Shown: in pieces, positions 1-64,000 of the stretch
How the letters are laid out: every line of letters starts with the position of its first letter
Numbering within the stretch: the first letter of the stretch is position 1
IMG/VR virus record: IMGVR_UViG_3300028025_002046
Location: 30,589 to 94,588 of that record
DNA: 64,000 nucleotides
Strand: one strand, 5' to 3'
DNA from: a virus
The notes under the pieces: model-generated
The model's input: the letters and a program-made list of their open reading frames with translations, nothing else
Databases searched by the model: none
What the model was told of the DNA's origin: nothing
Made by a program: the position numbers and the translations under genes

Positions 1-619
1 TTTCATTCTGACCATAAAAGAAAAGTTCACGAGCGTAGTAATATGCGTTTCTATCATCGTTTGGATCTTCTCTTACAGATAGTTCAAGAAGTGGTAGATA
101 TTGTGAGCGTGGCTTTGAATTGTCTGGGTGATGGTGGATTTCTAGGTCAATCCATTCCTGAACTTCTTGGAGTCTGTCAGTAGTGAGTACTTCGTGAACT
201 GGATGTTTCCAGCGGTATCCATGACGAGCATGAATCTTGTCTCCACCATACTCTAGACCAGGTGTGCCATCTTTATTCCATGACCAAGTATATTTATAAC
301 GAGGACGAGTTGTCTCTGACTTGATGCCCTCAAGTTTTTCACGCCATCCTGGAACCAGAACTTCGTCCATGTCAAGAGAGATGCAGATATCGATATCCTT
401 TGGTAGGGCTGCTAGTGATGCGTTACGAGCATCATCAAATCTCCAAGGGCTAATTGAAATTGTAAATACGTCAATGCCTAAGTCCTGAGCAATCTGAACG
501 GTATTATCAGTAGAACCAGTATCAGCAATAAGTAAATAATCTGCATCCATGGCAGACTTATACCATGATTCTACAAACTGTTCTTCATTAAGTGCGATTG
601 TATAGACCGCAATTTTCAT
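1..619 (-). CDS. Family 2 glycosyltransferase (3' end missing)
   Basis: Partial gene cut by the left edge; 206 codons are present. The start MKIAVYTIALNE, the DTGSTDNT motif (about residues 33-40) and the acidic DMDE motif (83-86) are those of GT-A fold family 2 glycosyltransferases, which bind a nucleotide-sugar through a metal held by the DxD motif. The ATG sits 7 nt after the stop of the upstream tail-fibre gene, with the ribosome site GGAGAG in the gap, so the two are probably co-transcribed. It may glycosylate the fibres or a host surface polymer; the substrate cannot be read from the sequence. Confidence 0.85.
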   Translation of the reverse strand, partial: MKIAVYTIALNEEQFVESWYKSAMDADYLLIADTGSTDNTVQIAQDLGIDVFTISISPWRFDDARNASLAALPKDIDICISLDMDEVLVPGWREKLEGIKSETTRPRYKYTWSWNKDGTPGLEYGGDKIHARHGYRWKHPVHEVLTTDRLQEVQEWIDLEIHHHPDNSKPRSQYLPLLELSVREDPNDDRNAYYYARELFFYGQNE

Positions 620-626
620 GTCTCTC

Positions 627-3600
627 CTACTTGTTTTCTAGAGCTTCTAGTCTAGCATAAAGTTCTGAGATTTGTCCAGCCTGGTGTCTGACTACCTGCT
701 GAAGTGCTGATACATAAAATTCGTAGTTAATTGTTTCTGGAGTTACGCCATCTTCTCCATATGAAATGTAAGCGTGTAGTCCAGCATCTTCAAGGTCTTC
801 TACAATAAATCCAGCATGTTTAGGATTTGTGTCTGGCTCTGGATTGTATAGATACTCTACAGGCTCAATAGAAAGAATTTGTTCTGCTGTGTAGGATAGT
901 GGCTCAATTGCTTTCTTCATTGAGCGGCTAGACGCAACATAGCCAAGTGTATCTGGAGCGGTTGCAGATGTTACATATACTGCACGGTATGAAGATGAAA
1001 GTGTATTTCCATAAACACCAGAAGCACCGACAGTTCCAGATGGAGTAATTCCAAGACGAGAAGAGCCCTGATATCTAAAGTATGATCCAGCTGTATTGGC
1101 TCCGATCAGAAGGTCTGTGGTATTTCCAGTGGTTCCAATAACTGTTGCTTTATTATCAACGTTATTAATTCTAAGAGTTGTTCCGTCGTAGGACATGGCA
1201 GTTAGACCGTTTACATATAGTGTGCCTGAAGTATAAATGTTTGACGATACCCTCAGAACTTCTCCAACGCTCACACCGCCAGTTACAACCAGGGCTCCAG
1301 TTCCGATAGCAGATGCCCCAGTTGCATTTGTGACCGATGTTACACCTGTGACACCCAAAGTTCCTGCAATTGAGGTATTTCCAGATGCAGCGGTAACTAC
1401 AAACTTATTTGTATTAACCTTTAAGTCAGAAGTTACGCCAAGAGTTCCAGCAATACTTGTATTTCCAGTTGTATCAGCTACTGAGAATGCTGTTGAGTCA
1501 ACAGAGAATCCTCCGTTCAAAGATACTGCACCTGTGAATGTTTTTGCACCAGCAAAAGTTTGAGTTCCAGTTGTTACTGCACCAGACAAGGTATCACTAG
1601 CATCTGTAATTCCAATTGTTTGAGCACCTGTAGGTCCTGTTACAGTAATTGGTGCTGTTGCACTTGCAATACCTGCAGGTCCCTGTGGACCTGTATCTCC
1701 AGTTGCTCCGTCTAAGCCATTGTCTCCTGGGTCACCCTTTGGACCTGTAATGCCTTGAGGTCCTGTAATGCCTTGAGGTCCTGTGGGTCCCTCTGGTCCT
1801 GTAATACCTTGCGGTCCTGTAGGACCCTGTGCTCCAGTTGGTCCTTGAGGACCTGTAGCACCATCTGCACCGTTAGTTCCATTGGTTCCGTTTGTTCCGT
1901 TAGCCCCTGTAGGTCCTTGTGGACCAGTTGGACCCTGGCTACCTGCAGGTCCTGTCGGTCCAGTAGCTCCATCGGAACCATTAGTTCCATTCGTACCATT
2001 AGTTCCAGCAGGTCCAGTTGGACCAGTAGCACCATTTGAGCCAGAGGCTCCTGTCGGTCCTGTTGGACCTTGAGAACCATTACTTCCTGCAGGACCAGTT
2101 GGTCCAGTAGCACCTGTAGTTCCAGTTGGACCTGTTGGTCCACTTTGAGGTGACACAAATTCATAGAGACCAGACGTTGCGTTCCAAGATAGAACATATC
2201 CATCTTGCTTTCCAGTCATTGTAACATCGTGGATTTCATAGAGCTCAAATCCGTTTTGAATGTTAACAAAGATCTCACCATTGTTGCTCTGCACACGAGT
2301 AACAACACCAATAAACACTAAGTGTGCTGGAGCTACTGGCTTATTTGTCAAACCATAAATAAGATTTCCGCTTGTACCTAGCCATACTGGGTCTCCAGCG
2401 GCAGCGGTAGATGTGTTCAGACCAGCAAGCAAACCTTCTGTAACAACCTTAACAATATCGTTGGTTGCTCCACCAGTTTCAAGAAGACCTAGGGTCTTTG
2501 AAGATGTTCCTTCTGTAGCATTAGATGCTTTAGAAACAATCATGTTGGTTCCGTTTGCAGATGAAACATATACCGCTTGTCCCTTTGCAATTGCTTCACC
2601 GAGCTTTACCTCATGCTTTACTTGTGTTGCATAGTTATCAATCCAGGTGGTGTTGTAGTCTGTTCCATCTACCTTGGATAAAATCTGTCCTGCTGTACCG
2701 CCAGATGCTACACCAGCACCAGTAGCTCCTGTTGGACCTGTAGCACCAGGTAGACCAGTTCCAGTTGTCATTAATGCTGCTGAGAAGAATGTTCCCTGAC
2801 CGCTAGAGCTTCCGCCCCATCGAAGAGTCTGAGATGTAGTATTTCCTGTGTAGGCAGTGAAATCTACATAGTCTGTGGATCCGTTTAGATATACCAGCTT
2901 AGTAGAGTTTTGGAAAAGTCCTTCATTAGTATTGGTTGGACTTTGGCTGATGGATACGGTGTTGCCATTTTTACGGATTTGGATATTGGTCTGGTTATTA
3001 GAAACTGCAGCGGTAGACCACCAAACTTGAAAAGTAATATTATAGTATCCAGCAATAGTTGGCAAGAACTTTTTGTCGGTAGGGTTCCACCAGCTGTTTG
3101 GATCAAAGTCATCCACGAAAGGAATTACCGTGTCAGTGTTTGCAGTTACAGTAAGGTCTCCTGTTAAACGACCTTGCGAAACAGCATCAGTAGCAGAAAT
3201 ATTTGCAGACGGTCCTGTTGGACCTGTAGCACCTGTAGGTCCAGTAGCTCCTGTAGGTCCTGCAACTGTAGATGCCGCACCTGTGGCTCCTGTAGGTCCT
3301 GTTGGACCAGTATCCCCTATAGAGCCTTGAGCACCTGTAGGTCCAGTTACTCCATCATTTCCAGCAACTCCTTGAGGACCAGTAGGACCCTCGTTTCCTT
3401 GGTCGCCTTGAGGACCTGTTGGTCCCTGTGGTCCAGTATCGCCTTGCGGTCCTGTAGGACCTAAATCTCCTTGTGGACCTGTCGGTCCTGTGTCTCCTTG
3501 TGAACCTGTAGGACCAGTCTCACCCTGGGGACCTGTTGGTCCTTCGTTTCCTTGTGGTCCTGTAGCTCCATCGTTACCCTGGACTCCCTGATCGCCTTGC

Positions 3601-4496
3601 GGTCCTGTAGGACCAGTATCCCCAGTAGCACCTGTTGGTCCTATTGGACCAGTATCTCCTGTTAAACCTGTACTTCCTTGAATACCTTCTGGACCTTGTG
3701 CTCCAGTTGGTCCAGTTGCACCAGCATTTCCTTGTGGACCTGTAGGTCCAGTATCACCAGTAGGTCCAGCATCTCCTTGTGGTCCTGTCGGACCTGGCAC
3801 GGTAGAGTCAGCACCAGTTGGACCAGTAGGACCTTGAGGACCTACAATCTGACCTACATCAGTCCAAGATGAGCCATCCCAGACATATAGATTTCCATCG
3901 GCATCAACAATGTATGCGTCTCCGCTTTCGTTTCCAGATGATGGAAGATTTCCTACTGTGGCTACTGAGCCTTTAAAGTTAATTGATGTACCCTGCGGTC
4001 CTGTAGGACCCTGAGAACCTGTTGGTCCAATATCTCCCTGCGGACCTGTAGCCCCTGTAGCACCTACGTTTCCTTGAGGTCCAGTCGGACCCTGAGAACC
4101 TTGAGGACCTGTTGGTCCTGTTTCTCCAGCATTACCCTGGATACCTTGATTACCCTGAGCACCTGTAGCCCCTGTTGGACCAACACTTCCTTGTGATCCT
4201 GTAGGACCCTGAGATCCAGTAGGACCTTGAGCACCAGTAGCACCGTTAGCACCAGTAGCACCTGTTGCTCCAGTAGGACCAGTAACGGTACTTGCAGCTC
4301 CTGTTGGTCCTGTAGGACCAGTGGGTCCTGCTTCTCCAGGAAGACTAGCGTATGGAAGATCTGGATAAAGATTAACGCTGTCACCAAACTTAAACAGATT
4401 TGTATCTGTCTCATATCCAATTTCACCTTCAGCGAGAATGTATGTAGACTCAGCCCATTCAGCTGCTAATCCTCTGCGGTGTTGAATAATTGCCAT
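627..4496 (-). CDS. Collagen-like tail fibre with C-terminal S74 chaperone domain
   Basis: 1289 residues. The N-terminal 45 residues ([14 protein letters not shown], then [13 protein letters not shown]) match the Mtd_N-type domain that anchors phage fibres. Long Gly-X-Y blocks rich in GPTGPTG and GPQG (roughly 55-170, 220-425, 790-950) should form trimeric collagen-like rods. Between them lie globular parts, including a C1q-like jelly-roll (about 430-560). The last 100 residues (from [12 protein letters not shown], ending in an [12 protein letters not shown] coiled coil) are a peptidase S74 intramolecular chaperone, which trimerises the fibre and in relatives cuts itself off. Its start overlaps the stop of the upstream collagen gene (TAATG). 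Probably a receptor-binding fibre. Confidence 0.9.
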
Positions 4497-5635
4497 TAAG
4501 GTGTTCCTCCATCGATTATCCCATCAATCCTGATGTAGATAAGGTCAAGAATGTCTTCCAGAGCGGCTTCGTCTAAAGATACATCCTTGCTAGTATCATT
4601 ATACACTATCGGACTTGTTGCTGTTAGTATTCCAGAAGATCCAGTAGGACCTGTAGCCCCTGCACTACCTGTAGGACCAGTTGCTCCTCTTGCTCCTGCT
4701 GGTCCTGTATCTCCACGTGGTCCTGTTACACCAGTAGCACCAACTTCACCACGAAGACCCTGGATACCCTGCTCACCTTGGTCTCCTTGTGGTCCTGTAG
4801 GACCTGTTGGTCCTGGGACTGTGCTTGCAGCACCAGTTACACCTCTTGGACCTGTTGGTCCTTGTGGACCTGTCGGACCAGTTGCCCCAAGCTCTCCATT
4901 TAATCCTTGTGGTCCTTGAGGTCCATCATCGCCTTGCGGTCCTTGTGGTCCTGTATCTCCTTGCGGTCCAGGAACTGTGCTATCCAAACCTCTGGGTCCT
5001 GTCGAACCAGTAGGACCAGTTGCTCCGTTAGCCCCTGTGTCGCCCTTAAATCCTTGAGCACCTTGTTCGCCTTGAATACCTCTTGGACCAGTTGGTCCAG
5101 TAGTTCCTTGTGGTCCTTGAGGACCAGTAGCACCTGCTAAACCCCTAGGACCTAAATCTCCTTGAGGACCTTTTAGTCCTTGTGGTCCTGTATCTCCCTT
5201 TGGTCCTTGAACACCTTGCTGACCTGCTGGACCTGTAGGTCCGATAGAACCAACATTTCCTTCGGGACCCTGGAGTCCCTGTGGACCAGCATCTCCCTTG
5301 TCACCCTTGGGTCCTGTAGGACCAGTATCTCCGTCAGAGCCTGTTTCTCCTTGAGGTCCTGCGTCACCCTTATCTCCCTTTAATCCTTTTTCTCCAGTTA
5401 AGCCTCTAGGTCCTGTGCTTCCTGTTGGTCCCTGAATACCCTGAATACCCTGCTGACCTTGCGGTCCTGTGGGTCCAGTATTGCCAGGTATTCCTTGAGG
5501 ACCTTGAGGACCAGTAGATCCAATAGTAGATATATCACCAGTAAACGGAGCAATTCTAATTACACTTTGTGTAGGCTCAACGCTAACTATTTTTACAATT
5601 ATGTCTGGCTGTTCGGGATCGATGTAATTTGTCAT
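4496..5635 (-). CDS. Second collagen-like tail fibre protein
   Basis: 379 residues. A 40-residue head ([20 protein letters not shown]) is followed by almost uninterrupted Gly-X-Y repeats (about 41-330) and a short C-terminal cap ([23 protein letters not shown]) of the kind that ends many phage fibres and nucleates trimers. Repeats mix GPTG, GPQG and charged [11 protein letters not shown] triplets, unlike the threonine-heavy repeats of the larger fibre. It overlaps the next gene by TAATG, so translation is coupled. Likely a rod linking the baseplate to the distal fibre. Confidence 0.8.
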
Positions 5636-5646
5636 CTAACCCACCA

Positions 5647-7026
5647 CTAATCAGTGAGCCTTAGCCCAGAAAGAATCCACTTATCGGTATCGACCTTGAG
5701 AAGAGTTGCTGTTGAGTTAATTGGCACAATGAATGGAGACTGGTTTAAAGCTGAGTATCCTCCAGACCCCTCGCCAAAAACGTTAGTTGTTTGACCGTCT
5801 GCAACAAAAATATGCCAAGAACTCTCATCGCTAGTAGCAAATTTGATTTCAGAGCCGATTGGGAAAGCAACGGATGCATTAGTTGGAACAGTAAACTCTG
5901 ATGCAGTTTCAGTCAGGTTTGCATAAAGAAGTTTTCCAATGTGGGAAAGTGCTCCAGTTAGGGGGCTTCCATCACTTGCAAGCACTCTTGCGTGGGAACC
6001 CTTGCTGGTATTAACGTAGCCAATAGTTGCAATTTGGTTTTCTGGGTTACTTGAATCTCCTAGATATTCTCCACCGTTGTAAGAACTAATAATTACATCG
6101 TGATCACTTGACTGAAGGTACAGATCACTTTGATTGTTAAGAATTCCTGTAACAAATAGACCACCCATTGCAGGACCAAGTAAGTATCCGTTTGAGTTAA
6201 AGTTCCAATAATTGTTCCAGAATGGCTCATAAGTAAAAACATATGAGGCTCCTGCTGTAAAGACTGCTCCTGATGCTGTAACACTTGTCAATCCCTCTGA
6301 TGGGGAATTACTGTTTACAGAATCAACAGTGTAATCAGTTCCGTCAACATTCACAACGTAGTCTGTGCTAATGTCTGATGCAGTGGTTGTGAGAAAGGTT
6401 GTAGAGCTTGTCAAATTGTCGTTTACATACGTATTTTCAATTCTTGTTGGTCTTGTAAAAATGCTAACGCTTCTTGCGTCATCTTCAATGTAGACATTGT
6501 TTCTTTCGCCACCAAGAATAAGGTCAGCGTTTGAATCATCTTGTGTTCCACCAGCACGAATGTGAATGTGGTTTGGATTGGTTGGGTCAATGATTAGGTA
6601 CTGGTCGTTAGCATACAAGTCTGCATCTGGCACTATCTCTATAGTGCTATTTGATTGACCGTCACCAGATGCTGTTCCAGCACCGATAATCTGAACACCG
6701 TCAAAAGTAATGTCTCCAGTAGTGCCTGACTCAATATCGCCAATAGTTGCTACCCTATTGCTGGAGTTAGGTGTCATTTCTGCATCTCCCCAGTTGATGA
6801 AAACATTTCCAGGTCCATCATCGCCAGGGTATAGGATAATGTCTCTAGCAGAACGAAGAGCAAGGTCGTCTTGAGGAGCAGTGATACGAGTAGTACCAGT
6901 TCCACTCTTAGTAATGCTTAGAAGAAGATTGTCGCTAGTATCATTTAGCTCAAAAGGAACTGTAGAACTTACACCTCCGCCAGTACCAGATGGACCAGGC
7001 ATTGGAACAATTTTAATAATTGGCAT
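5647..7026 (-). CDS. Tail-associated structural protein
   Basis: 459 residues, no transmembrane segment or signal peptide. The start MPIIKIVPMPGPSGTGGG and the repeated beta-rich phrases (QIATIGYVNTSKGSH, VATIGDIESGTTGD) are typical of fibre and appendage proteins; the -ATIGDI/Y- phrase recurs twice at block boundaries. The C-terminal 100 residues resemble small beta-sandwich domains found in fibres. It lies between the collagen fibres and a small upstream structural gene in one operon. Exact role not recognised. Confidence 0.7.
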   Translation of the reverse strand: MPIIKIVPMPGPSGTGGGVSSTVPFELNDTSDNLLLSITKSGTGTTRITAPQDDLALRSARDIILYPGDDGPGNVFINWGDAEMTPNSSNRVATIGDIESGTTGDITFDGVQIIGAGTASGDGQSNSTIEIVPDADLYANDQYLIIDPTNPNHIHIRAGGTQDDSNADLILGGERNNVYIEDDARSVSIFTRPTRIENTYVNDNLTSSTTFLTTTASDISTDYVVNVDGTDYTVDSVNSNSPSEGLTSVTASGAVFTAGASYVFTYEPFWNNYWNFNSNGYLLGPAMGGLFVTGILNNQSDLYLQSSDHDVIISSYNGGEYLGDSSNPENQIATIGYVNTSKGSHARVLASDGSPLTGALSHIGKLLYANLTETASEFTVPTNASVAFPIGSEIKFATSDESSWHIFVADGQTTNVFGEGSGGYSALNQSPFIVPINSTATLLKVDTDKWILSGLRLTD

Positions 7027-7415
7027 TATGGACCACCTACTGGAGTAACGTCAGATAGAACTACGATAGTTCCAATAATTGGTGTCCAAATGGTATTCTC
7101 GTCGATAGTTACTTGAAGGTCGAAAGATAGTTCGGCGGCGACAGCATTGTAGCCAGTTCCCCAAGTAGAAGTAATTTCTGGAGTAGCTACGATATCTACA
7201 TAGCCAACTCCTGGTGTAACTACGAGTTCATCAAGAACTTCGCCTTTTGCATTATAGGCACTTGACAAATACGTCCAAGCAGATGTATCATACTTAGTAG
7301 TTTCATCGTTTTGCCAAAACTCAACACGGAGTCCAGCGGTATCACCACGGACAATCTTCCATTTAACTGGAACTGGTTCTGCACCAAAGGATTCGGGGAT
7401 AGTAGGAATGGTCAT
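7026..7415 (-). CDS. Small structural or tail protein
   Basis: 129 residues starting MTIPTIPESFGAEPVPVKWKIVRGDT. The beta-rich sequence with 'KWKIVRGDTAGLRVEFW' resembles small baseplate or upper-fibre proteins (BppU-like). I chose the ATG at 7415 rather than the in-frame GTG at 7433, because that GTG lies in the -10 element (TATAAT at 7425-7430). First gene of the leftward tail operon; its stop overlaps the next start. Confidence 0.65.
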   Translation of the reverse strand: MTIPTIPESFGAEPVPVKWKIVRGDTAGLRVEFWQNDETTKYDTSAWTYLSSAYNAKGEVLDELVVTPGVGYVDIVATPEITSTWGTGYNAVAAELSFDLQVTIDENTIWTPIIGTIVVLSDVTPVGGP

Positions 7416-7424
7416 AGTAGTATA

Positions 7425-7430
7425 ATTATA
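7425..7430 (-). promoter_or_regulatory. -10 element of the leftward tail operon
   Basis: TATAAT ends 9 nt before the ATG at 7415; a second hexamer TATACT overlaps just downstream. There is no clear -35. The very short leader leaves no room for a ribosome site. Confidence 0.5.
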
Positions 7431-7445
7431 CACTAATTGTTTAAA

Positions 7446-7502
7446 TTAAAAAGCCAGTATCCAAGGTGGTGGGTATGAGAGAGACGACCCTGGATACTGA
7501 CA
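7446..7502 (-). ncRNA. Candidate small RNA ending in a terminator hairpin
   Basis: On the minus strand a -10 hexamer (TATACT, 7508-7513) is followed within about 10 nt by CAGTATCCA (7491-7499), which pairs perfectly over 9 bp with TGGATACTG (7455-7463), followed by CTTTTTAATTT. The loop holds an inner GGGT/ACCC pair and a CTCTCTC tract that could pair with GAGAGA-type ribosome sites such as the one before the 619 start. A short terminated transcript is inferred. Confidence 0.4.
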
Positions 7503-7521
7503 AATATAGTATAACATAACC

Positions 7522-7542
7522 TGTGGATAAGTCTGTGGATAA
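7522..7542 (-). repeat. DnaA-box pair, 12 bp apart
   Basis: TTATCCACA occurs twice on the minus strand (7522-7530 and 7534-7542), 12 bp start to start. It is the exact DnaA-box consensus and covers the -35 region of the candidate small-RNA promoter. An equivalent 12-bp pair lies at 26470-26490. Confidence 0.6.
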
Positions 7543-7695
7543 CTTTATTTTTATTTTTTATTTGACAAAACACCAAAAGTGTGATACCCTCTAAATATTA
7601 GGATTTAGGGCTATTATTTATATACTATATAGTATTATAATAATAAATAACTAATAAGGGCTTGCATTTTATTTAATATATGGTATTATGTATAT

Positions 7696-8145
7696 ATGAA
7701 ACTATGTAAAGATTGTGGTGTGAATGAGAGATACTCTTCACAAAAAACTGGTAAAGTATATTCCTATTGCAAAGCATGTCAGGCTGTTCGTGTAACACAG
7801 CATCAGCGTACTGAAAAAGGTAAAGCCACTTTAAAAAGAAGTTTAAAGAGATATGCTAAAACTGAAAAGGGCAAGGCTGCAATAAGAAGAAGTAACAGAA
7901 ATCAGAATCGTAAGAAAAATGGGTTCACTCAAGAAATGTTTAATGATATGCTATTTAACCAGGATTTCAAGTGTGCACTTTGCTATGCTGAAATAAATAT
8001 TTCTTCTCATGCTGACCATGATCATAAAACTGGTAAGGCTAGGGCAATCCTATGTCATTCATGTAATACCCTTTTAGGAAGAATAGAGAACAAGGGTTTT
8101 GATTGGGTAGACAAAGCAAAACTGTACGTTGATAGTTTTAGATAG
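7696..8145 (+). CDS. HNH endonuclease, recombination endonuclease VII type
   Basis: 149 residues. An N-terminal zinc ribbon (C4-x2-C7, C25-x2-C28) and a basic linker with two TEKGKA repeats precede an endonuclease VII domain: C93-x2-C96, the catalytic DHDH at 107-110, TGKARAILC and C120-x2-C123-N124. The T4 relative cleaves branched DNA; many phage copies are free-standing HNH genes. A TATTAT hexamer lies exactly 6 nt before the ATG, so the mRNA is probably leaderless. It is isolated between oppositely oriented genes, which suits a mobile endonuclease. Confidence 0.85.
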   Translation: MKLCKDCGVNERYSSQKTGKVYSYCKACQAVRVTQHQRTEKGKATLKRSLKRYAKTEKGKAAIRRSNRNQNRKKNGFTQEMFNDMLFNQDFKCALCYAEINISSHADHDHKTGKARAILCHSCNTLLGRIENKGFDWVDKAKLYVDSFR

Positions 8146-8150
8146 ATAAT

Positions 8151-8441
8151 TTACTTTCCAGAACGAGTAATATACTCTACAAAAAGTTTAGTTAAGTTCT
8201 CGATTTTTAAATCCAGCTTTTCGTGATATTCTTCACCTTTATGATTCTGAGATTTTAAATCTAAGATATCCTGTTCCATTCTGTTTACTTGATCTTTCAT
8301 TGATTGACCACCATTAGGTTTCATTTCATGCTTGATCTCTTCAAAATAGTGTTTGGTTAACCATCTGACTCCTAGAGCCACTGATGTAATAATTGTAATA
8401 AGGCTAATAGTGATAGCTAAGATAGATTCTACTAATGTCAT
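8151..8441 (-). CDS. Membrane protein with coiled coil
   Basis: 96 residues. One transmembrane segment (about 5-27, ILAITISLITIITSVALGV) is followed by a long charged helix with heptad spacing (about 45-90). Topology and size resemble phage holin or spanin-like accessory proteins and small membrane scaffolds. The lysis genes are 30 kb away, so a lysis role is not supported by position. Unknown function. Confidence 0.55.
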   Translation of the reverse strand: MTLVESILAITISLITIITSVALGVRWLTKHYFEEIKHEMKPNGGQSMKDQVNRMEQDILDLKSQNHKGEEYHEKLDLKIENLTKLFVEYITRSGK

Positions 8442-8466
8442 AACATTTATAATTATATATGATATT

Positions 8467-8661
8467 TTAAAATCGGCGGTAAAAAGTTCGACGAAAAAGT
8501 TCGCTTTTTAGCACGGCGGCGATAATAGAGAACCCCACATCCAATATGCATTTCCAATGCCGCTGGATGAAATAAAAAACATAGCCCAGGAAGCCCCAGA
8601 ATGCCCCTAGAATCGATTGAGATGGTATCCGACGAACTCTACTATGGTCTAAAATGAACAA
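8467..8661 (-). CDS. Possible small membrane protein, TTG start
   Basis: 64 residues with one or two hydrophobic segments (about 18-33 and 38-52) and a very basic end (RRTFYRRF). The start would be TTG with no ribosome site, inside a palindrome (CCTTATTTTATAAGG, 8649-8663) between divergent genes. Weak case; kept because nothing else occupies this stretch. Confidence 0.3.
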   Translation of the reverse strand: MFILDHSRVRRIPSQSILGAFWGFLGYVFYFIQRHWKCILDVGFSIIAAVLKSELFRRTFYRRF

Positions 8662-8694
8662 CCCTTATTTTATAAGGATATGGTAGAATAAAAT

Positions 8695-8901
8695 ATGAAA
8701 GAAAACGGAGATGTTGAGTTCCTGGATCTATTCGATCCGTCTCAACCTAGATCAGATAAAGAGCTTATCGAAGAAAGACTCGCTATCTGCAATCAATGTC
8801 CATGGCTTCAGAAGAATTTGATGAAATGTAGACAATGTGGTTGTTATATGAAGCTAAAATCTACTTTGCGTCAAGCTAAGTGTCCTCTAGGACATTGGTA
8901 A
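8695..8901 (+). CDS. Cysteine-rich zinc-ribbon protein, DUF6171-like
   Basis: 68 residues. Cysteines are arranged as CNQCPWLQKNLMKCRQCGCYM with a later CPLGHW, giving a compact zinc-binding module. The RLAICNQCPWLQ phrase is shared by small proteins of many tailed phages; no function is known. TAGAAT lies 5 nt before the ATG, so translation is probably leaderless. Confidence 0.75.
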   Translation: MKENGDVEFLDLFDPSQPRSDKELIEERLAICNQCPWLQKNLMKCRQCGCYMKLKSTLRQAKCPLGHW

Positions 8902-8922
8902 GATACTTTTGCTTCAATCAAG

Positions 8923-8937
8923 ACAGGCTTTGCCTGT
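8923..8937 (+). terminator. Hairpin after the zinc-ribbon gene
   Basis: ACAGGC-TTT-GCCTGT forms a 6-bp stem 21 nt after the stop codon. There is no T tract, so termination is uncertain. Confidence 0.35.
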
Positions 8938-8994
8938 TGTATACCGTTCGATTTTATGTTATACTATAGTTCTACATATTTAGGAGAGAAATAT

Positions 8995-9171
8995 ATGTCA
9001 TTTTACGACGAAAGAGCATATCAGAACAAAGATATCCTCGAAAAGATGTTCCTACAGGGACTTTCATCCAAACAAATTGCAAAACAGTTGCATATTTCGT
9101 ATAAATTAGTCAATCTCTGGCTTGTTAAGCATAATTTAGTCACTCGTAACTCAGAAATGAGTTTTCCATAA
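8995..9171 (+). CDS. Small helix-turn-helix protein
   Basis: 58 residues starting MSFYDERAYQ. The segment ILEKMFLQGLSSKQIAKQLH followed by ISYKLVNLWLVKHNL is a compact HTH resembling the homeodomain-like resolvase or LuxR-type recognition helix. The ATG at 8995 has a GGAGAG site 9 nt upstream and was preferred over an upstream in-frame ATG at 8956 inside the promoter. It heads the rightward gene array and could be a phage transcription regulator. Confidence 0.65.
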   Translation: MSFYDERAYQNKDILEKMFLQGLSSKQIAKQLHISYKLVNLWLVKHNLVTRNSEMSFP

Positions 9172-9266
9172 TGCTTAAAAAGATTGGTTGGCTTATTTTG
9201 TTATCTTTATGCTTATTTAGCTTTCAAGCACTGTTCTTTGCTGTCATTTCTACGTTATTTCTGTAA
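9171..9266 (+). CDS. 31-residue membrane microprotein
   Basis: The ATG overlaps the stop of the HTH gene (ATAATG). The protein is nearly one hydrophobic helix (KKIGWLILLSLCLFSFQALF) with a positive N-terminus. Real by coupling and composition; unknown role. Confidence 0.45.
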   Translation: MLKKIGWLILLSLCLFSFQALFFAVISTLFL

Positions 9267-9521
9267 TACCTGGCAAAATAGCAAATCTGAAAAAATTTTT
9301 ATTTTCCATATTGGAGAAAATCTGAATATTTTGAATAAGTGTATGATACATACCCTAGGGTAGTGCTACCAGGGTTTCGTAGTGAGCACACATCCCCCTA
9401 CTACCAGCTAAATACAGAGCTTCGATCTGTTATCAATTCGTTACACAAATAAGCGTGTTTGTGCTTGCTAAATGTCTGCCTACTACCCTATAATTAATAC
9501 ATAAAGAGAAAAGGAAAACAA
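9267..9521. other. 255-nt intergenic stretch before the small-gene array
   Basis: AT-rich, with a CCCTAGGG palindrome near 9352 and the first AATGTC promoter at its right end. No gene seen. Confidence 0.5.
9471..9494 (+). promoter_or_regulatory. AATGTC-type phage promoter 1
   Basis: AATGTC (9471) and TATAAT (9489), 18 nt start to start, no TTGACA. Drives 9522. Confidence 0.75.
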
Positions 9522-9695
9522 ATGACTAAGGTTCTATCGGTTCTATCACTAATCGCTCACGCAGTAGCATTTCTAGTTGCTGTCTATGTAATGGTTCTAG
9601 ACAAAGAAGGTAACTATGGTTATCTACTTGTTTTGGCAACCTTCGTTACCCTGCCAGTAACCATAATTCTAGTAGCAAACAAACTAAGCAAGTAA
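9522..9695 (+). CDS. 57-residue two-helix membrane protein
   Basis: MTKVLSVLSLIAHAVAFLVA then a second hydrophobic segment (YGYLLVLATFVTLPVTIILV) joined by a short charged loop: a hairpin membrane protein. Ribosome site AAAGGAAAA before the ATG. First gene of its cassette; 10 nt before the next ATG. Unknown function. Confidence 0.7.
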   Translation: MTKVLSVLSLIAHAVAFLVAVYVMVLDKEGNYGYLLVLATFVTLPVTIILVANKLSK

Positions 9696-9705
9696 AGGAA
9701 AACAA

Positions 9706-9831
9706 ATGAGCAATTTCAAACTATACCTATACACCGTTGATGGCGATGCCGTTACCTCAATGATTCACGTTGATGATGTTGAAGAATTCTTGCTTGAACA
9801 TCCTGATGCCGTGCTAACTAACCGTAGATAG
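9706..9831 (+). CDS. 41-residue protein, paralogue of the gene at 10906
   Basis: MSNFKLYLYTVDGDAVTSMI, ending EEFLLEHPDAVLTNRR. The 45-residue protein at 10906 shares the YTxDGDAVxS core and the EFLxEHPxAVxTN tail, so this is a duplicated family. Acidic, no membrane segment. The stop TAG directly abuts a DnaA box. Confidence 0.7.
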   Translation: MSNFKLYLYTVDGDAVTSMIHVDDVEEFLLEHPDAVLTNRR

Positions 9832-9861
9832 TTATCCACAGGATAGCAATAGTTATCCACA
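9832..9861 (+). repeat. DnaA-box pair, 21 bp apart
   Basis: TTATCCACA at 9832-9840 and 9853-9861, same strand, starting immediately after a TAG stop and followed by a GGTACC core. It stands where other modules have a GC hairpin. Confidence 0.6.
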
Positions 9862-9876
9862 GGCGGTACCCAAAAA

Positions 9877-9892
9877 TAACGGTTTGGTAACG
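9877..9892 (+). repeat. TAACG-N6-TAACG direct repeat family
   Basis: Two TAACG half-sites 11 bp apart inside AAAAATAACGGTTTGGTAAC. The element recurs at 10377-10392, 10791-10806 and, with one change, 11209-11224, each just after a GGTACC core. One helical turn between half-sites suggests a binding site for a dimeric protein. Confidence 0.5.
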
Positions 9893-9913
9893 AAACGTGT
9901 TATGTGTCGTTAT

Positions 9914-9937
9914 AATGTCTGCCTATGTGCTTATAAT
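9914..9937 (+). promoter_or_regulatory. AATGTC-type phage promoter 2 (leaderless)
   Basis: AATGTC 9914, TATAAT 9932; the ATG at 9944 follows the -10 by exactly 6 nt. Confidence 0.75.
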
Positions 9938-9943
9938 TGACCT

Positions 9944-10093
9944 ATGAACGAAATCAAATGTGTAGTATGTGAAGACAAAGCAACCGAACTAGCCCTTGAT
10001 GTTTGGGGAGCAGACTTAGAGATTTGCGACAAGCAAGAGTGCTATGACGAAATTGCTGATGGTGATTGGATACACACAAAGCCACTGGCATAA
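9944..10093 (+). CDS. 49-residue CxxC protein, leaderless
   Basis: MNEIKCVVCEDKATELALDV with a later ICDKQECYDEI: two cysteine pairs that could hold one zinc ion, in a small acidic protein. No ribosome site; the start codon falls at the predicted transcription start. Unknown function. Confidence 0.7.
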   Translation: MNEIKCVVCEDKATELALDVWGADLEICDKQECYDEIADGDWIHTKPLA

Positions 10094-10115
10094 TGTCTGC
10101 CCTATCAACTAAACT
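10092..10115 (+). promoter_or_regulatory. AATGTC-type phage promoter 3 (weak -10)
   Basis: AATGTC 10092 overlaps the preceding stop codon; the -10 is TAAACT at 10110. Spacing is kept although the hexamer is poor. Confidence 0.5.
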
Positions 10116-10140
10116 AATAACATCTAACAAAGGAAACTAA

Positions 10141-10263
10141 ATGGCTAACTACTCAGTATCAAGATTCAACGAACTAATGCGTATCGCTAAGAGTGATGAG
10201 TATATGAGTGAGAGTGAGTTCAATGAACTAATGGCTATCTTCAAGATTCGTGGGTATCACTAA
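10141..10263 (+). CDS. 40-residue protein, paralogue of the gene at 12218
   Basis: MANYSVSRFNELMRIAKSDE, ending FNELMAIFKIRGYH. It matches the protein at 12218 (MANYNVARYNELMRIAKSNE) at about three of four positions. Amphipathic helices suggest a small binding protein. Stop and next start overlap (TAATG). Confidence 0.7.
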   Translation: MANYSVSRFNELMRIAKSDEYMSESEFNELMAIFKIRGYH

Positions 10264-10325
10264 TGGTTGAATGGATCATCTACCTATTTGGCTTATGGCT
10301 AATAGCGGTTATTCTTACTCAGTAA
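10263..10325 (+). CDS. 20-residue single-helix membrane microprotein
   Basis: MVEWIIYLFGLWLIAVILTQ: one membrane helix with an acidic residue at position 3 and a Gln end. Equivalent microproteins follow the paralogue at 12342 and occur at 16165, all translationally placed at the end of an upstream gene. The repeated design argues for a real gene. Confidence 0.55.
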   Translation: MVEWIIYLFGLWLIAVILTQ

Positions 10326-10353
10326 ACTAATCGGCGTGTCGTCTTGACAAATG

Positions 10354-10367
10354 CCCCCGAAAGGGGG
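10354..10367 (+). terminator. GC hairpin CCCCC-GAAA-GGGGG
   Basis: A 5-bp GC stem with a GAAA tetraloop, then GTACC. No T tract; actinobacterial terminators often lack one. Confidence 0.5.
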
Positions 10368-10413
10368 TACCAAAAATAACGGTTTGATAACGACACTACG
10401 ATATGACTTGCAT

Positions 10414-10437
10414 AATGTCTGACCCTGTGCTTATAAT
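10414..10437 (+). promoter_or_regulatory. AATGTC-type phage promoter 4
   Basis: AATGTC 10414, TGACCCTGTGCT, TATAAT 10432. Drives 10463. Confidence 0.75.
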
Positions 10438-10462
10438 TGAGGTATAAAGAAAGAGGTTCCAA

Positions 10463-10744
10463 ATGACTTACTACAACTACCGCCAAAACAACTCGGGTGG
10501 CTCGTTCTCTGACCCTGCCCTAAATGTTGTCGTCAAGGCAAATAGCCCTGCTGAGGCAGATGCGATTGCCATCACTAAGGGTATCTACTTTGACCCTGAG
10601 TTTGAGATTGATTGCGATTGCTGTGGTAACCGCTGGTATCCTGCTACTGAATACACTGCCTCAGATACCATTCCTGCTGTATCAGATTGGGATTGCCAAT
10701 GGGCTATCTCTGATGGTGTGTTTGCTCAGATAGTTGTTGAGTAG
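10463..10744 (+). CDS. 93-residue acidic protein with CDCCGNRW motif
   Basis: Starts MTYYNYRQNNSGGSFSDPAL. The central region has the pattern 'ANSPAEADAIAITKGIYFD', seen in small phage proteins that carry an A-rich helix after a beta hairpin, then DCDCCGNRWYP, which could bind a metal. Monocistronic. Ribosome site AAAGAGG. Conserved-looking, function unknown. Confidence 0.75.
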   Translation: MTYYNYRQNNSGGSFSDPALNVVVKANSPAEADAIAITKGIYFDPEFEIDCDCCGNRWYPATEYTASDTIPAVSDWDCQWAISDGVFAQIVVE

Positions 10745-10847
10745 GGGAAACCCTACTTGATACACACCTAAAAATGTGGGTACCCAAAAATAACGGTTTG
10801 ATAACGAAGCTTAATAAATGTGTAAAATACGGCGTGTCGCTACCTAA

Positions 10848-10871
10848 AATGTCATACCCCCTTGCTATGCT
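10848..10871 (+). promoter_or_regulatory. AATGTC-type phage promoter 5
   Basis: AATGTC 10848, -10 TATGCT 10866; a GGCGTGTCG motif lies just upstream. Drives 10906. Confidence 0.7.
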
Positions 10872-10905
10872 TACAGGGTAAGCAAAAAAGAAAAGGAAAT
10901 TGAAA

Positions 10906-11043
10906 ATGAAAAACGAACTAAAGAAGTGGCAACTATTCGAATACACCATTGACGGAGATGCTGTCGTTTCGTCAATCTACTACCTAGACATTGCGGAATT
11001 CCTAAAGGAACACCCTGAAGCAGTGCCAACTAACCACCGCTAA
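10906..11043 (+). CDS. 45-residue protein, paralogue of the gene at 9706
   Basis: MKNELKKWQLFEYTIDGDAV, ending EFLKEHPEAVPTNHR. Same core and tail as 9706 with a longer basic N-terminus. Ribosome site AAAAGGAAA. Unknown function. Confidence 0.7.
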   Translation: MKNELKKWQLFEYTIDGDAVVSSIYYLDIAEFLKEHPEAVPTNHR

Positions 11044-11061
11044 AAGAAAAGGAAATTGAAA

Positions 11062-11160
11062 TTGATAACACTAACTTTTGAAACTTGGGAAGAATTTGAT
11101 AACGCTCTAAGCGGTATCACTAGCCTAGTAATCGCTACTAATCCAGACCCTACTAAATAG
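11062..11160 (+). CDS. 32-residue protein with TTG start
   Basis: AAGGAAATTGAAA precedes TTG at 11062, the same leader as at 10906, and no ATG is in frame. The product MITLTFETWEEFDNALSGIT is a beta strand followed by a helix. Its stop TAG directly abuts a DnaA box. Modest support. Confidence 0.4.
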   Translation: MITLTFETWEEFDNALSGITSLVIATNPDPTK

Positions 11161-11192
11161 TTATCCACAACTACTTATCCACCTGTGGATAA
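11161..11192 (+). repeat. DnaA-box cluster with inverted copy
   Basis: TTATCCACA 11161-11169, a one-mismatch copy 11175-11183, and an inverted perfect copy 11184-11192. The last two form an 8-bp hairpin (TTATCCAC-CT-GTGGATAA), so this site could also end transcription. Confidence 0.55.
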
Positions 11193-11265
11193 CTTTGGTA
11201 CCCAAAAATAACGTTTTGGTAACAAACTTAAAAAGACCTACGATTTACGGCGTGTCGTTCCCTAA

Positions 11266-11289
11266 AATGTCCTACCCCTATGCTATGCT
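11266..11289 (+). promoter_or_regulatory. AATGTC-type phage promoter 6
   Basis: AATGTC 11266, -10 TATGCT 11284; GGCGTGTCG precedes it. Drives 11322. Confidence 0.7.
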
Positions 11290-11321
11290 GAAAGCATAAA
11301 GAAAAAGAAATGAGAAATCAA

Positions 11322-11456
11322 ATGGCAGTAACAATCAAACTAACCCCTAGCGAATCAAACCTATTCAACTGCGAAATCTGTGGCAACCCTGCCAACAAGA
11401 TGAAACTAATGAACAGCGGTTACTGCCAATACACTTGTGCCAGATGTGCCAAGTAA
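11322..11456 (+). CDS. 44-residue zinc-ribbon protein, relative of 12839
   Basis: MAVTIKLTPSESNLFNCEIC with CEICGNPANK and later CARCAK: a treble-clef-like two-CxxC module. The protein at 12839 has the same plan (LSPAES, CDLCGKPATN, CNRC). I start at 11322 because AAATGAGAAATNA is the recurrent leader before ATG in this region. Confidence 0.7.
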   Translation: MAVTIKLTPSESNLFNCEICGNPANKMKLMNSGYCQYTCARCAK

Positions 11457-11480
11457 AATGTCATAGCCTACTGATAAACT
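11457..11480 (+). promoter_or_regulatory. AATGTC-type phage promoter 7 (weak -10)
   Basis: AATGTC 11457 directly follows a stop codon; -10 TAAACT 11475. Reads into the tandem MSLSK repeat and 11580. Confidence 0.5.
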
Positions 11481-11500
11481 AAATATATAAACAAAAGGAA

Positions 11501-11547
11501 ATGAGCCTTAGCAAATAAACGAGTAATCGGTGAGCCTAAGCAAATAA
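11501..11547 (+). repeat. Tandem (A/G)TGAGCCTNAGCAAATAA element, copy 1
   Basis: Units at 11501-11518 and 11530-11547, 29 nt apart, N = T and A. Each unit reads as a five-codon ORF MSLSK, and the two N bases are complementary. A second tandem copy lies at 13220-13266. Confidence 0.55.
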
Positions 11548-11579
11548 GTTCCACTAACAAAAAAAGAAATGAGAAATAA

Positions 11580-11843
11580 ATGAACATCAACGAAATTCGC
11601 GAACAAGGTATCGGTTCAAACTTCAAGGTTATCAACCAAGCAGACGGATACCAAAAGAATAACCGCCTATGGTTTGGTGAGTGTGTTGAGTGTGGTGAGA
11701 GAGTAACCAATTCAAACCTAAAAGGTGTTTGGGTTCACACAATAATCTTAGAGCGTGACGGCTTGTCTACTAGGTCTAGAGATGTTGATTACTGCCCTAC
11801 CGCTCAAATTCAGGGTAACCTAGTTCAAGAGATTTCAATCTAG
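11580..11843 (+). CDS. 87-residue protein with CxxC motif
   Basis: Starts MNINEIREQGIGSNFKVINQ. WFGECVECGERVTNSNL carries a CxxC; the rest is mixed alpha/beta with no membrane segment. Ribosome leader AAGAAATGAGAAATAA. It is followed by a SOS-type LexA box module. Unknown function. Confidence 0.7.
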   Translation: MNINEIREQGIGSNFKVINQADGYQKNNRLWFGECVECGERVTNSNLKGVWVHTIILERDGLSTRSRDVDYCPTAQIQGNLVQEISI

Positions 11844-11905
11844 GCAAAAACTTTTTGCGACACGCCAGGGATAACTTGACAAATCGCAAAAATTTTGGTA
11901 CCCGA

Positions 11906-11921
11906 TCGAACACTTGTTCGA
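11906..11921 (+). promoter_or_regulatory. LexA-type SOS box 1
   Basis: TCGAACACTTGTTCGA, a perfect match to the actinobacterial LexA operator TCGAAC-N4-GTTCGA, 51 nt upstream of the AATGTC box that drives 12021. Confidence 0.65.
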
Positions 11922-11971
11922 ATGTAACGATTAGGTTACGGAAGCTCAGAAACACCCCTAAATCTAACTAA

Positions 11972-11995
11972 AATGTCAGACCCCCCTGTTACAAT
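11972..11995 (+). promoter_or_regulatory. AATGTC-type phage promoter 8
   Basis: AATGTC 11972, -10 TACAAT 11990. Downstream of LexA box 1. Confidence 0.7.
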
Positions 11996-12020
11996 GAATA
12001 CATAAACGAAAGGCAAACTA

Positions 12021-12170
12021 ATGAAAAGAATTCACACAGTAATGGCGTTCCTACCAAACAAGAAGAAGGTTATTGACCTAACCTATGACGCAGACAATTT
12101 TACAGTAGAGCAAGCAATCAAGTCTGTGGAAGACAAGGGCTTGACAGTAATTTCGGTTTACACAAACTAA
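12021..12170 (+). CDS. 49-residue small alpha/beta protein
   Basis: MKRIHTVMAFLPNKKKVIDL, then FTVEQAIKSVEDKGLTVISV: strand, helix, strand. Ribosome site CGAAAGG. Probably under the LexA box and promoter 8, hence possibly damage-inducible. Unknown function. Confidence 0.7.
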   Translation: MKRIHTVMAFLPNKKKVIDLTYDADNFTVEQAIKSVEDKGLTVISVYTN

Positions 12171-12194
12171 AATGTCTGACCCTACTGCTAAAAT
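12171..12194 (+). promoter_or_regulatory. AATGTC-type phage promoter 9
   Basis: AATGTC 12171 starts the base after the stop codon; -10 TAAAAT 12189. Drives 12218. Confidence 0.6.
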
Positions 12195-12217
12195 GAAATC
12201 AAACGAAAGGAAGTCAA

Positions 12218-12340
12218 ATGGCTAACTACAATGTTGCGAGATACAACGAACTAATGAGAATTGCTAAGAGCAACGAATTTATGTCTGAAAGCGAATTCAA
12301 CGAATTGGTTGGAATAATGAAAATTAGGGGATACCACTAA
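12218..12340 (+). CDS. 40-residue protein, paralogue of the gene at 10141
   Basis: MANYNVARYNELMRIAKSNE, ending FNELVGIMKIRGYH. Same length and phrases as 10141; also followed at once by a membrane microprotein, so the two-gene unit was duplicated. Confidence 0.7.
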   Translation: MANYNVARYNELMRIAKSNEFMSESEFNELVGIMKIRGYH

Positions 12341-12341
12341 A

Positions 12342-12401
12342 ATGGAATTCCTATCCCTAGCCCTAATCGCTTTCGCAATCTATCTATTTATCAATCAGTA
12401 A
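12342..12401 (+). CDS. 19-residue single-helix membrane microprotein
   Basis: MEFLSLALIAFAIYLFINQ. Same design as 10263 and 16165 (short acidic start, one helix, -Q end); 1 nt after the preceding stop. Confidence 0.5.
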   Translation: MEFLSLALIAFAIYLFINQ

Positions 12402-12411
12402 AGGAAATCAA

Positions 12412-12612
12412 ATGTCTGTAACTATCAAGCGTAATGTAATTCTATCGGTTCTAGCAACCATCTTCTTCTTCGTGGCTAAGTCTGGTCTTGATGAAATGGC
12501 TAAGTCTGGTCTTGACGGCTTGGGAATGTTCCCTTTCCTAATCGGTGGCTTTGGCTTTCTAGGCTTCTCTATCGGTCTGGTTATTCGTCTATGGGGGAAT
12601 GAGAAAGAGTAG
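12412..12612 (+). CDS. 66-residue two-helix membrane protein
   Basis: Hydrophobic segments at about 9-22 and 38-58 are joined by a loop containing two copies of AKSGLD. Ribosome site AAGGAAA before the ATG. Third gene of its cassette. Could act at the host membrane, but no family is recognised. Confidence 0.65.
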   Translation: MSVTIKRNVILSVLATIFFFVAKSGLDEMAKSGLDGLGMFPFLIGGFGFLGFSIGLVIRLWGNEKE

Positions 12613-12615
12613 GAG

Positions 12616-12645
12616 TTATCCACACCCTACCCCAAGTTATCCACA
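12616..12645 (+). repeat. DnaA-box pair, 21 bp apart
   Basis: TTATCCACA 12616-12624 and 12637-12645, 3 nt after a TAG stop and just before GGTACC. Confidence 0.6.
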
Positions 12646-12656
12646 GGGGGTACCCC

Positions 12657-12724
12657 CCGAACACTTGTTCGAATTTACGTAGCTTACGTAGCTCCCCCCC
12701 AGCTTTTTTCGAACAAAAGATCGA
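12657..12724 (+). promoter_or_regulatory. LexA-type SOS boxes 2 and 3
   Basis: Box 2 is CCGAACACTTGTTCGA (12657-12672), one base off the perfect operator. Box 3, TCGAACAAAAGATCGA (12709-12724), keeps one half-site exactly. Both lie upstream of promoter 10. Confidence 0.55.
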
Positions 12725-12784
12725 ATGTAACGAATTGGTAACAAAATGCGACACACCCCCTAAAAGCCTATAAAAACTAACTAA

Positions 12785-12808
12785 AATGTCAGACCCCCCT
12801 GCTATGCT
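12785..12808 (+). promoter_or_regulatory. AATGTC-type phage promoter 10
   Basis: AATGTC 12785, AGACCCCCCTGC, TATGCT 12803. Drives 12839. Confidence 0.7.
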
Positions 12809-12838
12809 TACTATGTAAGCAAAAGAAATGAGAAATAA

Positions 12839-12967
12839 ATGAAATACCTACTAAGCCCAGCCGAATCAGCAAAGTTTCCTTGCGACCTTTGTGGCAAGCC
12901 AGCAACTAACGCCTATGTAATGCGTTCAGGATTCGTTCGTTACAATTGTAATCGCTGTGTGTCGTAA
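12839..12967 (+). CDS. 42-residue zinc-ribbon protein, relative of 11322
   Basis: MKYLLSPAESAKFPCDLCGK and a distal NCNRCVS give two CxxC knuckles, as in 11322. Leader AAATGAGAAATAA. Unknown function. Confidence 0.7.
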   Translation: MKYLLSPAESAKFPCDLCGKPATNAYVMRSGFVRYNCNRCVS

Positions 12968-12973
12968 CGCTAA

Positions 12974-12997
12974 AATGTCTTACCCTAATGCTAAAAT
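12974..12997 (+). promoter_or_regulatory. AATGTC-type phage promoter 11
   Basis: AATGTC 12974, -10 TAAAAT 12992. Drives 13029. Confidence 0.6.
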
Positions 12998-13028
12998 AAA
13001 TTATCAAACAAAAAGAAAGAGCAACTAA

Positions 13029-13208
13029 ATGCCAAAGCCAAGAATGACCAAAGCCGAAAAAGCAATCGTGAAAGCGGTGAACGCAATTGTGTTCGCAAAT
13101 CCAGAAATCCGTAATGGCGGAAAATTCCTAGACAGAGCCGCTTTCCAAAAGTTGCCAGACCAGACCCAGAAAATCTATCTGGATTTGGTAATCAACAAAA
13201 CATTCTAA
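13029..13208 (+). CDS. 59-residue basic helical protein
   Basis: MPKPRMTKAEKAIVKAVNAI followed by ANPEIRNGGKFLDRAAFQKL. Lysine-rich and helical, no cysteines. It may contact nucleic acid. Ribosome site AGAAAGAG. Unknown function. Confidence 0.65.
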   Translation: MPKPRMTKAEKAIVKAVNAIVFANPEIRNGGKFLDRAAFQKLPDQTQKIYLDLVINKTF

Positions 13209-13219
13209 AACCAAATGGC

Positions 13220-13266
13220 GTGAGCCTGAGCAAATAAACGAGTAATCGGTGAGCCTCAGCAAATAA
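13220..13266 (+). repeat. Tandem GTGAGCCTNAGCAAATAA element, copy 2
   Basis: Units at 13220-13237 and 13249-13266, 29 nt apart as in copy 1 (11501-11547). N = G and C, again complementary to each other though both differ from copy 1. Confidence 0.55.
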
Positions 13267-13287
13267 AGCCCTAACGAAAGGAAAACT

Positions 13288-13449
13288 ATGACAGCCAAAG
13301 AAAAAATCGAATTGCTTACTCGCAAGCACGAAAGAGGTTTGGTTATCTCTAACCTCTACTCTGCCATTCTCGCCTGTGATGAGGATGCCGATGAATGTGA
13401 TGTTTGTCTAGGCTTGAAATACGCAATTCAGCGGATAGAGAAAATGTAG
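13288..13449 (+). CDS. 53-residue helical protein
   Basis: MTAKEKIELLTRKHERGLVI, later CDEDADECDVCLGLKYAIQR. Mostly helical with three cysteines in the middle. Ribosome site CGAAAGG. The stop TAG abuts a DnaA-box pair. Unknown function. Confidence 0.65.
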   Translation: MTAKEKIELLTRKHERGLVISNLYSAILACDEDADECDVCLGLKYAIQRIEKM

Positions 13450-13479
13450 TTATCCACAGGTAACCAAAAGTTATCCACA
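13450..13479 (+). repeat. DnaA-box pair, 21 bp apart
   Basis: TTATCCACA 13450-13458 and 13471-13479, directly after a TAG stop; last of the four inner sites. Confidence 0.6.
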
Positions 13480-13543
13480 GGGCGTACCCACCCCCCTAGA
13501 TCATTTACGTAACCAATTAAATACCCCCCAGATTATTTCCCAT

Positions 13544-13567
13544 AATGTCCGACCCCCTTGTTATACT
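13544..13567 (+). promoter_or_regulatory. AATGTC-type phage promoter 12 (leaderless)
   Basis: AATGTC 13544, TATACT 13562; 6 nt to the ATG at 13574. Confidence 0.75.
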
Positions 13568-13573
13568 TATCGT

Positions 13574-13717
13574 ATGAACGATAAGACGACTTGCTACCAC
13601 TGCCAGAAGAACAACACCTACGCTTTGGCTACCCTAAAAAATGGCAATGTTATGCGTGTGTGTAACCTATGCTCATTTTACCTTGACGACCTAATCACCA
13701 ACCTAGTAATTCTCTAA
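13574..13717 (+). CDS. 47-residue zinc-ribbon protein, leaderless
   Basis: MNDKTTCYHCQKNNTYALAT and RVCNLCSFYLDDL: two CxxC pairs 20 residues apart. No ribosome site; start codon at the predicted transcription start. Unknown function. Confidence 0.7.
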   Translation: MNDKTTCYHCQKNNTYALATLKNGNVMRVCNLCSFYLDDLITNLVIL

Positions 13718-13732
13718 GAAAGGAAAATCCCT

Positions 13733-13795
13733 ATGGATGACGACTATGTAGAATATGATGAGTGCTATGAAGAGCCAGGTGACTTCTTTTCATAG
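13733..13795 (+). CDS. 20-residue acidic microprotein
   Basis: MDDDYVEYDECYEEPGDFFS, nine acidic residues. Preceded by GAAAGGAAAA at a normal distance and followed by a hairpin module, which supports it as a gene despite the size. Confidence 0.4.
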   Translation: MDDDYVEYDECYEEPGDFFS

Positions 13796-13816
13796 CACCA
13801 CCCTTCGGGGGGTACC

Positions 13817-13831
13817 CCCAGCTCCGCTGGG
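13817..13831 (+). terminator. Hairpin CCCAGC-TCC-GCTGGG
   Basis: 6-bp stem right after a GGTACC core; a smaller CCC-TTCG-GGG hairpin precedes it (13801-13810). Confidence 0.45.
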
Positions 13832-13851
13832 TCGTTTACGTTAAGAAGTAT

Positions 13852-13875
13852 AATGTCTGACCCCCCTGCTATACT
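13852..13875 (+). promoter_or_regulatory. AATGTC-type phage promoter 13
   Basis: AATGTC 13852, TATACT 13870; a TTTACG box lies 17 nt upstream of AATGTC. Confidence 0.75.
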
Positions 13876-13905
13876 TGAGGTATGAATTCACGAAAGGCTA
13901 ACTCT

Positions 13906-14073
13906 ATGACCACTCCTAACCCTAACCCTAATGTCGTTGGCTATGTCTGCGTTTACTGCCAGAAACTCTACCTGCCAGAAGAAACCATCTGCCTAGATTG
14001 TAACGAGTATGACGGAATGGTGGCTCTAACCAAGAACATCTTGGCTATGTTTGCTGACCCTGTTGTTTCATAA
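13906..14073 (+). CDS. 55-residue zinc-ribbon protein
   Basis: MTTPNPNPNVVGYVCVYCQK with CLDCNEYDG: a CxxC-CxxC ribbon. The start at 13906 follows the standard CGAAAGG leader; an in-frame ATG at 13882, 6 nt after the -10, would give a leaderless 63-residue form. Both may be used. Confidence 0.65.
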   Translation: MTTPNPNPNVVGYVCVYCQKLYLPEETICLDCNEYDGMVALTKNILAMFADPVVS

Positions 14074-14095
14074 TGTCTGTGGCTACTGCTAAACT
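14072..14095 (+). promoter_or_regulatory. AATGTC-type phage promoter 14 (weak)
   Basis: AATGTC 14072, -10 TAAACT 14090; the ACCC block is replaced by TGGC. Confidence 0.45.
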
Positions 14096-14128
14096 TACCC
14101 TATAAACCCTATCGAAAGGCTATCCCCT

Positions 14129-14224
14129 ATGTGCGATTGCGAAGACCGTCCTTGCTGTGGCTGCTACTCTATGGCTGACCTATACTCCAACTCTGGAGAC
14201 CCCTATGACCCTAACAACTGGTAG
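14129..14224 (+). CDS. 31-residue cysteine-rich microprotein
   Basis: MCDCEDRPCCGCYSMADLYS, five cysteines in the first 12 residues, then a Tyr/Asp/Asn-rich tail. Ribosome site CGAAAGG. Likely metal-binding. Confidence 0.5.
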   Translation: MCDCEDRPCCGCYSMADLYSNSGDPYDPNNW

Positions 14225-14231
14225 GTAACTA

Positions 14232-14246
14232 CCCCCCCTGGGGGGT
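14232..14246 (+). terminator. GC hairpin over GGTACC core
   Basis: CCCCCC followed by GGGGGG just after a TAG stop; the stem runs into GTACCCCC. Confidence 0.4.
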
Positions 14247-14281
14247 ACCCCCAGATCTAGCTCTTTTACGTTAAGAACTAT

Positions 14282-14305
14282 AATGTCCTACCCCCAATGT
14301 ATAAT
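14282..14305 (+). promoter_or_regulatory. AATGTC-type phage promoter 15
   Basis: AATGTC 14282, TATAAT 14300, TTTACG 17 nt upstream. Drives 14330. Confidence 0.8.
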
Positions 14306-14329
14306 TGTATTATCAACGAAAGGTAAACT

Positions 14330-14596
14330 ATGTTAGAAATCGCATTTGGAATGAAGCAGGTTCAGAAGAACTCAACCGAGAACCCTATGGTCGCTATGAT
14401 GGCTCTGGAACTGGAAGACACTCGCAACAACCTAAGCGAAGATGAGTTTTTAGAGTTTCTTGCTAAGTTTGCTCTCTCTATCTCTGCTATGGCTATCTCT
14501 CAAACTGTTCAGTTGTGTCTTGATGAAACCACGCAAGATGAGTTGGAGAAAACCATTTTGGAACTAATGGAAATGGAAGATTTAGGTAAGGAGTAA
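14330..14596 (+). CDS. 88-residue helical acidic protein
   Basis: MLEIAFGMKQVQKNSTENPM, then a long acidic helix region (ALELEDTRNNLSEDEFLEFL). No cysteine zinc site. Ribosome site CGAAAGG. Monocistronic. All-helical; unknown function. Confidence 0.75.
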   Translation: MLEIAFGMKQVQKNSTENPMVAMMALELEDTRNNLSEDEFLEFLAKFALSISAMAISQTVQLCLDETTQDELEKTILELMEMEDLGKE

Positions 14597-14603
14597 TCTC
14601 CTA

Positions 14604-14617
14604 CCCCCGAAAGGGGG
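14604..14617 (+). terminator. GC hairpin CCCCC-GAAA-GGGGG
   Basis: 7 nt after the stop codon; same stem-loop as at 10354 and 16229. Confidence 0.5.
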
Positions 14618-14681
14618 TACGCCCAGCTCCGCAGGGCTGGTTTACGTAGCTAATTAAAAAGCTCCCAAACCTTTTTGCTAA

Positions 14682-14705
14682 AATGTCAGACCCCCTTGCT
14701 ATAAT
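14682..14705 (+). promoter_or_regulatory. AATGTC-type phage promoter 16
   Basis: AATGTC 14682, AGACCCCCTTGC, TATAAT 14700. Drives 14736-15115. Confidence 0.8.
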
Positions 14706-14735
14706 TGTATTATCAACCAAAAGAAATGAGAAATA

Positions 14736-14936
14736 ATGAACGACACTCCGCTAGTAATCCGCTCTAATGAAGTTGTAAACAACCTACGAGATGAGAAACT
14801 AAACTACGACACCTCCTACGCAAAAGCGTTTGGTGCTTGCTGGGGAGTAATGACCGACGAGCAACGACTAATCGTTTTGGAATACTCGCAACGCCAAGCA
14901 ATAATTATCAACACACTAGGAGAAGAAATAAACTAA
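14736..14936 (+). CDS. 66-residue helical protein
   Basis: MNDTPLVIRSNEVVNNLRDE, then SYAKAFGACWGVMTDEQRLI. The sequence resembles small antirepressor-like or host-interaction proteins in composition only. Coupled to the next gene (TAATG). Confidence 0.7.
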   Translation: MNDTPLVIRSNEVVNNLRDEKLNYDTSYAKAFGACWGVMTDEQRLIVLEYSQRQAIIINTLGEEIN

Positions 14937-15115
14937 TGATGACACGCAAAGACTATGTAGCAACCGCAGAAATTCTAAATTCTTATGTTCACAATTTAGA
15001 CGCTCCAATTTTTGATTGCCTAGTTCAAGATTTTGTGGCTATGTTCGCAGAAGATAACGACCGCTTTCTAATTGATAAGTTTGAAGACGCTTGTTGGGGA
15101 ACGGCTAGGGAGTAA
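14936..15115 (+). CDS. 59-residue acidic protein
   Basis: MMTRKDYVATAEILNSYVHN, ending RFLIDKFEDACWGTARE. The MTRKDYVxxAEILxxY opening is common among small phage proteins of unknown role. The start overlaps the previous stop, with GGAG upstream. Confidence 0.7.
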   Translation: MMTRKDYVATAEILNSYVHNLDAPIFDCLVQDFVAMFAEDNDRFLIDKFEDACWGTARE

Positions 15116-15194
15116 TCCCTGCTCCCCTGGGGGTACGCCCCCACCCCTAGCTCGTTTACGTAACGCATTAAATTTACCCTAGATTTATTCCTAA

Positions 15195-15218
15195 AATGTC
15201 TTACCCCTGATGTATAAT
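15195..15218 (+). promoter_or_regulatory. AATGTC-type phage promoter 17 (leaderless)
   Basis: AATGTC 15195, TATAAT 15213; 6 nt to the ATG at 15225. TTTACG at 15159. Confidence 0.8.
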
Positions 15219-15224
15219 AAAACT

Positions 15225-15395
15225 ATGAAGAAAAAGAAACCACCACTAGGCAAGGTCGCCAACGCTACTCGCAAGGCTCACGCCAAGGAATTGTTCCAGA
15301 GCCTTTTACTCAACAAGCACTTAGTCGTTACCCCTGCCAACCGCAAGGGTTCACGACAGAGCAACAACCAAAAAGCAATTAGGGAGAGTTACTAA
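15225..15395 (+). CDS. 56-residue highly basic protein, leaderless
   Basis: MKKKKPPLGKVANATRKAHA, ending RQSNNQKAIRESY. Strongly positive, so nucleic-acid binding is plausible. A GTG in frame at 15210 sits in the -10 element and is not a start. The next ATG overlaps its stop. Confidence 0.65.
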   Translation: MKKKKPPLGKVANATRKAHAKELFQSLLLNKHLVVTPANRKGSRQSNNQKAIRESY

Positions 15396-15529
15396 TGGAT
15401 GAACTATTTATTGTAATCAACGACAAGGGATACGCTGTTGAGATGTGTCTTACCGAGCAAGAAGCGTTAGAGTGGATTGCTAAATTTGGTAACAAAAACT
15501 ATTCTATCGATTTGGATGTGGTGTGCTAA
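15395..15529 (+). CDS. 44-residue alpha/beta protein
   Basis: MDELFIVINDKGYAVEMCLT followed by EQEALEWIAKFGNKNYSIDL: strand-hairpin, helix, strand. Coupled by TAATG on both sides. Unknown function. Confidence 0.65.
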   Translation: MDELFIVINDKGYAVEMCLTEQEALEWIAKFGNKNYSIDLDVVC

Positions 15530-15651
15530 TGAAAGTTTATGTAGTTATTGAGACTTGTTGTATGCACTTTTGTGGAGTATACAAGGACAAGGCTGAGGCT
15601 GATGCCTATGCCGAAGAGAATGACTATTCCGTCTATGAGTATGACCTTTAG
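15529..15651 (+). CDS. 40-residue alpha/beta protein
   Basis: MKVYVVIETCCMHFCGVYKD then KAEADAYAEENDYSVYEYDL. Same strand-helix-strand plan as its neighbour; the YKDKAEADAYA phrase is common in small phage proteins. Confidence 0.65.
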   Translation: MKVYVVIETCCMHFCGVYKDKAEADAYAEENDYSVYEYDL

Positions 15652-15673
15652 TGTCATACCCTCACGCTATAAT
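15650..15673 (+). promoter_or_regulatory. AATGTC-type phage promoter 18 (AGTGTC variant)
   Basis: AGTGTC at 15650 overlaps the preceding stop; TATAAT 15668, same 18-nt spacing. Confidence 0.65.
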
Positions 15674-15700
15674 TGAAACACCCTAACGAAAGAGAAACTA

Positions 15701-16168
15701 ATGAAAGCAATTATCGAATCTAACTGTGTTTGTGAACCAGACGAAGAAAACCCTGAAAGCCTAAATTGCTACGGTGACTGCTGGGAATGGCAGAAAGAAG
15801 ACGTTCAGTGGATTATCGGTGAATGGGCAACTAAGAATGAAGTAGCCGAAGGACAGCCAATTCTAATTACTGGCACAAACATGAACTGGAACCATGTTTC
15901 AGGCTGGGCAACCGCAACACCAGAAACCATTCTCGATAAACTAACCTTGAACGGTGATTTTAGTTTAGAGTTTGACTTTGACCCTGATGAAAATACTTTC
16001 AATGTTGTTCGTCGTTCTCACGATGAAATGGGAGCGTTGTTTACTTTTGTAATCATGGAGCCATGCAACCAGTGTGGAGTAGGAATTCCACGAGAGATTT
16101 ATAACGAAGAACTAGGCATGTGTCTTGAATGTTCAAATGCTTACTTCAACCATGAGGATGAAGAATGA
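15701..16168 (+). CDS. 155-residue protein with CNQC...CLEC zinc site
   Basis: N-terminal cysteine cluster (CVCEPDEENPESLNCYGDCW), a central beta-rich part (about 50-115) and a C-terminal ribbon (EPCNQCGVGIP and CLECSNAYF). Very acidic. One of the larger proteins of the array. No family recognised. Confidence 0.8.
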   Translation: MKAIIESNCVCEPDEENPESLNCYGDCWEWQKEDVQWIIGEWATKNEVAEGQPILITGTNMNWNHVSGWATATPETILDKLTLNGDFSLEFDFDPDENTFNVVRRSHDEMGALFTFVIMEPCNQCGVGIPREIYNEELGMCLECSNAYFNHEDEE

Positions 16169-16224
16169 TAGAGTTTGGAGTTATCCTAATAGCGATAGGT
16201 TTGGTTATCCTACTGAATCAGTAG
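16165..16224 (+). CDS. 19-residue single-helix membrane microprotein
   Basis: MIEFGVILIAIGLVILLNQ; the ATGA overlap with the previous stop couples it. Third member of the family with 10263 and 12342. Confidence 0.5.
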   Translation: MIEFGVILIAIGLVILLNQ

Positions 16225-16228
16225 ATAC

Positions 16229-16242
16229 CCCCCGAAAGGGGG
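16229..16242 (+). terminator. GC hairpin CCCCC-GAAA-GGGGG
   Basis: 4 nt after the microprotein stop; followed by GTACG and a TTTACG box. Confidence 0.5.
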
Positions 16243-16276
16243 TACGCCCTATCGATCAGCTGCTTTACGTAGCCAT

Positions 16277-16300
16277 AATGTCAGACCCTAAATGTATAAT
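16277..16300 (+). promoter_or_regulatory. AATGTC-type phage promoter 19
   Basis: AATGTC 16277, TATAAT 16295, TTTACG 13 nt upstream. Drives 16325. Confidence 0.8.
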
Positions 16301-16324
16301 GGTATTATCAAAGAAAAGGAAACT

Positions 16325-17044
16325 ATGTCACTCATTCGCTCTAAAGACCGTAAAGTTGCTAACCAAGTAAACAAGGCTGGCAGTCAGGCTTCAATGGCTA
16401 ACACTTTTGGATTACCTAGTGGCAAGGCTTTTTCCTGCCCTGGGGCTACCTCGGTTTGTGAGACTATTTGTTACGCTGGCAAACTTGAAAAGGTATTCAA
16501 GGGTGTTCGCAATGTTTTGGTATCTAACTATGAGCAACTACTGGCAACCGATACTCTAGGCATGATTGCTTTGATTGACGAAATGATTCAAGACTTCAAG
16601 CAGGAATGTGAAAAGCGTAATGCCGATAAGTTATTCCGTATTCACTGGGACGGAGACTTCTTTAGCGAGGACTACACTAGAGCATGGAATTTTGTTATCC
16701 GCCTAAACCCTGATGTTCAATTCTGGGCTTACACTCGTTCAGACTTTGCTGTTCCAATTCTAATTGACATTCCTAACCTAGCCCTATACTTCTCTGCTGA
16801 TTCTGCTAACAAGACTTTGGCATGGGAACTAAAGCGTAAGTATGGTGTGAAACTTGCTTACCTCGCCAAAGACTTTGCTACAGGCAAGAGTGACTTCAAT
16901 GAGCAACAGGAAAAGTCTGCTGTTCCCTGCCCTGAAAACAACAAGAAGATTCCAATGATTAGCGAAAAGGGCAGTGCTTGCGTGATGTGTTCGCAGTGTG
17001 TGTTTGCTCGCAATGACATTCTGTTTAGTGCTACTAAAAAGTAG
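16325..17044 (+). CDS. Gp88-like protein
   Basis: 239 residues. The N-terminus (NKAGSQASMANTFGLPSGKA, then CPGATSVCETICYAGKLEK), the central HWDGDFFSEDYTRAW and the C-terminal cysteine cluster (CPENNKK, CVMCSQCVFARND) are the hallmarks of the phage/plasmid gp88 family. That family's biochemical role is not established; the cysteine pattern suggests an Fe-S or zinc centre. I start at MSLIRSKD, 5 nt after AAAAGGAAA, because an upstream in-frame ATG overlaps the -10. Confidence 0.85.
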   Translation: MSLIRSKDRKVANQVNKAGSQASMANTFGLPSGKAFSCPGATSVCETICYAGKLEKVFKGVRNVLVSNYEQLLATDTLGMIALIDEMIQDFKQECEKRNADKLFRIHWDGDFFSEDYTRAWNFVIRLNPDVQFWAYTRSDFAVPILIDIPNLALYFSADSANKTLAWELKRKYGVKLAYLAKDFATGKSDFNEQQEKSAVPCPENNKKIPMISEKGSACVMCSQCVFARNDILFSATKK

Positions 17045-17095
17045 TGCTAGGCAGGGTACCCCCCACCCCATAGCTGCTTTACGTTACGATGCTAA

Positions 17096-17119
17096 AATGT
17101 CCTACCCCCCCTGTATAAT
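17096..17119 (+). promoter_or_regulatory. AATGTC-type phage promoter 20
   Basis: AATGTC 17096, CTACCCCCCCTG, TATAAT 17114. Its transcript starts 140 nt before the next gene. Confidence 0.75.
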
Positions 17120-17125
17120 ATATAC

Positions 17126-17205
17126 ATAAGCAGGAAACGCAGCCCCCAAACAGAAAAAAATAATTGAACAAGTTTGAAAAATGTGCTTGACAATCTCCTG
17201 CTTAT
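17126..17205 (+). repeat. Long-range inverted repeat between two promoters
   Basis: ATAAGCAGGA (17126-17135) and TCCTGCTTAT (17196-17205) are exact inverses. The right arm lies in the spacer of the downstream TTGACA promoter. Confidence 0.55.
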
Positions 17206-17215
17206 GCCTTATAAT
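17187..17215 (+). promoter_or_regulatory. TTGACA-17-TATAAT promoter
   Basis: TTGACA 17187-17192, 17-nt spacer, TATAAT 17210-17215. Drives 17265 from a housekeeping-type promoter. Confidence 0.8.
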
Positions 17216-17264
17216 AGATACATAAGCAAAAATGTTTATGTAAACCGAATAGAAAGAAGCAAAA

Positions 17265-17411
17265 ATGACCGAAGTTACTGTTGGCTCACAGTTCGCAACC
17301 CAGAAGTCTGGCGTTGTTGGTATTGTTCAGGAAGTTGTAATCAACAAGAACGGCTCTCAGCGTGTTCGCCTTGATGTAAACGGAACTGACCGCTGGACTA
17401 CTGTAAAGTAA
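17265..17411 (+). CDS. 48-residue beta-rich protein
   Basis: MTEVTVGSQFATQKSGVVGI, ending RVRLDVNGTDRWTTVK. The KSGVxGxVxEVV and RVRLDVNGxxRWTTV phrases read as a small SH3-like barrel and look conserved. It has both a phage-type and a housekeeping-type promoter, which suggests expression early and late. Confidence 0.75.
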   Translation: MTEVTVGSQFATQKSGVVGIVQEVVINKNGSQRVRLDVNGTDRWTTVK

Positions 17412-17520
17412 TTCACCAATCCTGAGTATGATTTCAAACTGCTCACAACATTGTAAATAGGTTCGTTATCCATAATTGTGGCTCGTAGAGATAACCAATA
17501 AGCACCCACTCCCTATCTAT

Positions 17521-17544
17521 AATGTCTTACCCCCACGCTATAAT
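17521..17544 (+). promoter_or_regulatory. AATGTC-type phage promoter 21
   Basis: AATGTC 17521, TATAAT 17539. Drives 17575. Confidence 0.8.
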
Positions 17545-17574
17545 AGAGTTACAACCCAAACAAAGGAAGATAAA

Positions 17575-18012
17575 ATGGCAAGAGCCGTATCAGTAAAAAT
17601 CCCAACTATCAAAGTCATTGAGATGATTGAGAACAAGTTGGCAGAGATGAACAAGGTAGTCAAGGAATACCCTGCCCTACTAGCAACCTACAACAAGGCT
17701 AACAAGGAATACACCAAAGCCCTTGCTGAGTTGGTTGGCAAGAACTCTAACAAGATTGTTGCTTATCGTGATTTCGATTGGACTAGCGACCAGATTGCTC
17801 TGTCTAGCGACTATCGTGGCTCTGCCCAGATTTATGTTGGCAAGGGTCTAACAAGCAAGATTGGCGACAAGCCAGAAAAGCCAGAAGACCCAGACAACTA
17901 CACTTTCAAGCAGAACTTAGAGCAGTTGGAAAAGACCTTGAAGTTGCTTCGTATGACCGAACAGGAAAGCGTTTCTGCCTCAACCTACAACTCTGTCTTA
18001 GACCTAATCTAA
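17575..18012 (+). CDS. 145-residue coiled-coil protein
   Basis: MARAVSVKIPTIKVIEMIEN leads into a helical hairpin (about 15-60), a beta segment (IALSSDYRGSAQIYVGKGL) and a second helix (about 115-135, FKQNLEQLEKTLKLL). No catalytic motif seen. Start chosen at 17575 with AAAGGAAG upstream. Unknown function. Confidence 0.75.
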   Translation: MARAVSVKIPTIKVIEMIENKLAEMNKVVKEYPALLATYNKANKEYTKALAELVGKNSNKIVAYRDFDWTSDQIALSSDYRGSAQIYVGKGLTSKIGDKPEKPEDPDNYTFKQNLEQLEKTLKLLRMTEQESVSASTYNSVLDLI

Positions 18013-18018
18013 GATAAG

Positions 18019-18119
18019 CACCTAAGCAAGTGTCTAAAAGGCTTAGTAAACACCTTACTCTCTGTTGCTCGCAAGGGTATTCATAATAAGGTTTTTATAC
18101 ACCTAAGCAAGTGTCTAAA
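18019..18119 (+). repeat. Two 20-nt direct repeats, each forming its own hairpin
   Basis: CACCTAAGCAAGTGTCTAAA at 18019-18038 and 18100-18119. After the first, GCTTAG pairs with CTAAGC; after the second, TGCTTA pairs with TAAGCA. Part of a 269-nt gene-free stretch (18013-18281) that also holds a strong terminator. Confidence 0.5.
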
Positions 18120-18127
18120 CTGCTTAC

Positions 18128-18174
18128 AATCCCCCTGTGAAGTATCTGGATAGATACTGGTTAGCAGGGGGATT
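18128..18174 (+). terminator. Strong two-stem terminator
   Basis: AATCCCCCTG (18128-18137) pairs with CAGGGGGATT (18165-18174) over 10 bp, enclosing a 7-bp AGTATCT/AGATACT stem; CTTGCT follows. Confidence 0.65.
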
Positions 18175-18181
18175 CTTGCTA

Positions 18182-18196
18182 CCCCAGGAGCTGGGG
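18182..18196 (+). terminator. Hairpin CCCCAG-GAG-CTGGGG
   Basis: 6-bp stem ending in the GGTACC core, immediately after the stronger terminator. Confidence 0.4.
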
Positions 18197-18230
18197 GTAC
18201 CCCCCCTACCCACTAAGCCCTTTACGTTAT

Positions 18231-18254
18231 AATGTCTTACCCCCCTGTTATAAT
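18231..18254 (+). promoter_or_regulatory. AATGTC-type phage promoter 22
   Basis: AATGTC 18231, TATAAT 18249; TTTACG only 10 nt upstream. Drives 18282-18920. Confidence 0.8.
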
Positions 18255-18281
18255 TGACCTATCACAAAGAAAAGGAAAACT

Positions 18282-18509
18282 ATGAAACACGAAACAACCC
18301 TTTACACCTACACCAACAAAGCCTATGTTACTGAGTATGGCGATTTCGCAGCCGAAGGCTCTTGCCTTACTTTTGATTCTTCACTACTCTCTAACTCACA
18401 ATGGCAGTTAGTAGATGAGTTGCCAGATTCACAAAAGTTTGAGTATGTCTTGGCTATCCTTGACGGAGAAGAAGATGTTATTCGTGAGATTGAAAGCGAG
18501 AATAAATAA
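18282..18509 (+). CDS. 75-residue acidic protein
   Basis: MKHETTLYTYTNKAYVTEYG, ending LAILDGEEDVIREIESENK. Ribosome site AAAAGGAAAA. First of four genes joined by TAATG overlaps. Unknown function. Confidence 0.7.
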   Translation: MKHETTLYTYTNKAYVTEYGDFAAEGSCLTFDSSLLSNSQWQLVDELPDSQKFEYVLAILDGEEDVIREIESENK

Positions 18510-18604
18510 TGTTTGATGATGTAATCGCTATGGACATAGTGGAACAACTAACCGAAGAACAACTAGACCAACTAATCGCAATACTAGAAGGAGCAGGTTA
18601 CTAA
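18509..18604 (+). CDS. 31-residue acidic helical microprotein
   Basis: MFDDVIAMDIVEQLTEEQLD, then QLIAILEGAGY. An amphipathic helix with a TEEQLDQLI phrase; both ends overlap neighbours by TAATG, which supports translation. Confidence 0.55.
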   Translation: MFDDVIAMDIVEQLTEEQLDQLIAILEGAGY

Positions 18605-18750
18605 TGTTTATTCCAAACTTAGCAATACTACTAGACGAAATCAAACAGGCAGAGAAATCTTCCAAACTTGAAGGTGTTGTGTCTTACGCTAGTGGCTATG
18701 AAGATGGCTTGCGTATGGCATTAGACATTTTGGAAGGAAGGGTAGAGTAA
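18604..18750 (+). CDS. 48-residue helical protein
   Basis: MFIPNLAILLDEIKQAEKSS, then VVSYASGYEDGLRMALDIL. The YxxGYEDGLRxAL phrase is frequent in short phage proteins. Coupled on both sides. Confidence 0.65.
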   Translation: MFIPNLAILLDEIKQAEKSSKLEGVVSYASGYEDGLRMALDILEGRVE

Positions 18751-18920
18751 TGGAAAAGATTACTGTTAGTCTTAGGTTTGAATACTACCCTGAAGAAGAC
18801 CACGCAGAATTGTTTGAAGACATGACTGAAGATGAAATGATTCGCTATGCTAAAGAAATGGCTTGTGAAGATATAGTCAGTGGAGATGTTTGGGAATGGC
18901 TAGAAGTTTCGGTAGAGTAA
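18750..18920 (+). CDS. 56-residue acidic protein
   Basis: MEKITVSLRFEYYPEEDHAE, ending DVWEWLEVSVE. Strand followed by acidic helix; last gene of the coupled set. Unknown function. Confidence 0.65.
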   Translation: MEKITVSLRFEYYPEEDHAELFEDMTEDEMIRYAKEMACEDIVSGDVWEWLEVSVE

Positions 18921-18944
18921 AATGTCAGACCCTACCAGTATAAT
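18921..18944 (+). promoter_or_regulatory. AATGTC-type phage promoter 23
   Basis: AATGTC starts the base after a stop codon; TATAAT 18939. Drives 18971. Confidence 0.8.
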
Positions 18945-18970
18945 TAGACTATCAACGAAAGGAAACACTA

Positions 18971-19462
18971 ATGGGAACTCGTAATCTAACTAAGGTAATT
19001 GACAAAGACGGAGTAACTAAGGTTGCTCAATACGGACAATGGGACGGCTACCCTAGCGGACAGGGTATCAACGCTCTTCTACACGCCTACAATCACAGGC
19101 AGATTGAAAGCAAGTTGCCTAGACTACACTTTCTAACCGACAGCGAGATTGAGAACATCAACTCACTACTATCGGCAAGCGGACAGCCAATTAGCGAAGT
19201 CTATCCTACCCTATCTCGTGATACCTGTGCGGACATTCTAGGCTATGTCGCTTGGTCTAATGATGTATTCCTAGTGGATAGTAGCGACTTTGAGAATGAC
19301 GAATTGTTTTGTGAAGCAGTTTACACGCTAGACTTTCAAAAGAAAAAGTTTATCTCTACTTATGGTGGACACACCTTAGAGTTTGAGTTGGACGACCTAC
19401 CAGAACCGAAAGAGTTTTTGGCAGATTGGGCGTATGAACTAAATCCTGGTGTGGTGGGCTAA
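18971..19462 (+). CDS. 163-residue conserved phage protein (MGTRNLT family)
   Basis: The opening MGTRNLTKVIDKDGVTKVAQ and YGQWDGYPSGQG are a recognisable signature found in many phage and some bacterial small proteins of unknown role. It ends in an acidic region (LEFELDDLPEPKEFL). No enzyme motif. Monocistronic; ribosome site CGAAAGG. Confidence 0.8.
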   Translation: MGTRNLTKVIDKDGVTKVAQYGQWDGYPSGQGINALLHAYNHRQIESKLPRLHFLTDSEIENINSLLSASGQPISEVYPTLSRDTCADILGYVAWSNDVFLVDSSDFENDELFCEAVYTLDFQKKKFISTYGGHTLEFELDDLPEPKEFLADWAYELNPGVVG

Positions 19463-19468
19463 CGCTCA

Positions 19469-19480
19469 CCCCTAGGGGGT
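19469..19480 (+). terminator. GC hairpin CACCCCTAGGGGGT
   Basis: Short GC palindrome running into GTACC, 7 nt after the stop codon. Confidence 0.4.
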
Positions 19481-19511
19481 ACCGCCCAAGATCCAAGCTG
19501 TTTACGACTAT

Positions 19512-19535
19512 AATGTCAGACCCCCAATGTATAAT
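19512..19535 (+). promoter_or_regulatory. AATGTC-type phage promoter 24
   Basis: AATGTC 19512, TATAAT 19530; TTTACG 19501. Drives 19560. Confidence 0.8.
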
Positions 19536-19559
19536 GGAACTATCAACGAAAGGGAAACA

Positions 19560-19721
19560 ATGAGCGAGTATGTAGCAGTAGACATTTATGACCGTATGGA
19601 GGCTAACGCCAACGACCTTGGTGGTAGCGTTGAGGAAGACCTAGCAGAGATTCTTGCGTCTGGTGACCTAAGTGCTTTTGAAGACTACTTTGGCGACACA
19701 GACCCATTTGAATTCCTATAA
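19560..19721 (+). CDS. 53-residue acidic protein, tail shared with 25624
   Basis: MSEYVAVDIYDRMEANANDL, then LAEILASGDLSAFEDYFGD. The ending resembles that of the protein at 25624 (LDDIFMEGDLEAFEDPEE). Start placed after CGAAAGGGAAAC; an earlier in-frame ATG is inside the -10. Confidence 0.65.
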   Translation: MSEYVAVDIYDRMEANANDLGGSVEEDLAEILASGDLSAFEDYFGDTDPFEFL

Positions 19722-19743
19722 TGTCCTACCCCACCTGTATAAT
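19720..19743 (+). promoter_or_regulatory. AATGTC-type phage promoter 25
   Basis: AATGTC 19720 overlaps a TAA stop; TATAAT 19738. Drives 19768. Confidence 0.8.
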
Positions 19744-19767
19744 AGAAACATCAACGAAAGGTAAAGA

Positions 19768-20247
19768 ATGAACGAGAATGAAAACACAGATAACATTGGC
19801 AATTTTGGTGAGTATAATGCTGTTCCTGTTGAACCAATAGTCCACCCTTCCCTAGCAAAATTGTATGACGAGATTGCTGACCTAAAAGAAAAGTTGGTTC
19901 ACTCAACTACCATTGCGAGCGAAGCACAAACTCGTTTGCGTGAACAGCAGAGCGAGTATCGTGAGAACGAGGGCAAACTTCAAGACATTCTAATTGAAGC
20001 ACTTGGAGATGAAGAAATTGACAAAGATGTAGCAGACAAGATTGCCGAACTCTATGGTCTTGACCTACGCAAGGTATTCTCTATCAACATTCAGGTTGTT
20101 GTAAATGTTGAAGTGTCTGCTCCTGTTGGAACTGACCCTAGCGACATTGTAGATAATGTTGGCTTTGGCTATGGCGGTATCACCTACTCTGGTATTGGTG
20201 ATTTGGAAAGCGACCATTGGGAAATTGACGACTGGGAAGAAGTGTAG
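19768..20247 (+). CDS. 159-residue protein with coiled coil
   Basis: An N-terminal acidic stretch, a coiled coil at about 28-75 (LYDEIADLKEKLVHS, then TRLREQQSEYREN) and a beta-rich C-terminal half (INIQVVVNVEVSAPVG) with a DWEEV end. No family recognised. Ribosome site CGAAAGG. Confidence 0.75.
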   Translation: MNENENTDNIGNFGEYNAVPVEPIVHPSLAKLYDEIADLKEKLVHSTTIASEAQTRLREQQSEYRENEGKLQDILIEALGDEEIDKDVADKIAELYGLDLRKVFSINIQVVVNVEVSAPVGTDPSDIVDNVGFGYGGITYSGIGDLESDHWEIDDWEEV

Positions 20248-20386
20248 GGTAAACCTTTCCCCTACCAGTGCTGGGTATCACTATAAACTACCCCCACATG
20301 GGCGTACCCCTCCCTGCCCCAAGATCCATTTACGATAGCTTTAAGAAATCTCCAGAAAATTCCCCAAAACTTTTTGCTAAATAGTA

Positions 20387-20415
20387 TTGACAAACAGAGT
20401 GTTTGCCTGTATAAT
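20387..20415 (+). promoter_or_regulatory. TTGACA-17-TATAAT promoter
   Basis: TTGACA 20387-20392 and TATAAT 20410-20415. A fully canonical promoter, replacing the AATGTC type in front of the DUF932 gene. Confidence 0.85.
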
Positions 20416-20457
20416 TAGACTATACACAAATCAACCACTAACAGAAAGAGAACCCCT

Positions 20458-21474
20458 ATGGCTCACGAACTAGAACAAGGCGAGAATGGCGAAGTTGCTT
20501 TTGCTTCGCTACGCCAACCTGCTTGGCACAATCTAGGCACTGTCTTTGAAGAGCAGGTCAATACAGCAGAGATGCTGAAACTTGCTCACCTTGATAATTG
20601 GAATGTTCGTCTTGAAGATGTAACCATTCCAGAAAACTTTGAGAGCGACAAAAACTATTCGTTCGTTACTCGCACTAACCCTTTTGATAACACCAAGAAT
20701 GATGTTCTCGGCGTTGTCGGTGAGCGTTATGTTCCCCTACAAAACGAAGACCTATTTTCGTTTGGCGACAACCTGCTAGACGGCGGTGGTCGTTGGGAAA
20801 CCGCTGGCTCAATCAAGGGTGGTCGTCAGGTGTTCGGCTCTATCGCTTTGGCTGATAGCATTACCCTAGACCCTAATGGTCGTGCTGATAAGATTGATAA
20901 CTATCTTCTAATCAACACTTCTCACGACGGAAGCATTGCTATTCAGGCAAGTATCACGCCTGTTCGTGTTGTATGTGCTAACACTCTCAACCTTGCTCTA
21001 TCTTCATTCAAGGGCAAGAAAGCAGCGAAGCAGACTTTCAAAATCCGCCACACTTCAACTGCCGAAGGTAAAATCGCAGTTGCTCGTGAAGCACTAGGTC
21101 TTGCCAAGACTTACCTAGACGAGTTTTCTCTTATGGCTAACGCTATGATTGAAAAGGAAATCACTAAGGCTGACTTTGATAAGATTGTCGCTCTTGCTTA
21201 CCCTGCTCCTGAAAAAGACGCTAAGGGTTCATTCAAGAAATACGACAGCAAGATTGACCTGCTAAACGACATTTATGTTGGGCAATTCAATGACACCATT
21301 TCTGGAACTGCTTGGGGAGCATACAACGCTCTAACCGAACGCCTAGACTGGTATCGCTCTGCTCGTGGTGGAAGCAACGAGAGTATCTACGCTTCTGCTT
21401 CTGGCTTTGACCCTGTAATCAACGCAGAGAAGAACCGCTTGATGAAGATTGTTCAACAGGTTGTAATGGCGTAA
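20458..21474 (+). CDS. DUF932 (TIGR03299) phage/plasmid-like protein
   Basis: 338 residues. Typical features are the early 'ASLRQPAWHNLGTVF' motif, GERYVPLQNEDLFSFGDNLL (about 88-108), the HDGSIAIQASITPVRVVCANT segment (about 158-178) and a C-terminal WGAYNALTERLDWYRSARGG. DUF932 proteins occur widely in phages and conjugative plasmids, next to recombination or anti-defence genes, and their activity is unknown. Largest gene of the small-gene region. Confidence 0.9.
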   Translation: MAHELEQGENGEVAFASLRQPAWHNLGTVFEEQVNTAEMLKLAHLDNWNVRLEDVTIPENFESDKNYSFVTRTNPFDNTKNDVLGVVGERYVPLQNEDLFSFGDNLLDGGGRWETAGSIKGGRQVFGSIALADSITLDPNGRADKIDNYLLINTSHDGSIAIQASITPVRVVCANTLNLALSSFKGKKAAKQTFKIRHTSTAEGKIAVAREALGLAKTYLDEFSLMANAMIEKEITKADFDKIVALAYPAPEKDAKGSFKKYDSKIDLLNDIYVGQFNDTISGTAWGAYNALTERLDWYRSARGGSNESIYASASGFDPVINAEKNRLMKIVQQVVMA

Positions 21475-21568
21475 GCCATTCTCCCTTGCTCCTGGCAGTA
21501 AAATGTCAGGGGTATAGGGGGTACCCAGCTATCGATCTTATTTACGACACACCTTACGATATCCCTAT

Positions 21569-21592
21569 AATGTCATACCCTACCCTTATAAT
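21569..21592 (+). promoter_or_regulatory. AATGTC-type phage promoter 26
   Basis: AATGTC 21569, TATAAT 21587, TTTACG 21540. Drives 21622-22138. Confidence 0.8.
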
Positions 21593-21621
21593 AGATACAT
21601 AACCCGAAGAAAGGAAAAGCA

Positions 21622-21807
21622 ATGCCTAAATACCAAATAGAAATGATGATTGAATTCTCTGGTGAGATTGAAGCAGACAACGAAGAACACGCAGAACAAC
21701 TTGCTTGGACGAGTTGGGGAGATACAATGGATAGCCCTATCGTTTATGACGGTGTTTATTCAATTGAAGTAGAAGCAGTAGACGAAGAAGAAGACGAGGA
21801 AGACTAA
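21622..21807 (+). CDS. 61-residue acidic alpha/beta protein
   Basis: MPKYQIEMMIEFSGEIEADN, then EEHAEQLAWTSWGD, ending EAVDEEEDEED. Proteins at 22152 and 23971 share the strand, an EADN/TANSEEEA helix and an acidic end, so this is a small paralogous family. Unknown function. Confidence 0.7.
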   Translation: MPKYQIEMMIEFSGEIEADNEEHAEQLAWTSWGDTMDSPIVYDGVYSIEVEAVDEEEDEED

Positions 21808-22052
21808 TGGGAGCAAGAATAAATCCAGACGACATTCAGTTTCGTAAAGACGCTGACTACTATATGGACCCTATCGGTCTAGCAGTCATCCTTATTGAAG
21901 AGATGATTGACTGGGGTATTGAACGAGACCGAATGATTGTTGAGAAACTACCAGAAGAACACATTTGGTATTTTGATGGTCTACTCCGTCGAACAGAAAC
22001 TATCCTAGACAGACTAGGTGTAGAGAACATTCCAGTAGTAGGTGATTGCTAA
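21807..22052 (+). CDS. 81-residue acidic helical protein
   Basis: MGARINPDDIQFRKDADYYM, then LAVILIEEMIDWGIERDRM. Mainly helical. Coupled by TAATG to both neighbours. Unknown function. Confidence 0.7.
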   Translation: MGARINPDDIQFRKDADYYMDPIGLAVILIEEMIDWGIERDRMIVEKLPEEHIWYFDGLLRRTETILDRLGVENIPVVGDC

Positions 22053-22138
22053 TGAGTGATTGTATTGAGAATGATAACGGACGTTGTATGTTCTGTGGTG
22101 CTATAATGTCTGACCCTACCGCTATAATTGAAGCCTAA
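22052..22138 (+). CDS. 28-residue cysteine microprotein overlapping a promoter
   Basis: MSDCIENDNGRCMFCGAIMS, then DPTAIIEA. Its codons contain the whole of promoter 27, so the last 12 residues are a translation of promoter DNA. Coupled upstream by TAATG. Confidence 0.5.
   Translation: MSDCIENDNGRCMFCGAIMSDPTAIIEA
22105..22128 (+). promoter_or_regulatory. AATGTC-type phage promoter 27 (inside a gene)
   Basis: AATGTC 22105, TATAAT 22123. Drives 22152 and the following coupled genes. Confidence 0.75.
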
Positions 22139-22151
22139 CCAAAGGAGAACA

Positions 22152-22325
22152 ATGTCTAAAACCTATCAAGTAGAATACAATGCTGTCTATTGGGTAACTG
22201 CCAATAGCGAAGAAGAAGCAATTGAGTTGGCTATTGAAGAACACGAACAAATGCCTAATGGCGATTGGGAAGCAATGATAGACCCTTATGACAGCGACAA
22301 CTTCAACACACTAGGAGAGAAATGA
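22152..22325 (+). CDS. 57-residue acidic alpha/beta protein
   Basis: MSKTYQVEYNAVYWVTANSE, EEAIELAIEEHEQMP. Family of 21622 and 23971. Start after AAAGGAGAAC. Its stop overlaps the next start (AATGA). Confidence 0.7.
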   Translation: MSKTYQVEYNAVYWVTANSEEEAIELAIEEHEQMPNGDWEAMIDPYDSDNFNTLGEK

Positions 22326-22477
22326 CACAACTAGAAAGCCTACTAGAAGAAAAGGCAGAACTGCTTCAAGACTTTGAAGATGTAAAGAATATGCTAAGTG
22401 ATTCAGGACACGACCTATTCCTAAACAGGATAGATATGCTTGACAGTATGATTGAGATTGAGTTGAACAATGCCTAA
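22322..22477 (+). CDS. 51-residue helical protein
   Basis: MTQLESLLEEKAELLQDFED, then a second helix (LFLNRIDMLDSMIEIEL). Looks like a two-helix coiled-coil dimer. GGAGAG upstream. Unknown function. Confidence 0.65.
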   Translation: MTQLESLLEEKAELLQDFEDVKNMLSDSGHDLFLNRIDMLDSMIEIELNNA

Positions 22478-22640
22478 TTACATTATTGTTGCTACTAGAA
22501 AACAAGAGTTTGAGATTGATGCTGTTGATTTTCCAGATGAACAGGCTGCCCTTGCTTCTTTGGATAATTGGATTGCTGATGACTTTGAAGCATTTGCTAT
22601 TCAGGCAACTTGGGATTTTGAGGTGTTAGCAAATGACTAG
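22470..22640 (+). CDS. 56-residue acidic protein
   Basis: MPNYIIVATRKQEFEIDAVD, then ALASLDNWIADDFEAFAIQA. Overlaps the previous gene by 8 nt and the next by 8 nt. Unknown function. Confidence 0.65.
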   Translation: MPNYIIVATRKQEFEIDAVDFPDEQAALASLDNWIADDFEAFAIQATWDFEVLAND

Positions 22641-22731
22641 ACCTGCTTGTGCTTGGTGTGGTATGGATGAAATGGATGAGTATGCCTCATTCAACGGTAA
22701 AGATATTTGTATAGATTGTGCAGGAGAATAA
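22633..22731 (+). CDS. 32-residue zinc-ribbon protein
   Basis: MTRPACAWCGMDEMDEYASF, then CIDCAGE: two CxxC pairs in a minimal ribbon. Coupled both sides. Confidence 0.6.
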   Translation: MTRPACAWCGMDEMDEYASFNGKDICIDCAGE

Positions 22732-22871
22732 TGAGTTATAGCACTTGTAGAGAATGTCTTGAAGACTACCTAGATGAAGACCTAAATGATTTTATGGTTT
22801 GTTATGTATGTGACCACGAATGTGACGAAACCTGTAATAATCCCTGTAATGTAAAGGAAGCAAATGAGTAA
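22731..22871 (+). CDS. 46-residue cysteine-rich protein
   Basis: MSYSTCRECLEDYLDEDLND, then CYVCDHECDETCNNPC. Eight cysteines in 46 residues, probably two zinc ions. Unknown function. Confidence 0.65.
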   Translation: MSYSTCRECLEDYLDEDLNDFMVCYVCDHECDETCNNPCNVKEANE

Positions 22872-23055
22872 AAAGATAAACATCAAATTTGAATTGAACT
22901 ATGATTTGGAAGACCTACGCTTTATGGTGGGGGAAGACTTTCCAGAAGAACAATTTCGTGAACGAGTAATTGAATATGCTTTCCACGACCTACACGAAAT
23001 GTTGCGTAGCGATAGCGTAGATGCTTGGGCAGATGTGGAAGAAATCAATGAGTAA
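22864..23055 (+). CDS. 63-residue acidic protein
   Basis: MSKKINIKFELNYDLEDLRF, then FRERVIEYAFHDLHEML. Strand followed by helix; overlaps both neighbours by 8 nt. Ribosome site AAAGGAAG inside the previous gene. Confidence 0.7.
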   Translation: MSKKINIKFELNYDLEDLRFMVGEDFPEEQFRERVIEYAFHDLHEMLRSDSVDAWADVEEINE

Positions 23056-23245
23056 CGCTATGGGAGAAATCACAGTAGGCGAAGCGTATGAAGAAGGTTT
23101 CTATGATGCTAGGGCAAGTGTATTAGAACTAATAGATGAGTGGTATACGGAGTATAAATCAAGTTTAGACTTGCTACCCTTGCCAGTTGCGATTGGCTTT
23201 TTGAAACAGGCTATCTTAGATGCCGATGTTTTAGATATGGAGTAA
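23048..23245 (+). CDS. 65-residue helical protein
   Basis: MSNAMGEITVGEAYEEGFYD, then RASVLELIDEWYTEYKSSL. The EAYEEGFYDARASVL phrase is common in short phage proteins. Start overlaps the previous gene; the second ATG at 23060 is an alternative. Confidence 0.65.
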   Translation: MSNAMGEITVGEAYEEGFYDARASVLELIDEWYTEYKSSLDLLPLPVAIGFLKQAILDADVLDME

Positions 23246-23248
23246 CAT

Positions 23249-23264
23249 CCACCCGAAAGGGTGG
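23249..23264 (+). terminator. Hairpin CCACCC-GAAA-GGGTGG
   Basis: 6-bp GC stem with a GAAA loop, 3 nt after the stop codon; GTACCCCC follows. Confidence 0.55.
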
Positions 23265-23361
23265 GTACCCCCAGTTAACATAATATAGTTAAACTAAATA
23301 ATTAATTACGAAAGCGGATTAAGATCCCCGAAATCTTTTCCCAGAAATTTAGCTTTTGCTA

Positions 23362-23390
23362 TTGACAAATGAGGCGTTATGCCTTATACT
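23362..23390 (+). promoter_or_regulatory. TTGACA-17-TATACT promoter
   Basis: TTGACA 23362-23367, TATACT 23385-23390. Drives 23419. Confidence 0.8.
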
Positions 23391-23418
23391 TGTAATACAA
23401 CCCAAAAGAAAGAGAACA

Positions 23419-23931
23419 ATGCATACCCTACAATACATTGCAATTCAATCAGAAGATAAAGAGAGTGCAGCCAACACAGTAAAGAACCTACTAGAAGAAG
23501 AACTAAATCCTGGTTCGTCTTGGTATGACTGGTTCGTTGTAGGTGGAGGTCGCTTTGCTCCTAATCCAGAAGACCAGTATGATGACACCCATGAGACTGT
23601 TATCTCCTATGCAGATACCCCTGACATTTTTGATGAGAAAGTTGGAGACTGTATGAAATCCAAAGGTCGTGAGTATCAGGAACTCTATACAGATTACAAA
23701 CTAAATAAAGAAGAAATAGAGAAGACCTTTGAGGCTTGGAATGGCAACATGGAATTCTCTATGGCTCTCTATCCACTACGGAAGATGTTGGACATTGTTC
23801 AAGGACATTGGGATTACACATCTCGTGTATACGACATTACCAATTGGTCTACCAATACCCACCACATGAACAGAAGTCTAGCAGACGGAAACAAAAATTG
23901 GTTCCTTGTGCCTGTTGACTTTCACTTCTAA
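23419..23931 (+). CDS. 170-residue conserved phage protein
   Basis: MHTLQYIAIQSEDKESAANT, then SSWYDWFVVGGGRFAPNPED and a C-terminal HHMNRSLADGNKNWFLVPVD. The WxDWFVVGGGR...W and FLVPVDFH phrases look like a conserved single-domain family. No catalytic signature I can name. Start after AAAGAGAAC; the upstream in-frame ATG lies in the promoter. Confidence 0.75.
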   Translation: MHTLQYIAIQSEDKESAANTVKNLLEEELNPGSSWYDWFVVGGGRFAPNPEDQYDDTHETVISYADTPDIFDEKVGDCMKSKGREYQELYTDYKLNKEEIEKTFEAWNGNMEFSMALYPLRKMLDIVQGHWDYTSRVYDITNWSTNTHHMNRSLADGNKNWFLVPVDFHF

Positions 23932-23943
23932 ACCTGCTATACT
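23915..23943 (+). promoter_or_regulatory. TTGACT-17-TATACT promoter
   Basis: TTGACT 23915-23920 lies in the end of the previous gene; TATACT 23938-23943. Drives 23971. Confidence 0.7.
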
Positions 23944-23970
23944 TATACTCCCACAAACAAAGGAAACGAA

Positions 23971-24171
23971 ATGGCTACATTTGAAGTCACTGTGACTTAT
24001 CACTTCGACACAACTTACGAAGTCGAAGCAGACAACTATGAACACGCAGAATACAAAGCCCTAGAAGAAGCAACCGAATGGAAGCCTTACTCATCTGAAA
24101 AGGGATACACCGAAGACTGGTATCAGGTAGAAGTTGAGCCAGCCCTGATTAGCGGAGAGATTGAAGACTAA
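23971..24171 (+). CDS. 66-residue acidic alpha/beta protein
   Basis: MATFEVTVTYHFDTTYEVEA, then DNYEHAEYKALEEATEW. Third member of the 21622/22152 family. Coupled to the next gene by TAATG. Confidence 0.7.
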   Translation: MATFEVTVTYHFDTTYEVEADNYEHAEYKALEEATEWKPYSSEKGYTEDWYQVEVEPALISGEIED

Positions 24172-24596
24172 TGATATTAGTAGACAATTGGGTAGACACC
24201 TACAAGCCAATCAAGAATGAGAATAACGACTGGGGTGGAACCTACTCTGCCTTTGAAACCTATGGAACAGAACTAGACTTCGTATGGTCTAAGCCTAACA
24301 ATCTTGTTTGGACTGAGATTGACGGTGACGAGGGTAGTTACATTATCGCTGGCAAGCACATTGTAAATCGCCTACAATACTTTGTATGCGAAGTGCCTTG
24401 GGAAGATGAGAACCTTATGGTCGCTATCTCTGTTGAGCAAGAGTGTGAACTCTGTGGCGGAACAGGCGAGCAACCACTTGGAGAAGATGAAGTAGAAGAC
24501 TGCGACACCTGTGGTGGTCGTGGCTACTGGCAGGTCTATCCAGACACTATGGAAGAACTAGAAGCACTAATCGGGAAAGAGAGAGCAAATGGCTAA
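24171..24596 (+). CDS. 141-residue protein with DnaJ-type zinc finger
   Basis: A beta-rich domain (about 1-85) is followed by CELCGGTGEQ (about 94-103) and CDTCGGRGYWQVYP: paired CxxCxGxG motifs as in the DnaJ cysteine-rich domain, enough for one zinc ion. In DnaJ such motifs bind unfolded protein; here no J domain is present. Overlaps the next gene by 8 nt. Confidence 0.75.
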   Translation: MILVDNWVDTYKPIKNENNDWGGTYSAFETYGTELDFVWSKPNNLVWTEIDGDEGSYIIAGKHIVNRLQYFVCEVPWEDENLMVAISVEQECELCGGTGEQPLGEDEVEDCDTCGGRGYWQVYPDTMEELEALIGKERANG

Positions 24597-24780
24597 ATAC
24601 GTCAAGCACCTAAGCAACGAAGAACTAATGGCAAGAATAGCAGATGACCTAGTTAGTATGCATAATGATACTGGTATTCATCTTGGATACTGGGAGACGG
24701 CTATGGAACTTGTAGAACGTTTTTACCACGTAAATGTTGAAGTAATCGTAGGAGAGAAGAAGAACTATGAAAGCGTTTGA
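24589..24780 (+). CDS. 63-residue helical protein
   Basis: MAKYVKHLSNEELMARIADD, then GYWETAMELVERFYHVNVEV. Helical with a beta end; overlaps next by 14 nt. GAGAG upstream. Unknown function. Confidence 0.65.
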   Translation: MAKYVKHLSNEELMARIADDLVSMHNDTGIHLGYWETAMELVERFYHVNVEVIVGEKKNYESV

Positions 24781-24961
24781 GAACCTTGCCTTTGACAGGG
24801 AGAACTTTGAGAGTTGGGTAGATGAAAGTCTACAGACCAGGCTTACTGATGAGCAGTGGGAGCGTGTCAAGGATGAACTTGACGGACGTGTAGAGAACTA
24901 CTTGGACCAGATGATTTACGACGTTGTGCTAGAGTTTAGGGAGGGAGCCTTCGATGAATAA
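24767..24961 (+). CDS. 64-residue acidic helical protein
   Basis: MKAFENLAFDRENFESWVDE, then RLTDEQWERVKDELDGRVEN. The LTDEQWxRVxDELDGRVE phrase resembles many small phage proteins of unknown role. Overlaps both neighbours. Confidence 0.7.
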   Translation: MKAFENLAFDRENFESWVDESLQTRLTDEQWERVKDELDGRVENYLDQMIYDVVLEFREGAFDE

Positions 24962-25280
24962 GGACTGGGACCTAAACATCTTCTTCAAAGAAGTATGGGA
25001 TGAGAACGTAGAAGAGTATGTGCTTGAAGATGTGTTGACTATCAATCCTGTAGTCTACATGTATGACAGTAATGGTTCTAATAATCATTATTCAGATATC
25101 ATCTGGACCACTACCTTTGCAGAAGCACGTTACCTACGGAGCCAGTATCCAGAGAAAGAATACGGCTACGACTGGACTGACACCATTAGCAACTTCATAG
25201 AGATTGCACCACCTAGGCTGAAGTCTCTAGCCATGGCATTACCCAGTGCCTACGATTACAAGATAGACTTGGTGGGTTGA
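24954..25280 (+). CDS. 108-residue acidic protein
   Basis: MNKDWDLNIFFKEVWDENVE, then beta-rich segments around TINPVVYMYDSNGSNNHYSD. No known motif. Last gene of the coupled run that begins at 23971. Confidence 0.7.
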   Translation: MNKDWDLNIFFKEVWDENVEEYVLEDVLTINPVVYMYDSNGSNNHYSDIIWTTTFAEARYLRSQYPEKEYGYDWTDTISNFIEIAPPRLKSLAMALPSAYDYKIDLVG

Positions 25281-25321
25281 GACTACTCCTCATCAGGATA
25301 CGCTAAGGGGTTGGCGTATTC

Positions 25322-25369
25322 GGTGGTAGGTTGAGAGACGTTATTTCCTTTCACTCTTGACCTACCACC
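25322..25369 (+). terminator. Long inverted repeat overlapping a promoter -35
   Basis: GGTGGTAGGT (25322-25331) pairs with ACCTACCACC (25360-25369); the stem continues as TGAGAG/CTCTTG with one mismatch. Another hairpin (GGATACGC...GCGTATTC) precedes it. It could end the upstream transcript or be an operator for the next promoter. Confidence 0.5.
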
Positions 25370-25385
25370 ACAATTTTGGTATAAT
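25357..25385 (+). promoter_or_regulatory. TTGACC-17-TATAAT promoter
   Basis: TTGACC 25357-25362 lies inside the right arm of the inverted repeat; TATAAT 25380-25385. Drives 25414. Confidence 0.75.
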
Positions 25386-25413
25386 AGAAGTTACAACTAA
25401 ATACGGAGAACAA

Positions 25414-25608
25414 ATGACAAACGACGAAAACAAAGTAGCAGACAAGATTGGAAAACTTGTATCAGACCTAACATTAGACATTGAGCAGGTAGGACTTTAC
25501 ATTGGACGACAACCGAATGTAATTCTAAATAGATTAGAAATCATTACCGAGACAGCACGAGAAGAAAAGGAAGACCTACATTTGACCATTGACAATGATT
25601 GGCGGTAG
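25414..25608 (+). CDS. 64-residue acidic protein
   Basis: MTNDENKVADKIGKLVSDLT, then LYIGRQPNVILNRLEIITET. Helical. Start after ACGGAGAAC; an upstream in-frame ATG falls in the -35/-10 spacer. Unknown function. Confidence 0.7.
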   Translation: MTNDENKVADKIGKLVSDLTLDIEQVGLYIGRQPNVILNRLEIITETAREEKEDLHLTIDNDWR

Positions 25609-25617
25609 GTGTATAAT
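25589..25617 (+). promoter_or_regulatory. TTGACA-17-TATAAT promoter (leaderless)
   Basis: TTGACA 25589-25594, TATAAT 25612-25617, then 6 nt to the ATG at 25624. It overlaps the end of the previous gene. Confidence 0.85.
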
Positions 25618-25623
25618 AGAACT

Positions 25624-25914
25624 ATGAACGAAACCACTATAGATAACAAATGTAACATCCTAGCAGAACTATGGATGGACTACCGAGATGATGTAAACTT
25701 TGATGACTTCATCAACTACGCTGACTTAGGTTTGCCATTGGCATACGCTATCAGTAATGAGATAGTCAAACTTACTCCACAGGCAGAGAAGTTTATCACG
25801 GAGGCTTTTGATTTGCTAGTAGCAAGTATGGGTCTAGAAGATACAGGCTTTGAAACTCTGGATGACATTTTCATGGAAGGCGATTTAGAAGCTTTCGAAG
25901 ATCCAGAAGAGTAA
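25624..25914 (+). CDS. 96-residue acidic protein, leaderless
   Basis: MNETTIDNKCNILAELWMDY, ending FMEGDLEAFEDPEE, the tail also seen at 19560. The in-frame GTG at 25609 lies in the promoter and is not used. Last gene of the rightward array; a CCCC/GGGG hairpin follows. Confidence 0.7.
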   Translation: MNETTIDNKCNILAELWMDYRDDVNFDDFINYADLGLPLAYAISNEIVKLTPQAEKFITEAFDLLVASMGLEDTGFETLDDIFMEGDLEAFEDPEE

Positions 25915-25922
25915 CCAGTGGA

Positions 25923-25938
25923 TCCCCTGCAAAGGGGA
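25923..25938 (+). terminator. Hairpin TCCCC-TGCAAA-GGGGA
   Basis: 5-bp stem 8 nt after the last stop of the array; GGTACC follows. Confidence 0.45.
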
Positions 25939-26300
25939 GACCTGGGGTACCACATCTTATTCAATTTGTCAATAGCCAATTTATCCAATATAAAAAAGTA
26001 TTACGATAGCTTCAAATTTTCCCCATATTCTTTATATATATCACTATCAAAATAGATTACGATAGATCATATATTTTCCCATATTCATGTATCAGCCTAT
26101 ATAGTGTATATACCTATAGGGATATTACGATAACCTTTAGCTACCCCCGAAGGGCTGGCAGAGCCAGGGTATTACGAATGATAAGCAAAATCCCCTATAT
26201 AAGATACAACACCATATCGTTTGATATTGATTGATTATCTTTATTTATTTAAAAAAACATTACGATATTCGTTTATTTTTCCCCAAAATTGATATATTAT

Positions 26301-26318
26301 TGAGAATAATTATCATTA
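26301..26318 (+). promoter_or_regulatory. Fur-like palindromic box, copy 1
   Basis: TGAGAATAATTATCATTA resembles Fur operator sequences. A relative, TTGAGAATGAGTATCAA, lies at 26438-26454; both are preceded by TTAT. Could equally be a phage-specific site. Confidence 0.35.
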
Positions 26319-26469
26319 AGAATATACTTGACAAATGTGGATATATGTGCTAGGGGATAGGGGGCTATGGGAAAATGATTACGAGGCTTAAGATACATGA
26401 GCTCTATTACACATATATATTTCCCAAATCCATCTTATTGAGAATGAGTATCAACAACAGTAAGATCTT

Positions 26470-26490
26470 TGTGGATAACTCTGTGGATAA
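26470..26490 (-). repeat. DnaA-box pair, 12 bp apart
   Basis: TTATCCACA on the minus strand at 26470-26478 and 26482-26490, same spacing and orientation as the pair at 7522-7542; the unit is TTATCCACAGAG/C. Confidence 0.6.
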
Positions 26491-26531
26491 AACCTATCCA
26501 AAATAGCCTTTAAAGGGGGTATAGAGAGACT

Positions 26532-26684
26532 TTAATCTGTCTCTGAATGTTCTGGGGTATCGAATATTTGCTGTATCAGATAGGCTTGCAAAAGATCTTT
26601 TCCTAATACATCCCTATACTCTCCAGCTACATTTATTAGATATGTGGCATCAGGGAATATGATGTATTTGCTTTTATTAGCCAT
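26532..26684 (-). CDS. 50-residue protein
   Basis: MANKSKYIIFPDATYLINVA, then VLGKDLLQAYLIQQIFDTPE. Ribosome site AAGGAG at good distance. First (most distal) of the leftward small genes. Unknown function. Confidence 0.6.
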   Translation of the reverse strand: MANKSKYIIFPDATYLINVAGEYRDVLGKDLLQAYLIQQIFDTPEHSETD

Positions 26685-26721
26685 GTGTTTCTCCTTATAG
26701 GTTTATTATGTTATATAGGTA

Positions 26722-26811
26722 TTACGAAGCTTCTTCGTTGTTCCCCGAAATTTCTAGATCCAAGATCTCTTCCATAGCAGTCTCTAAAGACTTAGGAATA
26801 ATCTCACTCAT
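26722..26811 (-). CDS. 29-residue acidic microprotein
   Basis: MSEIIPKSLETAMEEILDLE, then ISGNNEEAS. Its ATG overlaps the upstream stop (ATGA), the main support. Confidence 0.4.
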   Translation of the reverse strand: MSEIIPKSLETAMEEILDLEISGNNEEAS

Positions 26812-27002
26812 AGCACGTTCACATCATTGACTAGGAAGATAATCTCTTCGGCTGTATCTTTGTCTAGCATAGTGTTAGCTATACGAGCAAAACGTTCTCT
26901 CTCCTGTTTACGAACGTTGTCTGCAAACTCTTTAACTGCATCAACATCTTCTTTAGTGGTGCTATTGTCTAGCACTAACATTCCGTGTTCAAAAACAATC
27001 AT
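26808..27002 (-). CDS. 64-residue helical protein
   Basis: MIVFEHGMLVLDNSTTKEDV, then EFADNVRKQERERFARIANT. The EFADxVRxQERERFARIA phrase recurs (as KAERERIADFL) in the protein at 27627, so the two may be distant paralogues. Coupled to 27002 by TAATG. Confidence 0.65.
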   Translation of the reverse strand: MIVFEHGMLVLDNSTTKEDVDAVKEFADNVRKQERERFARIANTMLDKDTAEEIIFLVNDVNVL

Positions 27003-27238
27003 TAGAAAGGATTGTCCCCATGCTCAAAGGTGTGGTCCTTGAGAGTCTTGGCTTCGTCAATAGCAGCCTGTAGGATTACGATGGCACTCTGTGCTTCTTC
27101 TAGAGTTAGCTCTACAGTTGTCCAAGTGCTAGTCTGGTGGTTTGATACGACTAGGTTTACCATAGGAACATTATCACTCCAGCTCTTGAAGCCGTCTGCC
27201 ATAAATGCTGTGTATTCTTTTGTTATTCTATTAGTCAT
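27002..27238 (-). CDS. 78-residue protein
   Basis: MTNRITKEYTAFMADGFKSW, then a WTTVELTLEEAQSAIVILQA helix. AGGAGC ribosome site. Unknown function. Confidence 0.65.
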   Translation of the reverse strand: MTNRITKEYTAFMADGFKSWSDNVPMVNLVVSNHQTSTWTTVELTLEEAQSAIVILQAAIDEAKTLKDHTFEHGDNPF

Positions 27239-27247
27239 TGTTGCTCC

Positions 27248-27370
27248 TTATTTTCTGTATTTGTTGTTTTCAATAGCGTGAATTGTGTATAGCAATATGC
27301 CTACCGCCACTATAAACGGTGACAGGATAATACCTATGCATAATGCCATGAATACTATACCCTCAAACAT
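27248..27370 (-). CDS. 40-residue membrane microprotein
   Basis: MFEGIVFMALCIGIILSPFI continuing VAVGILLYTI: one long or two short membrane helices, basic C-terminus (NNKYRK). GAGG ribosome site. Start lies in the upstream gene. Confidence 0.5.
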   Translation of the reverse strand: MFEGIVFMALCIGIILSPFIVAVGILLYTIHAIENNKYRK

Positions 27371-27473
27371 CGTTACGATCCTCTGTCCTTTTTGCCAGAT
27401 CGATTAGCCATGCCAGCAGGAATGTTACTCCAAGACATACTACGCAGAGTAGTCCCAATGCAAGTTCTACCAT
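27363..27473 (-). CDS. 36-residue membrane microprotein
   Basis: MVELALGLLCVVCLGVTFLL then AWLIDLAKRTEDRNDV: one helix, charged tail. Overlaps 27248 by 8 nt and 27467 by 7 nt. Confidence 0.5.
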   Translation of the reverse strand: MVELALGLLCVVCLGVTFLLAWLIDLAKRTEDRNDV

Positions 27474-27643
27474 TTAACTTTAATCTTTCCCTCGTTTACG
27501 AATGTGCTGTGTGCTTGCTCCATAAAAGCTTTCTTGGCTAATGCCTTTAGCTGTGCCTTAGTCCAGTGGCTAAGTTTATCTTCGTCGGAATCAATCTCTA
27601 ATTCAACAACGTTCTTAAGAACGATCTTAACTGTTCTTGTCAT
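27467..27643 (-). CDS. 58-residue basic protein
   Basis: MTRTVKIVLKNVVELEIDSD, then SHWTKAQLKALAKKAFMEQA. Strand pair then a lysine-rich helix. Start at 27643 overlaps the upstream gene by 17 nt. Confidence 0.6.
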   Translation of the reverse strand: MTRTVKIVLKNVVELEIDSDEDKLSHWTKAQLKALAKKAFMEQAHSTFVNEGKIKVKW

Positions 27644-27824
27644 CGAATACCGTTGGGTCAACGAACTCAAGGATGGCTACCACTGCCTGTAGCTGGTGTC
27701 TAGCCTGTTTACGATATCGCCATTTACCATACTTCTCGTAGGTCTCTAGCTGGTTTCCTACACTTAGTAGAAAGTCTGCAATGCGTTCTCTTTCGGCTTT
27801 TACGCCATCTTCATATGTTTTCAT
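27627..27824 (-). CDS. 65-residue helical protein, leaderless
   Basis: MKTYEDGVKAERERIADFLL, then a basic KYGKWRYRKQARHQLQAVVA. The ATG follows TATAAT by 6 nt. Unknown function. Confidence 0.65.
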   Translation of the reverse strand: MKTYEDGVKAERERIADFLLSVGNQLETYEKYGKWRYRKQARHQLQAVVAILEFVDPTVFDDKNS

Positions 27825-27830
27825 AATACA

Positions 27831-27859
27831 ATTATATCCTATGCTGCTTGTTTTGTCAA
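27831..27859 (-). promoter_or_regulatory. TTGACA-17-TATAAT promoter (leaderless)
   Basis: TTGACA 27854-27859, TATAAT 27831-27836. It lies within the end of the upstream gene (27839-28336). Confidence 0.85.
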
Positions 27860-28336
27860 TAGTGGTTTGTGTGTTACCCAGAAATACTGGCAGGTATCGC
27901 AACATGGTTCGTTGTGCTTACTGCCTACTGCTTCGATAAAGTGTGAGTAGTAGATTGGATCTTTACGATGCAGGTTAGCCTTGTGGGTGGTGGTAACTCG
28001 CTTCATTACGATGCTGTTCTCATACCACTCTGGTAGCTCGGTTCCCCAATACTTTCCCTCGGTAGCAACAAGAGCATTAATATTAGCAAGGTTCTTGTCA
28101 GTCTTAATGCCACGGACATTTGCTTGCTTAACCATAGCCATGGTGTAGTTAAGTAAAGTAAACTCGGAGCCACGCCACATCTTAACAGCTGGGTGGTTAC
28201 GCCATCCTGCACGTGGGTCTGGATTGGATAAGACTTTAAGAATCTGGTAACATTCCAGGATCTGCTTGTTAAGTCGTTTGTTGTCTAGGGCTAGAGCAGA
28301 GTTCTCAAAATCTGCATATGGGAGAAAGGTTTGCAT
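27839..28336 (-). CDS. denV: Pyrimidine dimer DNA glycosylase (T4 endonuclease V family)
   Basis: 165 residues. MQTFLPYADFENSALALDNK, RLNKQ and GWRNHPAVKMW are the signature of the PF03013 pyrimidine dimer DNA glycosylase/AP lyase family. The T4 enzyme cuts the glycosyl bond at UV dimers and then nicks the strand. The C-terminal third (about 120-165) adds CCDTCQYFW. Its own canonical promoter lies upstream. It should help the phage survive sunlight damage. Confidence 0.85.
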   Translation of the reverse strand: MQTFLPYADFENSALALDNKRLNKQILECYQILKVLSNPDPRAGWRNHPAVKMWRGSEFTLLNYTMAMVKQANVRGIKTDKNLANINALVATEGKYWGTELPEWYENSIVMKRVTTTHKANLHRKDPIYYSHFIEAVGSKHNEPCCDTCQYFWVTHKPLLTKQAA

Positions 28337-28369
28337 ACGTTCCTATCGTTTAATGGACCTTATATATCT

Positions 28370-28398
28370 ATTATACAGGATGCTCGCTTGCTTGTCAA
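28370..28398 (-). promoter_or_regulatory. TTGACA-17-TATAAT promoter
   Basis: TTGACA 28393-28398, TATAAT 28370-28375; drives the dimer glycosylase. Confidence 0.85.
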
Positions 28399-28440
28399 GC
28401 GTTTGTTCCTCTATTTACCGCCGAGTTTTTACGCCGAGCT

Positions 28441-28749
28441 TTATTCAGCGTTTGCAATATCTCTAAATCGCTTTGGTGGATGTGCGTAGATATCTACCTG
28501 CTCAAATGGTGTCAGATAGGTAGTTGCATATTCTCCAGCAACTTCGTTGTAGAAGACTTTCTTCTGTGCTCTAGCCATGGCTACAACCTCTAGGTCTATT
28601 TCCAGGGCTTGCTTCTCAGCCAACTTTAGAACATATTCTACTGCTAGATCTTCATCTAACTCAGTAGTCACATCCCAGATAGCCCCAATTGTCTTTCGGT
28701 CTTTGTCTTGAAACATAACGGAATATTCGACTGCGTATCTAATGTTCAT
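28441..28749 (-). CDS. 102-residue protein
   Basis: MNIRYAVEYSVMFQDKDRKT, then a helix (AVEYVLKLAEKQALEIDLEV) and a Pro/Arg-rich end. Overlaps 28746 by ATGA. No family recognised. Confidence 0.65.
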   Translation of the reverse strand: MNIRYAVEYSVMFQDKDRKTIGAIWDVTTELDEDLAVEYVLKLAEKQALEIDLEVVAMARAQKKVFYNEVAGEYATTYLTPFEQVDIYAHPPKRFRDIANAE

Positions 28750-28937
28750 AGGTTCTTCCTTATTCTTCTCTTGGCTAATCTAAGCTTCTTTAGGGTAGCC
28801 TTATCTTTGGTTTTCTTTTCAACATCCTCTATGATGGTCATCACACGGATATACTCTTCCAGGATACCTCGCTGATGTTGGTATTCGTCATCACTTAGCC
28901 AAGTATCTCTAAGTGTTTTAAGCAAGGTTTGATCCAC
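28746..28937 (-). CDS. 63-residue helical protein, GTG start
   Basis: MDQTLLKTLRDTWLSDDEYQ, ending in a basic helix (KLRLAKRRIRKNL). The GTG overlaps the end of 28918-29088. Unknown function. Confidence 0.6.
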   Translation of the reverse strand: MDQTLLKTLRDTWLSDDEYQHQRGILEEYIRVMTIIEDVEKKTKDKATLKKLRLAKRRIRKNL

Positions 28938-29088
28938 GATTATAACCTGCTAAATATCCTGCCTTGTATGCTAGGATCTCGTCTTTGGTTGTGTCATGGT
29001 CTAGAGTTAGAATCCACTCCAGCATATCTTTAACAGCCTTCTTTTTAAGTCTGTCAAGACTGCGTTTGACTTCTTTATTATTCTTCAT
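28918..29088 (-). CDS. 56-residue helical protein
   Basis: MKNNKEVKRSLDRLKKKAVK, then EILAYKAGYLAGYNRGSNLA. A basic first helix and a glycine-rich second one. Overlaps 29078-29335 by 11 nt. Confidence 0.6.
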   Translation of the reverse strand: MKNNKEVKRSLDRLKKKAVKDMLEWILTLDHDTTKDEILAYKAGYLAGYNRGSNLA

Positions 29089-29335
29089 TAGTTGCTTCTC
29101 TCATCCATGTATCCATAAACTTAGCAATCTGCTTAGTTCCTAGGGTTAAAGCTTCTTGTTTCTTTTCTGCTGATAGTTCAGACAGGAATAGATCTAGAGC
29201 AAGATGTGCTTGCTGTGCCATATCTTCTCGTGCCATCATAATAGGCATTACTTTGCTTGCTGGTAGTTCATTGAACCTGGTCAATACCGCCGAGAATTCC
29301 TCAGTCTTAATCTCTACTAGAGTTGGAATATGCAT
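29078..29335 (-). CDS. 85-residue helical protein
   Basis: MHIPTLVEIKTEEFSAVLTR, then MAQQAHLALDLFLSELSAEK. All-helical. AAGGAG ribosome site and a canonical promoter upstream. Unknown function. Confidence 0.7.
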   Translation of the reverse strand: MHIPTLVEIKTEEFSAVLTRFNELPASKVMPIMMAREDMAQQAHLALDLFLSELSAEKKQEALTLGTKQIAKFMDTWMREATNEE

Positions 29336-29360
29336 TGCTGCTCCTTATCGTTATATGTCT

Positions 29361-29389
29361 ATTATACAGGATTAGCCTGTGTTTGTCAA
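29361..29389 (-). promoter_or_regulatory. TTGACA-17-TATAAT promoter
   Basis: TTGACA 29384-29389, TATAAT 29361-29366; drives the coupled genes 28441-29335. Confidence 0.85.
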
Positions 29390-29409
29390 TGGTGTGCTAC
29401 AATATTCCT

Positions 29410-29520
29410 ATGGCTAAGAAAACTGCATCTACTCGCAACTCTGAGCGTCAGAATGGTAAGGCTTTTAAGAAACACCCTAAAAAGTTTGATCCAATTAGGA
29501 GACGCTTAGTAGCTGCCTAA
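29410..29520 (+). CDS. 36-residue basic protein, leaderless
   Basis: MAKKTASTRNSERQNGKAFK, then KHPKKFDPIRRRLVAA. Strongly basic, ribosomal-protein-like composition. TACAAT (29398-29403) lies 6 nt before the ATG, so leaderless; divergent from 29078. Confidence 0.55.
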   Translation: MAKKTASTRNSERQNGKAFKKHPKKFDPIRRRLVAA

Positions 29521-29597
29521 TCCTCATCGGAACCTATTGCTGCCACTACTATTAGTCCAGCAATTATAAATAATGCCGTAAATATTGTCTCAATCAT
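29517..29597 (-). CDS. 26-residue membrane microprotein, leaderless
   Basis: MIETIFTALFIIAGLIVVAA, then IGSDED. One helix. The fully canonical promoter with exactly 6 nt to the ATG is strong evidence for so short a gene. It converges with 29410-29520. Confidence 0.6.
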   Translation of the reverse strand: MIETIFTALFIIAGLIVVAAIGSDED

Positions 29598-29603
29598 TAT
29601 CTA

Positions 29604-29632
29604 ATTATACCAATCTATCGGTCTTTTGTCAA
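29604..29632 (-). promoter_or_regulatory. TTGACA-17-TATAAT promoter (leaderless)
   Basis: TTGACA 29627-29632, TATAAT 29604-29609, then TAGATA and the ATG at 29597. Confidence 0.85.
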
Positions 29633-29639
29633 TAGGCAT

Positions 29640-29645
29640 TATAAT
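29640..29645 (+). promoter_or_regulatory. -10 element of a leaderless gene
   Basis: TATAAT, 6 nt before the ATG at 29652; no good -35. Divergent from the 29604 promoter. Confidence 0.6.
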
Positions 29646-29651
29646 ATTTAT

Positions 29652-29864
29652 ATGGAGAACATTGAAGAAATTGAGTCTAAGGTTGACGAACTCTTTCAGA
29701 AGTCTGAAGATCTTAACTCTGAAATCTATACCCTCGGAGCCATGGCTGAACGCATTGCTTTCTTTGAACACCTAAGAGAACTCATCCACGAGAAGGAATC
29801 TGAGAATGATGAAACTGCAGCGATGGTTCTAGGCTGGGCTTACGAACGTCTAGCAGAAGACTAG
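29652..29864 (+). CDS. 70-residue acidic coiled-coil protein, leaderless
   Basis: MENIEEIESKVDELFQKSED, then LNSEIYTLGAMAERIAFFEH. A long acidic helix with heptads. It converges with 29861 (4-nt overlap). Unknown function. Confidence 0.65.
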   Translation: MENIEEIESKVDELFQKSEDLNSEIYTLGAMAERIAFFEHLRELIHEKESENDETAAMVLGWAYERLAED

Positions 29865-31294
29865 AAGGGTAGCTTAGTGCTTTGCACTAGGTTCATTATT
29901 CTGGTTGGCTCAGAGGTTCTGTTGTAGTATGTGGCAAGTTTCCTGTTATTTTCATAATTGATATCTCCCCTTTTAGCCTGATGTTCGTGATAGAACGCAA
30001 AGACTAAGCCTTCGTGCCTAACATAACTAGTTTTGTTAATGACTTCGTGGACTCTACGCATTGCGGTATCTTCAAATCCCCACCCCTTAAATTTCTCATC
30101 ATTGCCACCGATCTTCCACCATGCGGTAGGCGTAAAGACATTCACACCAGAACACGCTCCTGGAATTAGTTCGTAGCTAACGTTCTTAAAGCTAACGCCC
30201 TTCTCAACCTGCTCAATGCTTTGCTCTGTAAAGGCACGATATTCAGTGTATGGATTGTGCATCAGGTCATCAAGGAAGGCAGCAGAGATAGACTCTTGTA
30301 GTGGCTCTATCTGTGGGATAGTGTCTGCATCATTAATGATTACAACGTCACATCCGTCAGCCTCTGCCATCCTTACCCCATCATTACGAGAGCCAGACAT
30401 GCTCCAGACCTCTCCAGCCCTGTCTGCTGTGTAAATCTTTGCATCTGGCAGGTTTTCTTTATACCATGATACAACCTTGTTAAAGCCAGCTACACGGCTT
30501 GGCTGTTCTCTCCAAGGTATTACGACACCAACCTTTATGTCACCGCATGGGTTGGGTAGGTGCTGTGGAAGACTATTTAGAAGAGCATTGTCCCTAATGC
30601 CAATGTGAGTAATGTATCCGTCATAGATATTCTTTGACCACCACCCAGCAACATTCTTATTAGACTTATTATAGATATACTTTCCAAACTCATTTTCGTG
30701 ATCGTTTGGATTAAAGTTTAAATAGTTTTCGTTAGTGTATTCTTTCTTAAATACTGCTGGGTTATGTGACCAGAAGTAGAATTCACCACGCCATTCATAC
30801 CAGGAATCGTTACCAAGACTATTGATCTTATAGGTTGTATTTGGTAGTCCAATGTGATACCCCAGCAAGCTACCAGCCTTTAGGTCTAGGTCGTGGCTAT
30901 CCCACTGCCAAATGGTTCTTGGAATACGCATCTGAACAATGTTCGGGCTCTTGTCTAGAACATCCATAATTGGATCAATGTTTAGTGGTCTAAATAACAT
31001 CCAGTCTTCTTCAATAGACAGAACGTGGTCCACGTCAAGTGTCTGGATGTGGTCGAATATCTTTTGAACTGCGGCTGGCTGACCCATTGGCTTATCGCCA
31101 ACTGCAACTATCTCAAACCTATTTCCAAAAGCATACTTAAGCCATCTGCGATATTTATCATTACCAGAATCATCAAAGATAATCTGATACTTTGGCTTGC
31201 TTTCTAGGTTAGCCTCCCAAGATGCAATGGTTCGTTCTAAGTATCCTTTACGACCATTACCTAAAATTACGAAACAAAATTCTTTGTCTGACAT
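29861..31294 (-). CDS. Two-domain glycosyltransferase
   Basis: 477 residues in two GT-A-like halves. The first (about 1-240) has FCFVILGNGRKGYLERTIAS and the acidic SIEEDWMLF. The second (about 250-450) has VGVVIPWREQPSR, VVIINDADTIP (DxD) and GWGFEDTAMRR, as in N-terminal galactosyltransferase-type enzymes. Two active sites suggest sequential sugar additions. No membrane segment; substrate unknown. AGGA ribosome site 6 nt before the ATG. Confidence 0.8.
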   Translation of the reverse strand: MSDKEFCFVILGNGRKGYLERTIASWEANLESKPKYQIIFDDSGNDKYRRWLKYAFGNRFEIVAVGDKPMGQPAAVQKIFDHIQTLDVDHVLSIEEDWMLFRPLNIDPIMDVLDKSPNIVQMRIPRTIWQWDSHDLDLKAGSLLGYHIGLPNTTYKINSLGNDSWYEWRGEFYFWSHNPAVFKKEYTNENYLNFNPNDHENEFGKYIYNKSNKNVAGWWSKNIYDGYITHIGIRDNALLNSLPQHLPNPCGDIKVGVVIPWREQPSRVAGFNKVVSWYKENLPDAKIYTADRAGEVWSMSGSRNDGVRMAEADGCDVVIINDADTIPQIEPLQESISAAFLDDLMHNPYTEYRAFTEQSIEQVEKGVSFKNVSYELIPGACSGVNVFTPTAWWKIGGNDEKFKGWGFEDTAMRRVHEVINKTSYVRHEGLVFAFYHEHQAKRGDINYENNRKLATYYNRTSEPTRIMNLVQSTKLPF

Positions 31295-31328
31295 TTATAT
31301 CCTATCTATCTATAATATTATAACATGG

Positions 31329-31401
31329 TCCCCCCAGCAGGAATCGAACCTGCGACCAAGAGATTAGAAGGCTCTTGCTCTATCCACTGAGCTATGGAGG
31401 G
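31329..31401 (-). tRNA. tRNA-Arg (anticodon TCT)
   Basis: The cloverleaf folds fully: acceptor CCCTCCA/TGGGGGG, D-arm GCTCAGTGGATAGAGC, anticodon loop CTTCTAA, T-arm GCAGGTTCGATTCCTGC. It reads AGA, typically rare in actinobacteria and common in an AT-rich phage. No 3' CCA is encoded. Confidence 0.95.
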
Positions 31402-31408
31402 TATTTGA

Positions 31409-31951
31409 CTAATGACTAGCTAAATAATTAACAGTAGCCTGTAGGTCATCTAGGCTTCCCTTGTTAAGAATGATCTGGTCGAAGAAGAATCCGTCTAGGG
31501 CTGTCTCAGAAGAGTGCCTATTGATTGGTGTTCCTCCTGGCTTCTCTACTCTCCACATGTCACCGCCAGTATCCTTGATTGCCTGATACTCATTAGGGTA
31601 TCTAACATCTGTTATTACTACCTTGTCATGCTTTGCAGCAGTTGCCATAGCCTTGTCTACCCAGAAGTTTTCTCCCCATAGGTTACGACCAACCTCAGTT
31701 CCAAAACGCTGTAGTAGTCCACGAGTCTCTGGAGAGTCAACCTTTACGAACTCCCACCCCATCTTGTCCACAAGCCACTGAAGCCTAACGCCCTGTAGCT
31801 CTGGAATATCGTTAATTTTTGGGTTGAGAGCATACAGTGCTTCACGAATTGGGTCAGCAAATGCCACCCTAGTAAAGCCATGATGCTCAACAAGATAATT
31901 AGCGATAGTATCTTTGCCACTCTGGGCATACCCACTTAGTCCAATAATCAT
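31409..31951 (-). CDS. Deoxynucleoside monophosphate kinase
   Basis: 180 residues. P-loop GYAQSGKDT (7-15) at the N-terminus, then TRVAFADPIREALYALNP, VVITDVRYPNEYQ and a TPINRHSSE lid, as in phage dNMP kinases of the T4 gene 1 type. These phosphorylate dNMPs for DNA synthesis, matching ThyX and ribonucleotide reductase here. It overlaps the upstream methyltransferase gene by ATGA. Confidence 0.85.
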   Translation of the reverse strand: MIIGLSGYAQSGKDTIANYLVEHHGFTRVAFADPIREALYALNPKINDIPELQGVRLQWLVDKMGWEFVKVDSPETRGLLQRFGTEVGRNLWGENFWVDKAMATAAKHDKVVITDVRYPNEYQAIKDTGGDMWRVEKPGGTPINRHSSETALDGFFFDQIILNKGSLDDLQATVNYLASH

Positions 31952-32472
31952 TCTTCTTCTTTCTTAAATGTAGCCCAGAATACCCCAACCACATCATAGG
32001 AGTAATACTTTTCAATATGGCTAAAGGTTTTAATAACCTCTAGTGTGCTCCAGTCATCTTTAACATGCTCTTCGTATGGATTACCGTGCTCATGTCCTTG
32101 TGGGTAGTGAATGATTGGAATAGATATCAATGCATGTTTGGCTTGCTTAGATACCTTCTCCCACAGAGCTAGGGCATCCTCCTTTGACATATGTTCTAGA
32201 ACATCTCCAAAGATAACCAAGTCATAGTCCCAGTCTTCCCATTCCCTAGCATCAATCTTAAATAGATTGTCATACTTGTTTGTAAGATCGAACTCCTCAA
32301 CGTATGGTTCCCATGCTTCAATGCCGTCGAACTTATCCATCTGGATATTCTTTTCTTTCAGGATTACCGAGTAGGTTCCTGCTCCGACACCAACATCTAG
32401 AATAGTCTTAATGTTGTGGTCTACAATCCATTTTGCAGATAGGTCTTTACCCTCGTATGAACTTCCTGGCAT
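31948..32472 (-). CDS. SAM-dependent methyltransferase, class I
   Basis: 174 residues. Motif I is TILDVGVGAGTYSVIL; the acidic end of strand 2 is DGIEAWEPYV; motif IV region reads YDLVIFGDVLEHM. No DNA-methylase DPPY-type motif, so the target is more likely a small molecule, sugar or protein; neighbouring glycosyltransferases suit a sugar. Coupled to ThyX by TAATG. Confidence 0.8.
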   Translation of the reverse strand: MPGSSYEGKDLSAKWIVDHNIKTILDVGVGAGTYSVILKEKNIQMDKFDGIEAWEPYVEEFDLTNKYDNLFKIDAREWEDWDYDLVIFGDVLEHMSKEDALALWEKVSKQAKHALISIPIIHYPQGHEHGNPYEEHVKDDWSTLEVIKTFSHIEKYYSYDVVGVFWATFKKEEE

Positions 32473-33161
32473 TAGTTATGCAAAGCCTTAAAGGTCTCTG
32501 GAAAAGCCCCATGTGATAAGTCTTTTACAGCCATAGCGTAGTCCTGTATCTCTTTCTGGGCATCGTGCTCTAGTCTCTGGTCAAGGAATGTCATAACGCC
32601 CTGTAGCGATACCGTCCAACGCCAACGAACATACATACCATATGCAGGTAGGAATAGGCGAGCAATCTCTGGTGCTACGTTATCGTCCATAGCCTCATGG
32701 TATAGGTCAGTAGTTAACTTAACAATCTCTTTTAGCTTGTTTGTGTAATGACTACCAAGACTAAAATGGATAGGCTCTCCACTACCCTGCTTGCTGTTCT
32801 CTGGCTTACTACGCCAGTTAGAAGCACTAGGAATATAGAACTCTTCGTCCTCGGTAATGTAACGGCGTGAACTTTCGTTCCAGCCATTCTGGTCGTCTAC
32901 GTGTGTAGAGCCTACCGCATACTTCCACCACTGCCTTGCGACAAATAGTGGGGCATATACCTCAAAGGTGAGTGCTGCATGGCGGAAAGGACTAGTATGT
33001 CCTTCACGGATAAGGAAGTTAAGAAGTTTTCCATCTTTAGGTCCAAACTCTTCTACTTCTTTATCGTAAGATACACGAGCAGCGTTAACAATTGATAGAT
33101 CGCTACCAAGCGTATCCACAAGTCTGACATAGCCTTTATCAAGAACATCGACCTTATTCAT
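32472..33161 (-). CDS. thyX: Flavin-dependent thymidylate synthase ThyX
   Basis: 229 residues from MNKVDVLDKGYVRLVDTLGS. ThyX makes dTMP from dUMP with FAD and methylene-tetrahydrofolate. The active-site region reads FVARQWWKYAVGSTHVDD then NESSRRY: the usual RHR-x7-S motif is replaced by RQWWKYxxxS, a variant known in phage ThyX, with the SxR arginine kept. Start at 33161 overlaps the GroES stop. Confidence 0.9.
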   Translation of the reverse strand: MNKVDVLDKGYVRLVDTLGSDLSIVNAARVSYDKEVEEFGPKDGKLLNFLIREGHTSPFRHAALTFEVYAPLFVARQWWKYAVGSTHVDDQNGWNESSRRYITEDEEFYIPSASNWRSKPENSKQGSGEPIHFSLGSHYTNKLKEIVKLTTDLYHEAMDDNVAPEIARLFLPAYGMYVRWRWTVSLQGVMTFLDQRLEHDAQKEIQDYAMAVKDLSHGAFPETFKALHN

Positions 33162-33453
33162 CGGTATCTTCAATGACTGCAATTAGATCCTTGGTAAAGA
33201 TAATGTCGTAGTCCTTACCCTCGTGCTCTACCTTTTGAGTAGCGTATGGATTAAAAGCAACCTTGTCGCCTACCTTAACATCCATCTCTGCACGTTCACC
33301 GCTTGGAAGGACACGTCCTAGACCTACGGCTACGACGACACCAATGTTGTTAGCGGATTCTTGAATAGCAGACAGGACTAATCCCGATGCTGATTTCTTT
33401 TCTTCTTCTTTTTCTTGCAGGATGATTACCCTGTCTTCTAGTGGCTTTAGCAT
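33154..33453 (-). CDS. GroES-like co-chaperonin
   Basis: 99 residues, the family's normal length. MLKPLEDRVIILQEKEEEKK, a mobile loop with SASGLVLSA, GVVVAVGLGRVLPSGE and VKVGDKVAFNPYA mark GroES. It would cap host GroEL, as T4 gp31 does for capsid folding. No GroEL gene lies in the window. Confidence 0.9.
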   Translation of the reverse strand: MLKPLEDRVIILQEKEEEKKSASGLVLSAIQESANNIGVVVAVGLGRVLPSGERAEMDVKVGDKVAFNPYATQKVEHEGKDYDIIFTKDLIAVIEDTDE

Positions 33454-33456
33454 GTA

Positions 33457-34062
33457 TTACTCCTTGTCAAATGCTAGGCGAGTGATTTCTTCTGATGCCA
33501 GCAGAACAGCAATAGGTGCTGCTGCTGTGATACCCACACCAATCCAGGAACGGAAGTCAGTTAGCTGACCATTCCAGAATGATAGGGTGTGTGCTACGTT
33601 AGCGATAACAGACACTAAGGCAAAGCCTGTTAGTCCTGCTAGTGTTCGCCAAGTGCTTTCTCCACGAGCCTTAAAGACTACAAGTGAAATTGTATAGGCA
33701 AGGATTGCAGCATCGATAAACAAAGCTGGCAACCATTGCAAGATTACTGGAAGACCAGTCCAAGCAGATACCTCATAGATACCAGTAAAGGACACTGTAA
33801 ACGATGAAATCATCAGGATTGATACTAGGGCTACTGCTGTGTAAAGAACTGGCAAGGCATCTGGATTGATACGCTTTGACTTTTTCTTTAGAACAAATGG
33901 CTGGTCGATAGCATCTGTAATTTCCTTAAGATCTTTCTCGGATACAGAGTTATCACCAGTAAGAGTTCTAATAGGCTCATACGGCTCTTTAATTGTTTCT
34001 GCGAATTCTACAGGCTTGTTGAAGTTGCCACCTGCGATATCCCATTCGGTTTTATTTTCCAT
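33457..34062 (-). CDS. Four-helix membrane protein, DUF2637-like, leaderless
   Basis: 201 residues. A 65-residue acidic cytoplasmic N-terminus with a KKKSKR patch is followed by four membrane helices (about 71-90, 105-127, 138-158, 172-190). The layout matches DUF2637, an actinobacterial family common on conjugative elements. TATAAT lies 6 nt before the ATG. Confidence 0.7.
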   Translation of the reverse strand: MENKTEWDIAGGNFNKPVEFAETIKEPYEPIRTLTGDNSVSEKDLKEITDAIDQPFVLKKKSKRINPDALPVLYTAVALVSILMISSFTVSFTGIYEVSAWTGLPVILQWLPALFIDAAILAYTISLVVFKARGESTWRTLAGLTGFALVSVIANVAHTLSFWNGQLTDFRSWIGVGITAAAPIAVLLASEEITRLAFDKE

Positions 34063-34068
34063 ACTATT

Positions 34069-34074
34069 ATTATA
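34069..34074 (-). promoter_or_regulatory. -10 element of a leaderless gene
   Basis: TATAAT, then AATAGT and the ATG at 34062; no good -35. Confidence 0.6.
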
Positions 34075-34076
34075 CC

Positions 34077-34256
34077 CTAATACTCAGTCTTGTCGTGCTT
34101 AATTCCGTGCTTGTCATCGATGTATTTGTGGATCTTACGAAGTGCTCGTGCCTTTGAAATGCCAAAGCCAACTGCTACAAATACTGCGTTCCAAAAAAAT
34201 TCTGCAATAACGTGGTCTAATCCGAACATTACTTCAAGTAGTTCATCTGTGTGCAT
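34077..34256 (-). CDS. 59-residue membrane protein
   Basis: MHTDELLEVMFGLDHVIAEF, then a helix (FWNAVFVAVGFGISK) and a basic tail (RKIHKYIDDKHGIKHDK). GGAGAGAC ribosome site and a canonical promoter. Unknown function. Confidence 0.65.
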   Translation of the reverse strand: MHTDELLEVMFGLDHVIAEFFWNAVFVAVGFGISKARALRKIHKYIDDKHGIKHDKTEY

Positions 34257-34280
34257 GTCTCTCCTTATGCTGTTTATACA

Positions 34281-34309
34281 ATTATAGCCGATAGGCTACT
34301 GTTTGTCAA
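34281..34309 (-). promoter_or_regulatory. TTGACA-17-TATAAT promoter
   Basis: TTGACA 34304-34309, TATAAT 34281-34286, overlapping the stop of the upstream gene. Confidence 0.85.
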
Positions 34310-34997
34310 GTTCATATTTTGATGGGTTTGGAAATAGTTCGTGTAGGTAAGACTGTAGTATCTTAAATGAACTATCGTCTGTAGATAGGAATGCTGACTC
34401 ATTGTTTAGATAGTCAAAGGATCTATAGGCGTGGGCATTATGCGAATAAACCTTTACGTCTGCGATAGGGATACCCCCGACAGAGTACTTATTTCCATAA
34501 AAAGATCTCCACATGGGATACCTTTTTCCAAGCAGCGTCGCCAGCTTAGACTTCTCCATCACCATTGGAACATGTAGCTCATAGCTAAGTGGGTCTTTAA
34601 TATTAAACTCACTAATGATTATCTTTAGCATTCTAGACAGCCTGTTGGCGTATAGGTCTGGCTGTCCCAGGTAAGCAACCAGGTCTGCGTATGCAGATGC
34701 TAGAGAACCTCTATGAAAATACTCTATGCTTGATATTGGTTTAACAATAAAAAAATCATCATTCATTAGCACAAAGGTTTCGGATATCTGGTCGTTGTCC
34801 ACAAGTCTCTGCAGGTTTTCTTCTACCTGAGCATATTTGTTAGTAACTCTATTTGTCTTAACAAAGTTACCAGAATACCAATCTGGCTTACCGCCAACTA
34901 CCCATATGTTTGCGTCAGGAAAGCTTGCCAATACTGATCTAATTGAATAGCGAAGTTCTTCGTTGTCACCTCTGCGGCATACCCACACAAAGTCCAT
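34296..34997 (-). CDS. Stealth-like sugar-phosphotransferase
   Basis: 233 residues from MDFVWVCRRGDNEELRYSIR. LRYSIRSVLASFPDANIWVVGG, then FVLMNDDFFIVKPISS and VYSHNAHAYRSF follow the order of the Stealth CR1-CR3 motifs. Those enzymes transfer hexose-1-phosphate from UDP-hexose to build phosphate-linked capsules. A longer reading frame upstream overlaps the previous gene and is not used. Third sugar-modifying gene of the window. Confidence 0.7.
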   Translation of the reverse strand: MDFVWVCRRGDNEELRYSIRSVLASFPDANIWVVGGKPDWYSGNFVKTNRVTNKYAQVEENLQRLVDNDQISETFVLMNDDFFIVKPISSIEYFHRGSLASAYADLVAYLGQPDLYANRLSRMLKIIISEFNIKDPLSYELHVPMVMEKSKLATLLGKRYPMWRSFYGNKYSVGGIPIADVKVYSHNAHAYRSFDYLNNESAFLSTDDSSFKILQSYLHELFPNPSKYELDKQ

Positions 34998-35004
34998 GAC
35001 AGAT

Positions 35005-36096
35005 CTACTTCCAGGTGTCTGGTAGTTCGTCAGTAGCCCCAAGAGCACGAGCACGAGCCTTGATATGAGCCTTAGCCTTATCTGGATTCTTAGCCTGTCC
35101 GTATAGTCTAATGGCATTTTTTAGGTCTGCTACCGTTGCAATTGGGAAAGAGCCATCTGGCATTGCTACACCGCTACTTGCCATGCGTTCACGAGCTGCT
35201 GTGTTGTAGTCTCTCTTTCCAAAGGCAGAGCCATCCCAGACTTTGTTCATACAAACCTTACACATTGGATCGTTGCAATCTGCAGATTCTGCGGTACATT
35301 CCATATAGTCTGCCTTGGTTCCCATACTAGTTCCAGATGTGGTTGCAATAGCACCATCTGAGTTTAATGCATCTGGTGAGCGACCTCTACGAGTCTTCTT
35401 TGGGTTTTTTCCATATTTGCTCTTGATGTTGCTACCAGTGGTCCCACCCTTTGTAGTTTGCTCTGGACGCTTGATTCCAGTGCCAGTAGAGTTTGCAGCC
35501 TGAGCAGTCTGAGTAGGGTTGATGCCAGCATCAGCCTTGTCAAGAGCAATCTCAGTAACTCTTTCGTGAGAGGAATAGTCTGTTCCGAAACCAGCAAATA
35601 GAGCCTTGTCTTTCATGCGATTTACAATGCCACGACTCCAAGAGAATCCTGCATCTCCACCCCAGGCAAGCCACATGATATAGCCGTTAGATGGGTTAGA
35701 CTGACTGCCCCAGTCCTTGCCTTTCTTGTCTACCTCATGTCTAGAAAAATAAGAGTACATACGCTTAACTGTGCTTAGAGATAGAGACTCTCCTCTTGCA
35801 AGCTGACCTGCACGAGTCCAGCCTACAGAAGTTCCAGCACCATTAGCCTTGCCAGCCTCTTTAAACCTAATAGCCTTTTTAGCGGCAGCTCTTACACCTG
35901 CTGGTGGAGAGTATGTATCTGCCTTAGCAACGAGAGAATCCTCATAGACAACATCATCAGAGTCTTCCCATAGGTCGTCCATCTTGGAAACTGGAACACA
36001 GTTAGGAACCATCTTTCCATTATCCCCTGGTTTCATGCCACGCTGTGCGTAGCCATCCCAGCAAGGTCCTTGTGCCTTAATTAAATCATTATTCAT
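35005..36096 (-). CDS. DUF6582-like structural or maturation protein
   Basis: 363 residues. Three parts: an N-terminus with CWDGYAQRGMKPGDNGKMVP; a middle (about 70-165) with SVGWTRAGQLARGESLSLST, VKRMYSYFSRHEVDK and the glycine-tryptophan MWLAWGGDAGFSWSR; and a C-terminal AKAHIKARARALGATDELPD, a DUF6582-type tail. Such modules are fused to prohead, portal or MuF-type proteins in phages, so a virion-assembly role is likely. Stop codon overlaps no neighbour. Confidence 0.65.
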   Translation of the reverse strand: MNNDLIKAQGPCWDGYAQRGMKPGDNGKMVPNCVPVSKMDDLWEDSDDVVYEDSLVAKADTYSPPAGVRAAAKKAIRFKEAGKANGAGTSVGWTRAGQLARGESLSLSTVKRMYSYFSRHEVDKKGKDWGSQSNPSNGYIMWLAWGGDAGFSWSRGIVNRMKDKALFAGFGTDYSSHERVTEIALDKADAGINPTQTAQAANSTGTGIKRPEQTTKGGTTGSNIKSKYGKNPKKTRRGRSPDALNSDGAIATTSGTSMGTKADYMECTAESADCNDPMCKVCMNKVWDGSAFGKRDYNTAARERMASSGVAMPDGSFPIATVADLKNAIRLYGQAKNPDKAKAHIKARARALGATDELPDTWK

Positions 36097-36545
36097 TAGT
36101 CCATCTCCTCAGTTTCAATGCTTGCACGAATCTGCCAGCAGAACTTCTGAGAAGCCGTCTGGCGGTCTGCAAAGAAGTTTGCTAGACCAAATTCATTCAT
36201 AGCATTTGCAAGATTTCCAGCCTCAATAAGCTTGGCAATGTGAATTTCAATTTCATTGTAAAGATCAACAAGCATTGGCTGTGGATCTCCTACGATAACT
36301 GGTTCCCCTACTGTTGACTGATCGAAAAAGTCTGTTAGTCTATATGGGGCGTAAGCCTTGAGCATACGAAGCCATTCTGCATAGGTGTCTGTGGCAGCAT
36401 CGAAGTTCTCGTAGATTTCTCCGAAGAATTCGTGGAACTGTGGGAAGTCGTCTCCCTCAACATTCCAGTGGTATCCGTGGGATTTTAGTTTTAATGCTAC
36501 GTTATCTGCTAGTAGTGTTCGTAGCTGTGCGAGTAATTGTTCCAT
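36096..36545 (-). CDS. Dps-like ferritin
   Basis: 149 residues. HGYHWNVEGDDFPQFHEFF (23-41) matches Dps ferroxidase-helix spacing. H26, H38, D53 and E57 correspond to E. coli Dps H51, H63, D78 and E82, but the D67 position is G42 (next to E43). Dps shells oxidise and store iron and protect DNA. TAGAAT (36552-36557) lies 6 nt before the ATG, so leaderless. Coupled to the DUF6582 gene. Confidence 0.85.
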   Translation of the reverse strand: MEQLLAQLRTLLADNVALKLKSHGYHWNVEGDDFPQFHEFFGEIYENFDAATDTYAEWLRMLKAYAPYRLTDFFDQSTVGEPVIVGDPQPMLVDLYNEIEIHIAKLIEAGNLANAMNEFGLANFFADRQTASQKFCWQIRASIETEEMD

Positions 36546-36654
36546 ATCTCTATTCTATCATATAAAAGTTAAAATGGACAGTTTATCATCATGTCCAGGA
36601 TGTTTTCCCAAGGTAGCGTCCTAGCGGAAAATCTACGTACTTGGTACTATTATA

Positions 36655-36813
36655 CTACTTCTTTGGAGTAGTCTTCTTTGCAGTGGCAACCGATGGTGCC
36701 TTTGCTGCTGGCTTGGTAGCTGGCTTTGCAGGTGCTTTCTTAGCTACTGGCTTTGGTGCTTCTACTACTGGTTCTGGCTTCTTCTTGAATAGTGCCTTGA
36801 TTGCGTTTAGCAT
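36655..36813 (-). CDS. 52-residue histone H1-like Lys/Ala/Pro protein
   Basis: MLNAIKALFKKKPEPVVEAP followed by repeated KxAAK/PAxKPA units and a TAKKTTPKK end. About a quarter lysine. Composition as in bacterial histone H1-like tails, which bind DNA non-specifically. AAGGAG ribosome site 7 nt before the ATG. It sits next to the Dps gene, so the pair could compact DNA. Confidence 0.65.
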   Translation of the reverse strand: MLNAIKALFKKKPEPVVEAPKPVAKKAPAKPATKPAAKAPSVATAKKTTPKK

Positions 36814-36814
36814 T

Positions 36815-37189
36815 TTATTTCTCCTTGTTATTTTCTGGAAGGAAGGTAAATAGTTTTTCTATTGACTCTTCCATTTGGTTTCCATTGTCCCAATCGGTTT
36901 TGACTGCAACAATTGTGGTTTGAACATCTTCAATATACTTGAATGCCCAATCCCTTGACTCCGAAATGAATTTAATAAATCCTTCGGTGTTCTCTAGCTT
37001 GTTAGACTCTATTTCTAGAAGTGCTTCTGCAAGCTTAGACTTTGTGTAGTTTGCATCTACGCTTTGCTGTACGATTGTTGAAGCAAGACTATTTATCTTA
37101 ATCTTAAACTTAACAGCGTAAAACAGGCTTAGTGCAAGAGCAACAATAATAGCAATAAACGATACAAGTTCAATTACTGAATCGATCAC
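36815..37189 (-). CDS. Membrane protein with coiled coil, GTG start
   Basis: 124 residues. One membrane helix (about 5-30, ELVSFIAIIVALALSLFYAV) and a long cytoplasmic coiled coil (about 40-75). GTG at 37189 overlaps the upstream stop (GTGA). Unknown function. Confidence 0.6.
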   Translation of the reverse strand: MIDSVIELVSFIAIIVALALSLFYAVKFKIKINSLASTIVQQSVDANYTKSKLAEALLEIESNKLENTEGFIKFISESRDWAFKYIEDVQTTIVAVKTDWDNGNQMEESIEKLFTFLPENNKEK

Positions 37190-37431
37190 TTCACTGCCTT
37201 TCTTGTTAACTGTACGAGGGCTCCATGGTCCTCTAGAGCTTTCTTCACACGAATCATATACTCTACCGCAGGTCTTTTGTCTGCATCTGGTAGAGCGAAG
37301 AACTGGTATTCATCTGTTATGATTTCAAGGAATGACATTCCCTCAATCACATGCTCAACAATGTTGACACTAAAGTTTGCAGGTGGTGTGATAGAGTGAA
37401 ACGCTCTACGCATTGCATCTGTATAATACAT
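37186..37431 (-). CDS. 81-residue protein
   Basis: MYYTDAMRRAFHSITPPANF, then VEHVIEGMSFLEIITDEYQF and a basic end. The N-terminal DAMRRAFHSITPP and central ITDEYQFFAL look conserved. AAGGAG ribosome site; overlaps the WhiB stop. Unknown function. Confidence 0.65.
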   Translation of the reverse strand: MYYTDAMRRAFHSITPPANFSVNIVEHVIEGMSFLEIITDEYQFFALPDADKRPAVEYMIRVKKALEDHGALVQLTRKAVK

Positions 37432-37730
37432 TAGATCTCCTTATCCGTTGTAAGATATTCCCAGGTATTAGCCCAAGATTGTTTGTCTTTGTGTGAGTTA
37501 TACTCTCTAGAGACTTTGCCCTTTTCAAGATATACCCCACCCCAAATGCCATATTCTTTTCCAGATACTCCGACAGCGAAACATAGTCTAGCGATTGGAC
37601 AGTCTGCACAGAGTCCGTCAACCGATGGTCTAATTGTTTCATCTTCTTCATACCTATCAAAGAATACTTCTGGGTCAAAGCCTAGACAAGCTGCCTCTTT
37701 GAACCAATCATCATTAGATTCATTTGACAT
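37431..37730 (-). CDS. WhiB-like Fe-S regulator
   Basis: 99 residues. Four cysteines as C15, C41-x2-C44-x5-C50 bind a [4Fe-4S] cluster, followed by the family hallmark G61-I-W-G-G65 and a charged C-terminus. WhiB proteins occur only in actinobacteria and their phages, and contact region 4 of the principal sigma factor to change promoter choice. It could help RNA polymerase use the phage's -35-less promoters; that is inference. Confidence 0.9.
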   Translation of the reverse strand: MSNESNDDWFKEAACLGFDPEVFFDRYEEDETIRPSVDGLCADCPIARLCFAVGVSGKEYGIWGGVYLEKGKVSREYNSHKDKQSWANTWEYLTTDKEI

Positions 37731-37941
37731 ACTTCTTCACTAACTTAGCTGGAATATCCCAGCCGTGACTAGAAACGTCAAAACGATTGACGACGTGCCA
37801 CTCGTGTTTGATGAATGCTGCATTTGGCTTCATCCAAGCTACTGGTGACTTCTTTGCTTCTAGGACAGTCCAACCATCCCAGGATAGAGAATCGTTAGTT
37901 TTTACGATTGCTTCCATCTCTTCTAGTGATTTAATTAACAT
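37720..37941 (-). CDS. 73-residue protein
   Basis: MLIKSLEEMEAIVKTNDSLS, then WDGWTVLEAKKSPVAWMKPN, ending DIPAKLVKKYVK. The 'LSWDGWTVxExKxxPxAWM' phrase looks conserved. AAGGAG before; overlaps WhiB by 11 nt. Unknown function. Confidence 0.65.
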   Translation of the reverse strand: MLIKSLEEMEAIVKTNDSLSWDGWTVLEAKKSPVAWMKPNAAFIKHEWHVVNRFDVSSHGWDIPAKLVKKYVK

Positions 37942-37989
37942 CATCACTCCTTGTTTCTTACCTGTTGAATACCTTGCTTTTGCAAAATA

Positions 37990-38334
37990 TTAATAGCGGT
38001 ATACCCCAACTGGGATATCCTTAGAATCAGCAAGGTCCACAAGATCCGTGTATGGCTCTTTGGGCTTGCTGAAATATAGAAAGTGGTCTAGGTCCTGGAT
38101 ACGATCTTTAATAAAAGATGGTGGAACCTTAACTAACTTAGCTTTGATTCCTCTTGCTTTCCAGTTAGACACATTTAGAAATTCCATAGCGAACTCATTA
38201 ATTGATAATGGTCCTGCTGAGAAAATCGTAAACTCTTTGTCTCCGTCTGGTAGGCTAGACAGGGCTGTTCCCATGCCACGCAAGAATACTGCGTAGTCAC
38301 TGAAACTCTTTGTTCCTTGAATTCCTACTATCAT
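37990..38334 (-). CDS. Rossmann-like (SLOG/YspA-type) protein
   Basis: 114 residues. MIVGIQGTKSFSDYAVFLRG, then FTIFSAGPLSINEFAMEFLN resembles the nucleotide-binding Rossmannoid of DUF2493/SLOG proteins (GxxGS-like start, glycine in the middle strand). Coupled by ATGA. The family call is tentative. Confidence 0.45.
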   Translation of the reverse strand: MIVGIQGTKSFSDYAVFLRGMGTALSSLPDGDKEFTIFSAGPLSINEFAMEFLNVSNWKARGIKAKLVKVPPSFIKDRIQDLDHFLYFSKPKEPYTDLVDLADSKDIPVGVYRY

Positions 38335-38729
38335 TTTGTCTTTCCTTCGTTTAGCTTATCTACGATAAACTCAATCTCTTTTAATTGTACATCATCCATG
38401 TGCGTTGTGTCAATAGCAATTTTGGAATCTTCGTCAATGCCATTTTCCGTCATGTTCGCTGAGTAAACTGCATTCTGTGAAATCCAATAAGCTTTGCCAT
38501 GCAAAACTAGGAACCTCATCATGTGTGCTGCTTGGTCTTTGAATGACTGTGTGTCTGGCTTCTTAATTGGAACTGGCATGTATGGCAGAACTGGTTTGAT
38601 TATCTCAAACAGATGGCTCTGACGATAAGTTACCTTTTTGATCTTTAGCTTGGGAATATCTTTTTGCAGAGTTTTGGATGCAACTAGCCAAGCGGCTATT
38701 GCAACAAAAGCACCTACAAAATATTCCAT
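38331..38729 (-). CDS. Membrane-anchored protein
   Basis: 132 residues from MEYFVGAFVAIAAWLVASKT, one N-terminal helix, then a soluble part with YMPVPIKKPDTQSFKDQAAH. I chose 38729 because it lies 1 nt after the stop of the Zn-ribbon gene. Unknown function. Confidence 0.6.
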   Translation of the reverse strand: MEYFVGAFVAIAAWLVASKTLQKDIPKLKIKKVTYRQSHLFEIIKPVLPYMPVPIKKPDTQSFKDQAAHMMRFLVLHGKAYWISQNAVYSANMTENGIDEDSKIAIDTTHMDDVQLKEIEFIVDKLNEGKTK

Positions 38730-38730
38730 G

Positions 38731-38907
38731 CTACTTATCCGTTCTGTAGAATCCACTACCCTTAAAGGTAACACCCGACAATGAGAATACCCGAATCATA
38801 GGGCTCTTGCAAGTTTCGCATAGATACCCTGGGTCATCATCTGTCATATTTCTTACAACAGAAAATCCAGAATTACATTCATTACACTTGTAATTGTATG
38901 TTGGCAT
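38731..38907 (-). CDS. FmdB-type zinc-ribbon protein
   Basis: 58 residues. MPTYNYKCNECNSGFSVVRN, then YLCETCKSPMIRVFSLSGVT and FKGSGFYRTD: the exact plan of the FmdB putative regulator family (CxxC, CxxC, GVxFKGxGFYxTD). Function in phages unknown. Ribosome site AAGGAG. Confidence 0.85.
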   Translation of the reverse strand: MPTYNYKCNECNSGFSVVRNMTDDDPGYLCETCKSPMIRVFSLSGVTFKGSGFYRTDK

Positions 38908-38920
38908 ATTGTCTCCTTAT

Positions 38921-38948
38921 AGAAAGATAGGGCTACCGATTGGTAGCC
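38921..38948 (-). terminator. Hairpin before the endolysin stop side
   Basis: GGCTACC-AATC-GGTAGCC with CTATCTTTCT after it on the minus strand, 19 nt after the endolysin stop. Weak T tract, so partial termination is likely. Confidence 0.5.
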
Positions 38949-38967
38949 ACTATCAATCTCTATTTAA

Positions 38968-39795
38968 TTAACCTAGTTTAGCCCAGGTCGCAGCATCTAC
39001 TACACCTGTTGCTGGAATACCGTGCTTAGTCTGGTATGCCTTTAGAGCAGCCTGTGTCTTAGGACCAAAAGCACCATCGGCAGTTACACCGATCTTAGCC
39101 TGAACCTTCTTGACAGCACCACCCTTAGAGCCAACCTTTAGAATTGGCAAAGCAGCCTTAGCAGGTGCAGGAGCGACAGGAGCCGCCTCCTTAACTACAG
39201 GAGCTTCCTTTGGAACTGCAACAGTTGGAACCTCTGGAACTGAATGAGTAGGTGCAAGAGTTGCTGGAGCATCTTCAGGAGTTGCCTTGTCAGCCTCTGC
39301 GTGAGCCTTCTCAAACTCAATGACAGCCTTGCAGAAAGCCATTGGGTCATAGTAGCCCTTACCATTGTGGAAGCCAGCCATTGGCTGCCCCTTGATGTGA
39401 CCTGCCCAGATTTCCCAGTGTAGGTGCTTACCAGTTGCGAAACCAGTCTGCCCCATCTTACCAATGATTGTGCCAGCCTCAATCTTCTGACCAACCTTGA
39501 CCTTGATCGAACCCTTAACCATGTGGAAGTAAGTCCATGTGACTTTCTTACCCATAACAGTTGACTGAACGATTACTGAGTGACCACCAGAGGTTGGTGA
39601 GTCGTTAGGCTTTACTGCGATTACCTTGCCATCTGCCCATGCTTCTAGGTAGGTGGTTTCTCCACCCTGCCAGATGTCAACACCGTTGTGGTGCTTCTTT
39701 GTCTTCTTAATTGGGTGGATTCTCCAACCAAATGGTGAAGTTACCTTCCAAGCCTTGCCTGGAACTCCATCTACTGGATATTGTGATTTTGCCAT
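38968..39795 (-). CDS. Endolysin: M23 peptidase plus peptidoglycan-binding domain
   Basis: 275 residues. The M23 lysostaphin-like domain (about 15-155) has zinc ligands H36-x3-D40 and H124-L-H126, plus H91. A Pro/Ala-rich linker (about 175-215) leads to a PG_binding_1 domain (about 218-275, GSKGGAVKKVQAKIGVTADG). It cuts peptide cross-links in the actinobacterial wall at lysis. No signal peptide, so it needs the holins. Confidence 0.9.
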   Translation of the reverse strand: MAKSQYPVDGVPGKAWKVTSPFGWRIHPIKKTKKHHNGVDIWQGGETTYLEAWADGKVIAVKPNDSPTSGGHSVIVQSTVMGKKVTWTYFHMVKGSIKVKVGQKIEAGTIIGKMGQTGFATGKHLHWEIWAGHIKGQPMAGFHNGKGYYDPMAFCKAVIEFEKAHAEADKATPEDAPATLAPTHSVPEVPTVAVPKEAPVVKEAAPVAPAPAKAALPILKVGSKGGAVKKVQAKIGVTADGAFGPKTQAALKAYQTKHGIPATGVVDAATWAKLG

Positions 39796-39839
39796 TATGC
39801 ATCATCTCCTTCTGAATAATTATAGCATTATAATTACTG

Positions 39840-39911
<72 letters not shown>

Positions 39912-39991
39912 GTTTGCCAATCATGCACCGTTTTATATTCGTATGCTACTGGCTGTATATCCTAGTCCTCGCATAGACATTGGGTCAATGA

Positions 39992-40066
39992 GTCTGAACA
40001 CCTTCACCCTACCGCTGGGACAGCGACATTTTCGGATACACCTATCTCAGTATAGATTGTTCAGAC
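39992..40066. ncRNA. 75-nt structured element inside the tRNA cluster
   Basis: A perfect 9-bp terminal stem, GTCTGAACA/TGTTCAGAC, encloses CGCTG-GGA-CAGCG and a CTAT...ATAG hairpin: a three-way junction of exactly tRNA-like length, 13 nt from tRNA-Asp. It lacks the TTCGA T-loop and an anticodon arm on both strands, so it is not a normal tRNA. Confidence 0.45.
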
Positions 40067-40078
40067 CTATACTTTGAG

Positions 40079-40152
40079 CGACTCCAATCGGACTTGAACC
40101 GACGACCCCCACCGTGACAGGGTGGTGCTCTAACCAACTGAGCTATGAAGCC
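40079..40152 (-). tRNA. tRNA-Asp (anticodon GTC)
   Basis: Acceptor GGCTTCA/TGGAGTC, D-arm GCTCAGTTGGTTAGAGC, anticodon stem CCACC/GGTGG with loop CTGTCAC, T-arm GTCGGTTCAAGTCCGAT. Discriminator G as usual for tRNA-Asp. Confidence 0.95.
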
Positions 40153-40168
40153 TTGTTGTGATGCGTAG

Positions 40169-40198
40169 TTGACAAAACTACCACCACCGCCCTATACT
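40169..40198 (+). promoter_or_regulatory. TTGACA-18-TATACT promoter, antisense to the tRNA cluster
   Basis: TTGACA 40169-40174, TATACT 40193-40198 on the plus strand. No plus-strand gene follows; transcription would run antisense to tRNA-Asn (40339-40410) through a hairpin-rich spacer. Confidence 0.45.
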
Positions 40199-40338
40199 AT
40201 ACCACCTCTGGGAACGAGCACCATTGCGAACTGTCCTAGTTACTAACGGCTTTGGTATGCCGATTCTACCATCGGGTAGACCCCTACACCACCCTCTTAT
40301 AGTCGGTGGTCCACTATCTGGAATAGTCAATTCCATTG

Positions 40339-40410
40339 CTGACCATCCTGGATTCGAACCAGGAACCTTAGAGTTAACAGCTCTCTGCTCTGCCGTTGAG
40401 CTAATGGTCA
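40339..40410 (-). tRNA. tRNA-Asn (anticodon GTT)
   Basis: Acceptor TGACCAT/ATGGTCA, D-arm GCTCAACGGCAGAGC, anticodon loop CTGTTAA, T-arm CCTGGTTCGAATCCAGG. First gene after the tRNA promoter. Confidence 0.95.
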
Positions 40411-40423
40411 ATGTTACTTCTCA

Positions 40424-40452
40424 AGTATACCCCAAGAAGAAACGTTTGTCAA
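40424..40452 (-). promoter_or_regulatory. TTGACA-17-TATACT promoter of the tRNA genes
   Basis: TTGACA 40447-40452, TATACT 40424-40429, 14 nt before tRNA-Asn. Confidence 0.85.
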
Positions 40453-40456
40453 GTAT

Positions 40457-40657
40457 TTAAACAAGCCACTTAACTACAGGGCAACAGGGATCTCCGCCCT
40501 CTTCCCATTCTGCTTCTTCTTCAGCAGTCATATATTGGTCACCGTCGTGGGTCATACAGAATCCCTCTGTAATCCATCCAGCATCGATGCCCTGTTGTAG
40601 CCAATTGATGGCTTCTGTTGACTCTTCAATCGAAAAGTCTTTGTGTTCTATGGTCAT
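40457..40657 (-). CDS. 66-residue conserved acidic protein
   Basis: MTIEHKDFSIEESTEAINWL, then 'CMTHDGDQYMTAEEEAEWEE' and a GGDPCCPVVKWLV end. The CxTHDGxxMTxEEExxxxxGxDPC plan is common in actinobacteriophage proteins of unknown role. Own promoter upstream. Confidence 0.75.
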   Translation of the reverse strand: MTIEHKDFSIEESTEAINWLQQGIDAGWITEGFCMTHDGDQYMTAEEEAEWEEGGDPCCPVVKWLV

Positions 40658-40687
40658 AAGAAAAACCCTCTCTAGATTTATATACTA

Positions 40688-40716
40688 AGTATACAGCACC
40701 AGAAAGGGTTTGTCAA
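40688..40716 (-). promoter_or_regulatory. TTGACA-17-TATACT promoter
   Basis: TTGACA 40711-40716, TATACT 40688-40693; drives 40457-40657. Confidence 0.85.
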
Positions 40717-40724
40717 GGAATCTC

Positions 40725-40961
40725 TTACTTCTCCGCTGGAATGTTATCAACAAACGCCTGGTTGATTTCCTCTTCCGATAGCTCCCCATCGTTTAGGTAG
40801 CCACGAGCAAGGTCCTCAATTACGTTTGCGATACCCATTACACCTGCTAGGATAGCAGTCTGGATAACGTCAATTCCAATAACAGCACCAGCACCAATGG
40901 TGGCTAGAGCAGATACTAGGAATAGGGCAAGAATTCTCTTTGCGATTTTTGCATAGTTCAT
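40725..40961 (-). CDS. Holin-like membrane protein 1
   Basis: 78 residues. A basic start (MNYAKIAKRI), two hydrophobic segments (about 10-30 and 32-50) and an acidic tail (LSEEEINQAFVDN). The size and pattern match actinobacteriophage r1t-like holins. It adjoins a second membrane protein and lies 0.9 kb from the endolysin. Confidence 0.65.
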   Translation of the reverse strand: MNYAKIAKRILALFLVSALATIGAGAVIGIDVIQTAILAGVMGIANVIEDLARGYLNDGELSEEEINQAFVDNIPAEK

Positions 40962-41147
40962 TTATTTTTCCTCCTTATCTTTTTCTTTTTGGTTTCTAAG
41001 TGGATATGTAATCACCCATAGAACGCTAGTTCCGATGATTGCGTATCCCACAACTGTTTTTGCCGATCCTTCTAATACCAGCCAGGCTACGAACATTCCG
41101 AGGAGTGTCCATGCTTGACCAATTAGATCGTTTAAAAAATCTTTCAT
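40962..41147 (-). CDS. Holin-like membrane protein 2
   Basis: 61 residues. Two membrane helices (about 10-28 and 32-50) and a highly charged end (RNQKEKDKEEK), the classical small-holin pattern. It directly abuts 40725 and overlaps the upstream PA14 gene stop. Which of the pair forms the lesion is not decided by sequence. Confidence 0.6.
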   Translation of the reverse strand: MKDFLNDLIGQAWTLLGMFVAWLVLEGSAKTVVGYAIIGTSVLWVITYPLRNQKEKDKEEK

Positions 41148-42910
41148 TATATTTTCCTCCTTATATTTGATGTTCCACCTGATGGAGCAGATGCAGATAG
41201 TGCAGCACCTGTGGCTGCGTTTACTGCAGCACCAACAGCTACCACGGCTGTGACAACAACCTTCTTAGATTCTTCTCTTACCTTTGGAGACATATCCGCA
41301 CCAACGTTACCAATAAAGTTAATGGCATCGACTGCTGCGGATAGTCCTGGAATTGCTGCTAGGCTTTCGTCTAACTGAATATCATCTGCTTGGGCTGCTA
41401 CGAATAGGGCTTCTAGTGCCTGTTCATATTCTGGTGAGCCTTGTTCTGAATTCGCAAGAATTTCATTTGCTACAGATATAAGTTCTGTTACTTCAGCAGG
41501 GGTTAGTTCTTGCGGATCTACTGTATCTATATTTACTGGTAGTTCTGGGGTTTCTGTTGGGGTTGGCGTGATTGGTTCTGGTACCTCTGGGGTGACAGGT
41601 ATTTCTGGCTCTTCAATAGGTTTCTTGGTCTCTTCAGGCGTAGGTGTTGGCTCTCTAAAAGGTGGAATGGCTTCCAGTTCCTGTTGAGCAATGTATACGT
41701 TCTCCTGTTTATTTGTCACATCGTTAGATGCTATAACAATTATACCTGCCTTTTCTGACTGCTCAGATACGGATGTATCGTAAATCTGTTGAGCATCTTG
41801 CTCCTGTTGGGTAGATGTAGACAGATCTGCTTGTGCAGCACTTAAACTATCTTGTTTGTCATTGAGCACCACGAGTAGTTCTGGATCATTTATCATTGGG
41901 GCTGTCGCTCCTGGGACTGGTTCTTCTACATAGTATGTCTCTGTTCTGTATTTAGTTACCTCTTCGTATACCGTGACCTCTTCGTAGGTTGTTTCCGTGA
42001 TAACGCTGTTGCCTAGCCATGCAGCAGGTACAATCTGGAAGCCCTGTTCTGGTGTGTAGTAGTAAAACGATACATTGGCACCACCACCATTCTCGTAATA
42101 ATATAGTGTGAATGGGTATAGAATTCCTGCCCTAATCCAAACCTGCTGTGAGACAGATCCACCGCCACCCTTATCTCTCCAGTCATTAATCAAATCCATA
42201 CCTGCAATCGTTAGCTTTGTTCCATCATCTGCTGGAGTATAAAAAGAGTAGTAGCCGTCTGCTGGGACCATAAGGTTACCAGTAAATCTAACAATCACAT
42301 CTTCTGCGTACCAATTGTTTCCAGTTTGTAAAATGTATCCGCTGCCCCAGTTAAAGTTAATGTTTGGAACTGTGGTTGAGTATGTTGGGGTCTCTGATGC
42401 AGATGGAATAGGTGGAGCATTGTTATATCCTCTTCTGTTGAACACATCTGCCACTACGCCACCAACTACCGTTGTTGTGGTTCTAGGAACTGTAACTGTC
42501 ATTGGAATCATCTCTGTGTAGGCAACCTCTCTGGTGTAGGCTACCTGTTGTGTTGGATGTATCCAGAATGGGTCAGGTATTAGGGCTGTATCGTACTGGA
42601 GTTGTGCCGCATCTAGGGCTTCTTGTGCATTAAGTACTGCCTGTTGTTTTACCTGCTTATTTGAAATAGCATTGTTTAGTGTCTCTAAGTTGCCTGATAC
42701 CGTCAAATCTAGGGTGTGTTTCTGTGCTACCGCTTCTTCATAAGCCCTCTGTGAGGCTGTGAGGGCTTCCTGAGCAGCAGAAAGTTTAGCCTGAGCTTCT
42801 GCTACGACTAAATCGTACTCTGATCTATCCTGAGCGAGAGCAGGGAACGAGAATAGTATCGGAAGGAAGGCTAGAAATATAACTACTAATATCTTGATTG
42901 GGGTTTTAAT
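41147..42910 (-). CDS. Exported, membrane-anchored PA14-domain protein with apparent ATT start
   Basis: About 587 residues if translation begins at ATT (42908-42910). The first 26 codons then form a textbook signal peptide (basic start, hydrophobic core ILVVIFLAFLPILFSF, cleavage after PALA). No ATG, GTG or TTG lies in frame between the upstream stop (42926-42928) and residue 69, where a TTG would lose the signal. AAGGAG lies 8 nt before ATT. Domains: coiled coil (about 27-110), PA14 (about 200-300, YYSFYTPADDGTKLTIAGMD), coiled coil (about 345-410), Pro/Thr/Glu linker (about 425-470) and a C-terminal membrane helix ending NIRRKI. Probably displayed on the infected cell. Confidence 0.75.
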   Translation of the reverse strand: MKTPIKILVVIFLAFLPILFSFPALAQDRSEYDLVVAEAQAKLSAAQEALTASQRAYEEAVAQKHTLDLTVSGNLETLNNAISNKQVKQQAVLNAQEALDAAQLQYDTALIPDPFWIHPTQQVAYTREVAYTEMIPMTVTVPRTTTTVVGGVVADVFNRRGYNNAPPIPSASETPTYSTTVPNINFNWGSGYILQTGNNWYAEDVIVRFTGNLMVPADGYYSFYTPADDGTKLTIAGMDLINDWRDKGGGGSVSQQVWIRAGILYPFTLYYYENGGGANVSFYYYTPEQGFQIVPAAWLGNSVITETTYEEVTVYEEVTKYRTETYYVEEPVPGATAPMINDPELLVVLNDKQDSLSAAQADLSTSTQQEQDAQQIYDTSVSEQSEKAGIIVIASNDVTNKQENVYIAQQELEAIPPFREPTPTPEETKKPIEEPEIPVTPEVPEPITPTPTETPELPVNIDTVDPQELTPAEVTELISVANEILANSEQGSPEYEQALEALFVAAQADDIQLDESLAAIPGLSAAVDAINFIGNVGADMSPKVREESKKVVVTAVVAVGAAVNAATGAALSASAPSGGTSNIRRKI

Positions 42911-42922
42911 GTTAAGTTCTCC

Positions 42923-42942
42923 TTGTTAGAAATGTCTAACAA
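42923..42942 (-). promoter_or_regulatory. Hairpin abutting the ribosome site of the PA14 gene
   Basis: TTGTTAGA-CATT-TCTAACAA, 8-bp perfect stem directly before AGGAG; the TATAAT at 42947-42952 puts it in the leader. It could mask the ribosome site or be a repressor palindrome. Confidence 0.5.
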
Positions 42943-42961
42943 AACTATTATAACACTTTTA

Positions 42962-42992
42962 GAATAAAAGAAAAGGGCTACCGAAGTAGCCC
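42962..42992 (-). terminator. Rho-independent terminator after nrdF
   Basis: GGGCTAC-TTCG-GTAGCCC followed by TTTTCTTTTATT on the minus strand, 7 nt after the nrdF stop. The clearest terminator in the window. Confidence 0.9.
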
Positions 42993-42999
42993 AATCCTA

Positions 43000-46075
<3,076 letters not shown>

Positions 46076-46079
<4 letters not shown>

Positions 46080-46120
46080 TTGGCATCAGCCTTTCTGTGT
46101 TGGTTTAGGTTGGGTCTCAT
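46076..46120 (-). CDS. 14-codon leader ORF of nrdE
   Basis: [18 protein letters not shown] lies 2 nt before its ATG and its TGA overlaps the nrdE ATG (AAATGAC). Such overlap allows translational coupling. Confidence 0.4.
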
Positions 46121-46143
46121 ACCCCGAAAAGTGTTAGATTTCT

Positions 46144-46172
46144 ATTCTACCACAATGTTTTAATTACGTCAA
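46144..46172 (-). promoter_or_regulatory. TTGACG-17-TAGAAT promoter of nrdEF
   Basis: TTGACG 46167-46172, TAGAAT 46144-46149, starting in the end of the terminase gene; leader about 60 nt. Confidence 0.7.
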
Positions 46173-47947
46173 ATCAGCTTCATGTCGAACTGACCAAGGT
46201 ATTCTTCTACTACCTTTTGTGGTGCGTGAATGACGTTTCTCTCAACGTCCTGGACAGGAACAGTCTTTGGTCTGTCCTTAAGGGTGTGTATCTCTACCAC
46301 CTGGTTTAGATCTTTTGGTGTGTGGGAGATAGCACCAAAGATAGCACCGCACACAGCATCCGCCAAGTCCTTAGAAAGTTTTCTAGGGTGGTCTACACGG
46401 TTCTGCTTTACAATCTTTAGTTCTGTAAGTTCTTCGAACAATAGTTCGATAGACGGCATTACAAGACGCTCTTCATATACAAGCATAGCCATATCCTCAT
46501 AGTGCTTCTTAGCAACAGATACTGTCTCGGTTCTAATGCCTACTTGTTTTAACTCACTTTGAATGTCAAAGGAGTTCCATCGGTCAAAGCTAACCATGCC
46601 TAGGTTAAAGCCCAGTCGTCTTAAGTTTTGGATCCACTGCTTTACTTCTGAAAGGTTAACAGGACCTTCAATCTTTGGCTCCCAGTAGACTACAGCATCT
46701 ACTACTACCACTGGCATTACTTGTGAGTAGTCTTTAACTACCTGAACATTTACCCACTTCTCAACGTGAGCAATAGCAACAGCACACTTGTCGTGCTTCT
46801 GTGCAAGGTCAGCATGGACGAAGTATGTCTTGTCTGGGTCTGGCTGGAATGACTCCATTACACGCTTGCTGCTGTCAATCGGGTTAGCGATTGTCATACA
46901 GGCACGGACCTTATCCTGTTGCTTAAAGAAAGCATCCGATGAGAACGAAGGAACACAGGCAAAACGCTGCATGGCATCTGCTAGGTCTGTAAAGAATGAA
47001 ATCTTAAAGTCTTCAATGCTACGAGTAGGGTTTACCACCCAAGTAGGACGCTTGAGTGCAAATACGCCTGGGTATTTATAGGACAGAACTGTGTCTTCGT
47101 CCCACTCAATCTCTAGCGTATTGCCCTCAGCATCTTCTGGTAAGTCTTCATTCATAATAAACTTGTGAGTCTTATGGACAACTTCTTTCTCAGCGATTAC
47201 GGCATCGTATCTTTGAGAGATAAAGTCTCCAGGATAACGAGGGAACGATAGCAGGGCTACCTTTCCTAGGTCTGGATAGCGAGAGTCTACGGAGGCACGG
47301 AAGGCTTTGTAGATGTTGTCTGCGGTCTTACCCTGTTCGTTACCCCCACCGATCTCCTGTGCGAAACCAGAGATCTCATCCAGAACAGCTAGGATAAGGT
47401 TAAGACCCTCGTGGCTCTCACGCTCCGAGTGACCAGAGTAAACAGTAATAGACTTATCAAACTCAATGCTTTCAGCCTTGGCATAGTATTTGCCAGCGAA
47501 CCACGGTGATCGTTCAATCTTAGACTTGAAGCCTTTAAAGAAAACGTTCTTAGCCTGTTGTGCGTTAATAGCTACGTTAATAATATCAATAGCGTCACCT
47601 GCTGGCTTACCGAAATAGCGAGCAGGGTCCTTTAGGCAAAGAAGTTTGTAAACAATATATGAACAAGCAACAGTAGAAGTAAAGTCCTTACCGCTACCCT
47701 TACCAAGCTGTAGGATGATTTCGTTCTTTGTGTATTTCTTGTAATGCTGTCTACCCTTTTCGTCACCCATGATATCAATGAGGTCTTCCATCTTGTAGAT
47801 CTGGCTCATTGCTTCTACCACGTCATACTGAACATCGGATAGTGGTGGCTGTCCTAGGTAGGCTTCACCTTCAACAAAGGTCTTAGCATCGACTGGATAC
47901 TCTTCAAAGTTGTCAGACTTGAGGGCATCTAAGAAATCATCAAACAT
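46169..47947 (-). CDS. terL: Terminase large subunit
   Basis: 592 residues. ATPase: Walker A GKGSGKD (82-88), Walker B LAVLDE (186-191). Nuclease: acidic residues in YFVHADLAQKHDKCAVAIAH (about 380), VSFDRWNSF and LADAVCGAIFG. It cuts concatemers and powers DNA into the prohead. Overlaps the putative small subunit gene by 8 nt. Confidence 0.95.
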   Translation of the reverse strand: MFDDFLDALKSDNFEEYPVDAKTFVEGEAYLGQPPLSDVQYDVVEAMSQIYKMEDLIDIMGDEKGRQHYKKYTKNEIILQLGKGSGKDFTSTVACSYIVYKLLCLKDPARYFGKPAGDAIDIINVAINAQQAKNVFFKGFKSKIERSPWFAGKYYAKAESIEFDKSITVYSGHSERESHEGLNLILAVLDEISGFAQEIGGGNEQGKTADNIYKAFRASVDSRYPDLGKVALLSFPRYPGDFISQRYDAVIAEKEVVHKTHKFIMNEDLPEDAEGNTLEIEWDEDTVLSYKYPGVFALKRPTWVVNPTRSIEDFKISFFTDLADAMQRFACVPSFSSDAFFKQQDKVRACMTIANPIDSSKRVMESFQPDPDKTYFVHADLAQKHDKCAVAIAHVEKWVNVQVVKDYSQVMPVVVVDAVVYWEPKIEGPVNLSEVKQWIQNLRRLGFNLGMVSFDRWNSFDIQSELKQVGIRTETVSVAKKHYEDMAMLVYEERLVMPSIELLFEELTELKIVKQNRVDHPRKLSKDLADAVCGAIFGAISHTPKDLNQVVEIHTLKDRPKTVPVQDVERNVIHAPQKVVEEYLGQFDMKLI

Positions 47948-48479
47948 CGTTGTTGACCACCACGGTAATTACTTCTTGTTCTTTAGAGACTTCAGACAGC
48001 CTACGCATAATCTTGTCTCTAATCTCTGGGTGTTCACTAGCAATGTCACGAAGGATGCCTACGAGAACATCTTGCTTACGCTCAATCTCAATCATCTCTT
48101 CTGCTAGTTCCTTGTTCTCAAGTAGACCAGCTTTCTGTAGCATATCGATACGAGTCTTCTCTAGGTCCATCACAAGCTTGATACCTGCGGTCTTAGCCCC
48201 TAGGTTAGCAACAGTAGTTGCTTCATCGATAACTTCATATGCTTTGTTAATTAGTTTAGAATAGTGTGTGTCTGCACCAACAAGTGCTTCCTTGGCACGA
48301 GCACGGATAGCAGCATTGTCTGCAGCCATCACACGCCACTGGTTGATATGTGCTACAACCTTTTGTCTTGGTAGAGCCATCTCTTTTGAAATCTGGGTAG
48401 GCTCTTCACCCTGGAGATACTTCTCCACAACCTTGTTCATTTCGTCAAGGTGTTCAATCGTTAAGTCTTCAACTGACAT
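47940..48479 (-). CDS. Putative terminase small subunit
   Basis: 179 residues from MSVEDLTIEHLDEMNKVVEK. An N-terminal HTH (about 15-45, YLQGEEPTQISKEMALPRQKV) precedes long helices (about 60-165) with heptads, the plan of small terminases, which bind pac or cos DNA as rings. Identified by position directly before TerL and by fold features; no unique motif. Confidence 0.7.
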   Translation of the reverse strand: MSVEDLTIEHLDEMNKVVEKYLQGEEPTQISKEMALPRQKVVAHINQWRVMAADNAAIRARAKEALVGADTHYSKLINKAYEVIDEATTVANLGAKTAGIKLVMDLEKTRIDMLQKAGLLENKELAEEMIEIERKQDVLVGILRDIASEHPEIRDKIMRRLSEVSKEQEVITVVVNNDV

Positions 48480-48756
48480 TTGTGTTTCTCCGTCCACGCT
48501 TAGTTGGAATACGTCTTACTCGGTCTACCCTGAATGACCTGAAGCATCCTGCAGATCGCTTGTGAACCTCAAAGCAGTCTACCCACATTACGCCTGTGTC
48601 TGTGTTTGTGGTAAGGCTATGAAACTTGAAACGCATTCCATGCTCACCAGAGATCTTGATTAGGTCTCCGCTATTGATTACAAAGTTGCCAACCTCAAGG
48701 TCGTATACTCTGTTGAATTTGGTTAGTCTTACCTTTGTGCTTTTTCTTTTAATCAT
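48469..48756 (-). CDS. 95-residue conserved basic protein
   Basis: MIKRKSTKVRLTKFNRVYDL, then 'DLIKISGEHGMRFKFHSLTT', VMWVDCFEVHK and RVRRIPTKRGRR. A compact beta-barrel-like protein with a basic tail, likely nucleic-acid binding. Coupled at both ends (ATGATT overlap upstream, 11 nt downstream). Confidence 0.7.
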   Translation of the reverse strand: MIKRKSTKVRLTKFNRVYDLEVGNFVINSGDLIKISGEHGMRFKFHSLTTNTDTGVMWVDCFEVHKRSAGCFRSFRVDRVRRIPTKRGRRNTNVS

Positions 48757-48905
48757 CTCTTTGACTTCCTTAGTCCGAACTTAGCTAAATAAACGTAGAT
48801 AGTTTCTACGCTGGTTCCGCATTCCTTTGCAATCTGCTCTGGCGTTTTCTTATCAACATGGTAACGCTTTTTTAACCATACCTCACTAGTATACAGCTTC
48901 GCCAT
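48753..48905 (-). CDS. 50-residue helix-turn-helix protein
   Basis: MAKLYTSEVWLKKRYHVDKK, then TPEQIAKECGTSVETIYVYL: a homeodomain-like HTH with recognition helix after CGTS, basic end (RKSKR). Start and stop overlap both neighbours. Possible small regulator or terminase partner. Confidence 0.7.
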   Translation of the reverse strand: MAKLYTSEVWLKKRYHVDKKTPEQIAKECGTSVETIYVYLAKFGLRKSKR

Positions 48906-49471
48906 TACTTTGTCAACCTTTCCCAGTTATTAATTGCATAATGACCAATGCCAACTGCATCAGCAATATCATTATCACTAATTACTTTATCATACTGAAC
49001 TTCAACAAAATGTATGGTCTTCTGCTTACGTTGTTCTCTGGTCTGTGTTTTAATCCAGGAGTCAGACTTCCCTGGGTTGTCCGCCTTCATCTTCGCAATC
49101 TCTTCCTTGCTTGGTTTCTTGTTACCGATAAAGTTTTGCCATGTGATTGGAGCTACCGATCTAATTGTTGGAATGCCAAGAGTCCCAAGAAGGGACCCCT
49201 GAACCAGTGCTAGGTCTGCTGCTGTCTTAGGACTATTCATAAATACTGTGTGCTCAATTACAATTGCATCAATGCTTATTAGGTTTGTTGAAAATGCAAG
49301 AACTTTCTTTGCAGCATCCACTACTTTAGCATATGTATTTATTCCAGCAAAAGCTATCTTGCCATAGTCTACTAGATCTTTATCTACGAAGATAGCGTAT
49401 GCGAGGCTGTTAGTGCTGGCATCAATAGCCATGATGGTCTTTGGAGTGTCACTCAGATTACTTATCTTCAT
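48905..49471 (-). CDS. RuvC-like Holliday junction resolvase
   Basis: 188 residues. RNase H fold: first acidic residue in TIMAIDASTNSLAYAIF, second in IDAIVIEHTVFMN, last pair in VISDNDIADAVGIGHYA. Phage RuvC enzymes resolve branched DNA before packaging, which fits its place between terminase and recombination genes. Confidence 0.85.
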   Translation of the reverse strand: MKISNLSDTPKTIMAIDASTNSLAYAIFVDKDLVDYGKIAFAGINTYAKVVDAAKKVLAFSTNLISIDAIVIEHTVFMNSPKTAADLALVQGSLLGTLGIPTIRSVAPITWQNFIGNKKPSKEEIAKMKADNPGKSDSWIKTQTREQRKQKTIHFVEVQYDKVISDNDIADAVGIGHYAINNWERLTK

Positions 49472-49748
49472 TCATCAGACCTTTAATTTCTTTTAACGCT
49501 TTTTTAACGTCTGATGGATTTGTAATACATTTCTGACAGGTTTGTGAATCGTTATAGATTGATAGCTGACTATTGCAAGACTTACACAAACGCTCCTTAC
49601 CTACTCGGTTTTTAATCCTAGTGATAAGGTAGCGTTGTGCAATCTTCTCTTTGGTAGCCTCTTCACGACATTCTGCGGAGCAGTATATCTGATAGTTTAG
49701 CTTTGCATCGAAGGCGTTGTCACACCATTCACAGTGTTTGTTTTTCAT
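49458..49748 (-). CDS. 96-residue double zinc-ribbon protein
   Basis: CEWCDNAFDAKLNYQIYCSA (C6, C9, C24, C28) and a second ribbon CKSCNSQLSIYNDSQTCQKC. The first resembles the FCS/MYM-like zinc finger of phage DNA proteins. Overlaps RuvC by 14 nt and the Cas4-like gene by 20 nt. Confidence 0.7.
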   Translation of the reverse strand: MKNKHCEWCDNAFDAKLNYQIYCSAECREEATKEKIAQRYLITRIKNRVGKERLCKSCNSQLSIYNDSQTCQKCITNPSDVKKALKEIKGLMNEDK

Positions 49749-50538
49749 CTAGTGGCTCCAGTGATCTAATTTTGATCTCTCCAGAACCAGCAAGGTCGCA
49801 CGTTGCCCTAACAGGACAAGTCTTGCAAATCTTTGAATTGGATCGGTAGTTCTTCTCAGGAAGCTTTTTCTCTTCCCAAGCAGTTCTAACGTTTCTCATC
49901 CATTCAAATGTGTTCTCTACCCACTGAAACATGTACTCATTTAATTCTACAGGAAAAATCAGAATGTCGTGATTGTTCTTGTTCTCATAAATCAATACTG
50001 CTTTGTTCTTATTCTTAATCTTCATGTAGATAAGTAGCTGGACTAGGTGTCCAACCTTTGGCTTACCTGCAACCTTACGATACTCAAATCCCTCGTTAGG
50101 CATGGTCTTGATTTCACCAAGTAGTTCCGAGCCTTCCCAGTTGAGCATAACGTCACCGTATCCAAAGATAGGTGGGTTCTCGTAAGTGATTTTGAATTCA
50201 GAATCTACTAGGAAGTCTGGGACATTGCCCATAGCTTCCTGGATTCTTTCGTGTGCCTTTGTACCAGCAGTCATGTTTGCTCCACCATATGCATCTGCAT
50301 TATCGGTAAAGTTAGCACCCTCAAACGCTAGATACCAGTAGCGAGGACACTCTCCGTGAGAGAATGCAATCGTACTAGGTGCGAATGTTTTCTTGGTCTG
50401 GAACTTGTCCACACGATTGATTGTATACCCAGAATTGATCTTGTCAATTAGGGCTTGCTTATCTATGAATGATGGACGAGAGTTTGGGTTCTCGTCTTCT
50501 TTCTTAAGCATTACTTGTTGCAATAAACTTTTAGCCAT
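49729..50538 (-). CDS. Cas4-like PD-(D/E)XK nuclease
   Basis: 269 residues. FSHGECPRYWYLAFEG gives the first Fe-S cysteine, TAGTKAHERIQEAM the helix, YGDVMLNWEGSELLGEIKTM the nuclease D and ExK, and CKTCPVRATCD the last three cysteines. RecB/Cas4 family exonucleases process DNA ends. No CRISPR genes are nearby; it is in the recombination cluster with RecA-like and RuvC-like genes. Confidence 0.85.
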   Translation of the reverse strand: MAKSLLQQVMLKKEDENPNSRPSFIDKQALIDKINSGYTINRVDKFQTKKTFAPSTIAFSHGECPRYWYLAFEGANFTDNADAYGGANMTAGTKAHERIQEAMGNVPDFLVDSEFKITYENPPIFGYGDVMLNWEGSELLGEIKTMPNEGFEYRKVAGKPKVGHLVQLLIYMKIKNKNKAVLIYENKNNHDILIFPVELNEYMFQWVENTFEWMRNVRTAWEEKKLPEKNYRSNSKICKTCPVRATCDLAGSGEIKIRSLEPLDEKQTL

Positions 50539-50544
50539 GATATG

Positions 50545-50850
50545 TTAGCGAGTAATATATTTAAGTGCTGATACTAAGTTATTAATTGACTCAGCAGCAG
50601 TATAGTAAATATTCTTCTTCGCTCTATCTCCTTTATCTACGTTAGTTAGCCATGTGGCTTTGAAGGACATTTTAGCTGCAATTGCTTGCAATCTAACAAT
50701 CTCCACAGTTGCAACATTCAGAGGAATGTCTGGCTTGAGAATTACCTTGGCAATAAAAGTAAGAGCAGTGGTTAGCTCTTCATCATTCATAAACTCGGCT
50801 ATCTCTGTAAGACCATTAATCTGTTCGATAGTTGTTTGTTGCTGTTCCAT
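50545..50850 (-). CDS. 101-residue helical protein
   Basis: MEQQQTTIEQINGLTEIAEF, then ELTTALTFIAKVILKPDIPL. All-helical; lies between nuclease genes. Start at 50850 after AAGGATAC; a longer frame begins inside the promoter. Unknown function. Confidence 0.65.
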   Translation of the reverse strand: MEQQQTTIEQINGLTEIAEFMNDEELTTALTFIAKVILKPDIPLNVATVEIVRLQAIAAKMSFKATWLTNVDKGDRAKKNIYYTAAESINNLVSALKYITR

Positions 50851-50874
50851 TTGTATCCTTAATGTTGTAGTTCT

Positions 50875-50904
50875 ATTATACACTATCAGGTGGTAGTTGG
50901 TCAA
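50875..50904 (-). promoter_or_regulatory. TTGACC-18-TATAAT promoter
   Basis: TTGACC 50899-50904, TATAAT 50875-50880, within the end of the upstream gene; drives 50850 and the genes after it. Confidence 0.6.
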
Positions 50905-51175
50905 GTATCATTTCTAATAGGGATAGTTCAATGACTGCTAGTCTTGTTTTAATACCCTCTTCACCAAGCACAATCACAATAGCTGGATTGTCGTTATTGC
51001 GAATAGCATCGGTAGTAGCCTTAGCCCATACCTCTTTGTTAATGGTAAAGGACTTACCGACTTCCTTGAAGTCAACGGTAAATCCCTCCCACGATGCGTC
51101 GCCTTTGTGTGTTCCACGACCAGAGTTCTTGTGTTGTTTAGCCCCTAGTCGCTTGCTCTCTGAACGCTCACTCAT
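50876..51175 (-). CDS. Putative PD-(D/E)XK resolvase-like nuclease
   Basis: 99 residues. The order is basic helix (SESKRLGAKQHKNSGRGT), GD then VDFK (HKGDASWEGFTVDFKEVGKS), then SFTI and AIVIVLGE. This matches archaeal Hjc-like and phage Vrr-nuc folds (G-D...xDxK core). The catalytic pair is D28 and D37-x-K39. Tentative. Confidence 0.5.
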   Translation of the reverse strand: MSERSESKRLGAKQHKNSGRGTHKGDASWEGFTVDFKEVGKSFTINKEVWAKATTDAIRNNDNPAIVIVLGEEGIKTRLAVIELSLLEMILDQLPPDSV

Positions 51176-51290
51176 TTACCCACGGCACACAGACACAATT
51201 ATTGTTCGCACATGGACCACAGACAGCACCATCTGGCATACCATCGCCTTTAAATAGGTCGCAATAGCAACCTTCGGTATTATGATTCAT
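51168..51290 (-). CDS. 40-residue cysteine-rich microprotein
   Basis: MNHNTEGCYCDLFKGDGMPD, then CGPCANNNCVCVPW: six cysteines, metal-binding. Overlaps the nuclease gene start (GAGTGAG) and follows the Zn-ribbon gene. Confidence 0.5.
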   Translation of the reverse strand: MNHNTEGCYCDLFKGDGMPDGAVCGPCANNNCVCVPWVNE

Positions 51291-51459
51291 CTTGAAAATC
51301 TTTCTTGTTTCGTTTGGTGTTGAGCTCAACTGTGCTTACATGTCTTTCTGGACACATCCACGACAACTGTTTTGTTTCCGCATACAGACGGAGGGTTTTA
51401 ACCTCCGCCTTGCATACGTGGCATCTGAACTCTCCGTGATATAGATTATACTTCGCCAT
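51280..51459 (-). CDS. 59-residue zinc-ribbon protein
   Basis: MAKYNLYHGEFRCHVCKAEV, then LSWMCPERHVSTVELNTKRN. A C-x2-C ... C-x3-H site and a basic end. Starts inside the recA-like gene end. Real by coupling on both sides; unknown function. Confidence 0.65.
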   Translation of the reverse strand: MAKYNLYHGEFRCHVCKAEVKTLRLYAETKQLSWMCPERHVSTVELNTKRNKKDFQDES

Positions 51460-52462
51460 TAACCATAGCCTTAATCTTATCCTGTAGGTCTAGATCTTCT
51501 CGTACTCTTGCTACGAACTTATCTCTACCCTGGAGTTTGTCTGTGGTTCCAGGAATGATATACCAGGCTCCTGTGCGTTCTACAAGCCCCATCATCTCTG
51601 CAGTATCCACAAGGTCACCGATGCTATCAACGCCAACCATAGGACCTCTGAAATAGAAATCATATTCGCCACTTTGAAACGCAGGACTCGTCTTAGAGAA
51701 TTGAACTTCCCAACGGACTTTACGACCCACCTTTTCTTCGATAAGCTTGTCGCCAATTGCAATCTTACCCTTGATAGCTTGGTTGTCAGACTCAGAGCTA
51801 AAGAGTTTAATAACGGTAGAAGAGTAGAACTTAGTTGCTTGCCCACCAGACGGCTGCTGGCTTGTATACATTGCACTAATGTTATTGCGACTCTGACTAA
51901 TAAGGACAAGCATTGTAGGCTTAACCTTGTTATTTGCATAGTTGAGCATCTTCCACGCATTACTAAAGTCTCGTGACTCTGCTCCAATTTGCTTAGTATT
52001 CTCCAGTTGCTTGAGTTCATCTGAATCCTTCTCAAAATAAATAGCAGGAAGTAGTGATGTAATTGAGTCAACCACGATGATATCTACACCTGCGTTCATC
52101 AAGTTGGTTCCAACGTCTACCATCTCATTGATAGTGCGAGCCTGTGATACGATAAGGTTTTCTGTATCTACCCCAAGCTTCTTAGCCCAGTCTTCAGAGT
52201 AAGACATTTCAGCATCGATCCAAGCACATAACTTTCCCTCTTCTTGTGCCTGAGCAATCATCTGTAGACAAAGTGATGACTTTGCCGATGACTTGCTTCC
52301 CCAAATCAATACCTGACGACCTAGCGGTAGCCCACCGTTTAGAGCACGGTTCAGACCAAAGCTAGGAGTCTTCTGAAACGTAGTTTCAAATCCTGCACCG
52401 TTAGATAGACGCTTACGAATGCGTGGATCTAGGAGTGCCATAGCTTCTTCAAATGTAGTCAT
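51446..52462 (-). CDS. RecA/UvsX-like recombinase
   Basis: 338 residues. Walker A GSKSSAKS (55-62), Walker B DIIVVDSITSLLP, loop 1 around KQIGAESRDFSNAW and the QSRNN glutamine of RecA. It forms strand-exchange filaments for phage recombination and repair. The upstream NrdH gene overlaps it by 1 nt. Confidence 0.9.
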   Translation of the reverse strand: MTTFEEAMALLDPRIRKRLSNGAGFETTFQKTPSFGLNRALNGGLPLGRQVLIWGSKSSAKSSLCLQMIAQAQEEGKLCAWIDAEMSYSEDWAKKLGVDTENLIVSQARTINEMVDVGTNLMNAGVDIIVVDSITSLLPAIYFEKDSDELKQLENTKQIGAESRDFSNAWKMLNYANNKVKPTMLVLISQSRNNISAMYTSQQPSGGQATKFYSSTVIKLFSSESDNQAIKGKIAIGDKLIEEKVGRKVRWEVQFSKTSPAFQSGEYDFYFRGPMVGVDSIGDLVDTAEMMGLVERTGAWYIIPGTTDKLQGRDKFVARVREDLDLQDKIKAMVNGEV

Positions 52463-52683
52463 TATGCCAACCCACTAATCTTGTCTGGGTTGAATCCAGA
52501 CCAAGCATCATCGTCTGTAATGACCACAGGAGCCGCCTGGAAGCCCTTTGATATAATCATGTCGTATGCCTCAGTATCGACTGTAATGTCCACTGTGGAG
52601 TACTTGATGCCCAGCTTGTCCATGGTACGCTTTGTTGCATCGCATTGTACGCAATTAGGCTTTGTATATACTGTTACTGTCAT
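52462..52683 (-). CDS. nrdH: NrdH-redoxin
   Basis: 73 residues. C11-V-Q-C14 active site and the NrdH hallmark WSGFNPDKI near the end. It reduces class Ib ribonucleotide reductase, here encoded 6 kb away at 43000-46079. Normal length; coupled to both neighbours. Confidence 0.9.
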   Translation of the reverse strand: MTVTVYTKPNCVQCDATKRTMDKLGIKYSTVDITVDTEAYDMIISKGFQAAPVVITDDDAWSGFNPDKISGLA

Positions 52684-53018
52684 TAGAAACCAACTCCATG
52701 TTTGTGTGCTCGTAGTTTATTAATGCTAGTCTTGTTCTCAAATGCGTAGTCCAGGGATACTGTAGTGTAGCCCTCTTCTACTAGACCTGCATACAGGTCA
52801 AAGGTGCGGATTAAAATGTCCGCCATCTCGTCTGCGATAGCCTCTGGACCCTTATCCTTGCGGATAGCTTCCATAACCTCAGTAGCCTCTGATACAATCA
52901 TCATTAGCTGCTTGGTCATAAAGATATCGATCTGCTCTTGGTTTGCGTTTTTAATAACATCCCAGAAGCCTTTTTCTACTGCCAACTCATGCAATTCAAT
53001 TGCAATTTCATCAAACAT
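52683..53018 (-). CDS. MazG-like nucleotide pyrophosphohydrolase
   Basis: 111 residues from MFDEIAIELHELAVEKGFWD. MMIVSEATEVMEAIRKD and IADEMADILIRTFDLYAGL give the ExxE and ExxD metal site of the all-alpha NTP-PPase family. Such phage enzymes clean dNTP pools or lower ppGpp. Start chosen at 53018, 9 nt after GGAGG; the ATG at 53027 is too close. Confidence 0.75.
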   Translation of the reverse strand: MFDEIAIELHELAVEKGFWDVIKNANQEQIDIFMTKQLMMIVSEATEVMEAIRKDKGPEAIADEMADILIRTFDLYAGLVEEGYTTVSLDYAFENKTSINKLRAHKHGVGF

Positions 53019-56000
53019 TAAATACATCCTCCATAATTATTGTTCCGTCTTTGGTTTCACCCAAAGAGAATTTGTAAACGTTACCCTCGTCAATCTTCAT
53101 GTATGCTTTGGCATACGCTGTAGGGAATACGGTAACGCTGTGTAGGTCACGGTCAGCATCTGCTACGACTAGAGAAGCCATCTTCTTGCCAGCCTTAGTA
53201 ATGCGTGACTTGAATGACACTACGAATAGTTCATCGCCCTTGTAAGGCAACTGACGATAGTTTAGAATCTTAATTAGACCAGAAGTGTTGCCCCTAATCT
53301 CGTCTGCTGGAATAGCAGTTACGATTCTGTTATCGCTTGCGAGTAGAATGTAAGTTCTACCTGCTTCGATAGTGGTCTGTTCTTCGTCGAAGACACCAAC
53401 ACTACCAGTCTTATCTAGGATCTCTACACGAGACCATCCTTTACCACGCTTAATGCTCTTAACCATTCCCATAAGAATGTAAGCACCCTTTTCTTCATAC
53501 TCCTCAATGTCATTGATGAAAGCATGGTAGTGCTGTGGAACAGAGATATTAAACTCTGGAAGGTTTAGATACTCATAGAGATTCTCTTTAACTTCCTGAT
53601 CGTTTCTAGGATTGTCATCAAAGGTTGCGGCACCAATCATTCGCAGTGCCTGTAGAGCACGAGAGTTGACTCCGTTACCCTTGCCAAATGTAAACTCTTC
53701 TAGCTCCTTATAGGAAGCAAATGGACGAGCCTCAATATACTTAGCAGCAATGTTATCACTAATAAACTTAATAGCAGTTAGTCCGAATCGGATACCCTTG
53801 CCATCGATAGTAAAGTCCATGTCAGATTCGTTGATGTGTGGCAAACGAATAGGAATACCCATACGCTTTGCTTCAATCAGATACTCGGTGCGAGCATCCT
53901 TGTCGCTCTCGTTCTTTAGAAGAGCAAACATAAACTCTAGTGGATAAGAATACTTAAGCCATGCTGTCCAGTATGATAGCGTTGAGTATGCTACAGCGTG
54001 TGACTTATTGAACGAATACCCTGCGTGGGCTTCAAAGTCTTGCCATAGTTCTTCTGCTTGCTCTGGACGAATGTGCTTAGAAGCACCCTTGACGAACTCG
54101 CTCTTGAACTGGTCAAACTCTTTGGCATCTTTCTTCTTACCAATGATCTTACGAACCTTGTCAGCAGTAGCCATAGTCATTCCACCAAGCTCCACACAGG
54201 CTTGCATAACCTGTTCCTGATACAAAATACATCCGTAGGTATCAAGTGTGAATGGCTTCATCAACTGGTGGTGGTAAGAGATGTTCTGCTTACCGTGCTT
54301 ACGAGCGATGTAGTCCTTACCAATGGTGTTCATAGCACCTGGACGAACTAGAGCGTTAGATGCGGCAAGTTCGTTAAAATTCTTGACACCCATCTTGACT
54401 AGTAGGTTGGTGTAAGGCGTAGCTTCACATTGGAACACACCCTTTGTGTAACCCTCGGATAGCATCTTGTAGACGTTTGCATCTTCCATGTTAATGGTGT
54501 GCAGGTCAATCTTGTTTCCGTGACGTTGTTCGATAATCTTAACAGTGTCCTGAATAACAGATAGTGTCTTTAGACCCAGAGCATCAATCTTAATTAGACC
54601 AATACGCTCTGCTTCTTCCATGTCTACTGCTACTACTGGAATGCGTTCCTTGCTACCTGGGGCAGTACGAGTCTCTAGTGGAGCATACTTAAAGATAGGC
54701 TCTTTGGAAGTTACCACACCTGCAGCGTGGATACCAGTGCCACGGATGCGACCACGAAGTTGCTCTCCGTAGTATTCAATCTCTGGATACTTCTCACGGA
54801 ACTCTGCAGTTGACTTAGATGTGCAATACTCATCCCAGTCGTCCACAAGCTTAAGAACCTTGTTAACGTCAGGTAGTGGGATGTTTAGCACACGAGCAAT
54901 GTCTCGCACGATACCCTTACCCTTGAACTCTAGGAACGTAGCGATAGAAGCAACGTGACGATACTGGCGAACCAAGTAGTCCTTTACTTCTTCTCGGCGT
55001 GAGTCTTGAATATCGGTATCGATATCTGGGAAGTCATTACGCTCTGGGTTAATGAATCGGAAGAATAGTAGACCGTGAACAATTGGATCAATGTCTGTAA
55101 TCTCTAGGGCGTAGCAGAGCAGAGAACCTGCAGCAGAACCACGACCTGGACCCACCATGATATCTTCTTTCTTAGCCCATGCAATCATAGAACGCACTAC
55201 TAGGAAGTAGGGACCGAAGTTCTTGTCCTTGATAATCTGTAGCTCTTCGTCAAGACGGTCTAGGTATTCCTGCTTGTCGGCAAGACCCTTTTCCTTTAGA
55301 CCAGCTATGGCAAGGTCGTAAAGTTCTTTGTCTGGGTCTTGGAACTGAACAGGCAGTAGGTCTGCGTAGTCCTTAATGTCGTAGTCTTCAATCTGGTCAG
55401 CAATATCGATACTGTTCTGATACATGTCCTCACGGTCAATACCCTGAGCAAGCATAGCGTTACGCATCTCTTCGTCAGATAGCAAGTGAATGTCAAAGTC
55501 CTTGAAAGACATTTGACGGTCTGCACCATACAGGTAGTCTAGCTTGTCGTTTAGATTGTCGAACTCTTGTGTGCCAGCAAAGTTTGTATCTGCAACAGTC
55601 TTGTTAGAGTAAGAGTTGAGGATTAGTTTAAGTTCCTGAATCTCTTTCTGTGATACGTCTGCGTGGTGGCAGTCTGGAGTGATAACAGGCTTGACACCAA
55701 ATTCATCGGCAAGTTCAAGTAGCAACTTGTTTACTTCTGCTGGGTTGTGTGGCATAACCTCAATGTAGTAGTCGTCACCAAAGGTCTTCTTAGCCCACTG
55801 GATGTGTTCCTTAGCTACTGCTAGGTTTTCTGCTTCGATAGCCTTTGCTAGATACCCAGACAAACAGCCTGAAGTAATTACCAGACCTTCTTTATACTTC
55901 TCTAGAATGTCCCAGTCCATGCGTGGCTTCTTGTAGAAACCCTCGGTCCAGGCAAGTTCGTTTAGCTTGTTAAGGTTCTCTAGACCCTTTGCATTCTTAG

Positions 56001-56286
56001 CTAGAATGATAAGGTGATTGTAGTTTAGATTGAGAAGATCAGTCTTGTCTTTCTCTTCGTGGTCAAAGCGGTCCTTGGTGATGTAGCCCTCAATACCGAG
56101 AATAGGCTTGATACCTGCTGCTTTGGCAGCACGATACATCTCACGGTGTCCTGATAGCGAACCGTGGTCTGTGATTGAAATAGAAGTCATACCCACAGAC
56201 ACAGCACGGTCAACGTATTCCTGTGGGGTAGCAATGCCATCGAATAGGCTGTAGTGTGTGTGAACGTGTAAGGGAGCGTAGCTCAT
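53011..56286 (-). CDS. dnaE: DNA polymerase III alpha subunit (DnaE)
   Basis: 1091 residues, near full length. N-terminal PHP domain (HVHTHYSLFDGIATPQEY, then SITDHGSLSGH); polymerase core with GPGRGSAAGSLLCYALEITD and catalytic aspartates in DFPDIDTDIQDSRR (about 420); C-terminal OB fold. A bacterial-type replicase, unlike the family A or B enzymes of many phages. Overlaps the MazG-like gene. Confidence 0.95.
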   Translation of the reverse strand: MSYAPLHVHTHYSLFDGIATPQEYVDRAVSVGMTSISITDHGSLSGHREMYRAAKAAGIKPILGIEGYITKDRFDHEEKDKTDLLNLNYNHLIILAKNAKGLENLNKLNELAWTEGFYKKPRMDWDILEKYKEGLVITSGCLSGYLAKAIEAENLAVAKEHIQWAKKTFGDDYYIEVMPHNPAEVNKLLLELADEFGVKPVITPDCHHADVSQKEIQELKLILNSYSNKTVADTNFAGTQEFDNLNDKLDYLYGADRQMSFKDFDIHLLSDEEMRNAMLAQGIDREDMYQNSIDIADQIEDYDIKDYADLLPVQFQDPDKELYDLAIAGLKEKGLADKQEYLDRLDEELQIIKDKNFGPYFLVVRSMIAWAKKEDIMVGPGRGSAAGSLLCYALEITDIDPIVHGLLFFRFINPERNDFPDIDTDIQDSRREEVKDYLVRQYRHVASIATFLEFKGKGIVRDIARVLNIPLPDVNKVLKLVDDWDEYCTSKSTAEFREKYPEIEYYGEQLRGRIRGTGIHAAGVVTSKEPIFKYAPLETRTAPGSKERIPVVAVDMEEAERIGLIKIDALGLKTLSVIQDTVKIIEQRHGNKIDLHTINMEDANVYKMLSEGYTKGVFQCEATPYTNLLVKMGVKNFNELAASNALVRPGAMNTIGKDYIARKHGKQNISYHHQLMKPFTLDTYGCILYQEQVMQACVELGGMTMATADKVRKIIGKKKDAKEFDQFKSEFVKGASKHIRPEQAEELWQDFEAHAGYSFNKSHAVAYSTLSYWTAWLKYSYPLEFMFALLKNESDKDARTEYLIEAKRMGIPIRLPHINESDMDFTIDGKGIRFGLTAIKFISDNIAAKYIEARPFASYKELEEFTFGKGNGVNSRALQALRMIGAATFDDNPRNDQEVKENLYEYLNLPEFNISVPQHYHAFINDIEEYEEKGAYILMGMVKSIKRGKGWSRVEILDKTGSVGVFDEEQTTIEAGRTYILLASDNRIVTAIPADEIRGNTSGLIKILNYRQLPYKGDELFVVSFKSRITKAGKKMASLVVADADRDLHSVTVFPTAYAKAYMKIDEGNVYKFSLGETKDGTIIMEDVFNV

Positions 56287-56350
56287 TAAAATCCTTTGTC
56301 TAAATAAAAGTTTGAGTGGGGCAGTTTACAGTGATGCCCAGCACAGGTTT

Positions 56351-57007
56351 TTACCAGTCAGTGTTGCTAGATGTTACAGACGAACCCTGGTCGAATCCGA
56401 AGTAGAAGTTATCCTGATCTGCGTAAGCAACTTCACGAACAACCTTTTCGAGATCGAAGGTCTCTAGTTCTCCCCAAGCATAAGGCTCGGTGTCTGGCTT
56501 AGTTGGAAGCAAGGTGTAGCTGGTTTCAGTTCCCTGACCATTACGCTTGATCTTCCACTCTAGGTTAGAGATAGAACCAGTCTCTAGTGCATACTCACGA
56601 ATGGTGTTGAATGCTGACTGCTTGCTGATACCCTGCGACCATACAGCCACATAAGGATCTTCGGTTCCATCGTCAACTACTACGTTGCAGTAGAAGCGTA
56701 GGCGTGAACGCCAACCCGACTTAGGCTCCTTGCGAGCCATCTCACAACCAAAGCAGCGACCCTCTGAATCGATAGTACATGCTGCCTTACGCTTGAAGTC
56801 CTTTGGATTGGTGTGCTCTGACACTACAACCGAAAGACCTCGGCTTTCCGAATAACTTGCTGAATCTGCATCCAGCTCTTCGATGAAACGAATCTTTGCA
56901 GACTGTCCATCTGCCAGCTTGACCCAACGGACCTTCTGACCTGTGCTTTCATATTTTGGCTTGTCAACAATAGCGTTGATATCTTTAAGCCCTCTGATGA
57001 TACTCAT
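56351..57007 (-). CDS. Putative single-stranded DNA-binding protein
   Basis: 218 residues. RWVKLADGQSAKIRFIEELD, then an OB-like core containing CTIDSEGRCFGCEMARKE and FYCNVVVDDGTEDPYVAVW, and a C-terminal tail SVTSSNTDW. The zinc-site-in-OB layout recalls T4 gp32. Its place between polymerase and primase supports the call. AGGAGA ribosome site. Confidence 0.65.
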   Translation of the reverse strand: MSIIRGLKDINAIVDKPKYESTGQKVRWVKLADGQSAKIRFIEELDADSASYSESRGLSVVVSEHTNPKDFKRKAACTIDSEGRCFGCEMARKEPKSGWRSRLRFYCNVVVDDGTEDPYVAVWSQGISKQSAFNTIREYALETGSISNLEWKIKRNGQGTETSYTLLPTKPDTEPYAWGELETFDLEKVVREVAYADQDNFYFGFDQGSSVTSSNTDW

Positions 57008-57036
57008 ATATATTTCTCCTAATTTGTATTGGTTTA

Positions 57037-57981
57037 TTAGTTTAGCATACTCGCTATGGTTTTGTCAAATGTTTCTTCAATATTTTTTATTTCTTCATCT
57101 GACATGTCACCGATATCTTTGTATTGCTTATCTAGTTGTATTACGCTAACACGATTGCCTAATCTTTCGATTAGTTTATCTTTCATGTTACCGCCAGCTT
57201 CATCGTTATCGGCAATAACATAAATGCTATTGAAATACTTTTGAAGTAGGTCTGTTTGAAAGTTAGATACGTTTGCACCTAACGTTGCTACTGCAGGAAA
57301 GCCACACTGGTCTAGGCGAATGGCATCAAAGGATGATTCCACTACATAGACTCTATCTGCTGTCTTTACTCTGTGTAGATTGAATAGGACTTTGCTCTTT
57401 GGTAGTCCTGGCGTGTTCTTAAAATCTTTACCCTCAACGGAGCGACCAACGAAGCCAACTTCCATTCCGTCTGGTGATGATACAGGGATAGTCACCATGT
57501 CCTGCTTTTCTGAATACCCTAGGCTAAACTTTTTTACAGATGCTTCTGTAATTAGTCTGCCATTGTAGTAACGCATAGCACGAGGCGACTCAAGTGCTTG
57601 CTGGTTTAGTCGCTTAATCTGTAGTTCATCATATGGTGTGTAGAGTGGCTTAGTGTGAAGCTTTTGCTCAATCTCCATGCCCAGGTTTGTCTCAGTTTCC
57701 TTTGACTTGATGAAACGCTCTGCCTCAAAGAATGTGCGACCAGAGGTATGCATAACTAAAGCGGTTAGATTACAGACGTGCTGACACGAAAAGCAAAAGA
57801 AGAATCCAGAACGCTTGTCAACTTCACCTGCTGGTGAGCGGTGATTGTTGTGAAAAGGACAGAAGATAATGTAGTCAGAATCTACTTCTGATTCGACTGT
57901 GATTCCTGATCCTGCAATGACCCTTTTGATTTGTTCTTGTGAGTAGGAACTGCCAAGGTTCCGTCCATTCCCTCTATACAT
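57037..57981 (-). CDS. DnaG-type DNA primase
   Basis: 314 residues. Zinc-binding domain CPFHNNHRSPAGEVDKRSGF then CFSCQHVCNLTALV (about 41-75), and TOPRIM (about 205-290) with VVESSFDAIRLDQ and VIADNDEAGGNMKDKL. Makes RNA primers for DnaE with DnaB. The first 100 nt overlap the end of the next upstream gene in another frame. Confidence 0.9.
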   Translation of the reverse strand: MYRGNGRNLGSSYSQEQIKRVIAGSGITVESEVDSDYIIFCPFHNNHRSPAGEVDKRSGFFFCFSCQHVCNLTALVMHTSGRTFFEAERFIKSKETETNLGMEIEQKLHTKPLYTPYDELQIKRLNQQALESPRAMRYYNGRLITEASVKKFSLGYSEKQDMVTIPVSSPDGMEVGFVGRSVEGKDFKNTPGLPKSKVLFNLHRVKTADRVYVVESSFDAIRLDQCGFPAVATLGANVSNFQTDLLQKYFNSIYVIADNDEAGGNMKDKLIERLGNRVSVIQLDKQYKDIGDMSDEEIKNIEETFDKTIASMLN

Positions 57982-58226
57982 TTGCTCTTTTTTCTTCCTA
58001 AGTATGTTCCATATGATGTTAGCTTAAATTCAAAATATTCTTTGTCGCTGTTATAGTATATCGTAAAGTCTGGGTCCATGTCAAGTCTTGGCACAAACCC
58101 ATCTTCACGCATCTGTATTGTTAATAATCTAATGTATTCAATTTTAAGTCTACCTATCGTAGCATCATCTTTGATGATACCTTCAAGGTTAAAAGTTTTA
58201 ATAGACTTATGATGTAAATTTTCCAC
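57882..58226 (-). CDS. 114-residue protein overlapping primase
   Basis: MENLHHKSIKTFNLEGIIKD, then DFTIYYNSDKEYFEFKLTSY and GTYLGRKKSKCIEGMDGTL. GTG start at 58226, 5 nt after TATAAT (58232-58237), so leaderless. Between DnaB and primase; function unknown. Confidence 0.6.
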   Translation of the reverse strand: MENLHHKSIKTFNLEGIIKDDATIGRLKIEYIRLLTIQMREDGFVPRLDMDPDFTIYYNSDKEYFEFKLTSYGTYLGRKKSKCIEGMDGTLAVPTHKNKSKGSLQDQESQSNQK

Positions 58227-58245
58227 ATTCTATTATAACCGATAA

Positions 58246-59466
58246 TTACTTGTCTTCGTAGTCCTTGTACTTGTACCAGCCCTTGTCAAAGTCTACCTGG
58301 ACTAGGAACTCACCCATAAACCCATTACGGTTCTTGCGGAACACACACTCAAGAATGTCAGAGTTAGTGGCACGACCAAGTGCTAGAACCCAGTCAGCAT
58401 CGTAAGCAATCTGGCGTGACCAAGCAGTCTGACCTAATGTAGGAACAGTGTCTAACTTGTTAACGTCATCTGGCGTAGCGGACGAGATAGCAATGATTGG
58501 CATCTCTTCGCTAATAGCCATAAGCTTTAGTTCACGAGAAAGGTTCTTCATCTTAACAGTCTCGTTCTCAGACTTCTGGTTTGGAGACATTAGCTGTAGG
58601 TAGTCAACGATAACTAGGTCTGGCTTATACTGATCAATCTTTCCACGAATAACCGATGGTGTAACTTCCCCACCAGAATCGTTAGAGATAATGTGGAACT
58701 CTGGCTTACCCTGAAGTTCTTTCTTGTGCCAACGCTTTAGGTCTTCAATCTCTACCTGACCGTTGCTCAACTTGCGGTGTGACCACAGACCCTCACCCAT
58801 GATAGCAAACACACGGTTACGAACTTCTGTCTCCGACATTTCAAGTGAGATGATTAGTGGCGACTTGCCCTGCTTCCATGCCTGAACTGCCATGTAAAGA
58901 GCGAACCAAGACTTACCGATACCTGGGTAGGCTAGGAACACGCCTAGCTGACCTGGAGTAATGCCAGCAGGTAGATAGTTGTCAAAGCCTGGGAGACCAG
59001 TCTTGATACCAACAGAGCCAAGTTCATTCTGCAACTTTAGGTTCTCAAAGTACGCAACAGCAGAGTCAATGTCCGTAGCATCAATGTCACGGATTACTGC
59101 TGTGTTCTTCTTTAGCTCTGAAGTCTTAGCAATTAGATCTTCTAGGGCTTTGGTTCCCTGACCTGCCTGAACTTCTGCTGCTGTAGACCTTAGAACGTCC
59201 TTTAGGCTGTCATTAAGGAACTCTGCCTGTAATTCCTCTAGGTGATATTTGGTGGCTCCTATGCCCTCCACAGGGGCGAAATCACGAAACTTATCTACTA
59301 CTAGAGATACAGGTGGCACGGTTCCATTAGTCTCTGAATAGTCACGAATGAACTTCCAGATATCGTTATGGGTACGAAGGATGTTGTCAACGTTTGCCTG
59401 TAGCAAGACGTGAACCTGCTTGTCATCTAGTACTGCTGAAATCAGCTTTGCTTCAATATTACTCAT
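58246..59466 (-). CDS. dnaB: Replicative DNA helicase DnaB
   Basis: 406 residues. A helical N-terminal collar (about 1-120), then a RecA-like domain: Walker A AYPGIGKS (179-186), Walker B region PDLVIVDYLQLMSPN (about 281) and the arginine-finger region. Unwinds the fork and recruits primase. Overlaps the upstream gene by 8 nt. Confidence 0.95.
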   Translation of the reverse strand: MSNIEAKLISAVLDDKQVHVLLQANVDNILRTHNDIWKFIRDYSETNGTVPPVSLVVDKFRDFAPVEGIGATKYHLEELQAEFLNDSLKDVLRSTAAEVQAGQGTKALEDLIAKTSELKKNTAVIRDIDATDIDSAVAYFENLKLQNELGSVGIKTGLPGFDNYLPAGITPGQLGVFLAYPGIGKSWFALYMAVQAWKQGKSPLIISLEMSETEVRNRVFAIMGEGLWSHRKLSNGQVEIEDLKRWHKKELQGKPEFHIISNDSGGEVTPSVIRGKIDQYKPDLVIVDYLQLMSPNQKSENETVKMKNLSRELKLMAISEEMPIIAISSATPDDVNKLDTVPTLGQTAWSRQIAYDADWVLALGRATNSDILECVFRKNRNGFMGEFLVQVDFDKGWYKYKDYEDK

Positions 59467-59767
59467 TTAGCCACTCCTTAGCCTTTTGACGGCGTTCGGC
59501 TCTCTCCTTAAGGTCTTGTTCATACTGTGCTCTAGCATCGATAATCTTATCTGCATAGTTCGCAAAGTATTTCCATGTTGGTGTTTGTGCTACCGAGAAG
59601 TAATACTCCAATAGGTCGTAGCATTCTGGTAGTGTGTATGATTCAATTAGGGCATCTGCAGCCCACTGCTCAACGTTTAGATTGAGCGTTACTCGTTCTT
59701 CATAGTGCTTAGTGTGAAGCTTTGCGTAACGAGAAAGCAAAGCCATTCGGTCTTTGCGTTCAGCCAT
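59459..59767 (-). CDS. 102-residue protein next to dnaB
   Basis: MAERKDRMALLSRYAKLHTK, then LPECYDLLEYYFSVAQTPTW and a basic coiled coil at the end (RAERRQKAKEWLNE). Size and position suggest a helicase loader, but no AAA+ motif is present and this is inference. Coupled to the upstream gene. Confidence 0.6.
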   Translation of the reverse strand: MAERKDRMALLSRYAKLHTKHYEERVTLNLNVEQWAADALIESYTLPECYDLLEYYFSVAQTPTWKYFANYADKIIDARAQYEQDLKERAERRQKAKEWLNE

Positions 59768-59982
59768 TACTTGCCTTCGATCTCGCCTTGAGCCTCGTTA
59801 ACCTTTTCCTGAAGTTTTGTCTCAACAAATGCGTATACACGCTCAAAGGCTTCGCTGGTGGTCTCACCCTCACGCTTATTATCCTGGACCTCTAGGTCAA
59901 TTCTCAATGATTGGAAGTTGCCTAGGTTAAGCGTGTAACCTAGACCAATCTTTACTTTAGTTGTTTCGTTCTCCATACCCAT
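59767..59982 (-). CDS. 71-residue protein
   Basis: MGMENETTKVKIGLGYTLNL, then 'SLRIDLEVQDNKREGETTSE' and AFERVYAFVETKLQEKV. Strand pair followed by helix, like small phage replication accessory proteins ('F...G.E...ER.Y..VE'). The second ATG (59976) is an alternative start. Confidence 0.65.
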   Translation of the reverse strand: MGMENETTKVKIGLGYTLNLGNFQSLRIDLEVQDNKREGETTSEAFERVYAFVETKLQEKVNEAQGEIEGK

Positions 59983-59990
59983 ATCTTTCT

Positions 59991-60521
59991 CTAAATGGAT
60001 TCAGACCAAACAGGGATAAACCTGCCGTCTTCTGTCCTTGTATATGTAAGTATACCATCTCCCATGCGTCTTGTCAACTCTTGTTTTGTGGGAGTTACAT
60101 CATTGGTGATTAGACCATCTAATCTTGGTCTGCCGTGGTGGTATGATGCTAGTATATCACGAAGTTCTCTAACTTGCAACTCCGAATAATAACTTCTTAC
60201 TTGCCATCCTGTTCCTCCGCCTTTTTGAGAACCCATTGCTGGAGGAATGATACCACGATAAACTAACTGCGGCATATACTTCTTGTGTCTATTTACTAGC
60301 TCTGCTGTCTGCCCCACTGTGTAGGCACGAAGCCTGTTCTTTTTGAAATCACTAATAAGACAACTTTCTATTCTATCTTTTGTAATGTTATAGACTGACA
60401 TTATTCCATTAGATCGATTGATGTGATGAGAGCGAACAAGGTCGCCATTTAAGAACCAGACTTTTTTGCTGCCCTGAATAACTGGGGCTTTGTTATAGTC
60501 TTCTCTAGATAGAGCAGCCAA
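59991..60521 (-). CDS. 176-residue protein with MerR-like HTH, TTG start
   Basis: MAALSREDYNKAPVIQGSKK, then RLRAYTVGQTAELVNRHKKY and MPQLVYRGIIPPA. The YTVGQTAEL...YRGIIPPA stretch (about 65-95) resembles the MerR-type helix-turn-helix. TTG start with AGGAAG 5 nt upstream. Could be a late-gene or replication regulator. Confidence 0.6.
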   Translation of the reverse strand: MAALSREDYNKAPVIQGSKKVWFLNGDLVRSHHINRSNGIMSVYNITKDRIESCLISDFKKNRLRAYTVGQTAELVNRHKKYMPQLVYRGIIPPAMGSQKGGGTGWQVRSYYSELQVRELRDILASYHHGRPRLDGLITNDVTPTKQELTRRMGDGILTYTRTEDGRFIPVWSESI

Positions 60522-60523
60522 GA

Positions 60524-60982
60524 CTACTTCCTAACGCCAACTGCAATTACGTTTAGACGGACTGTAACATCCTGCTTTTTACCTAGATTATAGTTAACCT
60601 GAACTGTTACGCTATTTGCCGTTACAGCAGTAATAACAACTGTAACATCTTTTCCAAGATCTGTATTATTTCCAGTCTCAGCGACTTGTGGTGTTACAGT
60701 TACGATTGGTGGGTAAAGGAATCCGCTGCTGTCAAATGGGATTGTCTTTGTAACCTTGTCAGACGTGTTTTTAATGTTGTCGCTGAACTTAAGTGTAGTT
60801 GCAACAATCTTAGTATCTGCTGCTGAAAGCGTATCTCTGGTCTGTCCAGGATTATCGTTATTAAAATAGTTACTGGTCTTAGACCTTGCCAACTCAGCCG
60901 ATAAAGAATTAACCTGTTCAACTAGTTGGTACAGGTAAGAGTAGTCCATTGGTTGACCTCTTTGAGGTAGTTGTAGTGCCAT
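60524..60982 (-). CDS. Tail or fibre-associated protein, leaderless
   Basis: 152 residues. MALQLPQRGQPMDYSYLYQL, a short coiled coil (about 18-36) and a beta-rich C-terminal half with repeated TVxVxxxxTxNSVTVQV. Beta-sandwich fibre-type protein. TATAAT (60989-60994) lies 6 nt before the ATG. Confidence 0.6.
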   Translation of the reverse strand: MALQLPQRGQPMDYSYLYQLVEQVNSLSAELARSKTSNYFNNDNPGQTRDTLSAADTKIVATTLKFSDNIKNTSDKVTKTIPFDSSGFLYPPIVTVTPQVAETGNNTDLGKDVTVVITAVTANSVTVQVNYNLGKKQDVTVRLNVIAVGVRK

Positions 60983-60988
60983 ATAAAG

Positions 60989-60994
60989 ATTATA
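60989..60994 (-). promoter_or_regulatory. -10 element of a leaderless structural gene
   Basis: TATAAT, then CTTTAT and the ATG at 60982; overlaps the stop of the upstream gene. Confidence 0.6.
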
Positions 60995-61727
60995 TCACAA
61001 TAGTGCTTCCGCCATCAACAACTATAGGCTTTGTTGTGACAGAATCTGATGCCACTAGCTTTGCATATTCGCTAACTACCTTTGTTTTGGTAGGCAGTTG
61101 AACCCATATTTGAACATACTTTGGGTTTAAAATATCTGTAGTTTTGTATACTTCTGGAATCTTTACCGAAAAGTTGCTTGCAGTGGTTGTATTAACAAAC
61201 TGCCATGGTGTCCAACTTACATCATCTTCACTCCACCTAGCATATCCGTCAAATGTGGTGTTCTTAAGTATTGCTGGAATCTCCCAGTTAACAAATATAG
61301 AGGCATCGTCCGAACTTATAGATAGATCTACAGTAGATACTCCATTGTCTGCCAGAATTTCTGAAAGCTTATTTCCAGTCAATACTGCTACTGGTGACCA
61401 CTCAGATGTGCTTACACCACTCTCGGAGACAACACGGTATCTTAAATAGTATTTACCATCATCCGTCATGTATGGCTGGTCTTCTAATGGTATCTCTACT
61501 CTTTTAACTACCTGCCGAGATAGCACCTCATATGCTGTAATTAGTATTGGCTCTGAAAGACTTGCTGTAGAACCTGCTGCTAGACTTTGCTGTTGTATTG
61601 TTCCATGGTTAGCAACCTTTGCTGCATATCTAACAGAGTTAACAGAAATATTAGTGAAGCCAACCAGTTTCAGTACTGATATAGCATCTCCCTTAGATAG
61701 ACCAACTACATCTGGAACAATAGCCAT
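60990..61727 (-). CDS. Structural protein with N-terminal PASTA domain
   Basis: 245 residues. VPDVVGLSKGDAISVLKLVG with AGSTASLSEPILIT (about 4-66) is a PASTA domain, which binds peptidoglycan. Two fibronectin-type beta-sandwiches follow (about 70-150 and 150-230, with VNWEIP and YARWSEDDVSWTPW). On a tail it could dock on the host wall. Coupled to the next gene upstream. Confidence 0.75.
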   Translation of the reverse strand: MAIVPDVVGLSKGDAISVLKLVGFTNISVNSVRYAAKVANHGTIQQQSLAAGSTASLSEPILITAYEVLSRQVVKRVEIPLEDQPYMTDDGKYYLRYRVVSESGVSTSEWSPVAVLTGNKLSEILADNGVSTVDLSISSDDASIFVNWEIPAILKNTTFDGYARWSEDDVSWTPWQFVNTTTASNFSVKIPEVYKTTDILNPKYVQIWVQLPTKTKVVSEYAKLVASDSVTTKPIVVDGGSTIVI

Positions 61728-63325
61728 TATTCCACATCCAGAGCATATCTAAATTCAATAAAGTTTGATGTGTTTTGCTTTTTGGGAATTGCTCTTGGGT
61801 ATCCCTCATAGTTTGTTGATACCTCGGAATATCCAACAAGACCATAGACAGAACTAATATTTGCAATGTTCTCAAACCTCATCGCATCTAGTGCTACATA
61901 GTAGTTTGCTGACTTAGACGATACGGAAGTAATGCCACCCACTGGAATAGACCCAGTATATTTAAGAACGTTATTAGACACATATGTAATTTCATGTCCT
62001 TGTAGTGTACTTTCTGGTGCTCCTGTTGGGTTCAGGTATACTGTGTGACCCACGGCATATCCGTGAGGGTGTGCGGTTGTAATTGTCACAACTCCAGCAG
62101 CCTGGGTTGCAGTTGCTGAATACTTTGCAGCGACTGATGCATAAATAATTGCGTAGTCTGCAAGAGTCCAGGCAAACTGTGAAGTCTGATATAGGTCTTG
62201 CAATTCTTGGGTGGATACGAAATATCTATTATCTGAAAAGTCTGTGGAGCTGTCTAGCCTTACGTTCATCTGAGCAAACTCTGCTGTGTGTTCTCCTGCT
62301 AGGTGGTCTACTGATGCAAACCTAACCATTATCTTTGCGTAGTCAATTGCTGTTCCTCCAGAAATACCGTTTTCATCAATCGCTTCTTTGCTTAGGATAG
62401 AGAATGCTAGTTTAAGTTGATCAACTGGGGACTGCTTAGATAGGTCTACGTTAATATCACTTTTGTGAATGTGCATAGCATCAATGTCTTCAACCTCAAG
62501 ACCGTATGTTGCGTCTTCAACTATGGAGCACGAATCTCCTCTTAGGACAATTGTATCATTTAGGAACCTAGGCTTTTCTTGTCTATTAATTCTTAGGTCT
62601 AGGGCGAATGCTTCGTTGTCTGCATTTACCATAAAGATCTTTCCCTCTGTCTCTGTTGCTGCTACTGAAGGATCTATAGAGTCATCTTGGTTCGATAGCT
62701 TTTCTGTTATTTCTGGTATGGCTACTACACCACCATTTTTGTGAGCTGCCCAGACTTCAGTTTCTGAAAATAAAAATATTGGCTGACTATCAAGACCGTT
62801 TGCGGATGGATTCTTTACAGCTGGATAGATTCCTAGTTCTGTAATCTCATACTTGTCTGGAGTAGGTAGTTCGGCTGTCAGAACGACCTTTGAGATTCCA
62901 TTTTCACGCACATAGCCACGAGATGTGATTGGAATGCGAAGCATCTCAAAGTCTAGAGATTCTTTAAATGTGTAGCTATATGATGCGTTTCCAGAATATC
63001 CACTTAGGGTAGTTAAACTTATGGTGTCTGTGGACTCTATAAGAAAAGAAACAGTCGTAGAAGTTTTTGCTGTAATAACTCTTGTGCCATCTATTCTTGG
63101 ATCAACGTCTACTATGTAGATTGAGTCTGCGATGTTGAAGGTATGGCTTTGGGCATTGCTAAATGTGATTGTTGCTACTCCGCTGGAAGCTGCCTTCTTG
63201 GTAACGCTAAACGTTAAGTCCTTTTTTGGCTTTGCCCCACATCCAACTGCAATATATGATGCATAGGCAGGAACCTGACCCAATAGGTATTTTGTAATAA
63301 TATATCTTCCAGTATTAGTAATCAT
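61727..63325 (-). CDS. Large tail or baseplate protein
   Basis: 532 residues. The opening YIITKYLLGQVPAYASYIAV, then GCGAKPKK, and beta-rich segments such as RGYVRENGISKVVLTAELPT, KYEITELGIYP resemble baseplate or fibre-base proteins (the 'ITELGIY' phrase is a known baseplate/fibre pattern). No enzyme motif. TATAAT lies 9 nt before the ATG. Confidence 0.7.
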   Translation of the reverse strand: MITNTGRYIITKYLLGQVPAYASYIAVGCGAKPKKDLTFSVTKKAASSGVATITFSNAQSHTFNIADSIYIVDVDPRIDGTRVITAKTSTTVSFLIESTDTISLTTLSGYSGNASYSYTFKESLDFEMLRIPITSRGYVRENGISKVVLTAELPTPDKYEITELGIYPAVKNPSANGLDSQPIFLFSETEVWAAHKNGGVVAIPEITEKLSNQDDSIDPSVAATETEGKIFMVNADNEAFALDLRINRQEKPRFLNDTIVLRGDSCSIVEDATYGLEVEDIDAMHIHKSDINVDLSKQSPVDQLKLAFSILSKEAIDENGISGGTAIDYAKIMVRFASVDHLAGEHTAEFAQMNVRLDSSTDFSDNRYFVSTQELQDLYQTSQFAWTLADYAIIYASVAAKYSATATQAAGVVTITTAHPHGYAVGHTVYLNPTGAPESTLQGHEITYVSNNVLKYTGSIPVGGITSVSSKSANYYVALDAMRFENIANISSVYGLVGYSEVSTNYEGYPRAIPKKQNTSNFIEFRYALDVE

Positions 63326-63331
63326 AATATA

Positions 63332-64000
63332 TTAATTATACCACCCAACTTGGTCGTCCGATGAGAGAAACTCAATTTCTACCCTTTCGTTTGCCGTAAA
63401 GTCTGCTAATTCAATTACGATAGTGTTGCTATTGTTCATGTAAACGTTATAGGTGCTTCCATCTGGATTGTTTGGAAAGTCTGGCAATCTTACAGATAGG
63501 TCAATCTCGTACTGATTAAAGTATGCTTTATCTATTCCCTGAAGAGGTATGATATTGAATGGGGAATAGCGATCTGACAAATCTGAGATATTTGCAATTG
63601 GATTATATAACTGAGTTATACCATTTACAGAATAGTTTCTGGAGATAGATAGCAACTCAATACCAGCGATTTCCTGGAAAATTCTTTGGGTTGCTGTAAT
63701 TTCTCCCACTGTAGTATCTTGTGTAAGGAACAACTCTCTGGTTGCCACCTTAAGACCCTTGCCAGTTTGGACTCTTGCTGGAGTTTTGGGAGTAGAAGGC
63801 TTTGCTGGAACATTTCCTGTTGTATTTCCACTAGTTCCTCCGCCAACTGGTATCACACCATTGGAATTTCCTGGAAGCCTTCCTCTTTCAACCATATCTT
63901 TTCCAGGTGGTCTTTTAGATCTTTCAAACCTGTCTTGAGTTATTGGTGGCTTGTAGTTATCGTAAGCGATTTTTCTTTTTTTCCAAGCTTCCCATTCTGA
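63332..64000 (-). CDS. Structural protein, 5' end missing
   Basis: 222 codons to the right edge with no upstream stop, so the gene is incomplete. SEWEAWKKRKIAYDNYKPPI, a Gly-rich GVIPVGGGTSGNTTGN linker, then a beta domain with FLTQDTTVGEITATQRIFQE and SVRLPDFPNN. The ATG at 63893-63895 is internal. Likely a baseplate or tail protein; role unknown. Confidence 0.65.
   Translation of the reverse strand, partial: SEWEAWKKRKIAYDNYKPPITQDRFERSKRPPGKDMVERGRLPGNSNGVIPVGGGTSGNTTGNVPAKPSTPKTPARVQTGKGLKVATRELFLTQDTTVGEITATQRIFQEIAGIELLSISRNYSVNGITQLYNPIANISDLSDRYSPFNIIPLQGIDKAYFNQYEIDLSVRLPDFPNNPDGSTYNVYMNNSNTIVIELADFTANERVEIEFLSSDDQVGWYN

Follow-up and report, generated by a model that had tools for sequence, protein, structure and literature searches.

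Among the systems closest to the one described here, infC, the gene for initiation factor 3 (IF3), starts with AUU, AUC or AUA, E. coli pcnB has an experimentally supported AUU start, and an internal AUU start in T4 gene 26 gives a shorter baseplate peptide. To our knowledge, natural AUU, AUC or AUA starts have been documented very rarely, for the most part in single bacterial genes, and we know of no leader hairpin at T4 gene 26, which is the case of a single phage. Experimental support also exists for the AUU start of Y. pestis rcsD-Hpt (PMC10191623), and in S. aureus the genes cvfC1 (AUU) and ccpN (AUA) combine such starts with a strong Shine-Dalgarno (SD) sequence, with about 10% of the output of AUG, or up to 30% for ccpN in rich medium (PMC13009471). 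In the coupled sigR-rsrA operon of Streptomyces, the GUC start of sigR is repressed by IF3, and the overlapping second product is made in excess (PMC5472188).

Here, we describe a minus-strand gene with an AUU start in the window (the whole 64,000-nucleotide stretch of DNA analyzed, drawn from a 94.6-kb virus record), which encodes an exported, stalked PA14 protein, hereafter the spike. As in the actinobacterial sigR-rsrA, the leading gene of the operon combines a rare, weak start with a strong SD and overlaps the gene behind it, whose product is probably also in excess; here the codon is AUU rather than GUC and a 5′-terminal hairpin is predicted (none is described for sigR-rsrA), whereas sigR-rsrA encodes a sigma/anti-sigma pair and is experimentally proven. 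The start codon belongs to the class rejected by IF3, as in infC, but infC encodes IF3 itself and forms a feedback loop, whereas the spike is an exported phage protein and thus offers no self-feedback. With cvfC1 and ccpN the spike gene has in common a conserved odd start and a strong SD, though these two, rcsD-Hpt and pcnB are all chromosomal bacterial genes; with T4 gene 26 the likeness lies in AUU initiation in a phage. Genes for a Dps/ferritin-like protein and a WhiB regulator are also present in the phage (window 36096–36545, 37431–37730) and fit an actinobacterial host.

Judged from sequence comparison, the AUU is a genuine start, conserved in a phage family together with the predicted 5′-terminal hairpin. 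AUU starts are known in bacteria, and a conserved phage family with such a start-hairpin module appears to be new; we found no report in the literature of the start of this spike family. Functionally, we posit conserved translational control in the form of a throttle that would hold spike levels under those of the lysis proteins encoded downstream, a reading to which we assign a probability of roughly 0.6.

The AUU start codon

The spike gene occupies 41147–42910 on the minus strand (587 residues plus stop), and its leader, read on that strand, is ...TGTTATAAT AGTTTT GTTAGA CATT TCTAAC AAGGAG AACTTAAC ATT AAA ACC CCA.... An initial annotation of the window had placed the start at this ATT (42910–42908), with AAGGAG (42919–42924) 8 nt upstream and a signal peptide in frame, and direct reading bears this out, the signal peptide being IKTPIKILVVIFLAFLPILFSFPALA|Q by inspection (residues 1–26, 42833–42910, minus strand). 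The upstream in-frame stop is TAA at 42928–42926 and, as had also been claimed, no ATG, GTG or TTG precedes residue 69, where the earliest, a TTG at 42706, falls in the stalk helix without an SD. Gene callers limited to these three codons would therefore shorten the window protein to residue 69 onward, without its signal peptide, and proteins of this kind may be mistaken for cytoplasmic ones. We scored 130 reading frames of the window by start codon and SD: the spike gene alone has a good SD leading to AUH (AUU, AUC or AUA) with no SD-supported common start close by, and the one other flag is a CTG far inside a gene that possesses an ATG.

Relatives were gathered from IMG/VR with four queries (spike, terminase, holin-like protein and the C-terminal domain of the spike), and AUH-start spike genes proved to be present in dozens of uncultured aquatic phages. 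An SD-supported start could be assigned in 84 of 93 distinct homologue reading frames, with ATT in 62, ATC in 6, ATA in 6, TTG in 5, GTG in 4 and CTG in 1, which gives an AUH start in 74 of 84, or 72 of 82 without L203 and L229, whose automatic AUH assignments look wrong on inspection. AUU initiation was thus upheld by the homologues. In the same contigs, ATG starts the terminase (TerL) in 105/106 cases, the lysin in 22/23 and the holin-like gene in 90/106. Changes from ATT to ATA and from ATT to ATC are recurrent, and ATG is absent from the hairpin clades, with none among the hairpin-bearing homologues; the tight translational control proposed initially stands only to the extent that a weak AUH is conserved and AUG is missing there. 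Outlying lineages start with TTG, GTG or ATG. A TTG start is found in L145, L147, L148, L153 and L154, in four of them directly behind an in-frame stop; it is still a weak start, and not ATG. Evolutionarily, AUH starts are spread over the tree of the C-terminal domain, where the AUH label requires 8 changes versus 15 in shuffles, with resolution limited by the short columns. This deep divergence, across which the codon class is kept together with promoter, hairpin and SD, offers many natural variants with which to test weak-start selection.

Since ATT, ATC and ATA are exactly the isoleucine codons, an internal isoleucine had to be excluded, with the true start lying upstream or being reached through a frameshift or a leader peptide. 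Many leaders do have a TTG at the hairpin base, and in L088, L098, L108 and L172 it is in frame, as an upstream start would have it. An in-frame stop, however, stands at or past the SD in 11 homologues, and in two of these (L048 and L119) immediately 5′ of the ATT; distances from promoter to AUH are spread over all three frames (35/15/15); and codon periodicity begins at the ATT, with substitutions after AUH ordered 3>1>2 by codon position (235/155/44) and no such pattern in the 9 nt before it. The SD-to-AUH spacing is constant at 5–9 nt. A conserved leader peptide or frameshift was rejected, as frames vary among leaders. We consider an internal isoleucine highly improbable, and are strongly confident that translation of the spike gene does start at AUU. 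The chance of an assembly error or a decaying gene is negligible, given the same codon class in 74 distinct contigs and an intact reading frame under codon-level constraint.

Promoter and predicted 5′-terminal hairpin

Upstream, the intrinsic terminator of nrdB (GGGCTAC-TTCG-GTAGCCC-TTTTCTTTT, 42975–42992, minus strand) separates that gene from the transcript of the AUU gene. Next comes an extended −10 promoter, TGtTATAAT (42947–42955, minus strand), which the initial annotation lacked and which explains why a hairpin is present there; the TGn element is found in 57 of 65 AUH-gene leaders. Sigma-70-type transcription usually starts at bases 7–9 past the −10 hexamer, and in 57 of the 61 leaders with TATAAT or TATACT these bases read GTT, with which the stem opens. 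The mRNA probably begins at G42940, and its predicted 5′ terminus is the hairpin GUUAGA-CAUU-UCUAAC (42925–42940, minus strand). The 8-bp palindrome that had been reported at the ribosome site is indeed there (TTGTTAGA/TCTAACAA, 42942–42923; once in the window), but the RNA stem would be 6 bp rather than 8 (42940–42935 with 42930–42925), given the probable transcript start. A block of the ribosome site by this stem is not supported, as the stem comes to an end one base ahead of AGGAG and leaves the SD unpaired. For both reasons, its halt short of the SD and its predicted place at the message 5′ end, we consider it more likely that the hairpin stabilizes or insulates the mRNA than that it blocks the ribosome site.

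Taken alone, the palindrome of the window is mildly significant, with 0.57 matches expected from shuffles at up to 3 mismatches; it is the comparison of homologues that makes it significant. Across 40 aligned leaders, 94.2% of pair cells are paired, with 29 double changes, and the fourth stem pair is A-U in 21 leaders and G-C in 19, and broken in none. The covariation score is reached by 0/500 shuffles and is higher than in slid controls, which show 22–54% pairing, and an alignment-free stem count is reached by 0/2000. Folding of single sequences gave z of about −1.1 to −1.9 in four leaders, weak enough that the case for the hairpin rests on covariation, which indicates that its pairing is conserved through compensatory change.

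The palindrome could instead be a DNA operator at which a repressor acts on the promoter. It overlaps the predicted transcription start beside a conserved promoter and would fold equally well in DNA, as an operator might; a dimeric repressor, however, would need fixed spacing, whereas the arms co-vary and their separation varies. Loops range from about 2 to 11 nt and differ in sequence, and this variable length favors RNA. The ends of the palindrome, by contrast, are fixed: it runs from +1 to one base short of the SD. A covariance model also found at most one such leader per phage across 28 sources (489 kb), none in some of these, and one in the window’s own record. Altogether we regard an operator as decidedly unlikely and retain the RNA hairpin.

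No other gene convincingly preceded by the same leader was found in the 28 sources or in the phage’s own record, no Rfam leader family was relevant or scored over its gathering threshold, and an exact search for the window’s hairpin matched in the contig of L001 only. A sub-lineage (L064, L025, L032, L152 and L158) has replaced the hairpin with a conserved leader, CATTCC...ACCCC...AGGAG, while keeping AUU; the two features are thus separable, and AUU usage does not need the hairpin. The ACCCC motif also recurs in many hairpin loops and past the SD.

The exported PA14 protein

The PA14 domain of the spike (residues 174–290, 42041–42391, minus strand) matches Pfam at 38.4 bits against a gathering cut-off of 24 (E 1.4e-9). 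An AlphaFold model (mean pLDDT 76.7; pTM 0.36, which leaves the domain arrangement uncertain) contains a helix at 29–108, long strands, the PA14 sandwich and a helix at 343–413, followed by a proline-rich linker, a helical domain, a hydrophobic helix at 550–574 and a basic tail. The conserved C-terminal domain, from residue 467, and the hydrophobic helix together span 41189–41512 on the minus strand. The spike comprises a signal peptide, a coiled-coil stalk, a PA14 head and a C-terminal anchor, and it appears to be an exported protein of sugar-binding type, in support of the initial suggestion of a PA14 protein displayed on the cell.

The nearest solved structures to the head are those of the Clostridium anti-sigma-I factor RsgI3 (PDB 6qe7) and a related Clostridium protein (6qdi), and the fold is also common to the PA14 domains of bacterial and yeast adhesins. 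RsgI factors, like the spike, hold PA14 outside a membrane, but the two Clostridium proteins share the head domain alone with it, at 24% identity, and differ in stalk, C-terminal domain and phage context. Apparent family members, at 36% identity over the alignment, are the BFVD entries named ‘PA14 domain containing protein’ from uncultured Caudovirales phage (A0A6J7WSJ6 and others). Among relatives, signal peptide and C-terminal domain are kept while the middle differs, several having PA14 and others no PA14 match, which indicates that AUU tracks the position in the operon and not the PA14 domain.

The family matched no PHROG and no NCBIfam, neither the spike nor its C-terminal domain found a match among named phages, and none of 585 pattern matches in a bacterial genome collection was a relative. 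In the nearest named phages by terminase (Streptomyces phages, at most 55% identity), the annotated stretches that we examined include neither a PA14 nor an nrd gene. The second small membrane gene has a relative in lake phage DSL-LC01, with no annotated spike beside it.

Translation of the lysis operon

The spike gene has the nrdB terminator on one side and, on the other, small membrane genes clustered with an M23/peptidoglycan-binding endolysin (38968–39795, minus strand). Its stop, TAA at 41149–41147, overlaps the ATG (41147–41145) of a 61-aa gene (40962–41147, minus strand) that has its own SD, AAGGAGG, at 41162–41156; overlap or near-contact of the two (−4 to +1) was seen in 72/96. We call this gene holin-like from its size, two hydrophobic segments and position. 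Its overlap with the spike gene agrees with the earlier placement next to holins, but its identity as a holin does not follow, as it matched no curated holin family and only weakly phrog_16956, of unknown function.

In the throttle that we propose, a strong extended −10 promoter would yield a message that folds at its outset into a short hairpin, which probably shields the 5′ end and leaves the ribosome site accessible. The good SD would recruit ribosomes that initiate poorly on AUU, because IF3 rejects codons other than AUG, GUG and UUG, as is established in bacteria, Streptomyces included; this discrimination is the likely basis of the throttle. The spike would then be made at a low level and the holin-like protein in excess from the same message, through its own strong SD and ATG despite the overlap with the spike stop. 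The few spikes made would be exported and anchored by the C-terminal helix, with the PA14 head held on its coiled-coil stalk outside the membrane. The idea that protein ratios of a lysis operon are set by IF3 discrimination becomes testable here.

Alternatively, AUU initiation may be a regulated switch, released by a late-infection shift in the balance of ribosomes and IF3 or by a phage or host factor binding the 5′ hairpin, which would time the spike and, through the gene overlap, the holin-like protein too. That the hairpin adjoins the SD in most leaders, that AUH is the class against which IF3 discriminates, and that the spike and holin-like genes overlap are all consistent with such a switch. 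The widely varying sequence and length of the loop, however, speak against a loop-binding protein, the SD is unpaired, and the holin-like gene is served by a strong SD of its own. Feedback as in infC, suggested by the initial annotation, is not supported, as the gene product is a PA14 protein, and no IF3 gene or IF3_C domain was found in the 94.6-kb phage record. We judge a switch unlikely and prefer the constant throttle.

A long shot, to which we give little credence, is that AUU and hairpin fix the dose of a spike that gates lysis, and with it a sensor-to-holin ratio. The exchangeable outer domain of the spike would sense the cell surface or surroundings, with its conserved membrane-proximal part encoded right beside the holin-like gene. 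If this were true, these phages would control lysis via an external receptor, with IF3 setting how much of it is made.

The second small membrane protein, 78 residues encoded from an ATG (40725–40961, minus strand), matches phrog_26427 (E 8e-24), whose label ‘nuclease’ is probably wrong, as the sequence resembles a membrane protein. In the region of tRNA and small genes lie two TTGACA-17-TATACT promoters with 11 of 12 matching bases (window 40688–40716 and 40424–40452). In L001, at about 7335–7390, an inverted repeat, CCCTCTCT...AGAGAGGG, encloses the corresponding promoter and has T5 behind it, with an ATG just after; this repeat is a terminator spanning a promoter.
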